A stretch of 64,000 bases of DNA from Streptomyces asoensis (GTDB lineage: Bacteria; Actinomycetota; Actinomycetes; Streptomycetales; Streptomycetaceae): contig NZ_BNEB01000005.1 of the NCBI RefSeq assembly GCF_016860545.1, forward strand, positions 2,046,001-2,110,000, in the 5' to 3' direction. Within the stretch, counting starts at the first letter, position 1. Each line of letters opens with the position of its first letter. Positions 1 through 64,000 of the stretch are shown piece by piece. Made by a program: the position numbers and the translations under genes. The notes beneath the pieces are model-generated. The model was given only the letters and a program-made list of their open reading frames with translations. It did not search any database and was not told the origin of the DNA.

Positions 1-19
1 TGCACCGAAGGGACTCCCG

Positions 20-1618
20 ATGAGAGCAGCCGCCCTCCATTCGGCCGCAGGAGCCCTGCTCCTGACCGCCCTCTCCGCAGTCCCGGCGGGCGCCGTCCCG
101 GCGGACGGCGCCGCGGGCGCCCCCGGACTCTCCCGCTCGCCCGGCGTCGTGCTCGCCGCCGCCCGGGCCGAGGCGAAGGGCGTCGACTTCACCAAGTGCC
201 CCGGCGGCCAGGACCTGCCCGGCAGCATGCAGTGCGGCAAGGTCAGCGTGCCGCTCGACTACGCGGACCCGAGCGGCAGGCAGATCGAGCTGACCGTCAG
301 CCGGGTGCGGGCCACCCAGCGGGACCCGCACAACAGCAAGCGGCGGGTGCCCCGGCAGGGCGCGCTGGTCTTCAACCCGGGCGGTCCCGGCGGCTCGGGC
401 CTGTACTTCCCCCTGATCGGTCTGCTGCCGGAGTGGAAGCGCATCGGCGCGGCCTACGACCTCGTCGGCTACGACCCGCGCGGGGTCGGCCGTTCGGCAC
501 CGCTGTCCTGCCAGGACCCCAAGCGCTTCTTCAAGGGGCCGGCGCCCGCTCCGGTCCACCCCTCGGAGTCGTACAAGCGGGAGCGGATCGCACAGGCCAA
601 GGCGTACGCGCGCGGCTGCGCGAAGCGGTCGGGCAGCGCCCTGCGGCACTACAACTCGATCAACAACGCCCGTGACCTGGACGTGGTGCGCGCCGCGCTC
701 GGCGAGGACCGGCTGACGTTCATGGGGGCGTCGTACGGCACCTACTTCGGGGCGGTCTACGCGACGCTGTTCCCCTCCCACGTGCGGCGGATGGTGTTCG
801 ACGCGGCCGTGAACCCGGACCCGGCACAGATCTGGTACCGCAACAACCTCGACCAGTCGGCCGCGTTCGAGAGCCGGTGGGCGGACTTCCGGGAGTGGAT
901 CGCCCGGCACGACGACGTGTACGGCCTCGGGCGCACGGCCGACGCGGTGCTGCGCAGCTACGAGCGGGCGCGCGCCCGGCTGGCCGCCGAGCCGGCCGGC
1001 GGGAAGGTGGGGCCGGGACAGCTCCAGAGCGCGTTCCTCCAGGCCGGGTACTACGACGACTACTGGCCGGCCCGGGCACAGGCGCTGTCGGAGTACCTCA
1101 AGGGCGACCCGAAGCAGCTGATCGCGCAGGCCGGGCCGGTGCGGGAGGCCGCCGCCGAGGCGGAGAACGCCAACGCCGTGTACACGGCCGTGGAATGCAA
1201 CGACGCGTCCTGGCCGACGGACTGGAAGGTGTGGGACCGCGACAACACCCGGCTGGCCAGGGTCGCGCCGTTCGAGACGTGGGACAACGTGTGGGCGAAC
1301 CTGCCCTGCGCGTACTGGCCGGCGCCCCGGCAGCGGCCGGTCGACGTGCGGACCGGGCCGGGCGAGCTGCCGCCGACGCTGATCCTGGCGGCGGAGCGGG
1401 ACGCCGCCGCACCGTACGCCGGGGCCCTCGAGATGCACCGGCGGCTGTCGGGCTCGGTCCTGGTGACGGAGCGGGACGCCGGTACCCACGGCATCGCGGG
1501 CGGACCCAACCGGTGCGTCAACGGTCACCTGGACGCGTATCTGCTGGAGGGGCGGCTCCCGGCCCGGCGCGCCGCCTGCGCGGCGCACGCGGAGCCGGAA
1601 CCCACCGCCGCGCGCTGA
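20..1618 (+). CDS. Secreted alpha/beta-hydrolase, tripeptidyl-aminopeptidase-like
   Basis: This 532-residue exported hydrolase resembles the Streptomyces tripeptidyl aminopeptidase / SlpD-SlpE family, which removes N-terminal tripeptides from secreted proteins. A short signal peptide covers about residues 1-25. An oxyanion-loop motif NPGGPGGSG precedes the nucleophile elbow GASYGTYFG, with the catalytic Ser at about residue 238. The C-terminal TAP-like part has the Asp in AERDAAAPY and the His in GTHGI, which complete a Ser-Asp-His triad. There is no lipobox, so a soluble secreted form is likely. The ATG follows a GAAGGGA-like ribosome site. It converges with hemQ. The exact peptide substrate cannot be told from sequence. 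Confidence 0.85.
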   Translation: MRAAALHSAAGALLLTALSAVPAGAVPADGAAGAPGLSRSPGVVLAAARAEAKGVDFTKCPGGQDLPGSMQCGKVSVPLDYADPSGRQIELTVSRVRATQRDPHNSKRRVPRQGALVFNPGGPGGSGLYFPLIGLLPEWKRIGAAYDLVGYDPRGVGRSAPLSCQDPKRFFKGPAPAPVHPSESYKRERIAQAKAYARGCAKRSGSALRHYNSINNARDLDVVRAALGEDRLTFMGASYGTYFGAVYATLFPSHVRRMVFDAAVNPDPAQIWYRNNLDQSAAFESRWADFREWIARHDDVYGLGRTADAVLRSYERARARLAAEPAGGKVGPGQLQSAFLQAGYYDDYWPARAQALSEYLKGDPKQLIAQAGPVREAAAEAENANAVYTAVECNDASWPTDWKVWDRDNTRLARVAPFETWDNVWANLPCAYWPAPRQRPVDVRTGPGELPPTLILAAERDAAAPYAGALEMHRRLSGSVLVTERDAGTHGIAGGPNRCVNGHLDAYLLEGRLPARRAACAAHAEPEPTAAR

Positions 1619-1624
1619 GGCCCG

Positions 1625-1642
1625 CGCCCCCTCGCGGGGGCG
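1625..1642. terminator. Short GC hairpin between convergent genes
   Basis: A 7-bp perfect GC stem (CGCCCCC / GGGGGCG) with a 4-nt loop fills the 24-base gap between two convergent genes. It may terminate both. There is no U-tract, which is usual for Streptomyces. Confidence 0.45.
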
Positions 1643-2374
1643 TCAGGCCAGTCCGGCGACCAGGTCGGCCACCGACTTGCGACGGCCCGTGTAGAACGGG
1701 ACCTCCTCGCGGACGTGCATACGTGCCTCGGAGGCCCGCAGGTGGCGCATGAGGTCGACGATGCGGTACAGCTCGTCGGCCTCGAAGGCCAGCATCCACT
1801 CGTAGTCGCCCAGCGAGAACGAGGCGACGGTGTTGGCGCGGACGTCGGGGTAGCCGCGGGCCATCTTCCCGTGGTCGGCGAGCATCCGGCGACGGTCCTC
1901 GTCCGGCAGCAGGTACCAGTCGTAGGAGCGCACGAAGGGGTACACGCTCACGTAGTTGCGGGGCGTCTCGTCGGCGAGGAACGCCGGGATGTGCGAGCGG
2001 TTGAACTCGGCCGGGCGGTGCAGCGCCATGTTCGACCAGACCGGCTCCAGGGCGCGGCCCAGCCTGGTGCGGCGGAAGAGGTTGTACGCCTCCTGGAGCT
2101 GGTCGGCCGTCTCGGCGTGCCACCAGATCATGAGGTCGGCGTCGGCGCGCAGACCGGACACGTCGTACGTGCCGCGGACCGTCACGTCCTTGGCGGCGAG
2201 CTGGTCGAACAGCTCCTGGACCTCGTCGGCGTAGCCCGCGCGGTCCTCGGGGAGCACGTCCTTCAGCCTGAAGACGGACCACAGCGTGTAGCGGATGACC
2301 TCGTTGAGGTCCTTGGCCAGCTTGCCCTTGTTCGGGACCCTGCCGGACTCGGTGGTGGGGGCGTCGTCACTCAT
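1643..2374 (-). CDS. hemQ: Coproheme decarboxylase HemQ (chlorite dismutase family)
   Basis: The product is 243 residues, typical of actinobacterial HemQ. HemQ carries out the last step of the coproporphyrin-dependent heme pathway, the peroxide-dependent oxidative decarboxylation of coproheme to heme b. The chlorite-dismutase fold is recognisable from [11 protein letters not shown] near the start, the middle block [13 protein letters not shown], and the C-terminal segment [13 protein letters not shown]. The chosen ATG gives [10 protein letters not shown] and lies 5 bases after the hemY stop, so the two genes form an operon. A longer upstream reading frame only overlaps hemY and is not needed. 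Confidence 0.92.
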
Positions 2375-2379
2375 GCTCC

Positions 2380-3837
2380 TCATTCTCCCGCTCCGCCGTG
2401 CAGACTCTGCACCGGGTCGGCCGCGAGCGCGCGGACGGCGCGGAGGTCGCCGCCCAGCTGGTCGACGGCGGCGTACGCGCTCGCGATGCAGGCGGGGATG
2501 CCGACGCCGTCGTACTGCGCGCCGCACACCGCGAGGTCCGGGAGCGCGGCGACGTGCTCCCGGATGCGGGCCACGCGCGCGTGGTGGCCGACCGGGTACT
2601 GGGGCAGGCCGTCGGTCCAGCGGGTGACGCGCGTCTCGACGGGGGTGGCGTCCAGGCCGGTGGCGGCGCGCAGGTCGCGTCGGGAGACGGCGACGAGGTC
2701 GGCGTCGTCCCGTTCGAGGATCTCGCTCTCGCCGTAGCGCCCCACGGAGGTGCGCAGCACGACGGTGTCCGGGTTCTCGTCCGCGATCCAGCCCCACTTC
2801 CGGGAGGCGAAGGTGGACGCCTTGATGGTGCGTCCGTCGACGGGCGGGACCAGGAAGCCGCTGCCCTCGGGCAGCTCCGTGCCGGTGCGGCGGTAGGCGA
2901 GGGTGACCAGGGCCATGGAGGCGTACTCCACCGTGCGCAGGGCGGCGGCCGCCGCCGGGGACTCCGCGGCCAGCAGGGCGGCGGCGGCCGGCGCGGGGAC
3001 CGCGACGACCACGGCGTCGGCGTGCAGTTCACGCTCCCCCGCGGTGACGCGCCAGCCGTCACCGGGCGCGCGGCGCAGTCCGGTCACCGGCACTCCGGTG
3101 CGGATCTCGCCGCCGCGGGCGCGGACGGACTCGGCGACGGCGAGCGGGAGGGTGCCCACACCGCCCACGAGGCCCATGAAGACCGGGCCGGTCTGCGCGG
3201 CGGTGGCGGTGGCGGCCTGGATCTCGCGTACGGCCTGCGTCAACGAGGTGTGGGTGAGCGCGGCCCGGTAGAGCTGCGGGACGGCCGAGCGCATCGAGAT
3301 CCGGTAGGCGTCGCCCGCGTACACCCCGCCGAGGAGGGGTTCGACGAGACGGTCGACCACCTCGCGGCCCAGGCGCGCCGCCACGTACTCGCCGACCGCC
3401 ACGTCCTCGCCGACCTCGGTGCGGGGCAGGCGCGCGTCCTGCTCGATCCGGGCGAGGCCCTCGTCGGACAGCACGCCCGCCAGGGCGGTGGCCGTGCCGG
3501 GGACGCCCATGACGTGGCCCTTGGGCATGGGGCGCAGCGCGCCGCGGGTCCAGATCGAGGCCGTCGCGGTGGCCGGCGGCCGGAGCCGGTCGGCCAGGCC
3601 CACCTCCCGCGCGAGCGCGACCGCCTCGGGCCGCCGGGCCAGCATCGACTCGGCTCCCAGGTCCACGCGCGCGCCCGCGATCTCGCCGGGCAGCAGCTTG
3701 CCGCCCACCCGGCCGGAGGCCTCGAGCACGGTCACCCGGGCCCCGCACGCCAGCAGCCGGTGAGCCGCGGCGAGACCGGAGACACCGGCCCCGATGACGA
3801 CGACGTGCCGGCCCGTGCCCCTACCCGTTGCGCTCAT
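2380..3837 (-). CDS. hemY: Coproporphyrinogen III / protoporphyrinogen oxidase
   Basis: This is a 485-residue FAD-dependent oxidase. The N-terminal dinucleotide-binding motif [15 protein letters not shown] is at about residues 12-26. The C-terminal FAD-binding region ends in an actinobacterial PgoX/HemY-type block ([14 protein letters not shown]). In Gram-positive bacteria this enzyme oxidises coproporphyrinogen III to coproporphyrin III. That product is iron-loaded and then passed to HemQ, whose gene follows immediately. It is soluble or peripheral; no membrane helices were seen. It is divergent from the DUF4349 lipoprotein gene, and the 161-base gap holds both promoters. Confidence 0.93.
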
Positions 3838-3998
3838 ACGCCCACTCTCTCAGACCGTGCCGGTGCCCCCGCCCGCCGCCCGGTGTCCGGTCCGCGTCCC
3901 GAACGTGACCTCTTCGGAACCGATCCCCGCCAACGTTCCGGCCGGCCCGGGCGTCGAAGGGGCGTCAGGTATTCGGAAAACCTCGGGGGGACACCCAG

Positions 3999-5075
3999 AT
4001 GCGTACATCACCTTCCGCGGGACGTCCGGCAGGACGTTCCGCCCGCCCGGCCCGGGTCTGGGCCGCCGTCGCACTCACCGCGGCCCTGGCGCTCGCCGGA
4101 TGCAGCGCGGGGGGCGATTCGGGCTCGTCGAGCGCCGCGGACGACAAGGCCGCCGTCGCGGAGCCCGGCGCGCCGGGCGCAGGCGAGGCGGACGGCGCCC
4201 GGGGCGCGAAGGAGGGGGCGGGCGCAAGCGGTTCGAAGGCCACCGCGGCGCCCTCCGTCACCGTCAACCGCATCATCCGTACGGCCTCGCTGACCGTGCA
4301 GGTCAAGGACGTGCCCAAGGCCCTGGACCAGGCGCGCGCGACCACCGAGAACGCGGGCGGCTACGTCGGCGACGAGACGACCGTCCGCGACGAGGACGGC
4401 GGCGAGCGGACCCGGGTGGTGCTGCGGGTGCCGGTCGCGCGGTACGACGACGTCCTCGCCGACCTCCAGGGCGCGGGCCGGCTCCTCGAACGGACGGCCA
4501 AGGCACAGGACGTCACCGACCAGGTCGTCGACGTCGACAGCCGCATCGCCTCCCAGCGGGCCAGCGTCGCCCGGGTCCGCGAGCTGATGGACCGGGCCAC
4601 CAAGCTGAGCGACGTGGTCACCCTGGAGGGCGAGCTGAGCAACCGGGAGGCCGATCTGGAGGCGCTGCTCGCCCAGCAGGCGTCCCTGAAGGACCGCACG
4701 AGCCTGGCGACGGTCACGCTGACCCTGTCGGAGAAGCCGGTGGTCACGGCCGCCGAGGACGACGATCCGGGGTTCGTGGACGCGCTGGCGGGCGGCTGGG
4801 ACGCGTTCGTGACGATGCTGCGCTGGATCGCCGTCGCGTTCGGCGCGGTGCTGCCGTTCCTCGTCGTGGGCGTCCTGCTGCTGCTGGCGTGGCTGCGGCT
4901 GGTGCGGCCGCGCCGGCGGGCCGCCGAGGCGAGCTGGGCCGGGCTGGGCGTGCCCGGGCAGACCGGGCGCCCCGGGGCGGCCGGGCAGCTCGCGGGTGAG
5001 GCCGGGCCGGCCGGCGCGGGGCAGCCCGCGAGCGGGCGGCCCGGGGGCGAGGCGCGTGAGCCCGGGCAGGACTGA
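3999..5075 (+). CDS. DUF4349 membrane-anchored lipoprotein
   Basis: The 358-residue protein has a lipoprotein signal peptide with lipobox LAGC (Cys about residue 34), then a low-complexity Gly/Ser/Ala linker. The DUF4349 core follows (IIRTASLTVQVKDVPKALDQA onward), with a predicted coiled coil around LMDRATKLSDVVTLEGELSNREADLEA. A transmembrane helix sits at about residues 270-295 (FGAVLPFLVVGVLLLLAWL). The C-terminal tail is Pro/Gly/Ala-rich and probably cytoplasmic. A lipid anchor plus a C-terminal helix would hold the coiled-coil domain at the outer membrane face. The function of the family is not established. The ATG is preceded by a G-rich ribosome site. Confidence 0.85.
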   Translation: MRTSPSAGRPAGRSARPARVWAAVALTAALALAGCSAGGDSGSSSAADDKAAVAEPGAPGAGEADGARGAKEGAGASGSKATAAPSVTVNRIIRTASLTVQVKDVPKALDQARATTENAGGYVGDETTVRDEDGGERTRVVLRVPVARYDDVLADLQGAGRLLERTAKAQDVTDQVVDVDSRIASQRASVARVRELMDRATKLSDVVTLEGELSNREADLEALLAQQASLKDRTSLATVTLTLSEKPVVTAAEDDDPGFVDALAGGWDAFVTMLRWIAVAFGAVLPFLVVGVLLLLAWLRLVRPRRRAAEASWAGLGVPGQTGRPGAAGQLAGEAGPAGAGQPASGRPGGEAREPGQD

Positions 5076-5102
5076 ACTGGGAGCGCCCCGTAGCGTGTTC
5101 GC

Positions 5103-6491
5103 ATGAGCATCGAGCGAGTGGTGGTGATCGGCGGTGACGCCGCGGGCATGTCCGCGGCGTCCCAGGCCCGCCGGCTGAAGGGGCCGGAGGAACTGGAGAT
5201 CGTGGCCTTCGAACGCGGCCACTTCACGTCGTACTCGGCGTGCGGCATCCCCTACTGGGTGGGCGGTGACGTCACCGACCGGGACGATCTCGTCGCCCGG
5301 ACGCCCGAGGAGCACCGCGCGCGGGGCATCGACCTGCGGCTGCGGACCGAGGTCACGCGGATCGACGTCGCGGGACGGCGGGTCCGCGCGCGGGAGCTGG
5401 ATTCCGGAGCGGAGTCCTGGACGTCGTACGACAAGCTCGTCATCGCGACCGGGGCCCGCCCGATCAGGCCGGACATGCCGGGTGCGGACGCGGCGGGCGT
5501 GCACGGGGTGCAGACCCTGGACGACGGCCAGGCGCTGCTCGACACGCTGACCCGCACACGGGGCGGACGGGCCGTCGTCGTGGGGGCGGGCTACATCGGC
5601 GTGGAGATGGCCGAGGCGCTCATCAAGCGCGGCTACGAGGTGACGGTCGTCAACCGGGGCAGCGAGCCGATGTCGACCCTCGACCCGGACATGGGGCGGC
5701 TGGTGCACCGGGCCATGGAGGGCCTCGGCATCACCATGGTGAACGACTCCGAGGTCACCGCGCTGCGGACCGACGACGACGGCCGGGTGCGGGAGGTGGT
5801 CACCGAGGACGCGGCGTACCCGGCGGACGTGGTCGTGCTGGGCATCGGCGTCCGGCCGGAGACCACGCTGGCGAAGGCCGCGGGCCTGCCGCTGGGCGCC
5901 CACGGCGGGCTGCTCACCGACCTCGCCATGCGGGTGCGCGGGCCCCTGGCCGACGGGACCGTCTGGGCCGGCGGTGACTGTGTCGAGGTCCTCGACCTGG
6001 TCTCGGGCCAGGAACGGCACATCGCGCTCGGGACCCACGCCAACAAGCACGGGCAGGTCATCGGCACCAACGTGGGCGGCGGTTACGCCACGTTTCCCGG
6101 TGTGGTCGGCACGGCCGTCAGCAAGGTCTGCGATCTGGAGATCGCCCGTACCGGCCTGCGTGAGAAGGACGCCCGGCGCGCGGGTCTGCGGTTCGAGACG
6201 GTCACCGTCGAGTCCACCAGCCGGGCCGGCTACTACCCCGGCGCCTCGCCCATGACCGTCAAGATGATCGCCGAACGACGGACGGGCCGTCTGCTGGGCG
6301 TCCAGATCGTCGGGCGGGAGGGGGCCGGCAAACGCGTCGACATCGCCGCGGTGGCGCTGACGGCCGGGATGACCGTGGAGCAGATGACGGCTCTGGACCT
6401 GGGGTACGCGCCGCCGTTCAGCCCGGTCTGGGACCCGGTGCTGGTCGCCGCCCGGAAGGCGACCACGAAGGTGCACGGCAGCGGGCGCTAG
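5103..6491 (+). CDS. FAD-dependent CoA-disulfide reductase-like oxidoreductase
   Basis: The 462-residue flavoenzyme belongs to the pyridine nucleotide-disulfide reductase class with a single active-site Cys. FAD motif IGGDAAGMSAA is at residues 9-19. The motif SYSACGIPYW places the redox Cys at residue 47, as in CoA-disulfide reductases and NADH oxidases. The NAD(P) motif VVVGAGYIGVEMAEAL and a second FAD motif (VWAGGDCVEVLD) follow. The C-terminal dimerisation domain includes GYAPPFSPVWDP. The likely reaction is NAD(P)H-dependent reduction of a CoA disulfide, persulfide or similar low-molecular-weight thiol. No partner gene adjoins it, so the physiological substrate is open. Confidence 0.85.
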   Translation: MSIERVVVIGGDAAGMSAASQARRLKGPEELEIVAFERGHFTSYSACGIPYWVGGDVTDRDDLVARTPEEHRARGIDLRLRTEVTRIDVAGRRVRARELDSGAESWTSYDKLVIATGARPIRPDMPGADAAGVHGVQTLDDGQALLDTLTRTRGGRAVVVGAGYIGVEMAEALIKRGYEVTVVNRGSEPMSTLDPDMGRLVHRAMEGLGITMVNDSEVTALRTDDDGRVREVVTEDAAYPADVVVLGIGVRPETTLAKAAGLPLGAHGGLLTDLAMRVRGPLADGTVWAGGDCVEVLDLVSGQERHIALGTHANKHGQVIGTNVGGGYATFPGVVGTAVSKVCDLEIARTGLREKDARRAGLRFETVTVESTSRAGYYPGASPMTVKMIAERRTGRLLGVQIVGREGAGKRVDIAAVALTAGMTVEQMTALDLGYAPPFSPVWDPVLVAARKATTKVHGSGR

Positions 6492-6577
6492 GACGCCGGG
6501 CCCCGTCAGGAACCCGGGACGCGCCGCCCCCGGGCGTGCGGGGCGAGCCGTCCTCCGGAGGTACGGGGTGAGCCCGT

Positions 6578-6642
6578 CCGGGAGCGGCCGTGCGGGGCGC
6601 GGCCGGTCCCGGCCGCCGCACGCCCCGCACCCCGCTCCCCGG
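6578..6642. terminator. GC-rich imperfect hairpin between convergent genes
   Basis: The 156-base gap between two convergent genes contains long inverted GC-rich segments around GTGCGGGGCG and CGCCCCGCAC, with GGCCGG / CGGCCG in the centre. A bidirectional terminator is the simplest reading. The stem is interrupted, so the exact fold is uncertain. Confidence 0.4.
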
Positions 6643-6647
6643 GGCGG

Positions 6648-6917
6648 TTACGCGGTCCCGGTCAGCCGGGGCAGCGCGGAGACGGGCGCGGCGGCGGGCT
6701 GCTCGGCCGGCTTGGCGTGGGCCGCGGGTGCGGGCCGCGAGCGCAGCCGGCTGCTGACCGCCTCGTCGAGCGTCACCGGCCGCTGCATCTGCGCGGCGAG
6801 CCGCCCGGCCTCCTGGCCGAGCCGTGCCACGTCCTCCCAGGGCAGCCGGATCACCAGGGAGATCTCCGCCTCGCCGTCCGGGGTCGCGTGCATCGGGGGA
6901 GTAACTCGGTCGTTCAT
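6648..6917 (-). CDS. Small conserved hypothetical protein
   Basis: The 89-residue protein is of unknown function. It has an acidic N-terminal part, an amphipathic core (ISLVIRLPWEDVARLGQEAGRL) that could form a beta strand plus helix, and an Ala/Pro-rich disordered tail after residue 60. There is no signal peptide or membrane helix. It is divergent from the rhomboid gene, so a shared regulatory region of about 125 bases lies upstream. Codon bias fits a real gene. No function is assigned. Confidence 0.65.
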   Translation of the reverse strand: MNDRVTPPMHATPDGEAEISLVIRLPWEDVARLGQEAGRLAAQMQRPVTLDEAVSSRLRSRPAPAAHAKPAEQPAAAPVSALPRLTGTA

Positions 6918-7042
6918 CGCCTGTTCCTCACGTCGTCCCCGCGGCCCGCCTTCCTCGTGCCGCGAGCGGTTGACGCTTCATACGCGCCCGTGAGGAGGGG
7001 CGTTCACCGGTTCACCGAACGGATCGGGGGCAGAACTCCCTT

Positions 7043-7855
7043 GTGGTCATCCCCGTCCATGACGTGAATCCCGTGCGCCGCACCCCGGTGGTGACGTACG
7101 CCCTCATCGCGGCGAACGTCCTGGTCTTCCTGTTCATGCCCGGCCTGTCCGGATCGGTGGCGGGCGACAGCACCCTGGCCCAGACGTGTCATCTGCACGC
7201 CTTCCTGGAGCACTACGCCGCCGTCCCGCGCGAGTTGATCCACCATCAGCTGCCGCAACTGGTCCCCACCGGTGACGTACGGGGCGCGGGCTGTGTGCTG
7301 AACCCGCCGGACTACGACAAGTCCCCCGCGCTGAGCGTGTTCACCGCGATGTTCCTGCACGGCGGCTGGCTGCACCTGCTCGGCAACATGCTGTTCCTGC
7401 TGATCTTCGGCAACAACATCGAGGACCGCATGGGGCACGTGCGCTTCGCCCTGTTCTACGTCGTCTGCGGCTACGCGGCGTCGTACGGGTTCGCCCTGCT
7501 CAACGCCGACTCGACCGACCCGCTGATCGGCGCGTCCGGGGCGATCGCGGGGGTGCTCGGCGCCTATCTGGTGCTGTACCCGAAGGCCAGGGTGTGGGTG
7601 CTCGTCCCGTTCCTGGTGTTCCTGCCGCTGCGCCTGCCGGCCTGGCTGGTGCTGGGCTTCTGGTTCGTGCTCCAGGCGGTGTACTCCTCCGGCGAGGGGG
7701 TCTCCGGCGCGGGCACCGTGGCGTACGCGGCGCACGTCGTCGGATTCCTCGCGGGCATGCTCCTCGCCTGGCCGCTCAAGGCGGGCACGCCCCCGCCGCC
7801 GGAGCCGCGCGGTCTGCTGTTCGGCAGACGGGCGCGCCCCCGGCACAGCTGGTGA
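7043..7855 (+). CDS. Rhomboid family intramembrane serine protease
   Basis: The 270-residue polytopic membrane protease has helices starting at TYALIAANVLVFLF and continuing through at least five more segments. The catalytic Ser is in GASGAIAG (residue 165) and the catalytic His is in YAAHVVGFLAG (residue 231), giving the rhomboid Ser-His dyad. The motif HLLGNMLFLLIFG supplies the conserved Asn in helix 2. Rhomboids cut within or near the transmembrane segments of membrane proteins; the substrate here is unknown. The GTG start gives MVIPVHDVNP, and GGGGG lies upstream as a ribosome site. It converges on hemE with a 6-base gap. Confidence 0.9.
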   Translation: MVIPVHDVNPVRRTPVVTYALIAANVLVFLFMPGLSGSVAGDSTLAQTCHLHAFLEHYAAVPRELIHHQLPQLVPTGDVRGAGCVLNPPDYDKSPALSVFTAMFLHGGWLHLLGNMLFLLIFGNNIEDRMGHVRFALFYVVCGYAASYGFALLNADSTDPLIGASGAIAGVLGAYLVLYPKARVWVLVPFLVFLPLRLPAWLVLGFWFVLQAVYSSGEGVSGAGTVAYAAHVVGFLAGMLLAWPLKAGTPPPPEPRGLLFGRRARPRHSW

Positions 7856-7861
7856 GGCGGC

Positions 7862-8929
7862 TCAGCGGGCGGTGTGCGTGTGGACGTACTCGACCAGGCG
7901 GGTCAGCGCGTCCGGGTCGGTGGACGGCATCACGCCGTGCCCGAGGTTGAAGACGTGTCCCTCCAGACCGGCGGCCGCCTCGAGGACCTCGCGGGTCTTG
8001 GCCTCGACGGCCTCGGTGCCGGCGAACAGGACGGTCGGGTCGAGGTTGCCCTGGAGCGCCTTGCCGGGGCCGATCCGGCGGGCCGCTTCGTCGAGCGGGA
8101 CCCGCCAGTCGACGCCGACGACGTCCGCTCCGGCGTCGCTCATCGGCTTGAGCAGCTCGCCGGTGCCGACGCCGAAGTGGATGCGCGGGACGCCGTAGCC
8201 CTCGACCGCGCGGAAGACCTTCGCGGAGGCGGGCAGCACCGAGCGGCGGTAGTCGGCCGGGGAGAGGGCGCCGGCCCAGGAGTCGAAGAGCTGCACGGCG
8301 CTCGCGCCCGCCTCGATCTGGACCTTCAGGAAGGCCGCGGTGATCTCCGCGAGGCGGTCGAGCAGGTCGGCCCAGAGCTCGGGGTCGCCGTACATCATGG
8401 CCTTGGCGTTCTCGTACGTGCGCGACGGGCCGCCCTCGACGAGGTAGCTCGCGAGGGTGAAAGGCGCGCCCGCGAAACCGATGAGGGGGGTGGCGCCGAG
8501 CTCGGCGGTCAGCAGACCGATGGCCTCGGTGACGTAGGAGACGTCGTCGGGCGTGAGGTCGCGCAGCTGGGCGAGGTCGGCGCGGGTGCGGATCGGGCGC
8601 TCGACGACCGGGCCGACGCCGGGCTTGATGTCGAGGTCGATACCGATGGCCTTGAGCGGGACGACGATGTCGCTGAAGTAGATCGCCGCGTCCACGTCGT
8701 GCCGACGCACCGGCTGGAGGGTGATCTCGGTGACCAGGTCGGGCCGCATGCAGGACTCGAGCATCGGGACGCCCTCGCGGACCTTGCGGTACTCGGGCAG
8801 CGAGCGCCCGGCCTGCCGCATGAACCACACGGGCGTGTGCGGCACCGGTTCGCGCCTGCACGCCTTGAGGAAGGCACTGTCGTAGGTCGCTGTCGGCTGC
8901 CGGCCCGCCGGGCTCTCGTTCGCACTCAC
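7862..8929 (-). CDS. hemE: Uroporphyrinogen decarboxylase HemE
   Basis: The 355-residue enzyme decarboxylates uroporphyrinogen III to coproporphyrinogen III, feeding the HemY and HemQ enzymes encoded 4-6 kb away on the same strand. Diagnostic blocks are [16 protein letters not shown] near residue 27, the glycine-rich [17 protein letters not shown], and [13 protein letters not shown]. The GTG start (MSANESPAG) is preferred over an upstream in-frame start because the extra residues are Arg/Gly-rich and untypical. It is divergent from the DUF3000 gene. Confidence 0.94.
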
Positions 8930-9195
8930 GACGGCAAGTCTCCCACGCCCGCGCCCCCGTCCGGGCCGCCCCCCGACGACCCCCGGGACCGGCGACCGGC
9001 CCCCGGCCGGACGCGGCTGCACGCGGGGTTCCGGGCCGGCCTTCCGGGGACGCCCCGGCCGTGACCCGGTCGGGGCGCCGGGGGCGTCGGGCGTGCGCGG
9101 GCCGTGCGCCTGTTCGCCCAGCGCGCATCCGTCCGTGCGGCCCGCACGGGTGTCTTGCCCTGCGCGAAGGCCCCGTTCCCCTTAATCTTCCCCGC

Positions 9196-9864
9196 ATGGC
9201 TGCGGCTCAGGGACGACTGTCGGACGGCGCTGGCGGGATGGATGACTCGAACGAGGGGGACGGGGATGGCAACAGGTCGGGGCCGCCGCCCTTCCGGGCG
9301 GCCGTCGACGCGCTGAGGGCGACCCGGCTGCGGCCGCAGATCGAGGTGGAGCCCACCCCGGCCCCCAAGCGGCTCGCCCCGTTCGCGTACGCGCTGGAGG
9401 CGACCGTCGTGGACGGCGAGCAGGACCTGGCCGACGGCCGGCTCGTGCTGCTGCACGACCCGGCCGGCCACGACGCCTGGCGGGGCACGTTCCGGCTGGT
9501 GACCCTCGTGCGGGCGGAGCTGGAGCCGGAGATGGCCGCGGACCCGCTGCTGCCGGAGGTGTGCTGGTCGTGGCTGACCGGCGCGCTCCAGGCGCGCGGG
9601 CTGACGTACGGCGAGCCGAGCGGGACCGTCACGCGCGCGGGTTCGCACTACTTCGGCGGTCTCGCGGAGCGCCCGGCGACCTCGCAGATCGAGATCCGCG
9701 CGTCCTGGACCCCGCGCGAGTCGCTGGGCGGGGCGCCGGAGGCGGGCGCGCACCTGATGGCCTGGTCCGATCTGCTCGCGCAGGTGGCGGGGCTGCCGCC
9801 GGCCGGTCCGGGCGACGCGTCGGTGGTCACGCTGCCACAGCGCAGGGGACCTCAGTCACGTTGA
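9196..9864 (+). CDS. DUF3000 family protein
   Basis: This 222-residue protein matches the actinobacterial DUF3000 family, with the core starting PPFRAAVDALRATRLRPQIEVEP. It has no signal peptide and no membrane helix, so it is cytoplasmic. The region PEVCWSWLTGALQARG and the C-terminal MAWSDLLAQVAGLPP are recognisable family blocks. Function is unknown. The ATG at 9196 is chosen; an internal ATG at 9238 would give a slightly shorter protein. In actinobacteria this gene is commonly found between hemE and the RNase D gene, as here. Confidence 0.85.
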   Translation: MAAAQGRLSDGAGGMDDSNEGDGDGNRSGPPPFRAAVDALRATRLRPQIEVEPTPAPKRLAPFAYALEATVVDGEQDLADGRLVLLHDPAGHDAWRGTFRLVTLVRAELEPEMAADPLLPEVCWSWLTGALQARGLTYGEPSGTVTRAGSHYFGGLAERPATSQIEIRASWTPRESLGGAPEAGAHLMAWSDLLAQVAGLPPAGPGDASVVTLPQRRGPQSR

Positions 9865-10106
9865 CCATCTCTTTGTCGATACGACCATTTTCGATCCCGT
9901 AACACACCCACTTAAACCGACTCGATCTTCGGATGATCGATCGCGTGTCCGAATTGCACAGATTGTTACTCACTAGATCGTGATCATTCTCTAAAGGACC
10001 CCGGGTTCGCTGCCGAAGACGACTGTGACCTTGAAAGCACGGTTCGTACCGGCTTCCTCCCCACAAGCCCCGCGAGCCGGCCCCCGTCCCCCACCCAGGA
10101 GGCCTG
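9865..10106 (+). promoter_or_regulatory. AT-rich leader and promoter region of the response regulator
   Basis: This 242-base gap is distinctly less GC-rich than its surroundings and holds several GATC-containing inverted segments around 9920-10000. It probably carries the promoter and a long leader for the LuxR-type regulator. A strong AGGAGG ribosome site lies 6-8 bases before the GTG at 10107. No -35/-10 pair could be fixed with confidence. Confidence 0.5.
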
Positions 10107-10766
10107 GTGTCCGTTCTCCTCGAGCAGCCCGCAAGCCTGGTCGCCTACCGCCCGAACAAGCCCACCGCGATGGTGGTCGTGGCCGACCCGCGCGTCCGCT
10201 CCACCGTCACCCGTCATCTGTGGGCGCTCGGTGTGCGCGACGTCATCGAGGCCTCGTCCGTCGCGGAGGCTCGTCCCCGCATCGGCAACCCCCGCGACAT
10301 CTGCGTCGCCGACGTCCACCTGCCCGACGGCTCCGGCCTCACCCTGCTGTCGGAGACCCGCGCCGCGGGCTGGCCCAACGGGCTCGCCCTCTCCGCCGCC
10401 GACGACATCGGCGCCGTGCGCAACGCCCTCGCGGGCGGGGTCAAGGGCTACGTGGTCACCGGCACCCGCACCAACCTCGGCCTGCCCAGCCGCCCCGGCG
10501 CCGCCCCCATGGGCTCGTCCGCCCGTCTGCACCGCCGCCCCCCGGGTGCCCCGAGTCACCCGGGCGGCTACCGCGAGCTCTCCGGCCGTGAGGTCGAGGT
10601 GCTGCGGCTGGTCGCGGAAGGCCAGTCGAACAAGGCGATCGGCGTCTCCATGGGCCTGTCCGCGCTGACCGTCAAGAGCCACCTCGCCCGCATCGCCCGC
10701 AAGCTCGGCACGGGCGACCGCGCCGGCATGGTCGCGGTGGCGCTGCGGACCGGCATCATCCACTGA
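10107..10766 (+). CDS. LuxR/NarL-type response regulator
   Basis: The 219-residue protein has a receiver domain (about residues 20-115) with the likely phospho-acceptor Asp at residue 69 in VADVHLPDGSG and the conserved Lys in GGVKGYVV. A Pro/Arg-rich linker leads to a LuxR-type HTH (about 155-215) with LSGREVEVLRLVAEGQSNKAI and LTVKSHLARIARKLG. The acidic pair at the start of the receiver is reduced to ADP, so metal binding may be weaker than usual. No histidine kinase gene adjoins it, so it is an orphan regulator here. The GTG start has a strong AGGAGG site. Confidence 0.88.
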   Translation: MSVLLEQPASLVAYRPNKPTAMVVVADPRVRSTVTRHLWALGVRDVIEASSVAEARPRIGNPRDICVADVHLPDGSGLTLLSETRAAGWPNGLALSAADDIGAVRNALAGGVKGYVVTGTRTNLGLPSRPGAAPMGSSARLHRRPPGAPSHPGGYRELSGREVEVLRLVAEGQSNKAIGVSMGLSALTVKSHLARIARKLGTGDRAGMVAVALRTGIIH

Positions 10767-10892
10767 CCCCCGCCCGGCACGCGGCGCTCCCCCGGATCGT
10801 CCCGCGCGTTCGGCCCGGCTCCCGTCGTCCCTCCCCGGTTTCCTTCCGATCCCTTCCCCTTCCTGCACCGGCCTGACCGGTTTACGACCCCC

Positions 10893-10930
10893 CGGCGCCC
10901 GCCGACGGAACGTTCCGTCGGCGGGCGCCG
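10893..10930. terminator. 38-bp perfect palindrome upstream of RNase D
   Basis: The sequence from 10893 to 10911 is the exact reverse complement of 10912 to 10930, with centre GGAACGTTCC. RNA from it would form a very stable GC hairpin. It most likely terminates the response-regulator transcript. It also sits only 24 bases before the RNase D start, so it could affect that gene. Confidence 0.6.
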
Positions 10931-10954
10931 TCCATACACGGATACCCTTGACAG

Positions 10955-12241
10955 GTGACCGACGCCCAAGAAACCGCAGCAGCCAGTTCACTGCGAACCA
11001 CCGGAGGCGCCCCTCCGGACGACGGCGGATCGACTGACTCCGGGGCGCCGACACCTCTGCTCGAACCGCGCGAGGGCATCCCTCCCGTGATCGCGGACGA
11101 GGCCTCCCTCGCGGAGGTCGTCGCGGCCTTCGCCGCCGGCTCGGGCCCCGTCGCCGTCGACGCGGAACGCGCCTCCGGCTACCGCTACGGACAGCGCGCC
11201 TATCTGGTGCAGCTGCGCCGCGAGGGAGCCGGCACCGCGCTGATCGACCCGGTCGGCTGCCCCGACCTCTCCGGGCTCGGCGAGGCGCTGTCCGGCGCCG
11301 AGTGGGTGCTGCACGCCGCCACCCAGGACCTGCCGTGCCTGCGGGAGATAGGCATGGTGCCGACGCGGTTGTTCGACACCGAGCTGGCCGGACGGCTCGC
11401 CGGTTTCCCGCGGGTCGGCCTCGGCGCGATGGTCGAGGGAGTGCTGGGCTTCGTCCTCGAGAAGGGCCACTCCGCGGTGGACTGGTCCACCCGCCCGCTG
11501 CCCGAACCCTGGCTGCGCTACGCGGCGCTCGACGTCGAGCTCCTGGTCGACCTGCGCGACGCTCTGGAGAAGGAGCTGGACCGGCAGGGCAAGCTGGAGT
11601 GGGCCCGCCAGGAGTTCGACGCGATCGCCTCCGCGCCGCCGCCCGAGCCCCGCAAGGACCCGTGGCGCCGTACGTCCGGCATGCACAAGGTGCGCCGGCG
11701 GCGGCAGCTCGGCGTGGTGCGGGAGCTGTGGCAGACACGGGACCGGATCGCGCAGCGGCGGGACGTGTCGCCGGGCAAGGTGCTGTCCGACGCGGCGATC
11801 GTGGAGGCGGCCCTGTCGCTCCCGGCGAACGTGCAGGCGCTGGCGGCGCTGACGGGCTTCGGGCACCGGATGGGCCGGCGCCAGCTCGAGCAGTGGCAGG
11901 CGGCTGTCGACCGGGCGAAGGCGCTCGCCGAGTCGCAGCTGCCGCAGCCGGGTCAGCCGGTGGCGGGACCGCCGCCGCCGCGGGCCTGGGCCGACAAGGA
12001 CCCCGCGGCCGCGGCACGGCTGTCCGCGGCGCGGGCGGCCGTCTCCGCGCTGGCCGAGAAGCTGAACATGCCCCAGGAGAACCTGATCGCCCCGGACGCG
12101 GTCCGGCGGGTGTGCTGGGAGCCGCCCGCGGCCGACGCGGACGCGGTGGCCGACGCGCTCAGGACGTACGGGGCGCGGCCCTGGCAGGTGGAGCAGGTCA
12201 CGCCGGTGCTGGTCGCGGCGCTGGCCGGCGCGGGCGCCTGA
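10955..12241 (+). CDS. rnd: Ribonuclease D-like 3'-5' exoribonuclease with HRDC domain
   Basis: The 428-residue protein has a DEDD-type 3'-5' exonuclease domain (about residues 45-215). The first two metal ligands are in VAVDAERASGYRYG, followed by LHAATQDLPCL and the late Tyr/Asp motif WLRYAALDVELLVDL. An HRDC domain (about 250-320, LWQTRDRIAQRRDVSPGKVL) follows, then a C-terminal extension. Family members trim the 3' ends of structured RNAs such as tRNA precursors. The GTG start has no clear ribosome site and lies 24 bases after a large palindrome, so translation may be weak or leaderless. Confidence 0.88.
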   Translation: MTDAQETAAASSLRTTGGAPPDDGGSTDSGAPTPLLEPREGIPPVIADEASLAEVVAAFAAGSGPVAVDAERASGYRYGQRAYLVQLRREGAGTALIDPVGCPDLSGLGEALSGAEWVLHAATQDLPCLREIGMVPTRLFDTELAGRLAGFPRVGLGAMVEGVLGFVLEKGHSAVDWSTRPLPEPWLRYAALDVELLVDLRDALEKELDRQGKLEWARQEFDAIASAPPPEPRKDPWRRTSGMHKVRRRRQLGVVRELWQTRDRIAQRRDVSPGKVLSDAAIVEAALSLPANVQALAALTGFGHRMGRRQLEQWQAAVDRAKALAESQLPQPGQPVAGPPPPRAWADKDPAAAARLSAARAAVSALAEKLNMPQENLIAPDAVRRVCWEPPAADADAVADALRTYGARPWQVEQVTPVLVAALAGAGA

Positions 12242-12283
12242 GCACCGGGGCCCGGGCCCGCCTCCCGCTAGGGGTCCGGGCGC

Positions 12284-13114
12284 TCACCGCGTCGCTCCTG
12301 ACGTGAATCCGTTGTAGATGTACCGCTGGAGGGCCAGGAAGACGATCAGGGTCGGCAGGATGACCAGCACCGCTCCTGCCGAGATCGTCTCCCAGTGGGC
12401 CGCGTAGGGGCCCTTGAAGCGGAACAGGGACGTCGAGATCACGCCAAGATCCTGTGAGGGCATGTAGAGGAAGGGGATGTAGAAGTCGTTGTACACGGCG
12501 ATCCCCTTCACGATCACGACCGTCGCGATCGCGGGTCTCAGCAGCGGGAAGATGATCTTCCGGTAGATCGTGAACGCGTTGGCGCCGTCGAGACGGGCCG
12601 CCTCGTCCAGCGAGACGGGGATCGAGCGCACGAACTGGAGGAAGATGTAGATCGAGACGATGTCCGTGCCCATGTAGAGGGCGATCGGCGCCCACCGGGT
12701 GTCGAACATGCCGAGGCTGTGGACGATCTGGAAGGTGGCCACCTGGGTGGTCACCCCGGGGACCAGCGCGGCGACCAGGAACAGGGCGATCACCGCTTTC
12801 CTGAAACGGAACGTGAACCGGTCGATGGCGTACGCGGTCATCGAGCCGATGAGCACGGTCCCGCCCACGGAGACGACGAGGATGAAGGCGGTGTTCCCGA
12901 ACGCCGTCAGCATCCCGCCGTCCCGGAACGCCGTCACGTAGTTGTGGAAGTTGAGGGGGTCGTCCGGCGGCGTGAGCGCCCCGCTGCCGCTCGCCGTCTC
13001 GTTCTCGGTCTTCAGCGAGGTCAGGAACACGACGCCCAGCGGGAGCAGGACGACCAGCGCGGCGCCGGTCAGGGACAGGTACACGAGGGCACGGGCAACG
13101 GCTCGGCGTGTCAT
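12284..13114 (-). CDS. Sugar ABC transporter permease (MalG type)
   Basis: The 276-residue inner-membrane permease has six predicted helices and the EAA loop EAARLDGANAFTIYRKIIFP that contacts the ATPase. It ends in YNGFTSGATR, typical of MalG-type subunits. Its ATG overlaps the stop of the MalF-type gene by 4 bases, so the two are translationally coupled. The operon encodes binding protein and two permeases but no ATPase, so a shared MsiK-like ATPase encoded elsewhere is inferred. The linked beta-mannosidase suggests mannose-containing oligosaccharides as substrate. Confidence 0.9.
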   Translation of the reverse strand: MTRRAVARALVYLSLTGAALVVLLPLGVVFLTSLKTENETASGSGALTPPDDPLNFHNYVTAFRDGGMLTAFGNTAFILVVSVGGTVLIGSMTAYAIDRFTFRFRKAVIALFLVAALVPGVTTQVATFQIVHSLGMFDTRWAPIALYMGTDIVSIYIFLQFVRSIPVSLDEAARLDGANAFTIYRKIIFPLLRPAIATVVIVKGIAVYNDFYIPFLYMPSQDLGVISTSLFRFKGPYAAHWETISAGAVLVILPTLIVFLALQRYIYNGFTSGATR

Positions 13115-13980
13115 ACGAGGTCCACCCTGTCGTCGGGGACGAGACGGCGCTGCACCCAGGTCACCAGCAGGATGATCAGCAGCAGCACGACCGCCGCCGC
13201 CGAGGCGAGCCCCGTCTTGTTGAACTGGAACGCCAGCTTCACGGTCTGGATCACGAAGGTCTCGGTCCCGGTGGCCCCGCCGGTCATGATGTACGGGATC
13301 TCGAAGGCCGACAGGGAGCCGGAGACGGACAGGACGACCGTCAGGGTCAGTACCGGTCTGATGCCGGGCAGGATGATGTGGCGGAACTGGTGCCACCGGC
13401 CGGCGCCGTCCAGTTCGGCCGCCTCGTAGAGCTCCCCCGGGATGGACTGGATCGCGCCGAGGAACAGGACGAAGTTCATGCCGAGGTAGCGCCACACCGA
13501 CACACCCGCCAGGGAGACGTTCGCCGAGACCGGTGTGCCGAGCCAGGCGTGGTCGGTGTGCCGGCCGAAGAGGCCGAGGACCGTGTCGAGGGTCCCGCCG
13601 TCCTGGAAGAAGTAGAGGAAGACGAAGCCGATCGCCACGCCGTTGACCAGCGACGGGAAGAAGAGCACGCCCTTGAAGAAGTTCCGGAACCGGACGTCGA
13701 AGCTCAGGATCGTCGCGAAGTACAGCGCGACGACGATCTGGACCACCGAGGCCGCCAGGTAGTAGCCGCTGACCCAGAACACCTGGAACAGGTCCTCCCG
13801 GGTGAAGATCTCCCGGTAGTTCTCGGCGCCCGTGTAGCGCAGTTCCGGGCTCACCCCGTCCCAGTCGGTGAAGCTGTACGCGACCATGTTGGCGATCGGC
13901 GCGTAGGTGAACGTGATCAGCAGGGTCAGCGGGGCGAGCAGGAACAGCCACGGGGTGAGCCGCCGCGAGGTGCGCGCCAT
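13111..13980 (-). CDS. Sugar ABC transporter permease (MalF type)
   Basis: The 289-residue permease has about six membrane helices (first at TPWLFLLAPLTLLITFTYAP). The EAA loop is ELYEAAELDGAGRWHQFRHIILP. Family members start with the segment YSFTDWDGVSPELRYTGAENY, seen here. Its ATG shares a base with the binding-protein stop (TGATG), and its own stop overlaps the next permease. It is the second gene of a three-gene import operon transcribed away from the beta-mannosidase gene. Confidence 0.9.
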   Translation of the reverse strand: MARTSRRLTPWLFLLAPLTLLITFTYAPIANMVAYSFTDWDGVSPELRYTGAENYREIFTREDLFQVFWVSGYYLAASVVQIVVALYFATILSFDVRFRNFFKGVLFFPSLVNGVAIGFVFLYFFQDGGTLDTVLGLFGRHTDHAWLGTPVSANVSLAGVSVWRYLGMNFVLFLGAIQSIPGELYEAAELDGAGRWHQFRHIILPGIRPVLTLTVVLSVSGSLSAFEIPYIMTGGATGTETFVIQTVKLAFQFNKTGLASAAAVVLLLIILLVTWVQRRLVPDDRVDLV

Positions 13981-15299
13981 CAGTGGCCCACGTCCGCTCG
14001 GGCCTCGGTCCACTTCTCGCCGAGACCGCCGAGGAAGTCGTCCAGGCTGCCCTTCTTGGCGCCGCGCGCGAGGTCGACCAGGTCCTGACGGTATTCGGGC
14101 TTGTAGATGCCCACCTCCGAGCGGTCGTCGATCAGTTTGACCGCGGCGCCCGCGGAGTCGTCCAGTTCGATGAGCTTGACGCCCGCCTCCTCGTACGGCT
14201 TCAGCACCTCGGGCAGGGGCGCGTCCTTGAGCGGGGAGATCGCGAGGTTGTCCTTGTCGTAGCCGGACTTGTCGGTGAACCAGTCGATCCAGGCGCGGGC
14301 CGCCTCCTTGTGCGGGGAGTGGACGTTCACCGCCTGGTTGTAGTCGGGGCCGACGGTCGCGCAGAACGAGCCGCCCGTCCGGGAGGGGAACGGCATGAAG
14401 CCGATGTCGTCCGGGTTCGCCCCCGCCTTCCGCGCGGCGTCCTGGAACTGGATGATCGCCCAGGTGCCGAGCCACTGCGTGGCGATCTCGCCCTTGGCCG
14501 TCCGGGGCTTGGACTCCTCCCAGTTGCTGGTGGTCGGGTCCTTCTCGGCGAGTCCCCGGGCGACGATGTCGTACAGCAGGGTGTCCCCGACGCGCAGGTC
14601 GGAGCCCTCGGCCCACGGGTCGCCCTCGGCGAGCCTGGTGGTCGCCTTCGGATCGCAGTGCACCGCGCCGTCGACGTACGTCCACGAGGTCAGCGGCCAC
14701 TGTGCGGCGAAGTTGGTGTAGTAGGGGACGGCGTCGGTCTTCGCCTTGATCGCCTTCAGGTCGGCGAGGAACTCGGCCGGGGTGCCGGGCCACCGGGTGA
14801 TCCCGGCCTCCTTCCACACCCGCTTGTTGTAGACGAAGCCGGGCATGACCCCGACCGGGCTCTGTCCGTAGACCTTGCCCCCGACGGTGGTGAAGTCGGT
14901 GAAGCGGTACTTCTTGCCGCGTTCGGCGGCGGTGCCGAGGGAGGCGAAGAACTTCGGGTAGTCGTCCTTCTTGATGACCGCGGGGATGAGCAGGACGTCG
15001 CCGTAGTCGTCCGTGTTCATGCGGATCTTGATCTCGGCCTCGTAGTTGGTGAGCGCCTGGAACTCCACCTTGACCTTGGGATAGGTCTTGTTGAACGCGG
15101 CGGCGTACTTGTCCATCGTGCCGTCCTGCACGAGGTCGGTGCGCACGGTGAGGACCGTGATGGTTCCGCTGACTTTCGCGGGGTCGTCGGGCGCCTTCGC
15201 GTCCGCGCCTTTCGCGCTGCCTCCGGTGCCGGTGCAGCCGGGGAGCAGCAGGGCGGCCGTGGTGACGGTGGCGAGGACCAGGACTGTACGGCGGTTCAT
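13980..15299 (-). CDS. Extracellular sugar-binding lipoprotein of ABC transporter
   Basis: The 439-residue family 1 solute-binding protein has a lipoprotein signal peptide with lipobox LLPGC near residue 20. The mature part is a typical two-lobed sugar-binding protein with blocks such as KTYPKVKVEFQALTNYEAE and EIATQWLGTWAIIQF. The ATG giving MNRRTVLVLA is preferred because a GGAAG ribosome site lies 8 bases upstream; an ATG two codons earlier is too close to that site. Location next to a GH2 mannosidase and LacI regulator suggests manno-oligosaccharide binding, which is inference. Confidence 0.88.
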   Translation of the reverse strand: MNRRTVLVLATVTTAALLLPGCTGTGGSAKGADAKAPDDPAKVSGTITVLTVRTDLVQDGTMDKYAAAFNKTYPKVKVEFQALTNYEAEIKIRMNTDDYGDVLLIPAVIKKDDYPKFFASLGTAAERGKKYRFTDFTTVGGKVYGQSPVGVMPGFVYNKRVWKEAGITRWPGTPAEFLADLKAIKAKTDAVPYYTNFAAQWPLTSWTYVDGAVHCDPKATTRLAEGDPWAEGSDLRVGDTLLYDIVARGLAEKDPTTSNWEESKPRTAKGEIATQWLGTWAIIQFQDAARKAGANPDDIGFMPFPSRTGGSFCATVGPDYNQAVNVHSPHKEAARAWIDWFTDKSGYDKDNLAISPLKDAPLPEVLKPYEEAGVKLIELDDSAGAAVKLIDDRSEVGIYKPEYRQDLVDLARGAKKGSLDDFLGGLGEKWTEARADVGH

Positions 15300-15426
15300 G
15301 TGCATCACTTCCGTTCTCGGGATGTTCTCGGGACGGACGAGCACGTGCGGGGTGGTCGGGCGGCAACGCGGCCGTGGGACACGGGCGGGGCGGTCGGGCA
15401 CGAGCGGGTTGGCTGATTCGGCACTC

Positions 15427-15511
15427 TGGCAGCGCTTTCCTCAACCGGTAAAGTCCGATTCCCGCCAACGATGAATCCGTGGCGCCTCGTTGACGCCTTG
15501 ACCGGTTTAGG
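15427..15511. promoter_or_regulatory. Paired LacI-type operators between importer and mannosidase
   Basis: Two 15-bp sites lie in the divergent region. One is at 15439-15453 (core AACCGGTAAA). The other is at 15497-15511 (CTTGACCGGTTTAGG), and the two match at 13 of 15 positions when one is reverse-complemented. Each is a near-palindrome centred on ACCGGT, as expected for a LacI dimer. A CRE-like TGGCAGCGCTTTCC lies at 15427-15440. The right-hand site abuts the ribosome site of the mannosidase. The LacI gene at 17925 is the obvious candidate to bind both. Confidence 0.6.
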
Positions 15512-15519
15512 GAGTGCGC

Positions 15520-17928
15520 ATGCTGGAGGCCTCACCGCTCGACGAAGGCTGGACCCTGCGGCACGAGGGCGAGCCGCTCCCGGCCTCGGTGCCGGGCTGT
15601 GTGCACACCGATCTGCTCGCCGCGGGGGTCGTCCCGGACCCGTTCGTCGGGACGGGCGAGGACGAGGTCGCGTGGGTGGGGCGGCGCGAGTGGACGTACG
15701 AGCGGGAGCTGCCCGCCGCCTTGTCCGGGCACGAGCAGACCGACCTGGTCTTCGACGGGCTCGACACGGTCGCGGAGATCACGGTGGACGGCCGGCCGCT
15801 CGGCCGGGTGCGGAACATGCATCGCTCGTACCGCTTCGACGTGACGGGGCTCGAAGGGCCGCTCGCGGTCCGGTTCATCTCCGCCTACGCGGAGGCCGAG
15901 GCCGTGCGGGGCACGGTCGGCGACCGTCCCGCGGCCTACGCCGAGCCGTACCAGTACCTGCGCAAGATGGCGTGCTCCTTCGGCTGGGACTGGGGGCCCA
16001 CGCTGGTGACGGCCGGGATCTGGCGGCCGGTGCGGCTGGAACGCTGGTCGACGGCGCGACTGGCCCGGGTGCGGCCCCTGGTGAGCGTCGAACAGGGCTT
16101 CGGGGTGGTCGAGTTGCGGGTGGACGTGGAGCGCACCCGGGTGGAGGCCGCACTCACCGTCGAGGCCCGGGTGGGGGGACTCAGGGCGCGCGCGGAGGTG
16201 AGCGGGAGCACCGCGACGGTACGGATCGAGGTGCCGGACGCGCGGCTGTGGTGGCCCCGCGGCTACGGGGAACAGCCGCTCTACGAAGTCGAGTTGACCT
16301 TGCTCCACGGCGGCGCGCCGCTGGACGTCTGGCGGCGGCGGGTCGGCTTCCGCACCGTCGGGCTGGACACCTCCGCGGACGCGCACGGCACGGGGTTCAC
16401 GCTCGTCGTGAACGGCGAGCGGCTCTTCGCCCGGGGCGTGAACTGGATCCCGGACGACGTGTTCCCCTCCCGGGTGACCCGTGAGCGCTACCGCGCGCGG
16501 CTGGAGCAGGCGGCCGGCGCCGGGGTCGACCTGGTCCGGGTCTGGGGCGGCGGCCTGTACGAGAGCGAGGACTTCTACGACGCCTGCGACGAACTGGGGC
16601 TGCTGGTGTGGCAGGACTTCCCGTTCGCGTGCGCGGCCTACCCGGAGGAGCAGCCGCTGCGGGGGGAGGTGGAGGCGGAGGCCCGCGAGAACGTCGTACG
16701 GCTGATGCCGCATCCCTCGCTCGTGCTGTGGAACGGCAACAACGAGAACCTGTGGGGGTTCCGGGACTGGGGCTGGGAGGAGCGGCTCGCCGGGGACTCC
16801 TGGGGCGAGGGGTACTACCTGGGCGTACTGCCGCGCGTCGTGGCGGAGCTGGATCCGACGCGGCCCTACACCCCGGGCAGCCCCTGGTCGGGGTCGTGGG
16901 AGCACCATCCCAACGACCCGGCGCACGGCACGCACCACTCGTGGGAGGTGTGGAACCGGCGGGACTACACCGAGTACCTCCGTGAAGTGCCGCGTTTCGT
17001 GGCCGAGTTCGGCTGGCAGGCGCCGCCCGCCCACGCGACCCTGCGGCGCGCGCTGCCGGGTGAGGAGCTCGCGCCCGACTCCCCCGGCATGCTGCACCAC
17101 CAGAAGGCCGAGGACGGCAACGGCAAGCTGGCCCGCGGGCTCGCCCGCCGGTTCGCGGTGCCGGAGGGCGACTTCGACCGCTGGCACTACCTCACCCAGG
17201 TCACCCAGGCGCGGGCGGTGGCGGCCGGCGTCGAGCACTGGCGGTCGCACTGGCCGGTGTGCGCGGGCACGATCGTCTGGCAGCTCAACGACTGCTGGCC
17301 GGTGACCTCCTGGGCGGCGATCGACGGCGACGGGCGGGAGAAGCCGCTGTACCACGAGCTGCGGCGGCTGTACGCGGACCGGTTGCTGACCCTGCGGGCG
17401 CGGGACCACGGGCTGGTGCTGGCCGCCGTCAACCAGTCGCGCGAGCCGTGGACGGGTGCCGTGTCGTTGCGGCGGATGTCGGTGGAGGGTGCGGTGATCG
17501 AGGCGGCCGAGCTGGAACTGGCCGTCGGCGCACGGGCCGTGGGTGAACTTCCGGTGCCGCCGGGGCTGGAACCGGCCGGGGCGAAGGAGTTCCTGGTGGC
17601 CGACGCGCCGGGATCCCCGCGGCCGGGAGGGGGCGCGGCCGGAGAAGGGCTGCGGGCCCTGCACTTCCCCGCCGCCGACCGGGACATCCCCTATCCCCGG
17701 CCGCGGTTCGAGGTGTCCCTGGTACCGGGGGGCGTCACGGTCACGGCCGGCACCCTCGTACGGGACCTGCTGCTCCAGGCCGACCGGCTGGGGCCGACGG
17801 CGCGGGCCGACCGGGGCCTGGTGACCCTGCTTCCCGGCGAACGGGTGACCATCGGGGTGCGAGGCTGGGAGACTCCGGACGCCGCCGCCGCCCGGGCCGC
17901 GCTGTACTGCCAGGAGCCCGCCCGATGA
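15520..17928 (+). CDS. Beta-mannosidase, glycoside hydrolase family 2
   Basis: The 802-residue cytoplasmic enzyme (no signal peptide) has the GH2 layout: an N-terminal jelly-roll (about 1-170), an Ig-like beta-sandwich, and a TIM barrel (about 270-600). The acid/base Glu is residue 409 in WNGNNENLWG and the nucleophile Glu is residue 496 in FVAEFGWQAPP, both typical of beta-mannosidases. It would cut beta-mannosides such as Man-beta-1,4-GlcNAc or manno-oligosaccharides after uptake. The ATG at 15520 has GGGAG five bases upstream; a GTG two codons earlier is too close. Its stop overlaps the LacI start (ATGA). Confidence 0.9.
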   Translation: MLEASPLDEGWTLRHEGEPLPASVPGCVHTDLLAAGVVPDPFVGTGEDEVAWVGRREWTYERELPAALSGHEQTDLVFDGLDTVAEITVDGRPLGRVRNMHRSYRFDVTGLEGPLAVRFISAYAEAEAVRGTVGDRPAAYAEPYQYLRKMACSFGWDWGPTLVTAGIWRPVRLERWSTARLARVRPLVSVEQGFGVVELRVDVERTRVEAALTVEARVGGLRARAEVSGSTATVRIEVPDARLWWPRGYGEQPLYEVELTLLHGGAPLDVWRRRVGFRTVGLDTSADAHGTGFTLVVNGERLFARGVNWIPDDVFPSRVTRERYRARLEQAAGAGVDLVRVWGGGLYESEDFYDACDELGLLVWQDFPFACAAYPEEQPLRGEVEAEARENVVRLMPHPSLVLWNGNNENLWGFRDWGWEERLAGDSWGEGYYLGVLPRVVAELDPTRPYTPGSPWSGSWEHHPNDPAHGTHHSWEVWNRRDYTEYLREVPRFVAEFGWQAPPAHATLRRALPGEELAPDSPGMLHHQKAEDGNGKLARGLARRFAVPEGDFDRWHYLTQVTQARAVAAGVEHWRSHWPVCAGTIVWQLNDCWPVTSWAAIDGDGREKPLYHELRRLYADRLLTLRARDHGLVLAAVNQSREPWTGAVSLRRMSVEGAVIEAAELELAVGARAVGELPVPPGLEPAGAKEFLVADAPGSPRPGGGAAGEGLRALHFPAADRDIPYPRPRFEVSLVPGGVTVTAGTLVRDLLLQADRLGPTARADRGLVTLLPGERVTIGVRGWETPDAAAARAALYCQEPAR

Positions 17929-18974
17929 CCGTGTCCCCGTCGCACCGCGTCACCATCAAGGACGTGGCGGCGCGCGCCGGTGTCTCCAAGGGCGCCGTGT
18001 CGCTCGCCTTCAACCGCAAACCGGGGCTGGCCGAGGCGACCAGGGACCGGATCTTCGCGGCGGCACGGGAGCTGGGCTGGGAGCCGAACCTCACGGCGCG
18101 TTCCCTGTCGAGCTCTCGGGTGGACGTGGTCGGGCTCGCGATCTGCCGGCCGGCGCGGATGCTGGGCCTGGAGCCGTTCTACATGGAGTTCGTGTCCGGC
18201 GTGGAGAGCGTGCTCACCGAGCACTCCTGTTCGCTGCTGCTGAGGCTGGTGCGCACGGTCGAGGAGGAGGCCGGGCTGCTGGAGTCCTGGTGGCGCGGAC
18301 GGCAGATCGGCGGCTCGATCCTGGTCGACTTCCGGGCCGACGATCCCCGGGTCGCGGCGGCCGAGCGGCTCGGGATGCCGGTGGTCGCGGTGGGGCACCC
18401 CTCCCTCACCGGGAGTCTGACGTCGGTGTGGACCGACGACGCGACGGCGGTGACGGAGGCCGTGCGGTACCTGGCGGCACTCGGGCACCGCCGGATCGCG
18501 CGGGTGGGCGGGGCCGCGGCGCTCGGGCACACGGTGATGCGGACCGCCGCCTTCGACGCGGCGGCGCGGACGCTGGGACTGGCCGGGGCCCGCCAGGTCG
18601 CGACGGACTACTCCGGGGAGACGGGCGCACGGGCCACCCGCGCGATGCTGACCGCCGCCGCGCAGGACCGGCCCACGGCGATCGTCTACGACAACGACAT
18701 CATGGCGGTGGCCGGTCTGGCCGTGGCGGCCGAGATGGGGCTCGCGGTGCCCGGCGACGTCTCCCTCCTCGCCTGGGACGACTCCCAGCTGTGCCGGCTC
18801 ACCCATCCGACGCTCTCGGCGATGAGCCACGACGTGCACGGTTTCGGCGCGGAGGCGGCCCGCACCCTGTTCTCGGTGATCGCCGGTCCGGGCCCCGGGT
18901 CGCACCCGGTGCCGACACCCGTACTCACACCGCGGGGGTCGACGGCGCCGCCGCGGGACCGGGTGGGAGGGTGA
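17925..18974 (+). CDS. LacI family transcriptional regulator
   Basis: The 349-residue protein has a LacI HTH at residues 8-60 (TIKDVAARAGVSKGAVSLAFN, hinge about LTARSLSSSRVDVVGLAI). A periplasmic-binding-protein-like effector domain follows (about 65-330). Its start overlaps the beta-mannosidase stop by 4 bases, so enzyme and regulator are co-expressed. The ACCGGT-centred inverted sites upstream of the mannosidase are the likely operators, giving autoregulation and control of the divergent importer. The inducer is probably a mannose-containing sugar; this is inferred from context only. Confidence 0.9.
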   Translation: MTVSPSHRVTIKDVAARAGVSKGAVSLAFNRKPGLAEATRDRIFAAARELGWEPNLTARSLSSSRVDVVGLAICRPARMLGLEPFYMEFVSGVESVLTEHSCSLLLRLVRTVEEEAGLLESWWRGRQIGGSILVDFRADDPRVAAAERLGMPVVAVGHPSLTGSLTSVWTDDATAVTEAVRYLAALGHRRIARVGGAAALGHTVMRTAAFDAAARTLGLAGARQVATDYSGETGARATRAMLTAAAQDRPTAIVYDNDIMAVAGLAVAAEMGLAVPGDVSLLAWDDSQLCRLTHPTLSAMSHDVHGFGAEAARTLFSVIAGPGPGSHPVPTPVLTPRGSTAPPRDRVGG

Positions 18975-19035
18975 GCAGGCGTGCGCCACGGGTGTGACGT
19001 TCACCGCTTGGCCCTCCGGGACTGGGCAGCTACGT

Positions 19036-19071
19036 TACTCATAAGTAGCATGGGTCCTGAGCGCGCGCTCA
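19036..19071 (+). promoter_or_regulatory. Two inverted repeats upstream of fadA
   Basis: TACTCATAAGTA at 19036-19047 has 4-bp arms around a 4-base spacer. TGAGCGCGCGCTCA at 19058-19071 is a perfect 14-bp palindrome. Both lie 50-85 bases before the thiolase start, where a TetR-type fatty-acid regulator could bind. The regulator is not encoded nearby. Confidence 0.4.
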
Positions 19072-19120
19072 GCGCTTGCGTGTCGCAGCAGTGCCATCCC
19101 GCACCTGGAGGAGAGCCATC

Positions 19121-20347
19121 GTGCCTCGTACCGTCAGGGACGTCGTCTTCGTCGACGGCGTCCGTACCCCGTTCGGCAAGGCGGGCCCGAAGGGCATCTA
19201 CCACGAGACCCGCGCCGACGACCTCGTCGTGAAGGCGATCCGGGAGCTGCTGCGCCGCAACCCCGGTCTCGACCCCAAGAAGATCGACGAGGTCGCCATC
19301 GCCGCGACCACGCAGATCGGCGACCAGGGCCTGACCATCGGCCGCACCGCCGGGATCCTGGCCGGCCTGCCGAGCTCCGTGCCCGGTTACTCCATCGACC
19401 GCATGTGCGCGGGCGCCCTGACGGCCGTCACCTCGGTCGCCGGCTCCGTCGCCTTCGGCGCCTACGACGTCGCCGTCGCCGGCGGTGTCGAGCACATGGG
19501 CCGCCACCCGATGGGTGAGGGCGTCGACCCCAACCCGCGGTTCGTCAGCGAGAAGCTGGTCGACGAGTCCGCCCTGTTCATGGGCATGACCGCCGAGAAC
19601 CTGCACGACCGCTACCCGCAGATCACCAAGCAGCGCGCCGACGAGTACGCCGTGCGCTCGCAGGAGAAGGCCGCCAAGGCGTACGCCAACGGCAAGATCC
19701 AGGCCGACCTGGTGCCGGTGTCGGTGCGCCGCACCAACGCGGAGGCCGGTGAGACGGGCTGGGGCCTGGTCACCGCCGACGAGCCGATGCGCCCGGGGAC
19801 GACGCTGGAGAGCCTCTCCGGCCTGAAGACCCCCTTCCGCGTCCACGGCCGGGTCACCGCGGGCAACGCGGCCGGTCTGAACGACGGCGCGACCGCTTCC
19901 CTGATCGCCTCCGAGGACTTCGCGCGCGAGAACGGCCTGCCGGTCAAGATGCGCCTCGTCTCGTACTCCTTCGCGGGTGTCGAGCCGGAGGTCATGGGCT
20001 ACGGCCCGATCCCGGCCACCGAGAAGGCCCTCGCCCAGGCGGGTCTGTCCATCTCCGACATCGGCCTGTTCGAGATCAACGAGGCCTTCGCCGTCCAGGT
20101 CCTGGCCTTCCTCGACCACTACGGCATCGCCGACGACGACGAGCGCGTCAACCAGTACGGCGGCGCGATCGCCTTCGGTCACCCGCTGGCGTCCTCCGGC
20201 GTCCGTCTGATGACGCAGCTGGCCCGTCAGTTCGAGGAGCAGCCGGAGGTCCGCTACGGCCTGACCACCATGTGCGTCGGCTTCGGCATGGGCGCCACGG
20301 TCGTCTGGGAGAACCCGCACTTCGAGTCCGCCGGAGGCGACAAGTGA
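19121..20347 (+). CDS. fadA: Acetyl-CoA acyltransferase (3-ketoacyl-CoA thiolase)
   Basis: The 408-residue thiolase cleaves 3-ketoacyl-CoA with CoA in the last step of beta-oxidation. The nucleophile Cys is residue 96 in SIDRMCAGALTAV. The motifs NEAFAVQ, GGAIAFGHPLASSG (catalytic His) and CVGFGMG (second Cys) are all present. The GTG start (MPRTVRDVVFVDGVRTPFG) has a GGAGGAGA ribosome site about 8 bases upstream; a further upstream frame lacks family similarity. It overlaps fadB by a GTGA junction, giving a two-gene fatty-acid oxidation operon. Confidence 0.93.
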   Translation: MPRTVRDVVFVDGVRTPFGKAGPKGIYHETRADDLVVKAIRELLRRNPGLDPKKIDEVAIAATTQIGDQGLTIGRTAGILAGLPSSVPGYSIDRMCAGALTAVTSVAGSVAFGAYDVAVAGGVEHMGRHPMGEGVDPNPRFVSEKLVDESALFMGMTAENLHDRYPQITKQRADEYAVRSQEKAAKAYANGKIQADLVPVSVRRTNAEAGETGWGLVTADEPMRPGTTLESLSGLKTPFRVHGRVTAGNAAGLNDGATASLIASEDFARENGLPVKMRLVSYSFAGVEPEVMGYGPIPATEKALAQAGLSISDIGLFEINEAFAVQVLAFLDHYGIADDDERVNQYGGAIAFGHPLASSGVRLMTQLARQFEEQPEVRYGLTTMCVGFGMGATVVWENPHFESAGGDK

Positions 20348-22485
20348 GCACCACCACCGCTGAGCTCCTGAAGGGCGCGGCCGAGCTGTTCCCGGACGAG
20401 GTCGTCACCCAGGCGCACGTACGCCACCTGGACCTGCCGTTCGGCGCGGGGCGCTTCGCCCTGATCACGCTCGACAACGGTTTCGACCACACCAAGCCGA
20501 CCACCTTCGGCCCGCAGTCGCTGGCCAACCTCGACCTGGCGATCGACCAGGTCGAGAAGGAGGCCGCGGCGGGCGAGATCGTCGGCGCCGGCATCACCGG
20601 CAAGCCGTTCATCTTCGCCGTCGGCGCCGACCTGAAGGGCGTCGAGCTCCTCAAGGAGCACAAGGACGCGCTCGCCATCGGCAAGGGCGGCCACGAGGTC
20701 TTCAAGCGCCTCGCGGGCCTCGCGGTCCCGACCTTCGCCTACTACAACGGCGCGGCGATGGGCGGTGGCGTCGAGGTCGGCCTGCACTGCCGGTACCGCA
20801 CGGTGTCCGCGGCGCTGCCCGCGTTCTCGCTGCCCGAGGTCTTCCTCGGTCTGGTCCCCGGCTGGGGCGGCTGCACGCTGCTGCCGAACCTGATCGGCGC
20901 GGACAAGGCCGTCTCGGTGATCATCGAGAACTCGCTCAACCAGAACAAGCAGCTCAAGGGTGTCCAGGTCTACGAACTGGGCATCGCCGACGCCCTGTTC
21001 GAGGGCGCCGACTTCCTGGAGCAGTCGCTGATCTGGACGGCGTCCGTCCTCAAGGGCGAGATCGTCGTCGACCGCCCGGTGATCGACCGCGGTGAGGCCT
21101 GGGACCAGGCCGTCGCGCGCGGCCGGTCCGTCGCGGACGGCAAGGTGCACGGCGCCGCCCCGGCCGCCTACCGTGCCCTCGACATCATCGCCGCCGCCAA
21201 GAACGGCGACCTCCAGCAGGGCTACGACGCCGAGGACGTGGCGCTCGCCGACCTGATCATGGGCGGCGAACTGCGCTCCGGCATCTACGCGTTCAACCTG
21301 GTGCAGAAGCGCGGCAAGCGGCCGGCCGGCGCCCCGGACAAGTCCCTGGCCCGCCCGGTCACCAAGGTCGGCGTGGTGGGCGCGGGCCTGATGGCCTCGC
21401 AGCTCGCCCTGCTGTTCCTGCGCCGCCTCGAGGTACCGGTCGTGCTGACCGACATCGACCAGGAGCGCGTCGACAAGGGTGTGGGCTACGTCCACGCCGA
21501 GATCGACAAGCTGCTCGGCAAGGGCCGGATCAACCAGGACAAGGCCAACCGCCTCAAGGCGCTGGTCTCCGGTGTGCTGGACAAGGCCGAGGGCTTCTCC
21601 GACGCGGACTTCGTCATCGAGGCCGTGTTCGAGGAGATCGGCGTCAAGCAGCAGGTGTTCGCGGAGGTCGAGGCGGTCGCCCCGGCGCACGCGATCTTCG
21701 CCACCAACACCTCCTCGCTGTCGGTCTCCGAGATGGCGTCGAAGCTGAAGCACCCCGAGCGGGTCGTGGGCTTCCACTTCTTCAACCCGGTCGCGATCCT
21801 TCCGCTGCTGGAGATCGTGCGCGGCGAGCAGACCGACGACGCCTCGCTGGCCACCGCCTTCGCCGTCGCCAAGAAGCTGAAGAAGACCGCGGTCCTGGTC
21901 AAGGACGCCCCGGCGTTCGTCGTGAACCGCATCCTGACCCGCTTCATGGGCGAGGTGCAGAACGTCATCGACGAGGGCACCCCGGTCGAGGTCGCGGAGA
22001 AGGCGGTGGAGCCGCTCGGCCTGCCGATGTCCCCGCTGGTCCTCCTCGAGCTGGTCGGCCCGGCGATCGGTCTGCACGTCTCGGAGACGCTCAACCGGGC
22101 GTTCCCGGACCGCTTCACGGTCTCCCCGAACCTCGCGGCCGTCGTCAAGGCGGGCAAGCGCGGCTTCTACGTCTACTCCGCCGAGAACGGCTTCAAGCCG
22201 GAGCTGGACCCCGAGGTCTCCGCGCTCCTGAAGCAGGGCGACACCGTCCTGACGGAGGAGCAGGTGCGGGCGCGCGTCCTGGACGCGGTGGCGCAGGAGA
22301 TCGGGCTCATGCTCGACGAGGGTGTCGTCGCCGAGGCGCAGGACATCGACCTCTGCCTGATCACGGGCGCCGGCTGGCCCTTCCACCTGGGCGGCATCAC
22401 GCCGTACCTGGACCGCGAGGGTGTCTCGGAGCGGGTGAACGGCAAGAAGTTCCTGGCGCCGGGCGTGGCCTCGGTGCCCGCGTGA
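20344..22485 (+). CDS. fadB: Fatty-acid oxidation multifunctional protein (enoyl-CoA hydratase / 3-hydroxyacyl-CoA dehydrogenase)
   Basis: The 713-residue protein fuses an enoyl-CoA hydratase/isomerase domain (about 1-250, with ITGKPFIFAVGADLKGVE and GAAMGGGVEVGLHCRYR) to a 3-hydroxyacyl-CoA dehydrogenase. The latter has an NAD-binding motif VGVVGAGLMASQLA near residue 343 and the catalytic HFFNPV segment. A C-terminal helical domain follows. It converts trans-2-enoyl-CoA to 3-ketoacyl-CoA, the substrate for the thiolase encoded just before it. The GTG start overlaps the fadA stop. A strong terminator follows. Confidence 0.93.
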   Translation: MSTTTAELLKGAAELFPDEVVTQAHVRHLDLPFGAGRFALITLDNGFDHTKPTTFGPQSLANLDLAIDQVEKEAAAGEIVGAGITGKPFIFAVGADLKGVELLKEHKDALAIGKGGHEVFKRLAGLAVPTFAYYNGAAMGGGVEVGLHCRYRTVSAALPAFSLPEVFLGLVPGWGGCTLLPNLIGADKAVSVIIENSLNQNKQLKGVQVYELGIADALFEGADFLEQSLIWTASVLKGEIVVDRPVIDRGEAWDQAVARGRSVADGKVHGAAPAAYRALDIIAAAKNGDLQQGYDAEDVALADLIMGGELRSGIYAFNLVQKRGKRPAGAPDKSLARPVTKVGVVGAGLMASQLALLFLRRLEVPVVLTDIDQERVDKGVGYVHAEIDKLLGKGRINQDKANRLKALVSGVLDKAEGFSDADFVIEAVFEEIGVKQQVFAEVEAVAPAHAIFATNTSSLSVSEMASKLKHPERVVGFHFFNPVAILPLLEIVRGEQTDDASLATAFAVAKKLKKTAVLVKDAPAFVVNRILTRFMGEVQNVIDEGTPVEVAEKAVEPLGLPMSPLVLLELVGPAIGLHVSETLNRAFPDRFTVSPNLAAVVKAGKRGFYVYSAENGFKPELDPEVSALLKQGDTVLTEEQVRARVLDAVAQEIGLMLDEGVVAEAQDIDLCLITGAGWPFHLGGITPYLDREGVSERVNGKKFLAPGVASVPA

Positions 22486-22514
22486 CACCGTGACCGCCCT
22501 GCCCCGCAGGACAT

Positions 22515-22551
22515 GAGAAGAGGGCTCCCGCTCGGCGGGGGCCCTCTTCTC
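22515..22551 (+). terminator. Terminator of the fadAB operon
   Basis: A perfect 11-bp stem (GAGAAGAGGGC / GCCCTCTTCTC) with further inner pairing begins 30 bases after the fadB stop. Confidence 0.8.
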
Positions 22552-22661
22552 GCACGCCGCCCCGCGGGCCGCGCCCGCACGGGACGGCGGTCAGTGCCTC
22601 GCGGCCGTCACACGGAGGCCGTCGTGCGGTGGCCGTCACGCGGGGCGTGACGCGGGGGCCG

Positions 22662-23678
22662 TCACACCGTGCGCCAGGCCGTCAGAGCCAGGCCGGGCTC
22701 GTCCTTGCGGCGGGTGAGCCGGAGGTCACCGGTCGACGGGGACAGGGCCGCCGCGACCACCCGGCCCTCGTGGTCCTTCGCGAGCGCCACCACGGCGTCC
22801 TCGGGCAGCTGCGGGCCCGACTCGGCCCACCAGGCGCCCGCCGACTCCCGCTCGGTCGGATACGCGGCGAAGGCCACCCGGCCGCTCGCCGAGCGCTGCG
22901 CCAGCAACGTGCAGTCGTGACCGTCGAGTTCGGTGCGGATCGCCGCCACCGGGCCGTCTCCGGCGGCCGGAAGCACCCGGACGGGGTCACCGCCGGGACG
23001 CCAGGCGCACACATCGCCGCTCTCGTCGGTGTAGAAGAGCGTGGTGTGCTCCGCGGAGGTGGCCAGCGCCCGCAGCGTGCGGGGCCGCACCGGTGTCCGC
23101 AGCGGCTCCTGGAGCACCGGCTGGGCGCCCGCCGCCGCCTGGCGCCAGTGCAGGATGCCGCCGGACACGGCCGCGTACGCCTGGACGAGGCCGGACTCCC
23201 CCGTCACCGCGACCGGCGGGCCCTCGACGCCCTGCCCCTTCAGGTCGCGCCAGGGGTCCCAGCCGCCCTTCTCCTTCTGGGCGACCATGCACAGTCCCGT
23301 CCCGATGTTGCGGGCGAAGACGTGCGCCCGTCCCTGGGCGTCCACGGCGACGGCGGGCGTACCGGTGCGGTCGCCCTTCTTGTTGGGGTGGCCGACGGGT
23401 GCCCAGTCCAGGGCGGCGAGCAGCGGCCTGAAGTGCGTGCAGTGCACCAGGCCGGCCTCCCCCTTCACCGTCGGCCGCCAGGCGGCGAGGTGGGCGTAGC
23501 CGTCGGCGCCCTGTCCGACGGCCGCGCCCGGGTGGACCTTCTGGTCGCCGCCCAGCGTGCGCGGAGCGTCCCACGACCCGCCCGGGAGGTGTTCCGCCCG
23601 GCACAGGACGCCGTCGTCCGACGTCAGATAGACACTGAGCCGCCCGTCGCGGCCGCGTATGAGCCAGTCGCCGTTCAC
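22662..23678 (-). CDS. Beta-propeller-like hypothetical protein
   Basis: The 338-residue protein has no signal peptide and no known catalytic motif. It is made of repeating 40-50-residue units with W/G-rich beta strands (DWLIRGRDGRLSVYLTSDDG, GHPNKKGDRTGTPAVAVD, TLFYTDESGDVCAWRPGGD), which suggests a PLL- or lectin-like beta-propeller fold. A carbohydrate-binding or scaffold role is possible but not shown. It follows the fadAB terminator on the opposite strand and is divergent from the NYN-domain gene, with a 78-base shared promoter gap. Confidence 0.7.
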   Translation of the reverse strand: MNGDWLIRGRDGRLSVYLTSDDGVLCRAEHLPGGSWDAPRTLGGDQKVHPGAAVGQGADGYAHLAAWRPTVKGEAGLVHCTHFRPLLAALDWAPVGHPNKKGDRTGTPAVAVDAQGRAHVFARNIGTGLCMVAQKEKGGWDPWRDLKGQGVEGPPVAVTGESGLVQAYAAVSGGILHWRQAAAGAQPVLQEPLRTPVRPRTLRALATSAEHTTLFYTDESGDVCAWRPGGDPVRVLPAAGDGPVAAIRTELDGHDCTLLAQRSASGRVAFAAYPTERESAGAWWAESGPQLPEDAVVALAKDHEGRVVAAALSPSTGDLRLTRRKDEPGLALTAWRTV

Positions 23679-23756
23679 CCGGTCACTTTATGACGGGCCC
23701 TTCCGGCGCCCGCGCGAGGGTCACTTCCCGGGTCGGGGCCGTGCGACCCTGGGCCC

Positions 23757-24131
23757 ATGGACGACGCCCCGCCCGCGCTGCTCGTGATCGTCGACGCCGC
23801 GAACGTCGTCGGGTCGGTGCCCGACGGCTGGTGGCGCGACCGGCGGGCCGCCGCGGAGCGGCTGCGCGACCTGCTGGCGGCGCGGGGCCTGCGCGGTCAC
23901 GAGGGGCCGACGGAGATCGTGCTCGTCGTGGAGGGCGCGGCCCGCGGGGTGGAGCCCGTGCCCGGGGTGCGGGTGGAGGCGGCGCCGGGAAGCGGGGACG
24001 ACCGGATCGTCGAGCTGGTCGCCGGATCCGCCGGGCGCCCCCGCGTGGTCGTCACGGCCGACCGCGAACTGCGCCGCCGGGTCACGGCCCTCGGCGCCGA
24101 CGTGACGGGCCCACGCACGGTCCACGGCTGA
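23757..24131 (+). CDS. NYN/PIN-like domain protein
   Basis: The 124-residue protein resembles the NYN branch of PIN-like nucleases. It has an early LLVIVDAANVVGS with the first acidic ligand, a central GSGDDRIVELV and a late VVVTADRELRRRV, which together place the expected Asp cluster. This layout suggests a small metal-dependent RNase or a related nucleotide-binding protein. No antitoxin-like gene adjoins it, so a toxin-antitoxin role is not supported. It is divergent from the beta-propeller gene. Function is inferred from fold only. Confidence 0.75.
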   Translation: MDDAPPALLVIVDAANVVGSVPDGWWRDRRAAAERLRDLLAARGLRGHEGPTEIVLVVEGAARGVEPVPGVRVEAAPGSGDDRIVELVAGSAGRPRVVVTADRELRRRVTALGADVTGPRTVHG

Positions 24132-24190
24132 CCGGACCGGGTCTGCGCCACCGGTTCTCGCGCCGGAACGCTCCCGGACCGCCCGGGCTC

Positions 24191-24460
24191 GAGGCTGAAC
24201 GGGCCCCGGCGCCCGGGCGGACGGCCGGGGCCGGGGCGGCCCCACCAGGGGCCGGGACAGCGGCGCGCCGGGGCCGCGACGGCCCCACCGGGGCCCGCGA
24301 CGGCGACAGGCCGGGGCGGCGCCACCAGGGCCCGTGACAACGACTGGCCGGGGCGGTGCCACCGGGGGCCGTGACGACTACTGGCCGGTTCCGCGCCAGC
24401 GTCGGGCGCGGGACCGGCCCGCGGCTGAACGGGCCCAGGTGCCCGGGCGGGCGGCCGGGG
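24191..24460. repeat. Intergenic repeat block: 40-bp direct repeats around 37-bp tandem units
   Basis: The 422-base gap between the NYN gene and the permease has no credible gene. Two 40-bp direct repeats lie at 24191-24230 and 24421-24460 (36 of 40 identical, both containing GGCTGAACGGGCCC). Between them are tandem GCCGGGGCGG units. The clearest pair are 37 bp each, at 24310-24346 and 24347-24383, and two more diverged copies precede them. The block can form many GC hairpins. It may be a termination zone for the convergent flanking genes or a decaying duplication. Confidence 0.75.
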
Positions 24461-24553
24461 GGCGGGGCCGGGGCTGTGTGGGGGCGCGGGTCCGGTTCGC
24501 GGGCGGCCCCGCCGGGGCGTGGGCGGCGTGGTTGACCGGGCCGTCCGGACCGG

Positions 24554-26044
24554 TCAGGCGGCGGGGGTCTCCTCGTGGCGCTCCAGACGGCTGTGGGAGC
24601 GGCCGTAGAGGAAGTACACGACGAAGCCGATGACCATCCAGATGCCGAACCGCAGCCAGGTCTCGGCGGGCAGGTTGAGCATCAGCCACAGCGAGGCGCA
24701 GACCGACAGGATCGGCAGGAAGGGGACCCACGGTGTGCGGAAGGACCGGGGCAGGTCGGGGCGCGACCTGCGCAGGATGATCACGCCGATCGCGACGACG
24801 ATGAAGGCGAACAGGGTGCCGATGTTCACCAGCTCGGCGAGCTCGCTGAGGCTGGTGAAGCCGGCCAGGATCGCGATGAGCACGCCGAGCAGGATGGTCG
24901 GCCGGTGCGGGGTCTTGAACCGCGGGTGGACGTGGGAGAAGAAGCGCGGCAGCAGCCCGTCGCGGCTCATGGCGAAGAAGACCCGGGTCTGGCCGAGCAG
25001 CAGGATCATGCAGACGGTCGTCAGGCCGACGGCGGCGCCGAAGCTGATGAATCCGGCGAACCAGGGGTGCCCGGTGGCCTTGAAGGCGTCGGCGAGCGGG
25101 GCGCTCACGGACAGCTTGGTGTAGTGCTCCATCCCGGTGACGACGATCGAGACGGCGACGTAGAGGACCGTGCAGATGACGAGCGAGCCGATGATGCCGC
25201 GGGGCATGTCGCGCTGCGGGTTCCTGGTCTCCTCGGCGGCGGTGGCGACGACGTCGAAGCCGATGAAGGCGAAGAAGACGACGGAGGCGGCGGTGAAGAT
25301 GCCCATCACGCCGAAGTTGGACGGCGCCCAGCCGAAGATCAGCTGGATCAGCGGGGCCTTGAGGCCGCCGCCCGCGTCGACGGCCTGGGCCTTCGGGATG
25401 AACGGGTCGTAGTTGTCGCCGTGGATGAAGAAGGCGCCCGCGACGATCACGGTCAGGACGACGATCACCTTGATGGCGACGACGACGGAGGTGACCCGCG
25501 CGGAGAGCTTCGTGCCGACCACGAGGATCGCGGTGAGCAGCAGGACGAGGCCGGCGGCGAGGATGTCGAAGCCGAAGCCGTCGGCCCCCTCCCGGCCGCT
25601 GAGCGCCGCCGGCAGGTGCCAGCCCGCGTTGTCGAGCAGCGAGGCGATGTATCCGGACCAGCCGACGGCCACCACCGCCGTGCCGAGCGCGAACTCCAGG
25701 ACCAGGTCCCAGCCGATGATCCAGGCGGGGAGTTCGCCGAGGGAGGCGTACGAGAAGGTGTACGCCGAGCCGGCCACCGGCACGGTGGAGGCGAACTCGG
25801 CGTAGCAGAGCGCGGCGAGCGCGCAGACGACCCCGGCCACCACGAAGGCCAGGGCGACGGCGGGACCGGCGTTGTTCTTGGCGACCGTGCCGGTGAGGAC
25901 GAAGATGCCGGTGCCGATGATGACGCCGACGCCGAAGACGGTGAGGTCCAGCGCGGACAGGGATTTCCTGAGCGCATGCTCGGGTTCCTCGGTATCGAGG
26001 ATGGACTGCTCGACCTTCTTCGTCCGGAAGAGGGTGCTGCTCAC
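24554..26044 (-). CDS. APC-family amino acid permease
   Basis: The 496-residue permease of the amino acid-polyamine-organocation superfamily has about 12-13 membrane helices. Family signatures are the first-helix GVGVIIGTGIFVLTG and the loop AAEETRNPQRDMPRGIIGSL. The length and the pattern suggest a cationic amino acid transporter-like (YfnA/CAT) exchanger or proton symporter. The exact amino acid is not predictable. It lies downstream of dxs on the same strand but behind a strong hairpin, so it probably has its own promoter. Confidence 0.88.
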   Translation of the reverse strand: MSSTLFRTKKVEQSILDTEEPEHALRKSLSALDLTVFGVGVIIGTGIFVLTGTVAKNNAGPAVALAFVVAGVVCALAALCYAEFASTVPVAGSAYTFSYASLGELPAWIIGWDLVLEFALGTAVVAVGWSGYIASLLDNAGWHLPAALSGREGADGFGFDILAAGLVLLLTAILVVGTKLSARVTSVVVAIKVIVVLTVIVAGAFFIHGDNYDPFIPKAQAVDAGGGLKAPLIQLIFGWAPSNFGVMGIFTAASVVFFAFIGFDVVATAAEETRNPQRDMPRGIIGSLVICTVLYVAVSIVVTGMEHYTKLSVSAPLADAFKATGHPWFAGFISFGAAVGLTTVCMILLLGQTRVFFAMSRDGLLPRFFSHVHPRFKTPHRPTILLGVLIAILAGFTSLSELAELVNIGTLFAFIVVAIGVIILRRSRPDLPRSFRTPWVPFLPILSVCASLWLMLNLPAETWLRFGIWMVIGFVVYFLYGRSHSRLERHEETPAA

Positions 26045-26125
26045 GGGTTACCTCCCACGCTGCGTCGTCCTCGACATGATCGAGAGGGGGCGTAGACCGT
26101 ATGCCCCGACGCGGGCCGGTTAACG

Positions 26126-26175
26126 CGAATGGACCGGTTCCACCACTCTTCTCCGTGGTGGAACCGGTCCATTCG
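26126..26175 (-). terminator. Terminator of dxs (21-bp perfect stem)
   Basis: Arms 26126-26146 and 26155-26175 are perfect reverse complements with an 8-base loop (TCTTCTCC). The hairpin lies 26 bases after the dxs stop and upstream of the permease start. It is among the longest perfect stems in the window. Confidence 0.85.
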
Positions 26176-26200
26176 GGCGGCTCGGCGTGCCCGGCGGGCG

Positions 26201-28129
26201 TCAGTCGCGGGCGGACTCCACGGAGTCGGCCTCCGCGGCCGCCGGGTTGCCGTACCGGCCGTCGAGCTTGGACACCAGACCGGTGACCTGGCGGGCGATG
26301 TCGGGGGCGGTGAGCCCGATCTCGGCCATGACCTCCGCGCGGGAGGCGTGGTCGAGGAAGCGGGGCGGGATGCCGAAGTCGCGCAGCGGGACGTCGACGC
26401 CCGCGTCGCGCAGCGCCTGGGCGATCGCCGACCCGACGCCCCCGACCCGGGAGTTGTCCTCGACCGTCACGACCACCCGGTGCCGCTCGGCGAGCGGGGC
26501 CATGGCCTCGTCGACGGGCTTGACCCAGCGCGGGTCCACGACGGTGGTGGTGATGCCCTGGCGGTCGAGGAGCGTCGCGATCTCCAGGCACATCGGGGCG
26601 AGGGCGCCCACGGAGACGAGCAGCACGTCCGGCGTGTCGGTGCCGCTCTCGCGCAGCACGTCCATGCCGCCGACGCGCCCCACGGCGGGCACGGCGGGGC
26701 CGACGGCGCCCTTGGAGAAGCGGACGACGGTCGGGGCGTCCTCCACCTGGACGGCCTCGCGCAACTGGGCGCGGACCTGGTCGGCGTCGCGCGGGGCGGC
26801 GAGCCTGAGGCCGGGGACGACCTGGAGGATCGACATGTCCCACATACCGTTGTGGGAGGCGCCGTCGGTGCCGGTGACACCGGCCCGGTCCAGGACGAAC
26901 GTCACACCGCACTTGTGCAGGGCGACGTCCATCAGGACCTGGTCGAAGGCCCGGTTGAGGAAGGTGGCGTACACCGCGAACACCGGGTGCAGCCCGCCCG
27001 CGGCCAGTCCCGCGGCGGAGACGGCGGCGTGCTGCTCGGCGATGCCGACGTCGTAGATGCGGTGCGGGAAGGTGTCCGCGAACTTCTTCAGTCCGACCGG
27101 CTGGAGCATCGCCGCCGTGATCGCGACGATGTCCTCCCGCTCCTTGCCGAGCTCGACCATCTCGTCGCCGAAGACCGAGGTCCAGTCGGCGCCCGAGGCC
27201 TTGATCGGCAGACCGGTGTCGGGGTGGATGGGGCCGATGCCGTGGAAGCGGTCCGCCTCGTCCTGGAGGGCGGGCTGGTAGCCGCGGCCCTTCTCGGTGA
27301 GGCAGTGCACGATGACGGGGCCGCCGAAGCGCTTGGCGCGGGCCAGCGCGGACTCCAGGGCCTCGATGTCGTGGCCGTCGATCGGGCCGACGTACTTCAG
27401 TCCGAGGTCCTCGAACATGCCCTGGGGGGCGATGAAGTCCTTGAGGCCCTTCTTGGCGCCGTGCAGGGTCTCGTAGAGCGGCCGGCCGACGACCGGGGTG
27501 CGCTCCAGGAGGTCCTTGCCGCGGGCGAGGAAGCGCTCGTAGCCGTCGGTCGTGCGCAGGGTCGCGAGGTGGTTGGCGAGACCGCCGATGGTCGGCGCGT
27601 AACTGCGCTCGTTGTCGTTGACGACGATGACCAGCGGCCGGTCCCCGTCGGCGATGTTGTTCAGCGCCTCCCAGGCCATACCGCCGGTGAGCGCCCCGTC
27701 ACCGATGACGGCGACCACGTGGTCGCCGCGGTCGAGGATCTGGTTGGCCTTGGCGAGACCGTCGGCCCAGCCGAGCACCGTGGAGGCGTGGCTGTTCTCG
27801 ATGACGTCGTGCTCGGACTCCGCCTGCGAGGGGTAGCCGGACAGGCCGCCCTTCATCTTCAGCCGTGAGAAGTCCTGCCTGCCGGTGAGCAGCTTGTGCA
27901 CGTAGGACTGGTGGCCGGTGTCCCACAGCACCTTGTCCTTCGGGGACTCGAAGACCCGGTGCAGGGCGATGGTGAGCTCGACCACGCCGAGGTTGGGGCC
28001 CAGGTGGCCACCGGTCTTGGAGACGGCGTCGACGAGGAAGGTCCGGATCTCCCCTGCCAGCTTCTCCAGCTCCTCCAGGCTGAGCCGGTCCAGATCGCGC
28101 GGTCCCCTGATGCGGGTCAGCAGCGGCAC
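26201..28129 (-). CDS. dxs: 1-deoxy-D-xylulose-5-phosphate synthase
   Basis: The 642-residue thiamine-diphosphate enzyme condenses pyruvate and glyceraldehyde 3-phosphate, the first step of the MEP isoprenoid pathway. The family start is seen in [20 protein letters not shown]. The ThDP motif begins at [16 protein letters not shown], and the transketolase-type C-terminal half contains [18 protein letters not shown] and [15 protein letters not shown]. The GTG start is chosen because AGGAGG lies 6 bases upstream; a longer frame upstream reads into promoter sequence. A large hairpin terminates it. Confidence 0.95.
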
Positions 28130-28272
28130 CCGTGCCTCCTTGCGTAAAAGCTGATCGAGCTGTTGCCGGGCTCGTCGAAGTCTAATGTTCCGCCCGGGCG
28201 TCCGGTGTCCGGCCCGGGGGTCCGGTGTCACGCGAACGGCAGTACCCAGGATCGGCCCTCCCTATGACACGA

Positions 28273-28305
28273 CTGTGCCCGGCATCGCGGGGATGCCGGG
28301 CACAG
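28273..28305 (-). terminator. Terminator of the xylFGH operon
   Basis: A perfect 14-bp stem (CTGTGCCCGGCATC / GATGCCGGGCACAG) with a 5-base loop begins 17 bases after the xylH stop. Confidence 0.8.
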
Positions 28306-28321
28306 CGGGTCACCAGGAGCG

Positions 28322-29668
28322 TCAGCCGCGGCCGGCGGCCTTCTGGCTCTTGCGGGACACCGAGTCGATGACGACCGCGCCCAGCAGAACACCACCGGTG
28401 ATCATGTACTGGATCGAGGTGTTCATGTTCAGCAGGTCGAGGCCGGTCTGGATGGACTGGATGACCAGCATGCCGAGGAGCGCGGACCACACCGTGCCGC
28501 GGCCGCCGAAGAGGCTCGTGCCACCGATGACGGCCGCCGCGATGGCGAGCATCAGGGTGTTGCCGCCACCGGCGTTCAGCGTCGCGGACGCCGTCTGGCC
28601 CGCGAAGAACATGCCGCCGACCGCCGCGAAGCCACCGGAGATGGCGAACACGGTGATGCGGACCATCGGCACGTTGATACCGGCACGGCGGGCCGCCTCG
28701 ATACCGCCACCGACCGCGAAGACCTTGCGGCCGTAGGTGGTGCGGCGCAGCACGAAGTCGACGATCACCAGCGCCGCGAGGAAGATCACCAGCGCGTTGG
28801 AGACACCGGACGCGTTGTTCAGCACGCTCGCCGCCAGGAAGGAGGCGACGGCCAGGGCGCCGACACGCAGCAGGATCTCCGTGGTCGGCCGGAACGGCAC
28901 ACCGGCGGCCCGGCGGCGGCGCTGCTCACCGAAGTTGCCGACGGCCGTCAGGACGACCGCGAGACCGGCCAGCAGGTAGGCGCCGATGATGGCCTGGTCC
29001 ATGAAGAAGGAGTTCTGGCCGAGCAGGTGCACCGGGCCGGAGTCCGACGGGATGTTGATCGTGCCGCTGGAGCCCAGCAGCCACAGCATCAGACCGTTCC
29101 AGCCGAGGAAGCCGGCCAGGGTGACCACGAAGGCCGGTACGCCGATCTTCGCGAAGAACCAGCCGTGCAGGGCGCCGATGCCGATGCCCGTGATGATCGT
29201 CAGGACCAGCGACAGCCACGGGTTCATGGTGTGGTCCACCACGAACACGGCGAACAGCGTGGACGCCAGACCGCTGACGGAACCCACCGACAGGTCGATC
29301 TCGCCGAGCAGCAGGACGAACACCAGGCCGATGGCCAGCATGCCGGTGGCCGACATGAAGTAGCTGATGTTCGAGAGGTTGTCCGCGCTCAGGAACAGGT
29401 CGTTCTTCGCCTGGAAGATCGTCCAGATGACGATCAGGCCGAGGACGACCGGGATCTGGCCCAGCTCGCCGCCCTTGACCTTGCGCTTGAACTCGGTGAC
29501 GTAGCCCTTGAAGCCCTCCTCGCGCACCAGCAGGCGCGGGTCGACGACGGCGATCGGCGCGGCCGTCGGGTCGTCGGCGGGGGCGACGGTGGTCTGGTCC
29601 TCGATGACGCCCCCGGCCTTCTGGGGCTCCGAGGAGTCGCTCTTCACGGTCTTGGACGTGTCGCTCAC
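28322..29668 (-). CDS. xylH: Xylose ABC transporter permease XylH
   Basis: The 448-residue permease of the AraH/RbsC/XylH class has a long cytoplasmic N-terminal segment (about 70 residues) and then about ten helices. The family motif LLGEIDLSVGSVSG and the late GRGTVWSALLGMLVIQSIQTGLDLL are present. The GTG start overlaps the xylG stop (GTGA). Together with the short ATPase and the CUT2-type binding protein it forms a xylose-type importer. From memory, this gene set next to a ROK regulator is the S. coelicolor xylFGH-rok7B7 locus. Confidence 0.88.
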   Translation of the reverse strand: MSDTSKTVKSDSSEPQKAGGVIEDQTTVAPADDPTAAPIAVVDPRLLVREEGFKGYVTEFKRKVKGGELGQIPVVLGLIVIWTIFQAKNDLFLSADNLSNISYFMSATGMLAIGLVFVLLLGEIDLSVGSVSGLASTLFAVFVVDHTMNPWLSLVLTIITGIGIGALHGWFFAKIGVPAFVVTLAGFLGWNGLMLWLLGSSGTINIPSDSGPVHLLGQNSFFMDQAIIGAYLLAGLAVVLTAVGNFGEQRRRRAAGVPFRPTTEILLRVGALAVASFLAASVLNNASGVSNALVIFLAALVIVDFVLRRTTYGRKVFAVGGGIEAARRAGINVPMVRITVFAISGGFAAVGGMFFAGQTASATLNAGGGNTLMLAIAAAVIGGTSLFGGRGTVWSALLGMLVIQSIQTGLDLLNMNTSIQYMITGGVLLGAVVIDSVSRKSQKAAGRG

Positions 29669-30447
29669 TTTGCCGCCTCCGCGGTGCGACGCCCCGCACG
29701 ACGGGTCACGGCGTTGTCCGTGGCACCGGTGATCGCGGCGATGATCTCTTCGTGGCTGGTGTCCTTCACCGGGAAGGAGCCGTTGTTCTTGCCCAGGCGC
29801 AGGACGGCGACGGTGTCGGCGACCGCCTTGACGTCGGCCATGTTGTGGCTGATGAGGATGACGCCGAGGTTGCGCTCGCGCAGCCGCTCGACCAGGTCGA
29901 GGACCTGTGCCGTCTGCTCGACACCGAGGGCGGCGGTGGGCTCGTCGAGGATGACGACCTTCGGGTCACCGATCAGGGCGCGCGCGATGGCGACGACCTG
30001 GCGCTGGCCACCGGAGAGGCTGGCGATCGGGATCCGGACGCTCGGGATGCGGATGGAGAGCGTCGACAGCAGCTCGCGGGCGTTCTTCTCCATCGTCACC
30101 TCGTCGATGACGCCGCGGTGCAGCAGCTCGCGTCCGAGGTAGAGGTTGCCGACCACATCGAGGTTGTCGCACAGCGCGAGGTCCTGGTAGACGGTCGCGA
30201 CGCCGAGTCCCTGCGCGTCGTGCGGCCGGTTGATGCTGACCGGCTTCCCTTCCCACTCGATGACGCCCTCATCGATGGGGTGGACACCCGCGATCGTCTT
30301 GACCAGGGTGGACTTTCCTGCGCCGTTGTCGCCCACCAGGGCGACCACTTCTCCGGCGTGGACCTCCAGCTCGACGTCGGTGAGTGCCTGCACCGCACCG
30401 AATCGCTTGGAGACTCCGCGCAACGCCAGCACGGGCGTAGCGGACAC
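29665..30447 (-). CDS. xylG: Xylose ABC transporter ATP-binding protein XylG
   Basis: The 260-residue protein has a single ABC domain, half the size of the classical double-domain CUT2 ATPases. Walker A is GDNGAGKST, the signature is LSGGQRQVVAIARALI and Walker B is VVILDEPTAALG. The GTG at 30447 is chosen because AAGGAG lies 9 bases upstream; an ATG three codons earlier abuts that site. The 273-base gap to xylF contains a long hairpin, so this gene may be expressed less than the binding protein. Confidence 0.88.
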   Translation of the reverse strand: MSATPVLALRGVSKRFGAVQALTDVELEVHAGEVVALVGDNGAGKSTLVKTIAGVHPIDEGVIEWEGKPVSINRPHDAQGLGVATVYQDLALCDNLDVVGNLYLGRELLHRGVIDEVTMEKNARELLSTLSIRIPSVRIPIASLSGGQRQVVAIARALIGDPKVVILDEPTAALGVEQTAQVLDLVERLRERNLGVILISHNMADVKAVADTVAVLRLGKNNGSFPVKDTSHEEIIAAITGATDNAVTRRAGRRTAEAAK

Positions 30448-30596
30448 GTGAACCATCTCCTTCGCCGCCTGACCGGCGGGGATGCCGCGCGCAAAGACAG
30501 GCGCGGAGGGATGTGCGCGGCGGGCGGGATGCCACGTCGACGCACGAGGTTTACAAGATGAACATGCGTGAATCCGCTGCGCTTGGCAACGGTTCC

Positions 30597-30647
30597 GTCC
30601 GACGCCCGCCCCGGCAGCGGGGTGTGAAGGTGGGGCGGGCGTCGGAC
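30597..30647 (-). terminator. Intercistronic hairpin between xylF and xylG
   Basis: Arms 30597-30612 and 30632-30647 are perfect 16-bp reverse complements with a 19-base loop. It lies between the binding-protein gene and the ATPase gene in transcription order. It probably causes partial termination or protects the xylF mRNA end. Confidence 0.65.
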
Positions 30648-30720
30648 AGGTCTCACAGGACCGCAGGGCGGTCGGCGGGTCCCGGGGGCCGGCCGGAGCG
30701 GGCTCCCGGGACCGGATCGC

Positions 30721-31824
30721 CTACTGGAGGCCGGCGGTCTTGCAGGCGGCGGCGTACTCGCCGGCGCAGATGTCGGCGACGGTGTAGAGACCGTCCTTGA
30801 CGACCGTGTCCTTGATGTTGGCCTTGGTGACCGACACCGGGGTCAGCAGCTGCGAGGGGACCTTGTCACCGGAGCCGCTGGTCAGCGTCTGGGTGGCCAG
30901 GGCCTTGATGTCCTTGCCCTCGAGCAGGTCGACCGCGAGCTGGGCGGCGGCCTCGGCCTCGGGCTTGAAGGCCTTGTAGACGGTGGAGGACTGGGTGCCG
31001 GCGACGATGCGCTGGATACCGGCGAGCTCCGCGTCCTGGCCGGTCAGCGGGATGCCGCTGATCTTCGCGCCCTTCAGGGTGTTGGCGATGCCACCGGCCA
31101 TGCCGTCGTTGGCGGAGTAGACGCCCGCGATGTTCTTGGCGCCGAGCTGCGTGATGGCCGCGGACATCTTCTGCGCGGCGACCGTGTCCTTCCAGAGGCC
31201 GGACTGCTCGTAGGCGATGTCGACCTTGCCGTCGAGCGCCTTGTGGGCGCCTTCCTTGAACTGGCCGGCGTTCGGGTCGGCGTCGTCACCGTTGATCATG
31301 ACGACCTTGGACTTCGTGGTCGCCTTGGCGCCGAGGGCGTCGAGCAGGGCCTGGCCCTGGAGCTCGCCGACCTTGACGTTGTCGAAGGAGACGTAGGCCG
31401 AGACGGGGCCCTGGGCGAGGCGGTCGTAGGCGACGACCTTGACGCCCTTGTCCACCGCGGACTGGATCGAGGACTTGATCGCGGCGGAGTCCTGGGCGGA
31501 GATCACGATGACCTTGACGCCCTTGGTGACCATGCTGCTGACCTGCTGGGCCTGCTTGGCCGAGTCGGCGGCGGCGTTCGCGTACTCGAGCTTGCAGTCG
31601 GAGCAGAGCGCCTTGACCTTGGCGTCGAAGTACGGCTTGTCGAACTTCTCGTACCGCGCGGTGACGCTGTCGGGGAGCAGCAGGCCGATGGACTTGGAGC
31701 CGGAGTTGCTGCTGCTGCCGGAGTCGCTGTCCTTGTCGTCGCCCGCCTTGCCGCACGCGGCAATCGAAAGCGCCATGGACACGGCGGTTGCGCCGATCAC
31801 GACTCTACGCATCGTTGCGTTCAT
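30721..31824 (-). CDS. xylF: Xylose-binding lipoprotein XylF
   Basis: The 367-residue periplasmic-binding-protein type 1 lipoprotein has lipobox SIAAC (Cys about residue 24) and a short Asp/Ser-rich linker. The core has the CUT2 blocks VSSMVTKGVKVIVISAQDSA, YDRLAQGPVSAYVSFDN and GVYSANDGMAGGIANTLKG, as in D-xylose-binding proteins. The ATG giving MNATMRRVV is chosen with GGAGG about 11 bases upstream. It is the first gene of the operon, and a palindromic candidate operator lies about 85 bases upstream, between it and the ROK regulator gene. Confidence 0.88.
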   Translation of the reverse strand: MNATMRRVVIGATAVSMALSIAACGKAGDDKDSDSGSSSNSGSKSIGLLLPDSVTARYEKFDKPYFDAKVKALCSDCKLEYANAAADSAKQAQQVSSMVTKGVKVIVISAQDSAAIKSSIQSAVDKGVKVVAYDRLAQGPVSAYVSFDNVKVGELQGQALLDALGAKATTKSKVVMINGDDADPNAGQFKEGAHKALDGKVDIAYEQSGLWKDTVAAQKMSAAITQLGAKNIAGVYSANDGMAGGIANTLKGAKISGIPLTGQDAELAGIQRIVAGTQSSTVYKAFKPEAEAAAQLAVDLLEGKDIKALATQTLTSGSGDKVPSQLLTPVSVTKANIKDTVVKDGLYTVADICAGEYAAACKTAGLQ

Positions 31825-31905
31825 TTGAGGTGTGCCTCCCTGACAGGGCCGCAACGCTGCGGCCGAGGTGGCTGGAAGTCAACTCGGCCACACGTGCGAC
31901 GTCAA

Positions 31906-31917
31906 GAAGTAAATACT
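31906..31917 (-). promoter_or_regulatory. Candidate ROK operator upstream of xylF
   Basis: AAGTAAATACTT has 5-bp arms around AA and stands out as AT-rich in a GC-rich region. It lies 82-93 bases before xylF and just downstream of the ROK gene. Binding by that regulator is inferred. Confidence 0.45.
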
Positions 31918-31947
31918 TAACGAGATGGCAACGGCGTCATTCGTTCT

Positions 31948-33174
31948 CTAAGTGAAGGCAGGTGTGGCTGCGTTCAGCGTGCCGTCCAAAAGGGTCGAAT
32001 CGCCCATCTCGCTCAGCGCGAGAGCGAGCGCTCCGAGCACCTCCGCACGGCCCCCAAGTGCCCCCGGGAGAACGGAAAGTTGGCGTGCCGCACTGGGGAT
32101 CGCATAGCGGCCGACGGACTCTCTGATCGGACCGAGCACCAGCTCACCGGCCTCGGCGAGATCACCGCCCAGGACCACCCGGCTCGGGTTCAGCAGGTTG
32201 CAGAGATTGGCGACTCCACTGCCGATGTGTCGGCCGACGTCGGCGATCACCCGACGGCAGCCTGGATCGCCGTCCCGCGCCAGCCGTACGACGCCTTCCA
32301 TCGTCAGATCCGTGCCGTGACTGGACTGGAGGAGCGGCAGCACATAGCGCGCCGCCGCGAAGGTCTCCAGGCAGCCCCGGTTTCCGCAACGGCAGACGGG
32401 GCCGGACTCGTCAAGTGTAATATGTCCGATTTCTCCGGCGGTGCCGCCGGGACCCCGGTAGATCTTCCCCTCGATCACCAGGCCGGCGCCCACACCGCTC
32501 GCGACCTTGATGTACGCGAGATCGCGGACGCCTCTGCCACTGCCCCAGACCATCTCGCCGAGGGCCCCGAGGTTGGCGTCGTTGTCCACGTGCACGGGCA
32601 CGCCGAGACGGCCCCTCATCTCCTCGGCCGGCCTGGTGCCGATCCAGCCGGGCAGGATCGCGGAGGATCCGAGGCTCCCGGACTCCAGATCGATCGGCCC
32701 GGGCACGCCGAGACCGACTCCCGCGATCTTCGTACGGTCCACCCCGGTGGCCTCGATCAGCCGCGTGACCAGCTGTTCCGCCCGGTCGAAGCCCTGTGTC
32801 GAGGAGGCGTCCACATCGAGCGGCTCGGACTCCTCGGCAAGGACCTGGTGGGCCAGGTTGCCGACGGCCACCCGCAGATGGGTATGCCCGAAATCCACCC
32901 CGATGACGATGCCCGCGTCGCCGCTCAGACTGACGCTGCGAGCCCTTCGTCCACCGGCCGAGGTGGGCGTGACCTCGACGGTTCCGCCGTCCTTGAGCTC
33001 GCGCACGATGTTGGAGACGGTGGCGGCGGACAGCCCCGTGGTCCGGGCGATCTCCGCCTGCGTGAGGGACCCGGCCAGACGCACGGCGCGTACGACTCGC
33101 TCCAGGTTGGCTCGGTGCAGCGACGACTGCGACCCCGGAGTCTCCACGACGACCTCCTGCGCGCGGGACCGCAT
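31948..33174 (-). CDS. rok7B7: ROK family transcriptional regulator (Rok7B7-like)
   Basis: The 408-residue protein has an N-terminal winged HTH (about residues 15-75, SLTQAEIARTTGLSAATVSNIV) and a ROK sugar-kinase-like domain. The latter has the phosphate motif GVDFGHTHLRVAVGN and the zinc motif CRCGNRGCLETFA. Regulators of this type sense sugars. From memory, the S. coelicolor orthologue next to xylFGH affects carbon catabolite repression and antibiotic production. The start is uncertain: the ATG at 33174 is used, while a TTG at 33198 would add eight residues. It is co-directional with xylF but has its own promoter region. Confidence 0.85.
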   Translation of the reverse strand: MRSRAQEVVVETPGSQSSLHRANLERVVRAVRLAGSLTQAEIARTTGLSAATVSNIVRELKDGGTVEVTPTSAGGRRARSVSLSGDAGIVIGVDFGHTHLRVAVGNLAHQVLAEESEPLDVDASSTQGFDRAEQLVTRLIEATGVDRTKIAGVGLGVPGPIDLESGSLGSSAILPGWIGTRPAEEMRGRLGVPVHVDNDANLGALGEMVWGSGRGVRDLAYIKVASGVGAGLVIEGKIYRGPGGTAGEIGHITLDESGPVCRCGNRGCLETFAAARYVLPLLQSSHGTDLTMEGVVRLARDGDPGCRRVIADVGRHIGSGVANLCNLLNPSRVVLGGDLAEAGELVLGPIRESVGRYAIPSAARQLSVLPGALGGRAEVLGALALALSEMGDSTLLDGTLNAATPAFT

Positions 33175-33372
33175 CGATGAGGCCCCGTCTATGTCCAACT
33201 AGTGAACTCTAAGCTGAGCCGTTCGGGTCGCCTCCCGTCAAGAGGTTGAACAGTATCCGCATGCGTGTGAAGCAACACGGAGGGTGTTCGACGCGGGGGT
33301 CGCGGGGTGTGCGGAAGCGGCTGCGCGGCGTCACGGAGGGGTGCGGGAAGGCGGGCGGGAGCGGGCCGGGGC

Positions 33373-34305
33373 CTACTTCAGCGCGCCCGCGGTCAGCCCC
33401 TGGACCACCTGCCGCTGGAAGACGACGTAGGCCGCCAGCACCGGCAGCATCGCCATGACGAGGCCGGCGAAAAGTCCCGACCAGTCACCCTTGTACCCCT
33501 GGCTCACGGCCAGTTGGACCAGGCCCTGGGTGAGGACGTGCTTGTCGGGGTCGGTGTTCAGGACCGTGGGGAGCATGTACTGGTTCCACTGGCCCAGGAA
33601 GTTGAAGATACCGACGCTGATCAGGCCGGGCTTGGCCATCGGCACCATGATCTGGAAGAACGTCCTGCTGTGCGAGGCGCCGTCCACGAAGGCCGCCTCC
33701 GCCACCGACGTCGGCAGCGTGCGGAAGAAGGCCGTCAGGAAGAACACCGTGAACGGCAGCGAGTAGGCGATGTACACCAGGATCAGGCCGTGGATGGAGT
33801 TCAGCAGGCCCATGTTGTTCACCACGTAGAACAGCGGGACCAGCGCCAGCATGATCGGGAAGCTCATGCCACCGACGAACAGGTAGTAGATGAAGCGGTT
33901 GCCCGGGAAGTCGAACCGCGCCAGGACGTAGGCGGCCATGGAACCGAGCACCAGCGTGCCGACGAGCGAACCGCCCACCACCAGCACGGTGTTGAGGAAG
34001 TAGTCGCTCATGTTGGCCTGGGTCCAGGCCCGCGACCAGTTGTCGAAGTGCAGCTTGTCCGGCAGCGACCAGGGCGAGCCGAAGATGGAGCCGTCGTCCT
34101 TGAAGGAGGTCATCACCGCCCAGAGCAGGGGCAGTACGACCATGACCGCCCAGATGACCAGGATGCCGTGGGAGAAGACGTTGAGGACGTTTCCTTCCTT
34201 TTCCCTGCCCTTGGGCCGCTTCCCGGTCGGCAGGTCGACCTTCGTGACGGGGATGCCGGAGCCGGACTCGGCCGGCAGGGGCGCGGGGGTCTCGGTCGTC
34301 TTCAT
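33373..34305 (-). CDS. ngcG: Sugar ABC permease, NgcG-type (MalG class)
   Basis: The 310-residue permease has a Lys/Pro-rich cytoplasmic start, six helices and the EAA loop AEAAFVDGASHSRTFFQIMVP. It ends in a typical QGLTAGALK tail. It starts 2 bases after the NgcF stop, so the two are coupled. From memory, the gene trio next to rok7B7 in S. coelicolor is ngcEFG, a transporter for N,N'-diacetylchitobiose or GlcNAc. No ATPase gene is present in the operon, consistent with use of MsiK. Confidence 0.8.
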   Translation of the reverse strand: MKTTETPAPLPAESGSGIPVTKVDLPTGKRPKGREKEGNVLNVFSHGILVIWAVMVVLPLLWAVMTSFKDDGSIFGSPWSLPDKLHFDNWSRAWTQANMSDYFLNTVLVVGGSLVGTLVLGSMAAYVLARFDFPGNRFIYYLFVGGMSFPIMLALVPLFYVVNNMGLLNSIHGLILVYIAYSLPFTVFFLTAFFRTLPTSVAEAAFVDGASHSRTFFQIMVPMAKPGLISVGIFNFLGQWNQYMLPTVLNTDPDKHVLTQGLVQLAVSQGYKGDWSGLFAGLVMAMLPVLAAYVVFQRQVVQGLTAGALK

Positions 34306-34307
34306 CG

Positions 34308-35234
34308 TCAGTACTCCAGCCGCTCGCGCCGGCCCAGCCGCATCACGACGGCGGCGAAGGCCAGCGTCACGACGAGCAGGGCCACGCCGATGGTGGTGGC
34401 ATAGGCGGCCTGACCGTCACGGAAGGCCTTCTGGTACACGTACAGGACCATGACGGTGGTCGAGTAGTCGGGACCGCCGGGCCCGGTCGTCATGATCTGC
34501 ACGACCGCGAACGACTCGGCGCCGAGCGCGAGGATGCCCATGTAGACCCAGCCGGACTGCACGGTGTCCCAGAGCAGCGGCAGGGTGACGCGGAAGAACG
34601 TCGCGGCCCGGCCCGCGCCGTCCAGGAGCGCGGCCTCGTAGAGGTCCGCCGGGATGGAGGCCATGCCCGCCGAGAAGAGCACCACGAAGAAGCCGACCGT
34701 GGACCAGACGAGCACCGCCATCACGCACCACAGCGCGAGATCCGGGTCGCCGAGCCACAGGGGCTGGACCCCGTCCAGGCCGATCCCCCGCAGGAACGAG
34801 TTGATCGCGCCGCTGTCCGGGTTGTACGCGAACGCGAACAGCAGCGACACGATGGCGATCGACAGCACCTGGGGGAAGAAGTACACGATCTTGTAGAAGG
34901 AGGAGCCCCGGACCCCGGAGACGACCGGGCCGCCCTTCCTTCCGCGTCCACCGACATTGATCATGAAGGCGAAGAACAGTGCCAGCCCGATCGTCACCAC
35001 CGGCAGCACGAGCGCGAACATCAGGCTGTGCTGCAAGGACTTCCAGAAGATGTCGTCGTCGAGCATCCTGCGGTAATTGTCCAGGCCCACCATCTTGAAT
35101 TCGGGGCTGAGACCGGTCCAGTCCGTGAACGAGTAGTAGATGGACTGGACGAACGGCCACACCACGAAGAGCGCGTACAGTCCCAGGGGCAGCGCCAGGA
35201 ACCCCACGACGAACCGGTACTTGCCGTGCTGCAT
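34308..35234 (-). CDS. ngcF: Sugar ABC permease, NgcF-type (MalF class)
   Basis: The 308-residue permease opens with RFVVGFLALPLGLYALFVVWP, followed by the MalF-class segment YSFTDWTGLSPEFKMVGLDNY. The EAA loop is DLYEAALLDGAGRAATFFRV. The ATG at 35234 has GGAG five bases upstream; a GTG two codons earlier overlaps that site and is less likely. It is the middle gene of the binding-protein/permease/permease operon. Confidence 0.8.
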   Translation of the reverse strand: MQHGKYRFVVGFLALPLGLYALFVVWPFVQSIYYSFTDWTGLSPEFKMVGLDNYRRMLDDDIFWKSLQHSLMFALVLPVVTIGLALFFAFMINVGGRGRKGGPVVSGVRGSSFYKIVYFFPQVLSIAIVSLLFAFAYNPDSGAINSFLRGIGLDGVQPLWLGDPDLALWCVMAVLVWSTVGFFVVLFSAGMASIPADLYEAALLDGAGRAATFFRVTLPLLWDTVQSGWVYMGILALGAESFAVVQIMTTGPGGPDYSTTVMVLYVYQKAFRDGQAAYATTIGVALLVVTLAFAAVVMRLGRRERLEY

Positions 35235-35278
35235 CGCCACTCCGGTGCTTTATGGATGATTCGCCGTGCCGCTCGCCG

Positions 35279-36772
35279 TCACTGGTGTTTGTAATGCTTG
35301 ATCGACGTGTCCTTGGCCGCCTCGTCGGCGTATCCCTGGATCTTCTTGATCGCCTCGGCCGGGGTGAGCCGCCCCGCCATCATCTCGCCGAGACCGGACA
35401 CCCCGATCTTCTCCTTCTGCAACTGGACGTACCAGTCCTGGAGTCGCGGATTCACCACGTTGTCGCCGGCCTTGTCCAGTGCCGCGACCCCTGATTTCAG
35501 ACCCGGGGTGAGGGTGATGCCGTCGGTGCCCCCGTTGTAGGCGGTGAGCGATTTGACCTTGGACGTGAAGTTCTTGGAGGACGCCTCGCTGAGCATGATG
35601 CGCAGCTGCTCCATGCCGCCCGCCGCGTTGTTCGCCCGGTCCGGCACGACGAACGGCTCGCCGCCCGAGGCCCAGATGGTGCCGAAGGGCATCTTGTCGG
35701 AGGAGTCGATGCCGGTGGGCGCGGACACGGCCAGGTCGAAGTCGGCCGGGATGACGTTGGCCGATTCGTTCTCCACCCAGGAACCGTTGGGGATGAAGAG
35801 GGCCTTGCCCTTGGCCCACGCCGTCTGGGACTGGATGTGGTCGAGGCCCGGGGTGCCCTGGAGGACGTAACCCTTCTTGTAGAGCTCGTAGTAGGCGTCG
35901 AAACACGCCTTGACCGCCGGGTGCTTCCAGGCGTTCGGCTCCAGGTTGTCGATGGCGTCGAGGACCTCGCGGCCGCCCACCTTGCCGATCATCGGATAGA
36001 GGGAGAACGGCAGGTAGTAGGGGTATTTGCCCGCGTACGTCCAGCCCGCGATGCCCTTCTTCTTGGCCTTCGCGCAGACGGCGAGCATCTGGTCCCAGGT
36101 CTGCGGGTACGTGGCGTCGAGCGAGTCCAGGGCCTTCTGCGAGTACCAGACGCCGTAGACGGTGTAGGCGTAGTACATGATCCACACCGGGTCGCCGTCG
36201 AACTGGCCCATCTCGACGATGCCTGGCCGCAGGGTGTCACGGACCTTCTTGTTCGGGTCGTCGAAGGAGGCGGCGTCCAGCAGCGGGGTGAGATCGGCGA
36301 GCTGCTTCTTGCCGACCAGGACGCCCATGTCCATCTGCTCGGCACCCGAGTTGTCGATGAGGTCGGGCGGCGTGCCTTGGTTGAAACGGGGCTGGAGGGT
36401 CGACTGGATCTTCTGCGTGGCCGAGAACTTCACCTTCGCGCCGGGGAAGCTCTTCTGGTAGATCTTGACCGCGTCCTCGGCGTACTCCTTGCCGAAACCG
36501 CCGTCGAACAGGACGAATTCCAGCGGGGCGGTCTCGTTGACCGCGAGGGGGTTCTTCGCGGTCTTCTTTCCGGCCTTCGCCTTGTCCTCGCCACCTCCGC
36601 CGCCGCTGCTGGCACAGGCGGACAGGAAGCTCATCGTGGGAACGGAGATCAGGCCGAGCGCCGCGGATCTCCTGATCAGGTCCCGGCGGCCGAAACCCGT
36701 CGTTCCCCGCTTCTCGCTGCCGCGCTCGCCGGGGGTGTTCTCGGAGCCGTTGTTCTCGGAGTGGGATCCCAT
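35279..36772 (-). CDS. ngcE: N-acetylglucosamine/diacetylchitobiose-type binding lipoprotein NgcE
   Basis: The 497-residue solute-binding protein has a twin-arginine signal (GRRDLIRRSAALGLISV) ending in a lipobox (LSAC near residue 53), so it is a Tat-exported lipoprotein. A long hydrophilic stretch of about 28 residues precedes the signal. The mature part is a family 1 sugar-binding protein with DLIDNSGAEQMDMGVLVGKK and WVENESANVIPADFD blocks. From memory it matches NgcE of streptomycetes, which binds chito-oligosaccharides. It is divergent from the GH92 mannosidase, which raises the alternative of N-glycan fragments as ligands. Confidence 0.78.
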   Translation of the reverse strand: MGSHSENNGSENTPGERGSEKRGTTGFGRRDLIRRSAALGLISVPTMSFLSACASSGGGGGEDKAKAGKKTAKNPLAVNETAPLEFVLFDGGFGKEYAEDAVKIYQKSFPGAKVKFSATQKIQSTLQPRFNQGTPPDLIDNSGAEQMDMGVLVGKKQLADLTPLLDAASFDDPNKKVRDTLRPGIVEMGQFDGDPVWIMYYAYTVYGVWYSQKALDSLDATYPQTWDQMLAVCAKAKKKGIAGWTYAGKYPYYLPFSLYPMIGKVGGREVLDAIDNLEPNAWKHPAVKACFDAYYELYKKGYVLQGTPGLDHIQSQTAWAKGKALFIPNGSWVENESANVIPADFDLAVSAPTGIDSSDKMPFGTIWASGGEPFVVPDRANNAAGGMEQLRIMLSEASSKNFTSKVKSLTAYNGGTDGITLTPGLKSGVAALDKAGDNVVNPRLQDWYVQLQKEKIGVSGLGEMMAGRLTPAEAIKKIQGYADEAAKDTSIKHYKHQ

Positions 36773-37153
36773 GCTCAAGTCCTCGCCTTCTCCAGGACTC
36801 AGGCGGTGCACCGGATCCTTCCCGGCACCGCGGGTCAGGTCAAGCAGGGTCGTGCGGATCTTACGGTTCGAGGCATCGACGGTTCGAGGATGAATCGCCG
36901 ACAGGTATAGTCCACTTCCCGCCGACGGAGCAAGATCGAATGCAAGGTCGGCCATGGGTCTTTTCCGAGTTGAGACCTCCCGCGCATATCACCGGACCAT
37001 GCGCGCGGCGCCGGAGAATCGCACGACTCGAGCCCCGCACGGCACAGACAACATCCTTGACATCACTGTCCACTTGGCCACTAACTGATTCCTGCGCAAC
37101 CACGAGGACAACGTTGTCCGGGGCGTTGTCCGGGGCGGGGAGGATGCTCACGC
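36773..37153. promoter_or_regulatory. Divergent control region between ngcE and the GH92 gene
   Basis: This 381-base gap has no gene. A perfect 14-bp palindrome GGACAACGTTGTCC lies at 37106-37119, and it overlaps a tandem 12-bp repeat (CGTTGTCCGGGG) at 37112-37123 and 37124-37135. Nearer ngcE, CGACGGTTCGAGG-like sequence is repeated around 36860-36890. The palindrome sits 35 bases before the GH92 start, where a LacI- or ROK-type repressor would block transcription. The regulator is not identified. Confidence 0.55.
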
Positions 37154-40100
37154 ATGCAACGGTTCGGGCGGTTGCGGGCGGCCGTGATCACGGCCGCCCT
37201 GGTCATGACGTTCGGCGCGCAGGGGACGGCGGTGGCGTTACCGTCCCCCGTCCCGGTGCCCGGCCGGGGGTTCGCCTCGTCCTTCGAGGCGGGTGAGCGC
37301 GCCCCCGACTGGCAGAGCACGGTCGACACCTCGCCCGGCGGCGCCAAGCGCGCCTCGGGGGTGGACGGCGGCTACGGCGGCGGCCTCCCCGGGGACGTGA
37401 CCGACCGGGTCACGGACCTGCGGGCGAGCGCCGAGAACACGGCCGGCGGCGAGGTGAAGGAGAACCTCGTCGACGGCGAGGCGGGCACCAAGTGGCTGGC
37501 GTTCGCGTCCACCGGCTGGGTCGAGTTCGACCTCGCCGAGCCCGCCCGGATCGCCACCTACGCGCTGACGTCGGCCAACGACTTCGCCGAGCGCGACCCC
37601 GCCGACTGGACCCTCTCGGGCTCGGCGGACGGGACCTCCTGGACCGCCCTGGACACCCGCTCCGGGGAATCCTTCGCCCAGCGCTTCCAGAGCCGCACCT
37701 TCGCCGTCGCCGGAACCCCGGCCGAGTACCGGCACTTCCGGCTGGAGGTCACCCGCAACCACGGGGCCGCGATCCTCCAGCTCGCCGACGTGCGGTTCGG
37801 CACCGGCGGCGCCGACGCGCCCGTCCCGCCGGACATGCTCACCGTCGTCGACCGGGGTCCGAGCGGCTCGCCGACGGCGAAGGCGGGCGCCGGGTTCAGC
37901 GGGAAGCGGGCGCTGCGCTACGCCGGACGGCACACCGCGTCCGGCCGGGCCTACTCGTACAACAAGATCTTCGACGTGAACGTCCGGGTCGCCCCGCGCA
38001 CGCAACTCGCCTACCGGATCTTCCCCCAGATGGCCGACGGCGAGCGTGACTACGCCGCGACGAACGTCTCCGTCGACCTCGCCTTCACCGACGGCACGTA
38101 CCTGAGCGGGCTCGGGGCGGTCGACCAGTACGGCTTCCCCCTGTCGCCCCGCGGACAGGGCGCGGCGAAGTCGCTGTACGTCAACCAGTGGAACGACGTG
38201 CTGTCGGGGATCGGGGCGGTGGCGGCCGGAAAGACCGTCGACCGGATCCTCCTCGCCTACGACTCCCCCGGCGGACCGGCCCGGTTCCGCGGCTGGGTGG
38301 ACGACGTCGCGCTGCGCACGGCCGCCCCGGAGGCGGCGAAGGCGCACCTGTCGGACTACGCGGTGACCACCCGCGGCACCAACTCCAGCGGGAGCTTCTC
38401 GCGCGGGAACACCTTCCCCGCCACGGCCGTGCCGCACGGCTTCAACTTCTGGACGCCGGTGACCAACGCGTCCTCGCTCGGCTGGCTGTACGACTACGCG
38501 CGCGGCAACAACGCGGACAACCTGCCCACGATCCAGGCGTTCAGCGCGAGCCACGAGCCGAGCCCGTGGATGGGCGACCGGCAGACCTTCCAGGTGATGC
38601 CGTCCGCCGCGGCCGGGGTCCCGGACACCGGACGGACCGCGCGGGCCCTGCCGTTCCGGCACGCGAACGAGACCGCCCGCCCGTACTACTACGGGGTCCG
38701 CTTCGAGAACGGTCTGACGGCGGAGATGGCGCCGACCGATCACGCGGCCGCCCTGCGCTTCACCTATCCGGGCGCGGACGCGAGCGTCGTCTTCGACAAC
38801 GTCACCGAGCAGGCCGGACTGACCCTGGACACCGCGTCCGGCGTGGTGAGCGGCTACTCGGACGTGAAGTCGGGCCTGTCGGCCGGAGCGAGCCGGCTCT
38901 TCGTGTACGGCGAGTTCGACGCGCCGGTGACGGACGGCTCCGCCGGCGGGGTCAAGGGCTATCTGCGCTTCGACGCGGGCGCCGACCGCACCGTCACCCT
39001 GCGCCTGGCCACCTCCCTCATCAGCGTGGACCAGGCCCGCGACAACCTGCGTCAGGAGATCCCGCAGGGCACCGGCTTCGACACGGTCGAGCAGCGGGCC
39101 CGGCAGCAGTGGGACAAGCTCCTGGGCACGGTCGAGGTCAAGGGCGCGAGCCAGGACCAGCTGACGACCCTGTACTCCAGCCTGTACCGGCTGTACCTGT
39201 ACCCCAACTCCGGCTTCGAGAAAGTCGGTTCCACGTACCGGTACGCGTCGCCCTTCTCGCCGATGCCGGGTCCCGACACCCCCACGCACACCGGCGCGAA
39301 GATCGTGGACGGCAAGGTCTACGTGAACAACGGCTTCTGGGACACCTACCGGACGGCCTGGCCCGCGTACGCGCTGCTGACGCCCACTCAGGCGGGCACG
39401 CTGACCGACGGGTTCGTGCAGCAGTACAAGGACGGCGGCTGGACCTCGCGGTGGTCATCGCCCGGGTACGCCGACCTGATGACCGGCACCTCCTCCGACG
39501 TGGCCTTCGCCGACGCCTTCGTCAAGGGCGTCGGGTTCGACGCCGAGGCTGCCTACGAGGCGGCCCTGAAGAACGCCACGGTCGTGCCCCCGTCCTCCGG
39601 GGTGGGCCGCAAGGGCATGTCGACCTCCCCCTTCCTCGGCTACACGAGCACCGCCACCCACGAGGGCCTGTCCTGGGCGCTGGAGGGATACCTCAACGAC
39701 TACGGCATCGCCCGGATGGGCCAGGCCCTGTACCGGCAGACCGGCAAGAAGCACTACCGGGAGGAGGCGGACTACTTCCTGAACCGCGCGCAGGGCTACG
39801 TGCACCTCTTCGACCCGAAGGCCGGCTTCTTCCAGGGGAAAGACGACAAGGGCGCGTGGCGGGTCGCCTCGGACGCCTACGACCCCCGGGTGTGGGGCTA
39901 CGACTACACCGAGACCAACGGCTGGGGCTACGCCTTCACCGCCCCGCAGGACAGCAGGGGCCTGGCGAACCTGTACGGGGGCCGGGACGGCCTGGCGAAG
40001 AAGCTCGACTCGTACTTCGCGACCCCGGAGACCGCCTCGCCGGAGTTCGCGGGGTCGTACGGAGGTGTCATCCACGAGATGACCGAGGCGCGGGACGTGC

Positions 40101-40975
40101 GGATGGGGATGTACGGGCACTCCAACCAGGTGGCCCACCACGCGATCTACATGTACGACGCGGCCGGTCAGCCCTGGAAGGCCCAGGCGAAGGCCCGGGA
40201 GGTGCTGTCCCGGCTCTACACCGGCAGCACGATCGGACAGGGTTACCACGGGGACGAGGACAACGGCGAGCAGTCGGCCTGGTACCTGTTCTCCGCGCTC
40301 GGCTTCTACCCGCTGGTCATGGGCAGCGGCGAGTACGCGGTGGGCTCCCCGCTGTTCACCGAGGCGACCGTGCACCTGGAGAACGGCAGGGACCTGGTGG
40401 TCCGGGCGCCGAAGAACAGCGCGAAGAACGTGTACGTCCAGGGACTCAAGGTCGACGGCAAGGCGTGGACGTCCACGTCGCTGCCCCACTCGCTGCTCGC
40501 CAAGGGCGGGGTGCTGGAGTTCGACATGGGACCGCGTCCCTCGGCGTGGGGGTCGGGCAAGGACGCGGCGCCCGTCTCGATCGCCCGCGACGACAAGGTG
40601 CCGGCGCCGCGCCACGACGTCCTCGAGGGCACGGGCGCCCTGTTCGACGACACCTCGGCGACACAGGAGACGGTCTCCGGCGCGGTCGGCCTGCCGGTGG
40701 GCGGCGCCACCAGGGCCGTGCAGTACACCCTGACGTCGGCCGGCCACGCCCAGGCTCCGGCGGGCTGGGTGCTCCAGGGCTCCGCCGACGCGGTGACCTG
40801 GACCGACCTGGACCGCAGGACCGCCGAGGCCTTCCCGTGGGACCACCAGACCCGTGCCTTCACGGTCACCCGGCCGGGGACCTACGCGCACTACCGGCTG
40901 GTCCTCGACGGTGACCCGGCAGGGACGGGCACGGCGGGCCGGGCCGATCTCGCGGAGATCGAGCTGCTGTCGTGA
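37154..40975 (+). CDS. Secreted GH92 alpha-1,2-mannosidase with discoidin-like domains
   Basis: The 1273-residue exported enzyme has a signal peptide (about residues 1-30). An F5/8 type C (CBM32-like) domain follows at about 90-220 (starting LRASAENTAGGEVKENLVDG), then a beta-sandwich region and the GH92 catalytic domain (about 400-1130). Family hallmarks are NNGFWDTYRTAWPAYALLTP, ETNGWGYAFTAPQD and GDEDNGEQSAWYLFSALGFYP. A second discoidin-like domain closes the protein (about 1150-1270). GH92 enzymes remove alpha-mannose from high-mannose N-glycans or yeast mannan and need calcium. Codon 29 (37238-37240) is TTA, predicting bldA-dependent translation. Confidence 0.92.
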   Translation: MQRFGRLRAAVITAALVMTFGAQGTAVALPSPVPVPGRGFASSFEAGERAPDWQSTVDTSPGGAKRASGVDGGYGGGLPGDVTDRVTDLRASAENTAGGEVKENLVDGEAGTKWLAFASTGWVEFDLAEPARIATYALTSANDFAERDPADWTLSGSADGTSWTALDTRSGESFAQRFQSRTFAVAGTPAEYRHFRLEVTRNHGAAILQLADVRFGTGGADAPVPPDMLTVVDRGPSGSPTAKAGAGFSGKRALRYAGRHTASGRAYSYNKIFDVNVRVAPRTQLAYRIFPQMADGERDYAATNVSVDLAFTDGTYLSGLGAVDQYGFPLSPRGQGAAKSLYVNQWNDVLSGIGAVAAGKTVDRILLAYDSPGGPARFRGWVDDVALRTAAPEAAKAHLSDYAVTTRGTNSSGSFSRGNTFPATAVPHGFNFWTPVTNASSLGWLYDYARGNNADNLPTIQAFSASHEPSPWMGDRQTFQVMPSAAAGVPDTGRTARALPFRHANETARPYYYGVRFENGLTAEMAPTDHAAALRFTYPGADASVVFDNVTEQAGLTLDTASGVVSGYSDVKSGLSAGASRLFVYGEFDAPVTDGSAGGVKGYLRFDAGADRTVTLRLATSLISVDQARDNLRQEIPQGTGFDTVEQRARQQWDKLLGTVEVKGASQDQLTTLYSSLYRLYLYPNSGFEKVGSTYRYASPFSPMPGPDTPTHTGAKIVDGKVYVNNGFWDTYRTAWPAYALLTPTQAGTLTDGFVQQYKDGGWTSRWSSPGYADLMTGTSSDVAFADAFVKGVGFDAEAAYEAALKNATVVPPSSGVGRKGMSTSPFLGYTSTATHEGLSWALEGYLNDYGIARMGQALYRQTGKKHYREEADYFLNRAQGYVHLFDPKAGFFQGKDDKGAWRVASDAYDPRVWGYDYTETNGWGYAFTAPQDSRGLANLYGGRDGLAKKLDSYFATPETASPEFAGSYGGVIHEMTEARDVRMGMYGHSNQVAHHAIYMYDAAGQPWKAQAKAREVLSRLYTGSTIGQGYHGDEDNGEQSAWYLFSALGFYPLVMGSGEYAVGSPLFTEATVHLENGRDLVVRAPKNSAKNVYVQGLKVDGKAWTSTSLPHSLLAKGGVLEFDMGPRPSAWGSGKDAAPVSIARDDKVPAPRHDVLEGTGALFDDTSATQETVSGAVGLPVGGATRAVQYTLTSAGHAQAPAGWVLQGSADAVTWTDLDRRTAEAFPWDHQTRAFTVTRPGTYAHYRLVLDGDPAGTGTAGRADLAEIELLS

Positions 40976-41117
40976 TCCGGTGACCGCCGGGGACGGCCGG
41001 CCTCCCTGCCGTCCCCGGCCCGACCGGCCCGGGCGTCCGGCGCCTGCCCGTGCGGCGGCGGCGACCTCACCTCCCCGAGGTCGCCGCCGCCGCACGTGTC
41101 ACCGGGCCGGAGCGGCG

Positions 41118-41213
41118 CACGGACCCGGTGGGCGCGGACCCGGTGGGGGGAACGGGCCCGGTGAGGGTACGGACCCGGTGGGGGCACGGCTCGCCGCCCA
41201 CCGGGTCCGTACC
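41118..41213. terminator. Tandem GGACCCGGTGGG repeats and hairpin between convergent genes
   Basis: Four short units built on CGGACCCGGTGGG run from about 41118. The last, at 41166-41182, pairs perfectly over 17 bp with 41197-41213 across a 14-base loop. It lies between the convergent GH92 and LPMO genes and is probably a bidirectional terminator. Confidence 0.7.
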
Positions 41214-41226
41214 GGCGCGCTGTCGC

Positions 41227-42303
41227 TCAACCGACCCGGCAGGGCAGGGCGGTGGCGCTGTCACCGCCCGCGCCGGAGACGACGTATCCGAACGTCGTAC
41301 TCTGACCCGGGCTCAACGAGCCGTTCCAGTCGGCGTTGTGGACCATCACCGCCTGGCCGTCGTACGTGGCGTTGCCGCTCCACAGACTGGCCACCGACTG
41401 ACCGCCGGGCAGCGTCCAGTCGACCATCCAGCCGAGCATCGGGACGTCACCGGAGTTGGTGACGGTCACCTCGGACTGGTAGCCGCCGGACCAGCTGTTG
41501 GTGGTCCGGCGGGTGGCGGTGCAGGCCCCGGGCACGGGCTCCGTCGGGTTGCCCGGTTCGTGGATGCCGGTCACCTCGCCGTTGCCGCCGTCGAAGACGA
41601 CGTCGGAGCAGGAGTAGAAGGTCTCGGCGCTGTCCGAGCGCTGCCAGACCATGTAGATGATGTGCCGGCCCGTCTTGTTCGCCGGGAGCCGGCCGGTCCA
41701 GGAGTAGTTGGCCTCGACGGTGCCGGGGCTGCCGTTGAGGGGCGGGTGGTCGACGGAGAGGAAGGGCTGGTCCTCGATGGCGTCCCAGGTGAGGGTGCGG
41801 GTGGGGTCGAAGCCGTCCTTGGTGACGTAGACGTAGAACCAACCGGGGTGCGCCGCCCACGCGTTGTAGGAGAAGTCGACGCTCGCGCCCGAGGTGAGGT
41901 GGGTGAGGGGCCAGTCGCTGCGGGCCGCGTCGAACCCGGTGAAGTTGTTGTTGCCGCCGCTGCACAGCCGGCCGTCCGGCACGAAGCCGCGGGTACGTCC
42001 CGCGCCGTCGGAGCGCAGCACCGAGAACCAGTTGTAGAACGGCGTGGTGCCGCTGACCTGCTGGGCGTTCTTGCAGGCGGGGTTGACCGGTTTGATCTCA
42101 CCGGTGGAGGTCAGCGCGTCCTGCCAGCACAGGAACGTGCGGCTGGCCGGTTTCATGGGGGTGCCGTGGGCCTCGGCGGTGCCGCCCGCCGTGACGATCA
42201 GGCCGAGGGCGGGGACGGTGGCCAGCAGGGCGAGGAGGACCATGAGCAGGGCTCTGGTGCGTAACCTCGACGTAGAACATGACGTGATCATGACAGTTCG
42301 CAT
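41227..42303 (-). CDS. Lytic polysaccharide monooxygenase AA10 with CBM2
   Basis: The 358-residue secreted copper enzyme has a 45-residue signal peptide ending in TAEA, so the mature N-terminus is His46 (HGTPMKPASRTF). Family AA10 needs this His for its copper brace; the second His is residue 152 in WAAHPGWFYVYVTKDGF. The AA10 domain spans about 46-240. A short Pro-rich linker leads to a C-terminal CBM2 (about 258-358, with Trp residues in NSWSGGYQ, LGWMVDW and SLWSGN). It oxidatively cuts crystalline cellulose or chitin. Codon 14 is TTA. A perfect CebR-like box lies upstream. No strong ribosome site is visible, so the start is moderately certain. Confidence 0.9.
   Translation of the reverse strand: MRTVMITSCSTSRLRTRALLMVLLALLATVPALGLIVTAGGTAEAHGTPMKPASRTFLCWQDALTSTGEIKPVNPACKNAQQVSGTTPFYNWFSVLRSDGAGRTRGFVPDGRLCSGGNNNFTGFDAARSDWPLTHLTSGASVDFSYNAWAAHPGWFYVYVTKDGFDPTRTLTWDAIEDQPFLSVDHPPLNGSPGTVEANYSWTGRLPANKTGRHIIYMVWQRSDSAETFYSCSDVVFDGGNGEVTGIHEPGNPTEPVPGACTATRRTTNSWSGGYQSEVTVTNSGDVPMLGWMVDWTLPGGQSVASLWSGNATYDGQAVMVHNADWNGSLSPGQSTTFGYVVSGAGGDSATALPCRVG
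42262..42264 (-). other. TTA (bldA) codon in LPMO signal peptide
   Basis: Codon 14 of the LPMO gene (Leu) reads TTA. In Streptomyces this codon is read by the bldA tRNA, which becomes abundant during development, so translation should be growth-phase dependent. Confidence 0.85.
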
Positions 42304-42438
42304 GGCAGAGGAGTCCGCCTTCCGTGTACGGACCGTGCGTGCATGGGGTGTGCACTGCGGATGCGGGTGTGGGGGCGTGAAGCGGGAGCCTCCCGGTCCG
42401 CGCCCGACGGGTTCCGGTCCGTCGGCCGCGCACGAATA

Positions 42439-42452
42439 TGGGAGCGCTCCCA
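42439..42452 (-). promoter_or_regulatory. CebR-like operator upstream of the LPMO gene
   Basis: TGGGAGCGCTCCCA is a perfect 14-bp palindrome that equals, from memory, the CebR box found upstream of cellulase and cellobiose-uptake genes in Streptomyces. It lies 136-149 bases before the LPMO start. Repression released by cello-oligosaccharides is predicted. Confidence 0.8.
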
Positions 42453-42527
42453 CTTCACCTGTGGCGGAAGGTAGCGCTGTCCGGCCCACTTGTAAACCGG
42501 CGCGTCCGCCGCAGCGCGCGGCTACGG

Positions 42528-44081
42528 TCACGCCGACGGCGGCGCGGCGGCCTCCGGGACCCGGCCGGCCGCCGCCCGCGGGCCCCGGGCGGCGGCCGGG
42601 GAGTCCGCGCCGCTCCCGCCGGCGAGCGGCAGCTCCACCGTGAACTCCGTGCGGCCCGGTTCGCTGCGGACGTCGACGCGACCGCCGTGGGCCGCCGTGA
42701 TCGCCGCGACGATGGCGAGGCCGAGACCGGCGCCGGCGCCCGCGGTGGCGCGGGCCCGGGAGGCGTCGGCGCGGGTGAAGCGCTCGAAGACCGTGGGCAG
42801 GAGGCCCGCCGGGATGCCCGGACCGTCGTCACGGACGCGCACCGCGCACCTGCCCCCGCGCGCCTCCACGACCGTCACGACCCGAGTGCCGGCGGGTGTG
42901 TGCACCCGCGCGTTGGCCAGCAGGTTGGCGATCACCTGGCGGAGGCGGGACTCGTCGCCGAGGGCCAGGGGCGCCTCTTCGAGGCGGAGTTCCAGCTGCC
43001 AGTCGTGGCCGCCGCCGGCCGCCCGGGCGTCCCGGACCGACTCGGCGACGAGCGCCGCGAGGTCCACCTCGGCGGACTCCAGCGGTCTGCCGTCGTCCAG
43101 CCGGGCGAGCAGCAGCAGATCCTCCACCAGGCCCGTCATCCGCGCCGACTCGGCCGTGACCCGGCGCCAGGCCAGGCCGGGTTCGACACGGTCCGTGCCC
43201 CGGTTCATCAGCTCCGCGTAGCCCGCGATGGAGGCGAGCGGGGTGCGCAGTTCGTGACTGGCGTCGGCGAGGAAACGGCGCATGCGCTCCTCGCTGCGGC
43301 GCATCCGCTCCTCGCTGCGCCGGCGCTCGGCGAGCGCGGACTCCACGTGGCCGATCATGCGGTTGAGGGCGGCGCCCATCTGACCGGCCTCGCTGCCGGG
43401 GTCGGTGTCCCGTTCGGGGACCCGGGTGAGGGCGGAGACCTCGCCGCGGCACAGCGGGGCGCGCGAGACCTCCACGGCGGTGGCGGCGACCCGGCCGAGG
43501 GGGCGCAGCTGCCGCCGGATGACGACGGCGCAGCCGGCCCCGGCGGCGGTCAGGCCCGCGGCGGCGGCGACCGCCTCGATGACGACCAGGCCGCCGATCA
43601 TGTCCTGGACGTCGTCCGCCGGAAGACCGGCGAGGACGCGGACGCCGTGGTCGCGGACGGCGGTGAGACGGTAGGTGCCGAGGCCGGGGACGGTCCGGGT
43701 GTGGAAACGGCCGTCGGGTCCGATGTCCGAGAGCGCCGCGGTCCGGGCCCCGGTGAGGTGCCGGGGCGGGGCGTCCTGGCCGACCGTCGCCGCCGCGAGG
43801 ACGTTTCCCCCGGCGTCCAGGCGCGCGGCGAGCAGACCGGCCGGGTGTCCGCTCTCCTGGAGGAAGGTCAGGTCGCTCGCGAGGTCCGGGTGGAGCGAGG
43901 CCCCGCCGAGGCTGCGCGCGGCCGCGTCGGTGACCCGGTCGTCCAGGTCGCCCAGCAGGTAGGCGCGTTGGGCGAGGACGGTGGTGAGGGCCATCGCGGC
44001 GCAGACGACGATCAGGACGGCGGTGATCAGGAGGAGGAGCCGGGTGCGCAGGGAACGGCCCCCGGACCGGCGGGTGTTCAC
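42528..44081 (-). CDS. Membrane sensor histidine kinase
   Basis: The 517-residue kinase has a first transmembrane helix at about 12-35, an extracytoplasmic sensor of about 125 residues and a second helix near 165-190. A HAMP domain, then HisKA (phospho-acceptor His276 in FLADASHELRTPL) and HATPase_c follow (N box NLLANARVHT, G1 DDGPGIP, G2 GLGLAIV). The tail is Pro/Ala-rich. A duplicated ERMRRSEERMRRF segment lies before HisKA. Its GTG overlaps the upstream response-regulator stop (GTGA), but that regulator is internally deleted, so the kinase has lost its cognate partner here. The signal is unknown. Confidence 0.9.
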   Translation of the reverse strand: MNTRRSGGRSLRTRLLLLITAVLIVVCAAMALTTVLAQRAYLLGDLDDRVTDAAARSLGGASLHPDLASDLTFLQESGHPAGLLAARLDAGGNVLAAATVGQDAPPRHLTGARTAALSDIGPDGRFHTRTVPGLGTYRLTAVRDHGVRVLAGLPADDVQDMIGGLVVIEAVAAAAGLTAAGAGCAVVIRRQLRPLGRVAATAVEVSRAPLCRGEVSALTRVPERDTDPGSEAGQMGAALNRMIGHVESALAERRRSEERMRRSEERMRRFLADASHELRTPLASIAGYAELMNRGTDRVEPGLAWRRVTAESARMTGLVEDLLLLARLDDGRPLESAEVDLAALVAESVRDARAAGGGHDWQLELRLEEAPLALGDESRLRQVIANLLANARVHTPAGTRVVTVVEARGGRCAVRVRDDGPGIPAGLLPTVFERFTRADASRARATAGAGAGLGLAIVAAITAAHGGRVDVRSEPGRTEFTVELPLAGGSGADSPAAARGPRAAAGRVPEAAAPPSA

Positions 44082-44260
44082 CTTCCGTCCTCCGCGGGCC
44101 GGACGGCGTACCCGAGCCCGCGCACGGTGTGGTCGGGCACCGGGTAGGGGCGCCGGCCGGCGTCGGTGACGGCCACGGACAGCACTTGGGTGAGCGCCGG
44201 TTCGTCGTCGACGATCAGGACGCGGATCCGTCCTCTGCGAAACCCCGGGGTGGCAGTCAT
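44078..44260 (-). pseudogene. OmpR-type response regulator with internal in-frame deletion
   Basis: The frame encodes only 60 residues. The start is a normal receiver N-terminus (RIRVLIVDDEPALTQVLSVAV). After a few residues it switches directly to the last part of an OmpR-type winged helix (HTVRGLGYAVRPAEDGR). Such regulators are normally about 220-240 residues, so roughly 165-180 codons, with the phospho-acceptor Asp, the dimer face and the recognition helix, are missing. The frame stays open and the GTGA coupling to the kinase is kept. This looks like a clean internal deletion, not decay by stops. An assembly collapse is the alternative. Confidence 0.8.
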
Positions 44261-44340
44261 GTCCCGATCCTGTCCCGGCCGGCTGGGGGAACCCTGTGTC
44301 CGGGCTGGGGGTGGGTGATGTCTCGGGACGAACACGGCGA

Positions 44341-44373
44341 AGGGCCGCACCCCCGGTGCGGGGATGCGGCCCT
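44341..44373 (-). terminator. Terminator of acnA
   Basis: A 14-bp stem with one mismatch (AGGGCCGCACCCCC / GGGGATGCGGCCCT) and a 5-base loop begins 21 bases after the aconitase stop. Confidence 0.8.
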
Positions 44374-44393
44374 CGACGTGTGGTGCCCGCGGC

Positions 44394-47574
<3,181 letters not shown>

Positions 47575-47775
47575 ATGCCCCTCACGTTCCGCAAGAGCTT
47601 CCGCATCCTCCCCGGGGTGCGACTGAACATCAACCGGCACTCCTGGTCGATCACGACCGGCGGCGGCAAGCACGGGCCGCGCCAGACGCACAGCAGCACC
47701 GGACGTCGTACGACATCGGTCGATTTGCCGGGACCTTTCGGGTGGCGTCACACCCGTAAGGCGAAGCGCCGTTGA
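47575..47775 (+). CDS. Small DUF4236-like protein
   Basis: The 66-residue basic protein starts LTFRKSFRILPGVRLNINRH and continues with a Gly-rich SITTGGGKHGPRQ segment. This matches the N-terminal pattern of DUF4236 proteins (FRKS, PGVRLN, Gly-rich turn). The family is short and of unknown function. The ATG has AAGGAG about 7 bases upstream. A longer upstream frame is unlikely. The gene lies between two copies of a shared regulatory motif and is followed closely by the HTH-MurA gene. Confidence 0.75.
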   Translation: MPLTFRKSFRILPGVRLNINRHSWSITTGGGKHGPRQTHSSTGRRTTSVDLPGPFGWRHTRKAKRR

Positions 47776-47811
47776 CGGGACGTCACCCGAATGGACCCCC
47801 CGGGAGGCGCC

Positions 47812-47830
47812 ATCTCATATCTGAGATAAC
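47812..47830 (+). promoter_or_regulatory. ATCTC-N6-GAGATAAC motif before the HTH-MurA gene
   Basis: ATCTCATATCTGAGAT (47812-47827) is an inverted repeat with 6-bp arms, followed by AAC. It ends 10 bases before the start codon. The same ATCTC-N6-GAGATAAC pattern occurs at 47244-47262 upstream of acnA. Autoregulation by the HTH domain of the downstream protein is possible. Confidence 0.55.
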
Positions 47831-47839
47831 CTCAGCCAC

Positions 47840-49369
47840 ATGGCAGACGACTACCTCGTACGCATCGGCAAGCTCATCCGTGACGCCCGGCAGCATCGAG
47901 GCTGGACACAGACGCAGCTCGCCGAGGCGCTCGGAACCAGCCAGAGTGCGGTCAACCGCATCGAGCGGGGCAACCAGAACATCAGCCTTGAGATGATCGC
48001 CCGCATCGGTGAGGCGCTGGACAGCGAGATCGTCTCGCTCGGCTACGCGGGTCCGATGCATCTGCGGGTGGTGGGGGGTCGCCGCCTCTCCGGCGCGATC
48101 GACGTGAAGACCAGCAAGAACGCGTGCGTGGCACTGCTGTGCGCCTCACTGCTCAACCAGGGGCGCACGGTGCTGCGCCGGGTCGCGCGGATCGAGGAGG
48201 TCTACCGGCTCCTCGAGGTGCTCAACTCCATCGGCGTACGCACCCGCTGGATCAACGACGGCGTCGACCTGGAGCTCGTCCCGCCGGCCCGGCTGGACAT
48301 GGCGGCGATCGACGCCGAGGCAGCCGTGCGCACCCGGTCCATCATCATGTTCCTCGGGCCGCTGCTGCACCGCATGAACCACTTCAAGCTGCCGTACGCC
48401 GGCGGCTGCGACCTCGGCACCCGCACCATCGAGCCGCACATGATCGCGCTGCGCCGGTTCGGTCTCGAGGTGGCGGCCACGGAAGGGCAGTACCACGCCG
48501 TGGTCGACCCCTCCGTCCGCCCGGACCGGCCGATCGTGCTGACCGAGCGCGGGGACACCGTCACCGAGAACGCGCTGCTGGCGGCCGCCCGGCACGACGG
48601 CGTGACCGTCATCCGCAACGCCTCCTCCAACTACATGGTCCAGGACCTGTGCTTCTTCCTTGAGGCGCTCGGCGTGCGGGTGGAGGGCATCGGCACCACC
48701 ACGCTCACCGTGCACGGCGTGCCCGACATCGACGTGGACGTGGACTACTCGCCCTCCGAGGACCCGGTCGAGGCGATGAGCCTGCTGGCCGCCGCCGTCG
48801 TCACGGAGTCGGAGCTGACGGTGCGCCGGGTGCCCGTCGAGTTCCTCGAGATCGAGCTTGCGGTCCTGGAGGAGATGGGCCTCGACCACGACCGCACACC
48901 GGAGTACCCGGCCGACAACGGCCGCACGCGGCTGGTCGACCTCACCGTCCGGCCCTCCAAGCTGGAGGCGCCGATCGACAAGATCCACCCGATGCCGTTC
49001 CCCGGCCTGAACATCGACAACGTGCCCTTCTTCGCGGCCATCGCGGCCGTCGCCCAGGGCAAGACCCTCATCCACGACTGGGTCTACGACAACCGCGCGA
49101 TCTACCTGACGGACCTGAACCGCCTCGGCGGCCGGCTCCAGCTCCTCGACCCGCACCGGGTGCTGGTCGAGGGACCGACGCGCTGGCGTGCCGCCGAGAT
49201 GATGTGCCCGCCCGCCCTGCGCCCCGCGGTGGTCGTCCTGCTGGCGATGATGGCGGCCGAGGGCACCTCGGTGCTGCGCAACGTGTACGTCATCAACCGC
49301 GGCTACGAGGACCTGGCCGAACGCCTGAACTCCATCGGCGCCCAGATCGAGATCTTCCGGGACATCTGA
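47840..49369 (+). CDS. murA2: UDP-GlcNAc 1-carboxyvinyltransferase-like protein with N-terminal HTH
   Basis: The 509-residue protein fuses an XRE-type HTH (residues 6-60, LIRDARQHRGWTQTQLAEAL, TSQSAVNRIERG) to an EPSP/MurA-type domain (about 75-509). In MurA the enzyme transfers enolpyruvate to UDP-GlcNAc for peptidoglycan. The Lys-Asn pair is kept (K93-N94 in TSKNACVALL). The loop Cys is residue 190 in GGCDLGTRTIEPH; the usual continuation is close to G-x-R-P-V-D, so this loop has diverged while keeping Cys and Arg. From memory S. coelicolor has this as a second MurA. It may be an enzyme, a regulator, or both. Confidence 0.85.
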   Translation: MADDYLVRIGKLIRDARQHRGWTQTQLAEALGTSQSAVNRIERGNQNISLEMIARIGEALDSEIVSLGYAGPMHLRVVGGRRLSGAIDVKTSKNACVALLCASLLNQGRTVLRRVARIEEVYRLLEVLNSIGVRTRWINDGVDLELVPPARLDMAAIDAEAAVRTRSIIMFLGPLLHRMNHFKLPYAGGCDLGTRTIEPHMIALRRFGLEVAATEGQYHAVVDPSVRPDRPIVLTERGDTVTENALLAAARHDGVTVIRNASSNYMVQDLCFFLEALGVRVEGIGTTTLTVHGVPDIDVDVDYSPSEDPVEAMSLLAAAVVTESELTVRRVPVEFLEIELAVLEEMGLDHDRTPEYPADNGRTRLVDLTVRPSKLEAPIDKIHPMPFPGLNIDNVPFFAAIAAVAQGKTLIHDWVYDNRAIYLTDLNRLGGRLQLLDPHRVLVEGPTRWRAAEMMCPPALRPAVVVLLAMMAAEGTSVLRNVYVINRGYEDLAERLNSIGAQIEIFRDI

Positions 49370-49382
49370 GGAACGGACACCG

Positions 49383-49416
49383 CCCTCGCCCCGGCCGGCT
49401 TCGGCCGGGGCGAGGG
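49383..49416 (+). terminator. Terminator after the HTH-MurA gene
   Basis: A perfect 15-bp stem (arms 49383-49397 and 49402-49416) with a 4-base GCTT loop begins 14 bases after the stop codon. Confidence 0.85.
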
Positions 49417-49462
49417 TCCATCGTGTGCGACCGGGCCGGGGTGATCACCTATCTTGGCGGCT

Positions 49463-49858
49463 ATGCAGTCCTACACGATCGGCCAGGCGGCCCGTCTGCT
49501 CGGGGTGAGTCCGGACACCGCGCGGCGGTGGGCGGACGCGGGCCGGGTGGCCACGCACCGGGACGAGGCCGGGCGACGCCTCGTCGACGGCAGGGACCTG
49601 GCCGCCTTCTCGGTGGAACTGGCCAGGAGCGGCGGCGGCGAGGAGGGCACCTCCTACACCTCGGTCCGCAACGCCTTCCCCGGCATCGTCACGGCCGTGA
49701 AGCTCGGCGATGTCGCCGCCCAGGTGGAGATCCAGGCCGGCCCGCACCGGCTGGTGTCCCTGCTGACGCGGGAGGCCGTGGAGGAACTGGGCCTGGAGGT
49801 CGGCGTGGAGGCCACCGCCCGGGTGAAGTCGACCAGCGTGCACATCGACCGGGCCTGA
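49463..49858 (+). CDS. HTH-TOBE molybdate-responsive regulator
   Basis: The 131-residue protein joins a MerR/excisionase-like HTH (residues 1-55, YTIGQAARLLGVSPDTARRWADAGR) to a Mop/TOBE domain (about 65-131, RNAFPGIVTAVKLGDVAAQVEI, VEATARVKSTSVHI). TOBE/Mop folds bind molybdate or tungstate. The gene is divergent in role from modABC but lies 0.7 kb upstream, so control of molybdate uptake is likely. The ATG at 49463 is chosen; a TTG three codons earlier is possible. A good ribosome site is not seen, so the mRNA may be leaderless. Confidence 0.82.
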   Translation: MQSYTIGQAARLLGVSPDTARRWADAGRVATHRDEAGRRLVDGRDLAAFSVELARSGGGEEGTSYTSVRNAFPGIVTAVKLGDVAAQVEIQAGPHRLVSLLTREAVEELGLEVGVEATARVKSTSVHIDRA

Positions 49859-49901
49859 CCGCGCAAGGGCCCGCCGGCCGGGTGTCGGCTCGTTGCGGCG
49901 G

Positions 49902-50414
49902 TCAGTGCGCGGCCCACGTCGTGTAGCCGCCGTCGACGCGGATCGTGCCGATGCCGCTGACGTGCCGGGCGCCGCAGCGGTCCTGCGGCACGACGAGCAT
50001 GGGACCGCTCCGGTCGAGCGGGGTGTCGTCCATGGTGACCGCCAGTAGGACGGGAGTCCGGCCGAAGTCGGGGTCGATCTCCGCCCAGGACAGCAGGGCG
50101 TGATGGCCGTCCGCGCCGGACACCGCGATCAGGAAACGCAGACGGTCCTTGCGCCGCGCCGGGTCGAACACGGGACCCGCGTCCGCGAGGACCTCGTGCA
50201 GCAGCGGTCCGGTGAAACGGTGGTGCCGGACGCCGCTGGTGGCGCACTCGAAGCTGACGTAGGCCGCATGCTGGGGCCGGTCCAGCAGGTCGGACACGGT
50301 CAGCCGGGCCGGGCGGGCCAGATCCCCGGCGAGGACGAACCACGCCTGCGGCCCGGCGGGGGAAGCAGTCGTCGGACCGGACTCCGTACCAGGGAACGCG
50401 AAGGGCTGGGTCAC
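49902..50414 (-). CDS. Molybdopterin-binding oxidoreductase domain protein
   Basis: The 170-residue protein corresponds to the sulfite-oxidase-type molybdopterin-binding fold (LARPARLTVSDLLDRPQ, YVSFECATSG, WAEIDPDFG, GPMLVVPQDRCGARHV). It is much shorter than full sulfite oxidases and has no dimerisation domain or Tat signal. A Cys is present in FECATSG, where the family's molybdenum-ligand Cys lies. It is probably a small Moco-binding or Moco-like domain protein. The GTG at 50414 has AGGAGG 8 bases upstream. It is divergent from modA, which fits a molybdenum-linked locus. Confidence 0.75.
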   Translation of the reverse strand: MTQPFAFPGTESGPTTASPAGPQAWFVLAGDLARPARLTVSDLLDRPQHAAYVSFECATSGVRHHRFTGPLLHEVLADAGPVFDPARRKDRLRFLIAVSGADGHHALLSWAEIDPDFGRTPVLLAVTMDDTPLDRSGPMLVVPQDRCGARHVSGIGTIRVDGGYTTWAAH

Positions 50415-50580
50415 GGGCTCCACCTCCTGCACGACCGTACCCGGACCGGCCTGCCGTGCAAACGCACATGCCAGACGAACCGTTCTCGATCACGGCTCAT
50501 GCAAAGCGACAGGAGACTTTCACCTCGCATCTGCGGCAGCATTATGATCAGGCGTCCGTCAGACCTGAGGGAGTGGACCC

Positions 50581-51414
50581 GTGATGACCCGTACCGCGCA
50601 CCGGACCGGCCGACCGATGCAGGTGGCGGCCCTGGGAGCCACCGCGCTGCTGACCCTGGGCGCCTGTTCGTCCTCCGACGACTCCTCCTCGGCGAAGCCG
50701 GACGGCTCCGCCTCCTCCGCGTCCGCCCCGGGCAAGCTCTCCGGCACGGTGACCGTGTTCGCCGCGGCCTCGCTGAAGGAGAGCTTCACGGCGCTGGGCG
50801 AGGAGTTCGAGAAGGCGCACCCGGGGACGAAGGTCACCTTCAGCTTCGGCGGCAGCGACTCCCTGGCCGCGAGCATCACCGGCGGCGCCCCGGCCGACGT
50901 GTTCGCCTCCGCCAGCCCCAAGACGATGAAGATCGTCACGGATGCCGGCGACGCCTCGGGCACGCCCGCCACCTTCGTCCGCAACCAGCTGGAGATCGCC
51001 ACCCTGCCGGGCAACCCCGACAAGGTCTCCACCTTGAAGGACCTCACCGGATCGAAACTGAAGGTCGTCCTCTGCGACAGGACGGTGCCCTGCGGCGCCG
51101 CCGCGCAGAAGGCCCTCGACGCGGCCGGGCTGAAGCTCACCCCCGTCTCCTACGAGCAGGACGTCAAGGCCGCCCTGACGAAGGTGGAGCTGAAGGAGGC
51201 CGACGCGGCGCTCGTCTACAAGACCGATGTGCGCGCCGCGGGTGACAAGGTGGAGGGCGTGGAGTTCCCCGAGTCGGCCGAAGCCGTCAACGACTACCCG
51301 ATCGTCCGGCTCAAGGACGCGCGCAACGCCGACGCCGCGAAGGCGTTCATCGCGCTGGTCAGGTCCGCCGAGGGCCAGAAGGTCCTGACCGGGGCCGGGT
51401 TCCTGCGGCCGTGA
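50581..51414 (+). CDS. modA: Molybdate-binding lipoprotein ModA
   Basis: The 277-residue binding protein has lipobox LTLGAC (Cys about residue 23) and a Ser-rich linker. The core has the ModA blocks GTVTVFAAASLKESFTALG, FGGSDSLAASITGGAPADVF and KTDVRAAGDKVEGVEFPE. It captures molybdate or tungstate at the cell surface for ModBC. The GTG at 50581 has GGGAG about 7 bases upstream; the ATG one codon later is an alternative. Its stop overlaps the modB start. Confidence 0.9.
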   Translation: MMTRTAHRTGRPMQVAALGATALLTLGACSSSDDSSSAKPDGSASSASAPGKLSGTVTVFAAASLKESFTALGEEFEKAHPGTKVTFSFGGSDSLAASITGGAPADVFASASPKTMKIVTDAGDASGTPATFVRNQLEIATLPGNPDKVSTLKDLTGSKLKVVLCDRTVPCGAAAQKALDAAGLKLTPVSYEQDVKAALTKVELKEADAALVYKTDVRAAGDKVEGVEFPESAEAVNDYPIVRLKDARNADAAKAFIALVRSAEGQKVLTGAGFLRP

Positions 51415-52288
51415 CCCCGCTCGACGAGACCGGCGCCGCGGCCGACGGCGAGGGCGGACACGAGGCCGACGCCCTCCAGGACGGTCCGCGGGGCCGGCGT
51501 GCCCGGATCCGGACGCGGGGAGCACCGCTCCCGCTGCTGGTGCCCGCGCTCGTCGGTGTGGCGTTCCTGACCGTGCCGCTCGTCGCCCTGCTCGTGCGGG
51601 CCCCGTGGCGCAGCCTGCCCGGGCTGCTGACCAGTGCGCAGGTGTGGGAGGCACTGCGGCTGTCCCTGGTCTGCGCCACCGCCGCCACGGCCGTGAGCCT
51701 GGTCGTGGGCGTGCCGCTGGCCTGGCTGCTGGCACGGGTCGAGTTCCCCGGGCGCGGCCTGGTCAGGGCCCTGGTGACCCTGCCGCTCGTGCTGCCGCCG
51801 GTGGTCGGCGGTGTGGCCCTGCTGATGGCCCTCGGCCGCAACGGCATCGTCGGGACGTGGCTCGACTCCTCGTTCGGCGTCACGCTTCCGTTCACCACGG
51901 CAGGGGTCGTCGTCGCCGAGGCGTTCGTCGCCATGCCGTTCCTCGTCATCAGCGTCGAGGGCACCCTGCGGGCCGCCGACCCGCGTTACGAGGAGGCGGC
52001 GGCCACCCTCGGCGCCTCCCGCTTCACCGCGTTCCGCCGCGTCACGCTGCCGCTGATCGCGCCGGGCATCGCGGCGGGCGCGGTGCTGGCATGGGCGCGC
52101 GCGCTCGGCGAGTTCGGCGCGACGATCACCTTCGCGGGGAACTTCCCCGGCCGCACCCAGACCATGCCGCTGGCCGTGTACCTGGCCCTTCAGAGCGACC
52201 CGGAGGCCGCCATCGCCCTGAGTCTCGTCCTGCTCGCCGTATCGGTGGCGGTACTCGCGGGCCTGCGCGACCGCTGGATGACGGCCCG

Positions 52289-52292
<4 letters not shown>
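51411..52292 (+). CDS. modB: Molybdate ABC permease ModB
   Basis: The 293-residue permease has a hydrophilic N-terminal stretch of about 40 residues and then about six helices, with the ModB segment LPLVLPPVVGGVALLMALGRNG. The ATPase-contact loop is EEAAATLGASRFTAFRRVTLP and is followed by WARALGEFGATITFAGN. The GTG start overlaps the modA stop and its own stop overlaps modC (ATGA), so the three genes are translationally coupled. Confidence 0.92.
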
Positions 52293-53482
<1,190 letters not shown>

Positions 53483-53565
53483 CCCGGGCGACGACCCGTC
53501 ACCGGCGCCCGCCGCCCCGGATCCCGGGCAGCACGAAACGCGTGCCGCTCGCGGAGCGGGGTGGG

Positions 53566-54123
<558 letters not shown>

Positions 54124-54224
54124 TCACGCTTGCCGCCGCCCTCTGGAGACGGCCGCGGAGCGGGCGCATGGTCGTTCCACGGGGGCCGACACGACGGCCG
54201 ACCCCACCGACGTGGAGGTGCTCC

Positions 54225-54428
54225 ATGTGTTCTCACCAGCTCCCCGGTACGCACACCGACGACCGCTCGACACCTCTCGCGCACATCGTCGCCGCCCACC
54301 CCGAGCAGGGCTGGAACCTGCTGTGCGACGGCACGATCGTCTTCGACGACTCCGGCGAGCTGCGGCCCGACGGCCGTGTGGTGGGCCCGCACCGGGTGAC
54401 CGCCGCACAGCTGGCCGTCGCGGCCTGA
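54225..54428 (+). CDS. DUF5999-like small protein
   Basis: The 67-residue protein begins MCSHQLPGTHTDD and has the block HPEQGWNLLCDGTIVFDDSGELRPDGR, matching small DUF5999 proteins of streptomycetes. No signal peptide is seen. Two Cys (residues 2 and about 34) and a His are available for metal binding but this is not shown. GGAGG lies about 7 bases before the ATG. It is convergent with the RidA gene, 16 bases away. Confidence 0.78.
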   Translation: MCSHQLPGTHTDDRSTPLAHIVAAHPEQGWNLLCDGTIVFDDSGELRPDGRVVGPHRVTAAQLAVAA

Positions 54429-54444
54429 GCCCGCCCGGCGCCGG

Positions 54445-54846
54445 TCACCGGTCCAGTACGGCGAACCCGTCCAGTTCGACGAGGGCCTGCTCGTCCCAGA
54501 GCCGTACGATCCCGACGACCGCCATCGCCGGATAGTCGCGTCCCGCCGACTCCCGCCAGATGGCGCCCAGTTCGGCGGCGTGGTCGCGGTACGCGGCGAC
54601 GTCCGTGACATGGACGGTGACGCGGGCCAGGTCGCCGGCGGTGCCGCCCGCCGCCCTCAGCGCGGCCAGCAGATTGGCCAGCGCCCGGGCGAACTGCTCC
54701 GGGAGCGTGCTGCCCACGACCTTTCCGTCCGCGTCCAGTGCGGTCTGGCCGGCGAGGAACACGACGCGCCCGCCGGTGGCGACGACGGCGTGGGAGAAGC
54801 CGGTGGCCGGGGAGAGCCCGGGCGGGTTGACGCGTTCGATGCTCAT
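54445..54846 (-). CDS. RidA family enamine/imine deaminase
   Basis: The 133-residue protein has the RidA/YjgF signatures SHAVVATGGRVVFLAGQTALDADGK and TVHVTDVAAYRDH, and the late segment MAVVGIVRLWDEQALVELDGFAVL. RidA proteins hydrolyse enamines and imines to ketones and ammonia. The usual catalytic Arg near residue 105 is represented by the Arg in IVRLWDE, one of the family variants. Its start overlaps the stop of the acyl-CoA dehydrogenase by 4 bases, so it is coupled to the aromatic-acid pathway. That fits an amino-substituted substrate. Confidence 0.88.
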   Translation of the reverse strand: MSIERVNPPGLSPATGFSHAVVATGGRVVFLAGQTALDADGKVVGSTLPEQFARALANLLAALRAAGGTAGDLARVTVHVTDVAAYRDHAAELGAIWRESAGRDYPAMAVVGIVRLWDEQALVELDGFAVLDR

Positions 54847-56048
54847 ATGGCCTCCAGATCCCCCGGTTCGGCGTACAACTGCTTGGCGATGATGCCCCGT
54901 TGGACTTCGCTCGCGCCTTCGTAGATCCGTGGTGCGCGCACCTCCCGGTAGAGGTGTTCGAGCAGGTGGCCGCGTTGCAACGCCCGTGCGCCGTGCAGTT
55001 GGACGGCCCGGTCGACGACGTACTGGGCGGCCTCGGTGGCGAACAGCTTGGCCATCGCGGCACGTTTGCGGACATCGGCCGCGCCGCTGTCGTACGCGCT
55101 CGCCGCGGCCTGCACCATCAGCCGCGCGGCCTCCGTGCGCAGAGCCATCTCGGCCACCTGGTGAGCGACCGCCTGGAGGTCGCTCAGCCTGCCGCCGAAC
55201 GCGTCCCTGCGGGCGGTGTGGTCGAGGGTCGCGTCGAGGGCGGCCTGGGCCATCCCGACGGCGAAGGCGCCGACGCTGGGGCGGAACAGGTCGAGGGTGC
55301 CCATGGCGACCCGGAAGCCGCGGTCGGGCTCGCCGAGCACGTCGTCCGCGGTGACCGGTACGGCGTCGAAGGTCAGGGTGCCGATGGGGTGCGGGGAGAG
55401 CATGTCGAGGGCGGAGCCGGTGAGGCCCGGGCGGTCGGCGGGCACGAGGAACGCGGTCACGCCCCGGGCGCCGGCCCCCGGGGTGGTGCGGGCGAAGACG
55501 GTGTAGAAGTCGGCCCCGGGAGCGTTGGAGATCCAGCACTTCTCCCCGGACAGCCGCCAACGCCGTTCTCCGGCCGAGCCGTTGCTCCCGCCCGACCCGT
55601 CACCTCGTCCGCCCGGCCCGTCACCTCGGCCGCCCGGCCCGTCGGGTCGCGCGGAGAGCGACAGGGCCGCCGCGTCGGATCCCGCGCCGGGCTCGCTCAG
55701 CGCGAACGCGGCGATCGCGGTGCCGTCCGCGACCCGGGGAAGCCACCGCCGCCGCTGGGCGGGTGTGCCGTGGGCGTGGACCGGATGGGCGCCCAGCCCT
55801 TGCAGCGCGAGCGCGGTCTCCGCCTCGGTGCAGGCGTAGGCGAGGGACTCCCGCATCAGACAGAGGCCGACGGCGCCGGAGGTGAACAGCCGGGCCAGCA
55901 GCCCGAGTCGGCCGAGTTCCGCGACGAGGGGACGGTTGACGTACCCCGGTTCCCCCTTCTCGGCCAGCGGGCGCAGCCGTTGAGCGGCCATGGCACGCAG
56001 CTCGGCGCACCAGGCGGTCTGTGCCGGTTCGAGTGAGAATGCGGGCAT
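54843..56048 (-). CDS. Acyl-CoA dehydrogenase
   Basis: The 401-residue flavoprotein has the family blocks FALSEPGAGSDAAALS, KCWISNAPGADFYTVFART and the C-terminal QLHGARALQRGHLLEHLYREVRAPRIYEGASEVQRG. It oxidises an acyl-CoA thioester at the alpha-beta bond using FAD. It overlaps RidA and is divergent from the aryl-CoA ligase. The ATG at 56048 has GAGGAG about 10 bases upstream. A GTG at 56165 would add 39 residues, including a Gln-Ala-Arg repeat coded by a tandem 9-bp repeat; that start is less likely. Confidence 0.88.
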   Translation of the reverse strand: MPAFSLEPAQTAWCAELRAMAAQRLRPLAEKGEPGYVNRPLVAELGRLGLLARLFTSGAVGLCLMRESLAYACTEAETALALQGLGAHPVHAHGTPAQRRRWLPRVADGTAIAAFALSEPGAGSDAAALSLSARPDGPGGRGDGPGGRGDGSGGSNGSAGERRWRLSGEKCWISNAPGADFYTVFARTTPGAGARGVTAFLVPADRPGLTGSALDMLSPHPIGTLTFDAVPVTADDVLGEPDRGFRVAMGTLDLFRPSVGAFAVGMAQAALDATLDHTARRDAFGGRLSDLQAVAHQVAEMALRTEAARLMVQAAASAYDSGAADVRKRAAMAKLFATEAAQYVVDRAVQLHGARALQRGHLLEHLYREVRAPRIYEGASEVQRGIIAKQLYAEPGDLEAI

Positions 56049-56060
56049 CGCCTGTCTCCT

Positions 56061-56114
56061 CTGCCATACCTGCCTTGCCTGCCTTGCCTGCCTTGCCTGC
56101 TGTACCTGCTGCGC
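56061..56114 (-). repeat. Six tandem 9-bp units upstream of the acyl-CoA dehydrogenase
   Basis: The units are CTGCCATAC, three CTGCCTTGC, CTGCTGTAC and CTGCTGCGC. They lie just before the ribosome site of the dehydrogenase and in frame with a possible longer N-terminus (Gln-Ala-Arg repeats). Copy-number change would alter the leader or N-terminus without a frameshift. Confidence 0.8.
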
Positions 56115-56271
56115 CTGCGGCCCGGGCAGGCGCCGACCCCGTCCGCCTCCGACATTATCGCGCACCGTTGACTGTCGTCACCAAGGCGCTACGCTCGTTG
56201 CGCGACCCCATGACGACACCAGCCCGGGCAGCCCGGCCGGACGGTCCATCCAGGCAAGGGGGCGAACGCCC

Positions 56272-57966
56272 ATGAACGTCTCGGCCCACGTCGACACCTT
56301 CGCGCGCGACCACCTTCCGCCGCCCGGTCAGTGGCCGGGTCTCACCTTCGATCTGCCCGAACTGCGCTACCCGGACCGGGTGAACTGCGCCGCCGAGCTG
56401 CTCGACCGCGCCGCCGCGGAGCGGCCCGTGTTCCACACCGGCACCGGCCCGTCCTGGACGTACGGGGAGCTGCGCGCCCGCGTGGACCGGATAGCGCATC
56501 TGCTGAGCGGCGAGCTCGGGGTCGTCCCCGGCAACCGCGTGCTGCTGCGCGGCCCCACCACGCCCTGGCTCGCGGCCTGCTGGCTGGCGGTGCTCAAGGC
56601 GGGCGCGATCGCGGTGACCGTGCTGGCCCAGCAGCGGCCGAACGAGCTGCGCACCATGTGCGAGATCGCGCGCGTCGGGCACGCCCTGTGCGACGTCCGG
56701 GCCGTCGACGACCTCGTCAAGGCGGAGGTGCCCGGGCTGCGCGTCACGACGTACGGCGGCGACGCGCCCGACGACCTGCTGCTGCGCCCGGCCCCGCAGG
56801 AGCCGTACGAGGCCGTCGGGACCGCCTCCGACGACGTGGCGCTGATCGCGTTCACCTCCGGCACCACCGGCCGCCCCAAGGGCTGTCTGCACTTCCACCG
56901 GGACGTGCTGGCGATCGCCGACACCTTCTCCCGGCATGTGCTGAAGCCGCTGCCGGACGATGTCTTCGCGGGCAGTCCCCCGCTCGGCTTCACCTTCGGC
57001 CTCGGCGGACTGGTCGTGTTCCCGATGCGGGCCGGCGCCAGCGCGCTGCTGCTCGAACAGGCGGGCCCGCGGCAGCTGTTGCCCGCCATCGCCGAGCACC
57101 GGGTGAGCGTGCTGTTCACCGCGCCCACCGCCTACCGCGCGATGCTCGACGACCTGGGCGACCCGGACGGCCCCGGTGTGCCCGACGTCTCCTCGCTGCG
57201 CCGCTGTGTCTCCGCCGGGGAGAACCTGCCCGCGGCGACCTGGCGGGCCTGGCACGAGCGGACGGGACTGCGCCTGATCAACGGCATCGGGGCCACCGAA
57301 CTGCTGCACATCTTCGTCTCGGCCGCCGACGAGCACATCCGGCCCGGCACGACCGGCGTCCCCGTGCCCGGCTGGCAGGCGCGCGTGCAGGACGCGCACG
57401 GCGAGCCGGTGCCCGACGGCGAGCCCGGACTGCTCGCCGTGCGCGGCCCGGTCGGCTGCCGCTACCTGGCCGACCCCCGCCAGCGGCAGTACGTGCGTGA
57501 CGGCTGGAACATCACCGGCGACACCTACGTCCGCGAGTCCGACGGCTACTTCCGGTACGTCGCCCGGGCCGACGACATGATCATCTCGGCCGGGTACAAC
57601 ATCGCGGGTCCCGAGGTCGAGGAGGCCCTGCTGCGCCACCCGGAGGTGGTGGAGGCGGCGGTCGTGGGCCGTCCGGACGCGCGCCGGGGGCAGGTGGTCG
57701 TCGCGTTCGCCGTCCTGCGGGGCGGTGCCCGGCAGGACGCCGAGGCCCTGCGCGGGTTCCTGCGGCAGGAGTTGGCGCCCTACAAGTGCCCGCGCGAGTT
57801 CGTCTTCCTGGACGCCCTGCCGCGCACGGCGACCGGGAAGCTCCAGCGGTTCAGGCTGCGCGCCGAAGGCGGCACGCCCGGCAGCCGCGCCCCGAGCCGC
57901 GCCACACGCCCCGGCCCCGGCCCCGGCGATGACACCGATCGTGACACCGATGGTGACCAGCAGTGA
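56272..57966 (+). CDS. Aryl-CoA ligase (2-aminobenzoate/benzoate-CoA ligase type)
   Basis: The 564-residue adenylate-forming enzyme has the AMP-binding motif FTSGTTGRPKGCLHF at about residues 194-208, the ADDMIISAGYNIAG motif and the late catalytic Lys523 in PRTATGKLQRF. It matches benzoate/2-aminobenzoate-CoA ligases better than fatty-acid ligases, with HRDVLAIADTFSRHVLKP as a family block. It would activate an aromatic acid to its CoA thioester. The Pro/Asp-rich tail after about residue 530 is extra. It is followed by the PaaX-type regulator after 15 bases, forming a two-gene unit. Confidence 0.87.
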   Translation: MNVSAHVDTFARDHLPPPGQWPGLTFDLPELRYPDRVNCAAELLDRAAAERPVFHTGTGPSWTYGELRARVDRIAHLLSGELGVVPGNRVLLRGPTTPWLAACWLAVLKAGAIAVTVLAQQRPNELRTMCEIARVGHALCDVRAVDDLVKAEVPGLRVTTYGGDAPDDLLLRPAPQEPYEAVGTASDDVALIAFTSGTTGRPKGCLHFHRDVLAIADTFSRHVLKPLPDDVFAGSPPLGFTFGLGGLVVFPMRAGASALLLEQAGPRQLLPAIAEHRVSVLFTAPTAYRAMLDDLGDPDGPGVPDVSSLRRCVSAGENLPAATWRAWHERTGLRLINGIGATELLHIFVSAADEHIRPGTTGVPVPGWQARVQDAHGEPVPDGEPGLLAVRGPVGCRYLADPRQRQYVRDGWNITGDTYVRESDGYFRYVARADDMIISAGYNIAGPEVEEALLRHPEVVEAAVVGRPDARRGQVVVAFAVLRGGARQDAEALRGFLRQELAPYKCPREFVFLDALPRTATGKLQRFRLRAEGGTPGSRAPSRATRPGPGPGDDTDRDTDGDQQ

Positions 57967-57981
57967 TACCGACGACCTAAG

Positions 57982-58809
57982 ATGATCAACGTGTCCGATC
58001 AGCCCGCACCCCGGTCTCTCATCGTCACGCTCTACGGCGCGTACGGCCGCTTCGCGCCGGGCCCGGTGCCCGTCGCCGAGCTGATCCGGCTGCTCGCCGC
58101 GGTCGGTGTCGACGCTCCCTCCGTGCGCTCCTCGGTCTCCCGGCTCAAGCGGCGCGGACTGCTGCTGCCGGCCCGCACGGCACAGGGCGCGGCGGGATAT
58201 GAACTGTCGGACGAGGCAAGGCAGTTGCTGGAGGACGGCGACCGGCGCATCTACGCCACGGCCCCGCCCGCGGACGAGGGCTGGGTGCTGGCGGTGTTCT
58301 CCGTGCCGGAGTCGGAGCGGCAGAAGCGGCACGTGCTGCGCTCGCGGCTCGCGGGCCTGGGGTTCGGCACCGCGGCCCCCGGCGTGTGGATCGCTCCGGC
58401 GCGTCTGCACGACGAGACCCGGCACACGCTGCGCCGGCTGCGTCTGGACCCGTACGTGGACCTGTTCCGGGGCGAGCACCTCGGGTTCTCGCCGACGGTG
58501 GAGTCCGTCGCCCGCTGGTGGGACCTGGCGGCCATCGCCAAGGAGCACGAGACCTTCCTCGACACCCACGCGCGGGTCCTGCACTCCTGGCGGCGGCGGA
58601 CGGACACCCCGCCCGAGGAGGCCTACCGGGACTACCTGCTCGCGCTGGACTCCTGGCGGCACCTGCCCTACACCGACCCCGGCCTGCCCGCCCGTCTCCT
58701 CCCCGAGGGCTGGCCCGGCACCCGTTCCGCCGCCGTCTTCCAGGAGCTGCACGACCGTCTGCGGGACGCGGGCGCCCGGTTCGCGGGCGTCACGGCGCCC
58801 GCGCCGTGA
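57982..58809 (+). CDS. PaaX family transcriptional regulator
   Basis: The 275-residue protein has an N-terminal winged HTH (about 10-75, SLIVTLYGAYGRFAPGPVPV, SSVSRLKRRGLLL) and the PaaX central and C-terminal domains (PPADEGWVLAVFSVPESERQ, RLRLDPYVDLFRGEHLGF). PaaX repressors sense aryl-CoA thioesters such as phenylacetyl-CoA. Here it probably senses the CoA ester made by the ligase just upstream and controls the whole island. A GTG three codons later is an alternative start. Its stop is 2 bases from the convergent monooxygenase stop. Confidence 0.88.
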   Translation: MINVSDQPAPRSLIVTLYGAYGRFAPGPVPVAELIRLLAAVGVDAPSVRSSVSRLKRRGLLLPARTAQGAAGYELSDEARQLLEDGDRRIYATAPPADEGWVLAVFSVPESERQKRHVLRSRLAGLGFGTAAPGVWIAPARLHDETRHTLRRLRLDPYVDLFRGEHLGFSPTVESVARWWDLAAIAKEHETFLDTHARVLHSWRRRTDTPPEEAYRDYLLALDSWRHLPYTDPGLPARLLPEGWPGTRSAAVFQELHDRLRDAGARFAGVTAPAP

Positions 58810-58810
58810 G

Positions 58811-61216
58811 TCACCCGGCCGGACCCGCGGCCGCCCGGCCCGCGCGCCGCGTCCGGGGCGCGTCGGTGCGGCCGGTGCGCGGGGGTCGGCTGCCCGCACG
58901 GTAGGGGGCGGGCCAGGGCGCGCCGGGCCCGGTGTAGCCCTGTTCGGCGGCCGCGTGCAGGGTCCAGTTCGGGTCGTACAGGTGCGGCCTGGCGAGCGCG
59001 CACAGGTCCGTACGGCCCGCCAGGATCAGTGAGTTGACGTCGTCCCAGGAGGAGATCGCGCCGACCGCGATGACGGGCACCCGCACCTCGTGGCGGATGC
59101 GGTCCGCGAAGGGGGTCTGGTACGAGCGCCCGTGGGCGGGCCGTTCCTCGGCCACCACCTGTCCGGTCGACACGTCGATCGCGTCGGCGCCGTGGGCGGC
59201 GAAGGCCCGGGCGATCTCCACGGCGTCGTCGGCCGACGTGCCGCCCGGGGCCCAGTCGGTGGCGGAGATGCGGACGGTCATCGGCCGTTCGGCCGGCCAC
59301 ACCGCGCGGACCGCGTCGAAGACCTCGAGCGGGAACCGCAGCCGCCGGGTGAGCGGGCCTCCGTAGGCGTCCGTGCGGTGGTTGGTGAGCGGGGAGAGGA
59401 ACCCGGAGAGCAGATAGCCGTGGGCGCAGTGCAGTTCGAGGAGGTCGAAGCCGGCCCGGGCGGCCCGCCGGGCGGCGTCGGCGAACTCGTGGCGCAGGTC
59501 GGTGAGCTGGGCCCGGGTGAGCGCCCGGGGCACGGGGCCGTCCGGTTTGTAGGGCAGCGAGGAGGCGGCCACGAGCGGCCAGTTGCCGTCGGGCAGCGGT
59601 TCGTCCATGCCCTCCCACATGAGCCTCGTCGAGCCCTTGCGCCCGCTGTGGCCGAGCTGGACGCCGATCGCGGTGCCCGGCGCCCGGTCGTGCACGAAGT
59701 CGGTGACGCGCCGCCAGGCGTCGCCCTGCCGGGCGGTCCACAGACCGGTGCAGCCGGGCGTGATGCGTCCGTGTGCCGACACGCACACCATCTCGGTCAT
59801 CACCAAGGCGGCCCCGCCGAGTGCGCGGGCGCCCAGATGGACGAGGTGGAAGTCGTCGGGCAGACCGTCGGTCGCCGAGTACATGTCCATGGGCGAGACG
59901 ACGACCCGGTTGCGCAGGGTCAGGCCGCGCAGGCGGAACGGGGTGAACATCGGGGGCGTGCCGGGCGGGCAGCCCGCCTCCCGCTCCACGGCGTCGGTGA
60001 AGCGCGGATCGCGCAGCCGCAGGTTGTCGTGGGTGACCCGGCGGCTGCGGGTGAGCAGGTTGAAGGCGAACCTGCGGGGCGGCTGGTCCCGGTAGAGGGC
60101 GAGGTTCTCGAACCACTCCAGGCTGGCCCGGGCGGCCCGTTGGGTGGAGGCGACGACCGGTCTGCGCTCCTCCTCGTAGGCGCTCAATGCCTCGCCCACG
60201 TCGTGGTGTTCGCCCAGACACGCGGTCAGGGCCAGCGCGTCCTCGACGGCGAGCTTGGTGCCGGAGCCGATGGAGAAGTGGGCGGTGTGGGCGGCGTCGC
60301 CGAGCAGGACGACGTTCCCGTGCGACCAGTGCTCGTTGACGACGGTGCGGAAGACGGTCCAGGCGGAGTTGTTCGACCGCAGCGGGCGTCCGCCGAGGGC
60401 GTCCGAGAAGATCTCGGCGCAGCGCTCCACGGACTCGCGCTCGTCCGATCCGTCGAAGCCGGCCGCCCGCCAGACCTCCTCCCGCATCTCGACGATCACC
60501 GTCGAGGCGTCGGCCGCGTAGGGGTAGCCGTGCAACTGGACGACGCCGTACGGGGTCTCGGCGATCTCGAAGCGGAAGGCGTCGAAGGCGAAGTCCGCGG
60601 CGAGCCAGATGTAGCGGCAGCGGTGGCCGCTCACCCGCGGGCGGAAGATCCCGGCGTACGCCTCACGGACGGCGCTGTGGACTCCGTCGGCGGCGACGAC
60701 GAGGTCGTACCCCTCGGCCAGCCGTGCGGGGTGGGGCGCTTCGGTGCGCAGGCGCAGGTCCACGCCGAGACGGCGGCAGCGTTCGTGCAGGATCTCCAGG
60801 AGCCGGCGCCGGCCGAGTGCGGCGAAGCCGTGGCCCGTGGAGGTGTGCCGGGTGCCGCGGCGCACGATGCCGATGTCGTCCCAGCGGACGAAGTCCCGCT
60901 GGAGGGCCGCGTAGACCTCCGGGTCGGCGTGTTCGATGCCGCCGAGGGTCTCGTCGGACAGGACGACTCCGAAGCCGAAGGTGTCGTCGGGGGCGTTGCG
61001 CTCCCAGAGGGTGATCTCCCGGGCGGGGTCGTCGCGTTTGAGCAGGGCCGCCGCGTAGAGACCGCCGGGGCCGCCGCCGACGACCGCGACCCGCAGGGGG
61101 GCGCCCGCCGGTCCGGGCGGCCGCGGACGCGGGGCGGCCGTTCCCGGTCCGCGGCCGGGCCGCTCCCCGGTGTGGGCTCCGGCCTGTGCGGACGAGACCC
61201 GCTCCCCGGCCGCCAC
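58811..61216 (-). CDS. Fused FAD monooxygenase / old-yellow-enzyme reductase (2-aminobenzoyl-CoA or salicylyl-CoA type)
   Basis: The 801-residue bifunctional flavoprotein has an FAD monooxygenase half (about 40-410) with VAVVGGGPGGLYAAALL and the late LLGDAAHTAHFSIGSGTKLAVEDA. An old-yellow-enzyme FMN reductase half follows (about 423-780) starting at MFTPFRLRGLTLRNRVVVSP, with VQLGHSGRKGS and the C-terminal barrel strands. This architecture is that of 2-aminobenzoyl-CoA monooxygenase/reductase, which hydroxylates and then dearomatises the ring; databases also call it salicylyl-CoA 5-hydroxylase/oxidoreductase. The GTG start lies 2 bases after the hydratase stop. Confidence 0.88.
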   Translation of the reverse strand: MAAGERVSSAQAGAHTGERPGRGPGTAAPRPRPPGPAGAPLRVAVVGGGPGGLYAAALLKRDDPAREITLWERNAPDDTFGFGVVLSDETLGGIEHADPEVYAALQRDFVRWDDIGIVRRGTRHTSTGHGFAALGRRRLLEILHERCRRLGVDLRLRTEAPHPARLAEGYDLVVAADGVHSAVREAYAGIFRPRVSGHRCRYIWLAADFAFDAFRFEIAETPYGVVQLHGYPYAADASTVIVEMREEVWRAAGFDGSDERESVERCAEIFSDALGGRPLRSNNSAWTVFRTVVNEHWSHGNVVLLGDAAHTAHFSIGSGTKLAVEDALALTACLGEHHDVGEALSAYEEERRPVVASTQRAARASLEWFENLALYRDQPPRRFAFNLLTRSRRVTHDNLRLRDPRFTDAVEREAGCPPGTPPMFTPFRLRGLTLRNRVVVSPMDMYSATDGLPDDFHLVHLGARALGGAALVMTEMVCVSAHGRITPGCTGLWTARQGDAWRRVTDFVHDRAPGTAIGVQLGHSGRKGSTRLMWEGMDEPLPDGNWPLVAASSLPYKPDGPVPRALTRAQLTDLRHEFADAARRAARAGFDLLELHCAHGYLLSGFLSPLTNHRTDAYGGPLTRRLRFPLEVFDAVRAVWPAERPMTVRISATDWAPGGTSADDAVEIARAFAAHGADAIDVSTGQVVAEERPAHGRSYQTPFADRIRHEVRVPVIAVGAISSWDDVNSLILAGRTDLCALARPHLYDPNWTLHAAAEQGYTGPGAPWPAPYRAGSRPPRTGRTDAPRTRRAGRAAAGPAG

Positions 61217-61218
61217 GC

Positions 61219-62046
61219 CTACCGTCCCCGCCACTTCACCGGGCGCTTCTGGGTGAACGCCGCGTGGAACTCGGCGTAGTCCTCGCCGTTCATCAGGAGG
61301 GCCTGGGTCGCCGCGTCCAGTTCCACGGCCGCCGCCAGGGGCATGTCCAGCTCGGCCGTCAGCAGGGCCTTGGTCTGCGCGTGGGCCAGGGCCGGGCCGT
61401 CGGCGAGCCGGCGGGCCAGCGCCTGTGCGGCCTCGTCGGCGCGGCCCTCGTCGGTGAGTTCGCTGATGAGGCCGATGCGCTCGGCCTCGGGGGCCCGGAC
61501 GGGTTCGCCGAGCATGAGCAGCCGGGTGGCGTGCCCGAGGCCCACGACGCGGGGCAGCAGGTAGGCGGCCCCCATGTCGCCCCCGGAGAGGCCGACGCGG
61601 GTGAAGAGGAACGCGAAGCGGGCGCTGGGGTCGGCGACCCGGAAGTCGGCGGCCAGGGCGAGGACCGCGCCGGCGCCCGCGGCGACGCCGTGCACGGCCG
61701 CGACGACCGGGAAGGGGCATTCCCGCACGGCCCGCACGACCTGGCCGGTCATCCGGTTGAAGTCCAGCAGGGTCGCGGTGTCCATGCCGAGGGTGGCGCC
61801 GATGATCTCGTCGACGTCACCGCCCGAGCAGAAGCCGCGCCCTTCGCCGGCCAGGACCAGGGCGCGGACCGACCGCTCCCGGGACAGTTCGGCCAGCAGG
61901 TCACGCAGGTCGGCGTAGGCGCCGAAGGTGAGGGCGTTGAGCTTCTGCGGACGCGCCAGGGTGACGGTCGCGACGCCGTCGGCGACGTCGACGCGCAGAT
62001 GGTGCCAGTCGGAGGTGCGGGCGGCGGAGCCGGTGAAGGGACTCAT
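61219..62046 (-). CDS. Enoyl-CoA hydratase/isomerase family protein
   Basis: The 275-residue crotonase-fold protein has GEGRGFCSGGDVDEI and the oxyanion-hole segment AAVHGVAAGAGAVLALAADFRVAD. The block FTRVGLSGGDMGAAYLLPRVVG resembles hydratases seen in CoA-dependent aromatic degradation. It is the first gene of a two-gene unit with the fused monooxygenase and probably acts on its dearomatised product. The ATG at 62046 has AGGAGG about 9 bases upstream; an in-frame GTG/ATG further up reads leader sequence. Confidence 0.88.
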   Translation of the reverse strand: MSPFTGSAARTSDWHHLRVDVADGVATVTLARPQKLNALTFGAYADLRDLLAELSRERSVRALVLAGEGRGFCSGGDVDEIIGATLGMDTATLLDFNRMTGQVVRAVRECPFPVVAAVHGVAAGAGAVLALAADFRVADPSARFAFLFTRVGLSGGDMGAAYLLPRVVGLGHATRLLMLGEPVRAPEAERIGLISELTDEGRADEAAQALARRLADGPALAHAQTKALLTAELDMPLAAAVELDAATQALLMNGEDYAEFHAAFTQKRPVKWRGR

Positions 62047-62335
62047 GAGGGCGGCCTCCTCGACGGTCGCCTCCGAAGTTATCACCTACTTCTGACCATC
62101 GTCACGAGTACGCGATAGAAGGGCCGGGAATCATCACCGTGTCACGGCGGGACATGGTCTCGTCACACACGTCACCGGTCGTCGATAGCGCGGTAACAAC
62201 GGGATCGGGTGCGGGAGGCCGGGCGTTGTGCCGGGTAAGCCGCCGGACAGGGGGCCGAAGGCCCCGGACGGTGTCCGCCGAGCGCCTGCGCCGGAAGCGC
62301 CGTACCATTCTCGAAATCGAAAGCAGGACCGTCCG

Positions 62336-62818
62336 ATGCCGATCACGGGGACCTGCGCCATGAACGGACTCGCCTTGCACGAACGCCCCTCCGAACCGGC
62401 CGCCTCCTGGCGTATCGCGCTGCCGCACTCCGCCGCAGCAGTTCCGGTGGCCCGTGCGCTGGTCCGTACGGCGCTGGCGGAGCTGAAGCACGGGGCGGAC
62501 AGCGACACCGCGGAGCTGCTGACCGCCGAGCTGGTGGCGAACGCCGTGGAGCACACCGCGGGTGACTCGCCGATAGAGCTGGTGGTGGAGCTCCAGCCGA
62601 CCGGCTGCCGGGTCGAGGTGCACGATCCCGACCCGCTTCCGCCCGGTGATCTCACCTGCCCCCGCGGGGAGCCCGACCCCTGGCAGGAGCACGGGCGCGG
62701 GCTGCTGCTGATCCGCGCCCTCAGCTCGTCGTGCGGGCACCGGCCCACCGAACAGGGCAAGGCGGTGTGGTTCAGGCTGGCCGCGGTTCCGCCGCAGCGG
62801 CGCCCGCACCCGGCGTGA
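62336..62818 (+). CDS. RsbW-like ATP-binding protein (HATPase_c)
   Basis: The 160-residue single-domain protein has an HATPase fold with the N box ELLTAELVANAVEHT and the G box HGRGLLLIRAL. Streptomycetes have many such anti-sigma-factor-like kinases, which bind sigma factors or phosphorylate anti-anti-sigma factors. No sigma factor or antagonist gene adjoins it, so the partner is unknown. The ATG at 62336 has an AGGA site; the ATG at 62360 (MNGLALHERP) is an alternative. A GTG further upstream is unlikely. Confidence 0.82.
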   Translation: MPITGTCAMNGLALHERPSEPAASWRIALPHSAAAVPVARALVRTALAELKHGADSDTAELLTAELVANAVEHTAGDSPIELVVELQPTGCRVEVHDPDPLPPGDLTCPRGEPDPWQEHGRGLLLIRALSSSCGHRPTEQGKAVWFRLAAVPPQRRPHPA

Positions 62819-62836
62819 CCGGGGCCGCGCAAGCGC

Positions 62837-63847
62837 TCAGGCGAGGGTCGCGACGAGCACGGCCTTGATGGTGTGCAGGCGGTTCTCCGCCTCGTCGAAG
62901 ACGACGGAGTGGGCCGACTCGAACACCTCGTCCGTGACCTCGAGGCAGTCCAGTCCGTGACTCTCGTGGATCTCGCGGCCGACCTTGGTGCCGAGGTCGT
63001 GGAAGGCCGGGAGGCAGTGCAGGAAGCGGACGTCCGGGTTGCCGGTGGCGCGCAGGACGTCCATGGTCACCGCGTACGGACGCAGGGCGGTGATCCGCTC
63101 GTCCCAGACCTCCTTGGGTTCCCCCATGGAGACCCACACGTCGGTGGCGACGAAGTCGGCTCCCGCCACGCCCTCGGCGAGGTCCTCGGTGAGCAGGATC
63201 GTGGCCCCGGAGCCGGCGGCCAGCTCGTGGGCCCGCGCGACCACCTCGTCCGCCGGCCAGTACTCCTTGGGCGCGACGACACGGACGTCCATGCCGAGCA
63301 GGGCGCCGGTGACCAGGTAGGAGTTGCCCATGTTGAAGCGGGCGTCCCCGAGGTAGGCCAGGACGATCCCGTCGTCGAGGCTCTTGGCGCAGTGCTCGGT
63401 CATCGTGAGCACGTCGGCGAGCATCTGGGTGGGGTGCCAGTCGTCGGTGAGGCCGTTGTAGACCGGCACGCCCGCGTGGGCGGCGAGTTCCTCGACCTTG
63501 CGCTGGCTGTCCCCGCGGTACTCGATGCCGTCGTACATGCGGCCCAGCACCCGGGCGGTGTCCTTCACGGACTCCTTGTGCCCGATCTGGGAGCCGGCGG
63601 GGTCCAGGTAGGTGGTCGACGCCCCCTGGTCGGCGGCGGCGACCTCGAACGCGCAGCGGGTGCGCGTCGAGGTCTTCTCGAAGATCAGGGCGATGTTCCT
63701 GCCGCGCAGGTGCTGGACCTCGGCCCCGGCCTTCTTGGCCGCCTTCAGCTCCGCGGCCAGCTCGACCAGGCCGCGGAACTCCTCCCGGGTGAAGTCCAGC
63801 TCCTTGAGGAAGTGGCGGCCGGCGAGGGCGGTCGGGACTGTCGCCAT
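62837..63847 (-). CDS. argF: Ornithine carbamoyltransferase
   Basis: The 336-residue enzyme transfers carbamoyl from carbamoyl phosphate to ornithine to make citrulline in arginine biosynthesis. The carbamoyl-phosphate site is [15 protein letters not shown], ornithine binding is at DVWVSMGE, and the [11 protein letters not shown] loop is present. It is cytoplasmic, normally a trimer. It stands alone here, apart from the arg cluster. A biosynthetic (argF) role is favoured over an arginine-deiminase (arcB) role because no arcA or arcC adjoins it. Confidence 0.92.
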
Positions 63848-63914
63848 GGGGGTCGCTCCAGAAGTGCGGTGAAGACAGCAGTGCGGGTCACTGCGGTGAC
63901 AGGGACCCTCGGAA

Positions 63915-63963
63915 GTCTATACGACCCTCAGCATTTTTATACAGACGGCTGTACGTCTATACG
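63915..63963 (-). promoter_or_regulatory. AT-rich direct repeats upstream of argF
   Basis: GTCTATACG occurs at 63915-63923 and again at 63955-63963, exactly 40 bases apart, with TTTTTATACAGAC between. The region is AT-rich for this genome and lies 70-115 bases before argF, where ArgR sites would be expected. A match to a known ARG box could not be shown. Confidence 0.45.
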
Positions 63964-64000
63964 GCACTCCGTTCGACCGGGCAGCTCATACAGCGCGGGC

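Follow-up and report, generated by a model that had tools for sequence, protein, structure and literature searches.

The window, by which we mean the entire 64,000-nucleotide stretch of Streptomyces asoensis DNA that was analysed, contains a compact island of six genes (Table 1). In order, they encode a RidA protein (-), an acyl-CoA dehydrogenase (-), an aryl-CoA ligase (+), a PaaX-like regulator (+), a fused flavoenzyme (-) and a crotonase (-). The dehydrogenase and RidA genes overlap by 4 nt (ATGA), the crotonase and fused genes are 2 nt apart, the ligase and paaX genes are 15 nt apart, and paaX and the fused gene are convergent with 1 nt between them. None of the six is a transporter gene. 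The initial annotation had described six genes in three tightly packed units, and this is confirmed by the open reading frames, their outer coordinates (54445-62046, as before), their spacing and their families.

Table 1. Genes and predicted regulatory sites of the island (window positions).
Feature	Coordinates	Strand	Basis
RidA/YjgF-family protein, 133 aa; proposed to deaminate a CoA-ester enamine	54445..54846	-	PF01042
Acyl-CoA dehydrogenase, 401 aa	54843..56048	-	three Acyl-CoA_dh Pfam domains
Predicted promoter of dehydrogenase-RidA unit, GTGACG-16-GATAAT	56154..56181	-	sole promoter-like match in 54300-62300, 0.1 expected
Predicted promoter of ligase-paaX unit, TTGACT-16-TACGCT	56168..56195	+	layout in 48/48 divergent regions
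Proposed PaaX-like operator 1, TGAC-N4-GTCA	56169..56180	.	overlaps both -35 boxes
2-Aminobenzoate-type aryl-CoA ligase, 564 aa	56272..57966	+	PF00501/PF13193; pAL1 ligase 55.4%
PaaX-like transcriptional regulator, 275 aa	57982..58809	+	three PaaX Pfam domains over gathering; TIGR02277 below cut-off
2-Aminobenzoyl-CoA monooxygenase/reductase-like fused flavoenzyme, 801 aa from chosen GTG start	58811..61216	-	NF006101, PF01494 + PF00724
Crotonase-family protein, 275 aa; one Asp, neither hydratase Glu	61219..62046	-	NF006107; homologue 3g64
Proposed PaaX-like operator 2, crotonase-fused promoter region	62093..62104	.	palindrome conservation

Scored against family models, the fused enzyme exceeds the cut-off of NF006101 (1214 bits; cut-off 1078), the crotonase that of NF006107 (390 bits; 330) and the RidA protein that of PF01042 (64 bits; 27). 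The dehydrogenase domains (PF00441, PF02770 and PF02771) and those of the PaaX-like protein (PF07848, PF20803 and PF08223) all lie above gathering thresholds. The PaaX-like protein fails the cut-off of the PaaX equivalog TIGR02277 (143.9 bits; 264.55), and the ligase, which has PF00501 and PF13193, is under that of TIGR02262 (325 bits; 375).

The fused gene exceeds its family cut-off in 212 of 246 sampled genus genomes, and all six genes occur in identical layout in each of the 18 other genus genomes that we inspected, which were hand-picked, mostly with long contigs, and spread down the fused-gene score list below its first 30 rows. This repeated order and orientation is beyond chance. The promoter layout of the ligase-paaX unit recurs in 48 of 48 divergent regions, the window included, compared with 13% at random positions. 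The palindrome of operator 1 is likewise present in all 48 ligase/dehydrogenase divergent regions (window included), where shuffles lead one to expect 0.04 regions. Upstream of the crotonase gene, the palindrome of operator 2 is there in 52 of 54 regions, again counting the window's, whereas shuffled sequences predict 0.12. TGAC-N4-GTCA is probably the operator of the PaaX-like protein.

We compared the neighbourhoods of related fused genes. In Rhodococcus BG43, the anthranilate-forming gene aqdC1 adjoins a relative of the fused gene, and on pAL1 of Arthrobacter quinaldine-to-anthranilate genes are reported beside another (PMC3534580). Two of 106 loci, L013 and L112, have a putative pair of isatin hydrolase and isatinate decarboxylase genes at most 8 kb away, the pair in L013 being our reading of 'cyclase family' and 'TPP-binding' labels; six of the 19 fresh loci have such a pair near the fused gene. 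Four clusters (L105, L106, L115 and L118) join the fused gene to a gentisate-dioxygenase-like gene and an FAH-family gene, without RidA; their dioxygenase-like genes score 311-333 bits against TIGR02272, all under the cut-off of 442. One of these, L106, also has an isatin-hydrolase-like gene (54%; arylformamidase 27 bits), and that gene alone is therefore no marker of anthranilate. Among 82 loci with 6 kb on either side, 67 have RidA without the dioxygenase, 1 has both, 4 have the dioxygenase only and 10 have neither; without the genus-type loci, the remaining 37 divide as 26, 1, 4 and 6 (Fisher p 0.014, relatedness ignored). The sole locus with both is L078, a 34% match.

The fused enzyme has intact FAD motifs, and its PF01494 and PF00724 domains predict an FAD monooxygenase and an OYE reductase in a single chain, as in the abm pathway. 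The OYE residues H/H/Y are unaltered in the window protein, which supports a reductase function and, together with the NF006101 score, bears out the initial assignment to the 2-aminobenzoyl-CoA monooxygenase/reductase type. In our first tree, these residues are kept in all 58 of the other proteins having a reductase half and altered in the four gentisate-type proteins (Tyr lost in 4/4, first His in 3/4). As a marker of gentisate clusters, loss of the reductase site held in that tree and broke in a fresh set (20 stretches, of which the 3.1-kb L183 was left out and 19 were compared, at thresholds laxer than those of the first tree), where a site residue is altered in 8 of 19 proteins, all eight being 45-49% identical to the window protein. 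RidA, dehydrogenase and crotonase genes adjoin four of these altered-site genes (L197, L198, L201 and L206), a dehydrogenase gene adjoins a fifth (L199), and no neighbour was found at L200, L204 or L207. Since site loss also occurs beside RidA, dehydrogenase and crotonase genes, it is not diagnostic of salicylate. Across the 19 fresh clusters, a gentisate-dioxygenase match is never closer than 7.3 kb (L201, 34%).

The ligase is 55.4% identical to the activity-verified anthranilate-CoA ligase of pAL1, compared with 34-35% for two benzoate-CoA ligases, and it lies inside the clade of the pAL1 enzyme in our ligase tree, the grouping that the initial annotation had proposed to check by phylogeny. 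Clade and identity point to a 2-aminobenzoate-type CoA ligase like that of the abm pathway, and they leave anthranilate as the best-supported substrate. The ligases of L105, L115 and L118 are mixed among others adjoining fused genes; because no characterised salicylate-CoA enzyme was among the sequences, the ligase tree alone is no bar to salicylate.

In canonical RidA, a 2-imino acid deaminase, the PAR arginine binds the substrate carboxylate. The island RidA departs from this type, having Met at the position of that arginine in the solved homologues 2cwj and 2dyy, and the arginine is missing from every other homologue detected, 45 of 45 within the genus (from 53 loci) and 37 of 37 outside it. 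Its absence is as expected, because the carboxyl group of the proposed substrate is a thioester. The dehydrogenase and crotonase are the beta-oxidation-type genes found in abm clusters; all 47 genus homologues of the dehydrogenase that could be read have the Glu of its IYEG motif, and the crotonase has a full-length solved homologue, 3g64 (531 bits). Enoyl-CoA hydratases have two catalytic Glu, and the aligned stretch of the crotonase, near residues 143-180, contains none; its Asp157, present in 53 of 53 genus homologues, aligns with the PD motif of PaaG. RidA was not detected in two genus-type clusters (L010 and L102), even at E 1, and no SDR-type dehydrogenase gene adjoins the island genes among the window reading frames, the genus-type clusters and the 18 inspected genomes, the tblastn thresholds of the locus comparisons being such that divergent RidA and SDR proteins are missed. 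Elsewhere in the genome, the best match to the SDR of a Sciscionella cluster is only 41% (116 bits). The word 'complete' in the initial annotation was thus too strong, given that the SDR of related Proteobacteria and Deinococcus sets is absent.

The island resembles a route already described in other bacteria, of which it seems to be a version with a separate regulator. The abm clusters of Azoarcus (Aromatoleum) evansii reportedly comprise a ligase, a fused monooxygenase/reductase, beta-oxidation-type genes, a RidA labelled 'translation inhibitor', a MarR regulator, an SDR and an ABC-transporter binding protein. The first four of these components would be common to both, whereas in the island a PaaX-like protein replaces MarR and neither the SDR nor the binding protein is present. 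The abm work (Schuhle et al. 2001) is cited in PMC4539516 and PMC8388817. Clusters of Deinococcus, Sinorhizobium and Paracoccus (L013, L014 and L015) share the fused enzyme, ligase, crotonase, dehydrogenase and RidA with the island but differ in having SDR and MarR genes and one main transcription direction. Arthrobacter sp. Rue61a carries pAL1 and chromosomal anthranilate-CoA routes, and two of its anthranilate-CoA ligases were verified by activity and CoA-ester LC-MS (PMC3534580). The pAL1 set shares with the island the ligase (55%), the fused enzyme (62-63%), RidA and PaaX-family regulators, and has cupin, FAH-family and TesB-type thioesterase genes where the island has dehydrogenase and crotonase; none of these three was found beside genus-type clusters or among window reading frames of the island region. 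For Streptomyces thermocarboxydus DF3-3, TDO, kynU and abmG were predicted in one genome by annotation in 2022, in an account of the prediction that does not name the fused enzyme, RidA, crotonase or regulator (PMC9277890). The earlier statement that no actinobacterial pathway with exactly this set had been described therefore stands for the exact set, which differs from that of pAL1, but not for the CoA route, given Rue61a and the S. thermocarboxydus prediction.

Contig C3 of the same genome carries overlapping genes for tryptophan dioxygenase (TDO; 385 bits, slightly under the cut-off of 391, and 279 bits to Pfam, over gathering) and kynureninase (260 bits; cut-off 246). Tryptophan, by way of these two enzymes, is probably the main source of anthranilate in this genome. 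Anthranilate dioxygenase gives partial matches only (best 94 bits), and gentisate dioxygenase gives no match at E 1e-3. We also compared 60 genomes of the sampled set: 31, among them that of the window, in which the best fused match has E 0, and 29 in which no fused match is strong; G028, G112, G119, G139, G194, G224 and G233 were dropped for partial or split matches. Kynureninase is found in 31 of 31 genomes with the fused gene and 24 of 29 without; it is near-universal in the genus, and its co-occurrence with the fused gene therefore says little. The search for a complementary anthranilate dioxygenase told equally little, with 0 of 60 genomes over the cut-off and one near full-length match (448 bits) in G092, which lacks the fused gene. 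Gentisate dioxygenase matched at full length, always below the cut-off, in 7 of 31 genomes with the fused gene and 10 of 29 without, and is no more frequent where the fused gene is present.

The initial annotation had retained a salicylate alternative of the Sdg type, in which the ligase would form salicylyl-CoA, the fused enzyme would be its 5-hydroxylase and a gentisate dioxygenase would cleave gentisate. NCBIfam names NF006101 a bifunctional salicylyl-CoA 5-hydroxylase/oxidoreductase, and the four gentisate-type clusters do place fused genes in such company. The absence of a gentisate dioxygenase match from the genome disfavours this route, however, as does retention by the window protein of the OYE Tyr and first His lost from gentisate-type proteins. 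Salicylate would also leave no task for a RidA deaminase, and Rue61a, having the same enzyme pair, is reported to grow on anthranilate and not on salicylate (PMC3534580). We consider the salicylate route unlikely.

Many anthranilate-derived products are made in the genus, and a substituted anthranilate (e.g. hydroxy-, methyl- or N-alkyl-), from secondary metabolism or the environment, could be the true substrate of the same chemistry. An aryl-CoA ligase can accept a wide range of substrates: 2-aminobenzoate is reportedly also used by several benzoate ligases, and BadA is reported to prefer ortho-substituted substrates (PMC8388817). Presence in 212 of 246 sampled genomes better suits a housekeeping substrate, however, and we give a substituted one little credence. 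A PaaX-controlled island of the phenylacetate or benzoate type, handling no amino-aromatics, would account for the PaaX-like regulator, the PaaG-like crotonase and a ligase in the benzoate-CoA-ligase family, but is very improbable with no PaaABCDE or Box gene among the six, with so low a ligase identity to the two benzoate enzymes and with a fused enzyme from the family of 2-aminobenzoyl-CoA/salicylyl-CoA enzymes.

The island quite likely encodes an aerobic pathway that degrades anthranilate (2-aminobenzoate) as a CoA ester under control of the PaaX-like protein and that is probably fed in this genome by tryptophan. The anthranilate-CoA route of the initial annotation, probably fed by tryptophan and kynurenine, is thus still the best reading, given the ligase clade, the joint presence of TDO and kynureninase and the lack of a gentisate dioxygenase match. 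As homology suggests for the well-supported upper steps, the ligase would form anthraniloyl-CoA, which the fused flavoenzyme would hydroxylate at C5 and reduce in the ring to give 2-amino-5-oxocyclohex-1-ene-1-carbonyl-CoA. RidA may then release ammonia from this enamine by hydrolysis, leaving 2,5-dioxocyclohexane-1-carbonyl-CoA, whose beta-keto ring the single-Asp crotonase may open; beta-oxidation of the open chain may begin with the acyl-CoA dehydrogenase. In Rue61a cells on anthranilate, the CoA esters of two acids, C7H7NO3 and C7H8O4, are reported (PMC3534580); for the second the authors suggested cyclohexanedione-carboxyl-CoA, which fits the RidA deamination step. More tentatively, the lower pathway could run free of an SDR, with the Arg-less RidA as a dedicated CoA-ester enamine deaminase, the single-Asp crotonase opening the ring and the PaaX-like protein sensing anthraniloyl-CoA, and could serve the genus generally as its outlet for anthranilate derived from kynurenine.

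What becomes of kynureninase-formed anthranilate in Streptomyces matters for antibiotics derived from kynurenine or anthranilate; kynurenine supply was reportedly engineered in S. roseosporus for a higher daptomycin titre (PMC9058172). With the six genes forming a conserved module under a predicted operator, the proposed anthranilate sink can be tested directly and removed. If our reading is true, the database name salicylyl-CoA 5-hydroxylase (NF006101), which fits most sampled genus genomes, would be corrected, an unusual RidA subgroup would gain a defined chemical task, and so would a crotonase with a close homologue of known crystal structure (3g64).

For regulation, we propose that all three units are repressed by the PaaX-like protein, bound to TGAC-N4-GTCA across the -35 boxes, and that an aryl-CoA, most likely anthraniloyl-CoA, would release it. 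The palindrome was not found in 17 kb around the TDO-kynureninase genes. Counting that of the island, the genome has 4 copies of a longer operator, TGACTGNCGTCAC. One other copy lies near a LysR-type gene, as judged by eye.

The six genes that the initial annotation had claimed for this island are present as open reading frames where it had placed them, in three units (table). In a family profile search, the fused protein scores 1214 bits against NF006101, a family named for salicylyl-CoA 5-hydroxylase, exceeding the curated cut-off of 1078, and it contains both FAD_binding_3 and Oxidored_FMN domains. Among the best 60 of 184 PDB matches, no structure spans both halves of this protein. For the crotonase, a full-length homologue of known structure exists, 3g64 (531 bits), which we take to be a Streptomyces coelicolor protein.

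Features of the island and of other stretches discussed in the text
Feature	Position	Strand or direction	Content
Island	window 54445-62046		six genes
Unit 1		(-)	crotonase-fused enzyme
Unit 2		(+)	ligase-PaaX-like
Unit 3		(-)	acyl-CoA dehydrogenase-RidA
Predicted ligase-directed promoter		towards ligase	TTGACT-16-TACGCT; -10-like hexamer 16-18 nt away in 48/48 (random rate 13%)
Predicted dehydrogenase-directed promoter		towards dehydrogenase	GTGACG-16-GATAAT; -10-like hexamer in 27/48
pAL1-type cluster	L009 7424-14337		fused enzyme with cupin and thioesterase
Monooxygenase-half relative	L129 8337-9554 (own genome, contig C2)		stand-alone, 405 aa
EPSP-synthase/MurA-like ORF	window 47840-49369	(+)	one ORF
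Mod-like genes	window 49454-53482	(+)	four kinds of ORF

The NF006101 cut-off is exceeded in 212 of 246 sampled Streptomyces genomes, and in about 20 kb around the gene, taken from 18 of those 212, the six genes recur every time with identical order and orientation. The closest named loci to the window fused protein are all from Streptomyces, with at most 86% identity in that protein. We compared 35 further loci of the island's type (34 from one locus set, plus L010): 27 contain all six genes, and six of the remaining eight are interrupted by the end of the available stretch. RidA was not found in L010 or L102, even at an E value of 1, and L071 has the six genes in a different arrangement. In a phylum-wide draw of 296 genomes that included Streptomyces, the fused protein of locus L105 found fused-protein matches in 39 at E 1e-100.

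The window ligase is 55.4% identical to the ligase of the Arthrobacter sp. Rue61a plasmid pAL1, for which anthranilate-CoA ligase activity is reported (PMC3534580), compared with 34.4-34.9% for two benzoate-CoA ligases and 33.5% for the anthranilate-CoA ligase 4wv3. A ligase phylogeny, proposed with the initial annotation, places it in one clade with ligases adjoining fused genes. The same source describes Rue61a as growing on anthranilate and not on salicylate, and places anthranilate-forming quinaldine genes beside the fused-gene relative on pAL1 (PMC3534580). The anthranilate-forming aqdC1 likewise adjoins a relative of the fused gene. A cyclase-family and TPP-enzyme pair, which we interpret as an anthranilate-forming isatin hydrolase with an isatinate decarboxylase, lies near the fused gene in 2 of 106 loci (L013, L112) and in 6 of a fresh set of 19 (L190, L192, L194, L195, L201, L203). 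One article attributes to Qu et al. 2017 proteomic and genetic evidence that a 2-aminobenzoyl-CoA gene cluster is essential for degrading anthranilate when indole is broken down (PMC6221969). In the window's own genome, the tryptophan dioxygenase (TDO) and kynureninase genes overlap and are followed by an alpha/beta hydrolase gene, a layout matching that described for S. roseosporus (PMC9058172), so anthranilate is probably formed in this organism. The TDO scores 385 bits, slightly below its cut-off of 391 and far above the Pfam cut-off. The two anthranilate dioxygenase matches in this genome span only positions 10-214 of 438.

The alternative is a salicylate route with a fused enzyme of the salicylyl-CoA type. 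Four loci (L105, L106, L115, L118) look like a real branch of this type, with candidate true salicylyl-CoA 5-hydroxylases: the fused gene is paired with FAH-family and gentisate-dioxygenase-like genes, the latter at 311-333 bits to TIGR02272 (cut-off 442), without RidA. The fused proteins of these four loci no longer have the OYE tyrosine (4/4) or the first histidine (3/4), both of which are kept in all 58 other tree members possessing the reductase half. This reading of the branch is limited by the placement of three of its ligases among other ligases in the tree, and by an isatin-hydrolase-like gene in L106. The window fused protein is not of this sort. Gentisate 1,2-dioxygenase has no match at E 1e-3 in the window's own genome, and across the genus it is unlinked to the fused gene, with full-length matches in 7 of 31 genomes with that gene versus 10 of 29 without, none above the cut-off. 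In a fresh, more distant set, 8 of 19 proteins have an altered reductase residue and four of these lie beside RidA, dehydrogenase and crotonase, so the OYE residue test is no more than suggestive. These eight proteins (L197-L201, L204, L206, L207; 45-49% identity), which come from elsewhere in the phylum, may be enzymes of altered function, enzymes in decay or the result of poor assemblies; four have in-frame stops (L197, L200, L204, L207).

For CoA-dependent anthranilate breakdown, the reported product of the ligase and fused-enzyme reactions is 2-amino-5-oxocyclohex-1-ene-1-carbonyl-CoA (PMC4539516), and the window enzymes would form this same enamine. Among the 82 loci with 6 kb of flanking sequence on each side, 68 have RidA no more than 8 kb from the fused gene, and it accompanies both kinds of lower pathway; this suggests that it acts directly after the fused enzyme, where it would convert the enamine to 2,5-dioxocyclohexanecarbonyl-CoA. 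Its active site departs from that of canonical RidA: it carries PAM, as in 45/45 genus homologues, in place of the PAR of 2cwj and 2dyy, two homologues of solved structure; the 37 other homologues detected have Met (34), Leu (2) or Thr (1) at the Arg position. The canonical RidA Arg binds the substrate carboxylate, and the carboxyl of the substrate here would be a CoA ester. The acid formula of the dioxo product is C7H8O4, the same as that of a tentatively identified CoA ester reported from Rue61a cells on anthranilate (PMC3534580).

Alignment of the crotonase shows no Glu where the hydratase Glu pair would be expected, and an Asp aligned with that of PaaG is present in 53/53 genus homologues and in 14 of the 16 other sequences detected, of which one has Gly and one is unreadable. 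These residues favour a role as an isomerase or ring-opening hydrolase over one as a hydratase. The acyl-CoA dehydrogenase keeps its catalytic IYEG Glu in 47/47 readable homologues. Ring opening would come first, followed by dehydrogenation of a 4-oxopimeloyl-CoA-like chain.

The initial annotation had called the island complete, which is not borne out: the short-chain dehydrogenase carried by Proteobacterial and Deinococcus clusters, and by some actinobacterial ones (Sciscionella, Geodermatophilus), is absent, and its best own-genome match is 41%. The pathway is therefore either free of this enzyme or borrows an unlinked one. The pAL1-type clusters (L009 and 19 further loci of 106) apparently have a different lower pathway: their fused enzyme is accompanied by a cupin, a TesB-type thioesterase and often an FAH-family protein, and most of them share the ligase and RidA; no description of this lower pathway was found in the literature searched.

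The window contains four copies of the palindrome TGAC-N4-GTCA versus 0.9 expected (at least four in 3 of 100 shuffles), and two of these copies lie in the island's two promoter regions. Among the genus-type loci, window included, it is present in 48/48 divergent ligase/dehydrogenase regions (0.04 expected from shuffles) and 52/54 crotonase upstream regions (0.12 expected; L074 and L140 lack it), counts that show conservation, not independence, because the sequences are related. Palindromes of this form also occur, as raw presence, near several non-Streptomyces clusters, and none lies in the TDO-kynureninase stretch. In the divergent region, the arms provide both -35 boxes, and a repressor bound there would block the ligase and dehydrogenase units. 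By analogy with PaaX, we infer that the PaaX-like protein may be this repressor, with anthraniloyl-CoA as inducer.

The initial annotation named no described actinobacterial pathway with exactly this gene set; the Rue61a route is published (PMC3534580) and an S. thermocarboxydus pathway has been predicted (PMC9277890). A literature search covering few subscription papers found no paper joining RidA and 2-aminobenzoyl-CoA, and only Rue61a for anthraniloyl-CoA with PaaX. Azoarcus has a like gene set, with the short-chain dehydrogenase that the island is missing. We place the island as an Azoarcus-type gene set without that enzyme, under a PaaX-like regulator and conserved in most sampled Streptomyces.

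Elsewhere in the window's genome, the stand-alone protein related to the monooxygenase half scores 386 bits against NF006101; its gene lies, by eye, near tyrosinase-like and terpene-synthase-like genes, with no CoA ligase seen in the 18.5-kb stretch. Also by eye, one window ORF joins a helix-turn-helix-like N-terminus to an EPSP-synthase/MurA-like domain, and MerR/TOBE-like regulator, ModA-, ModB- and ModC-like ORFs form an apparent molybdate uptake group.
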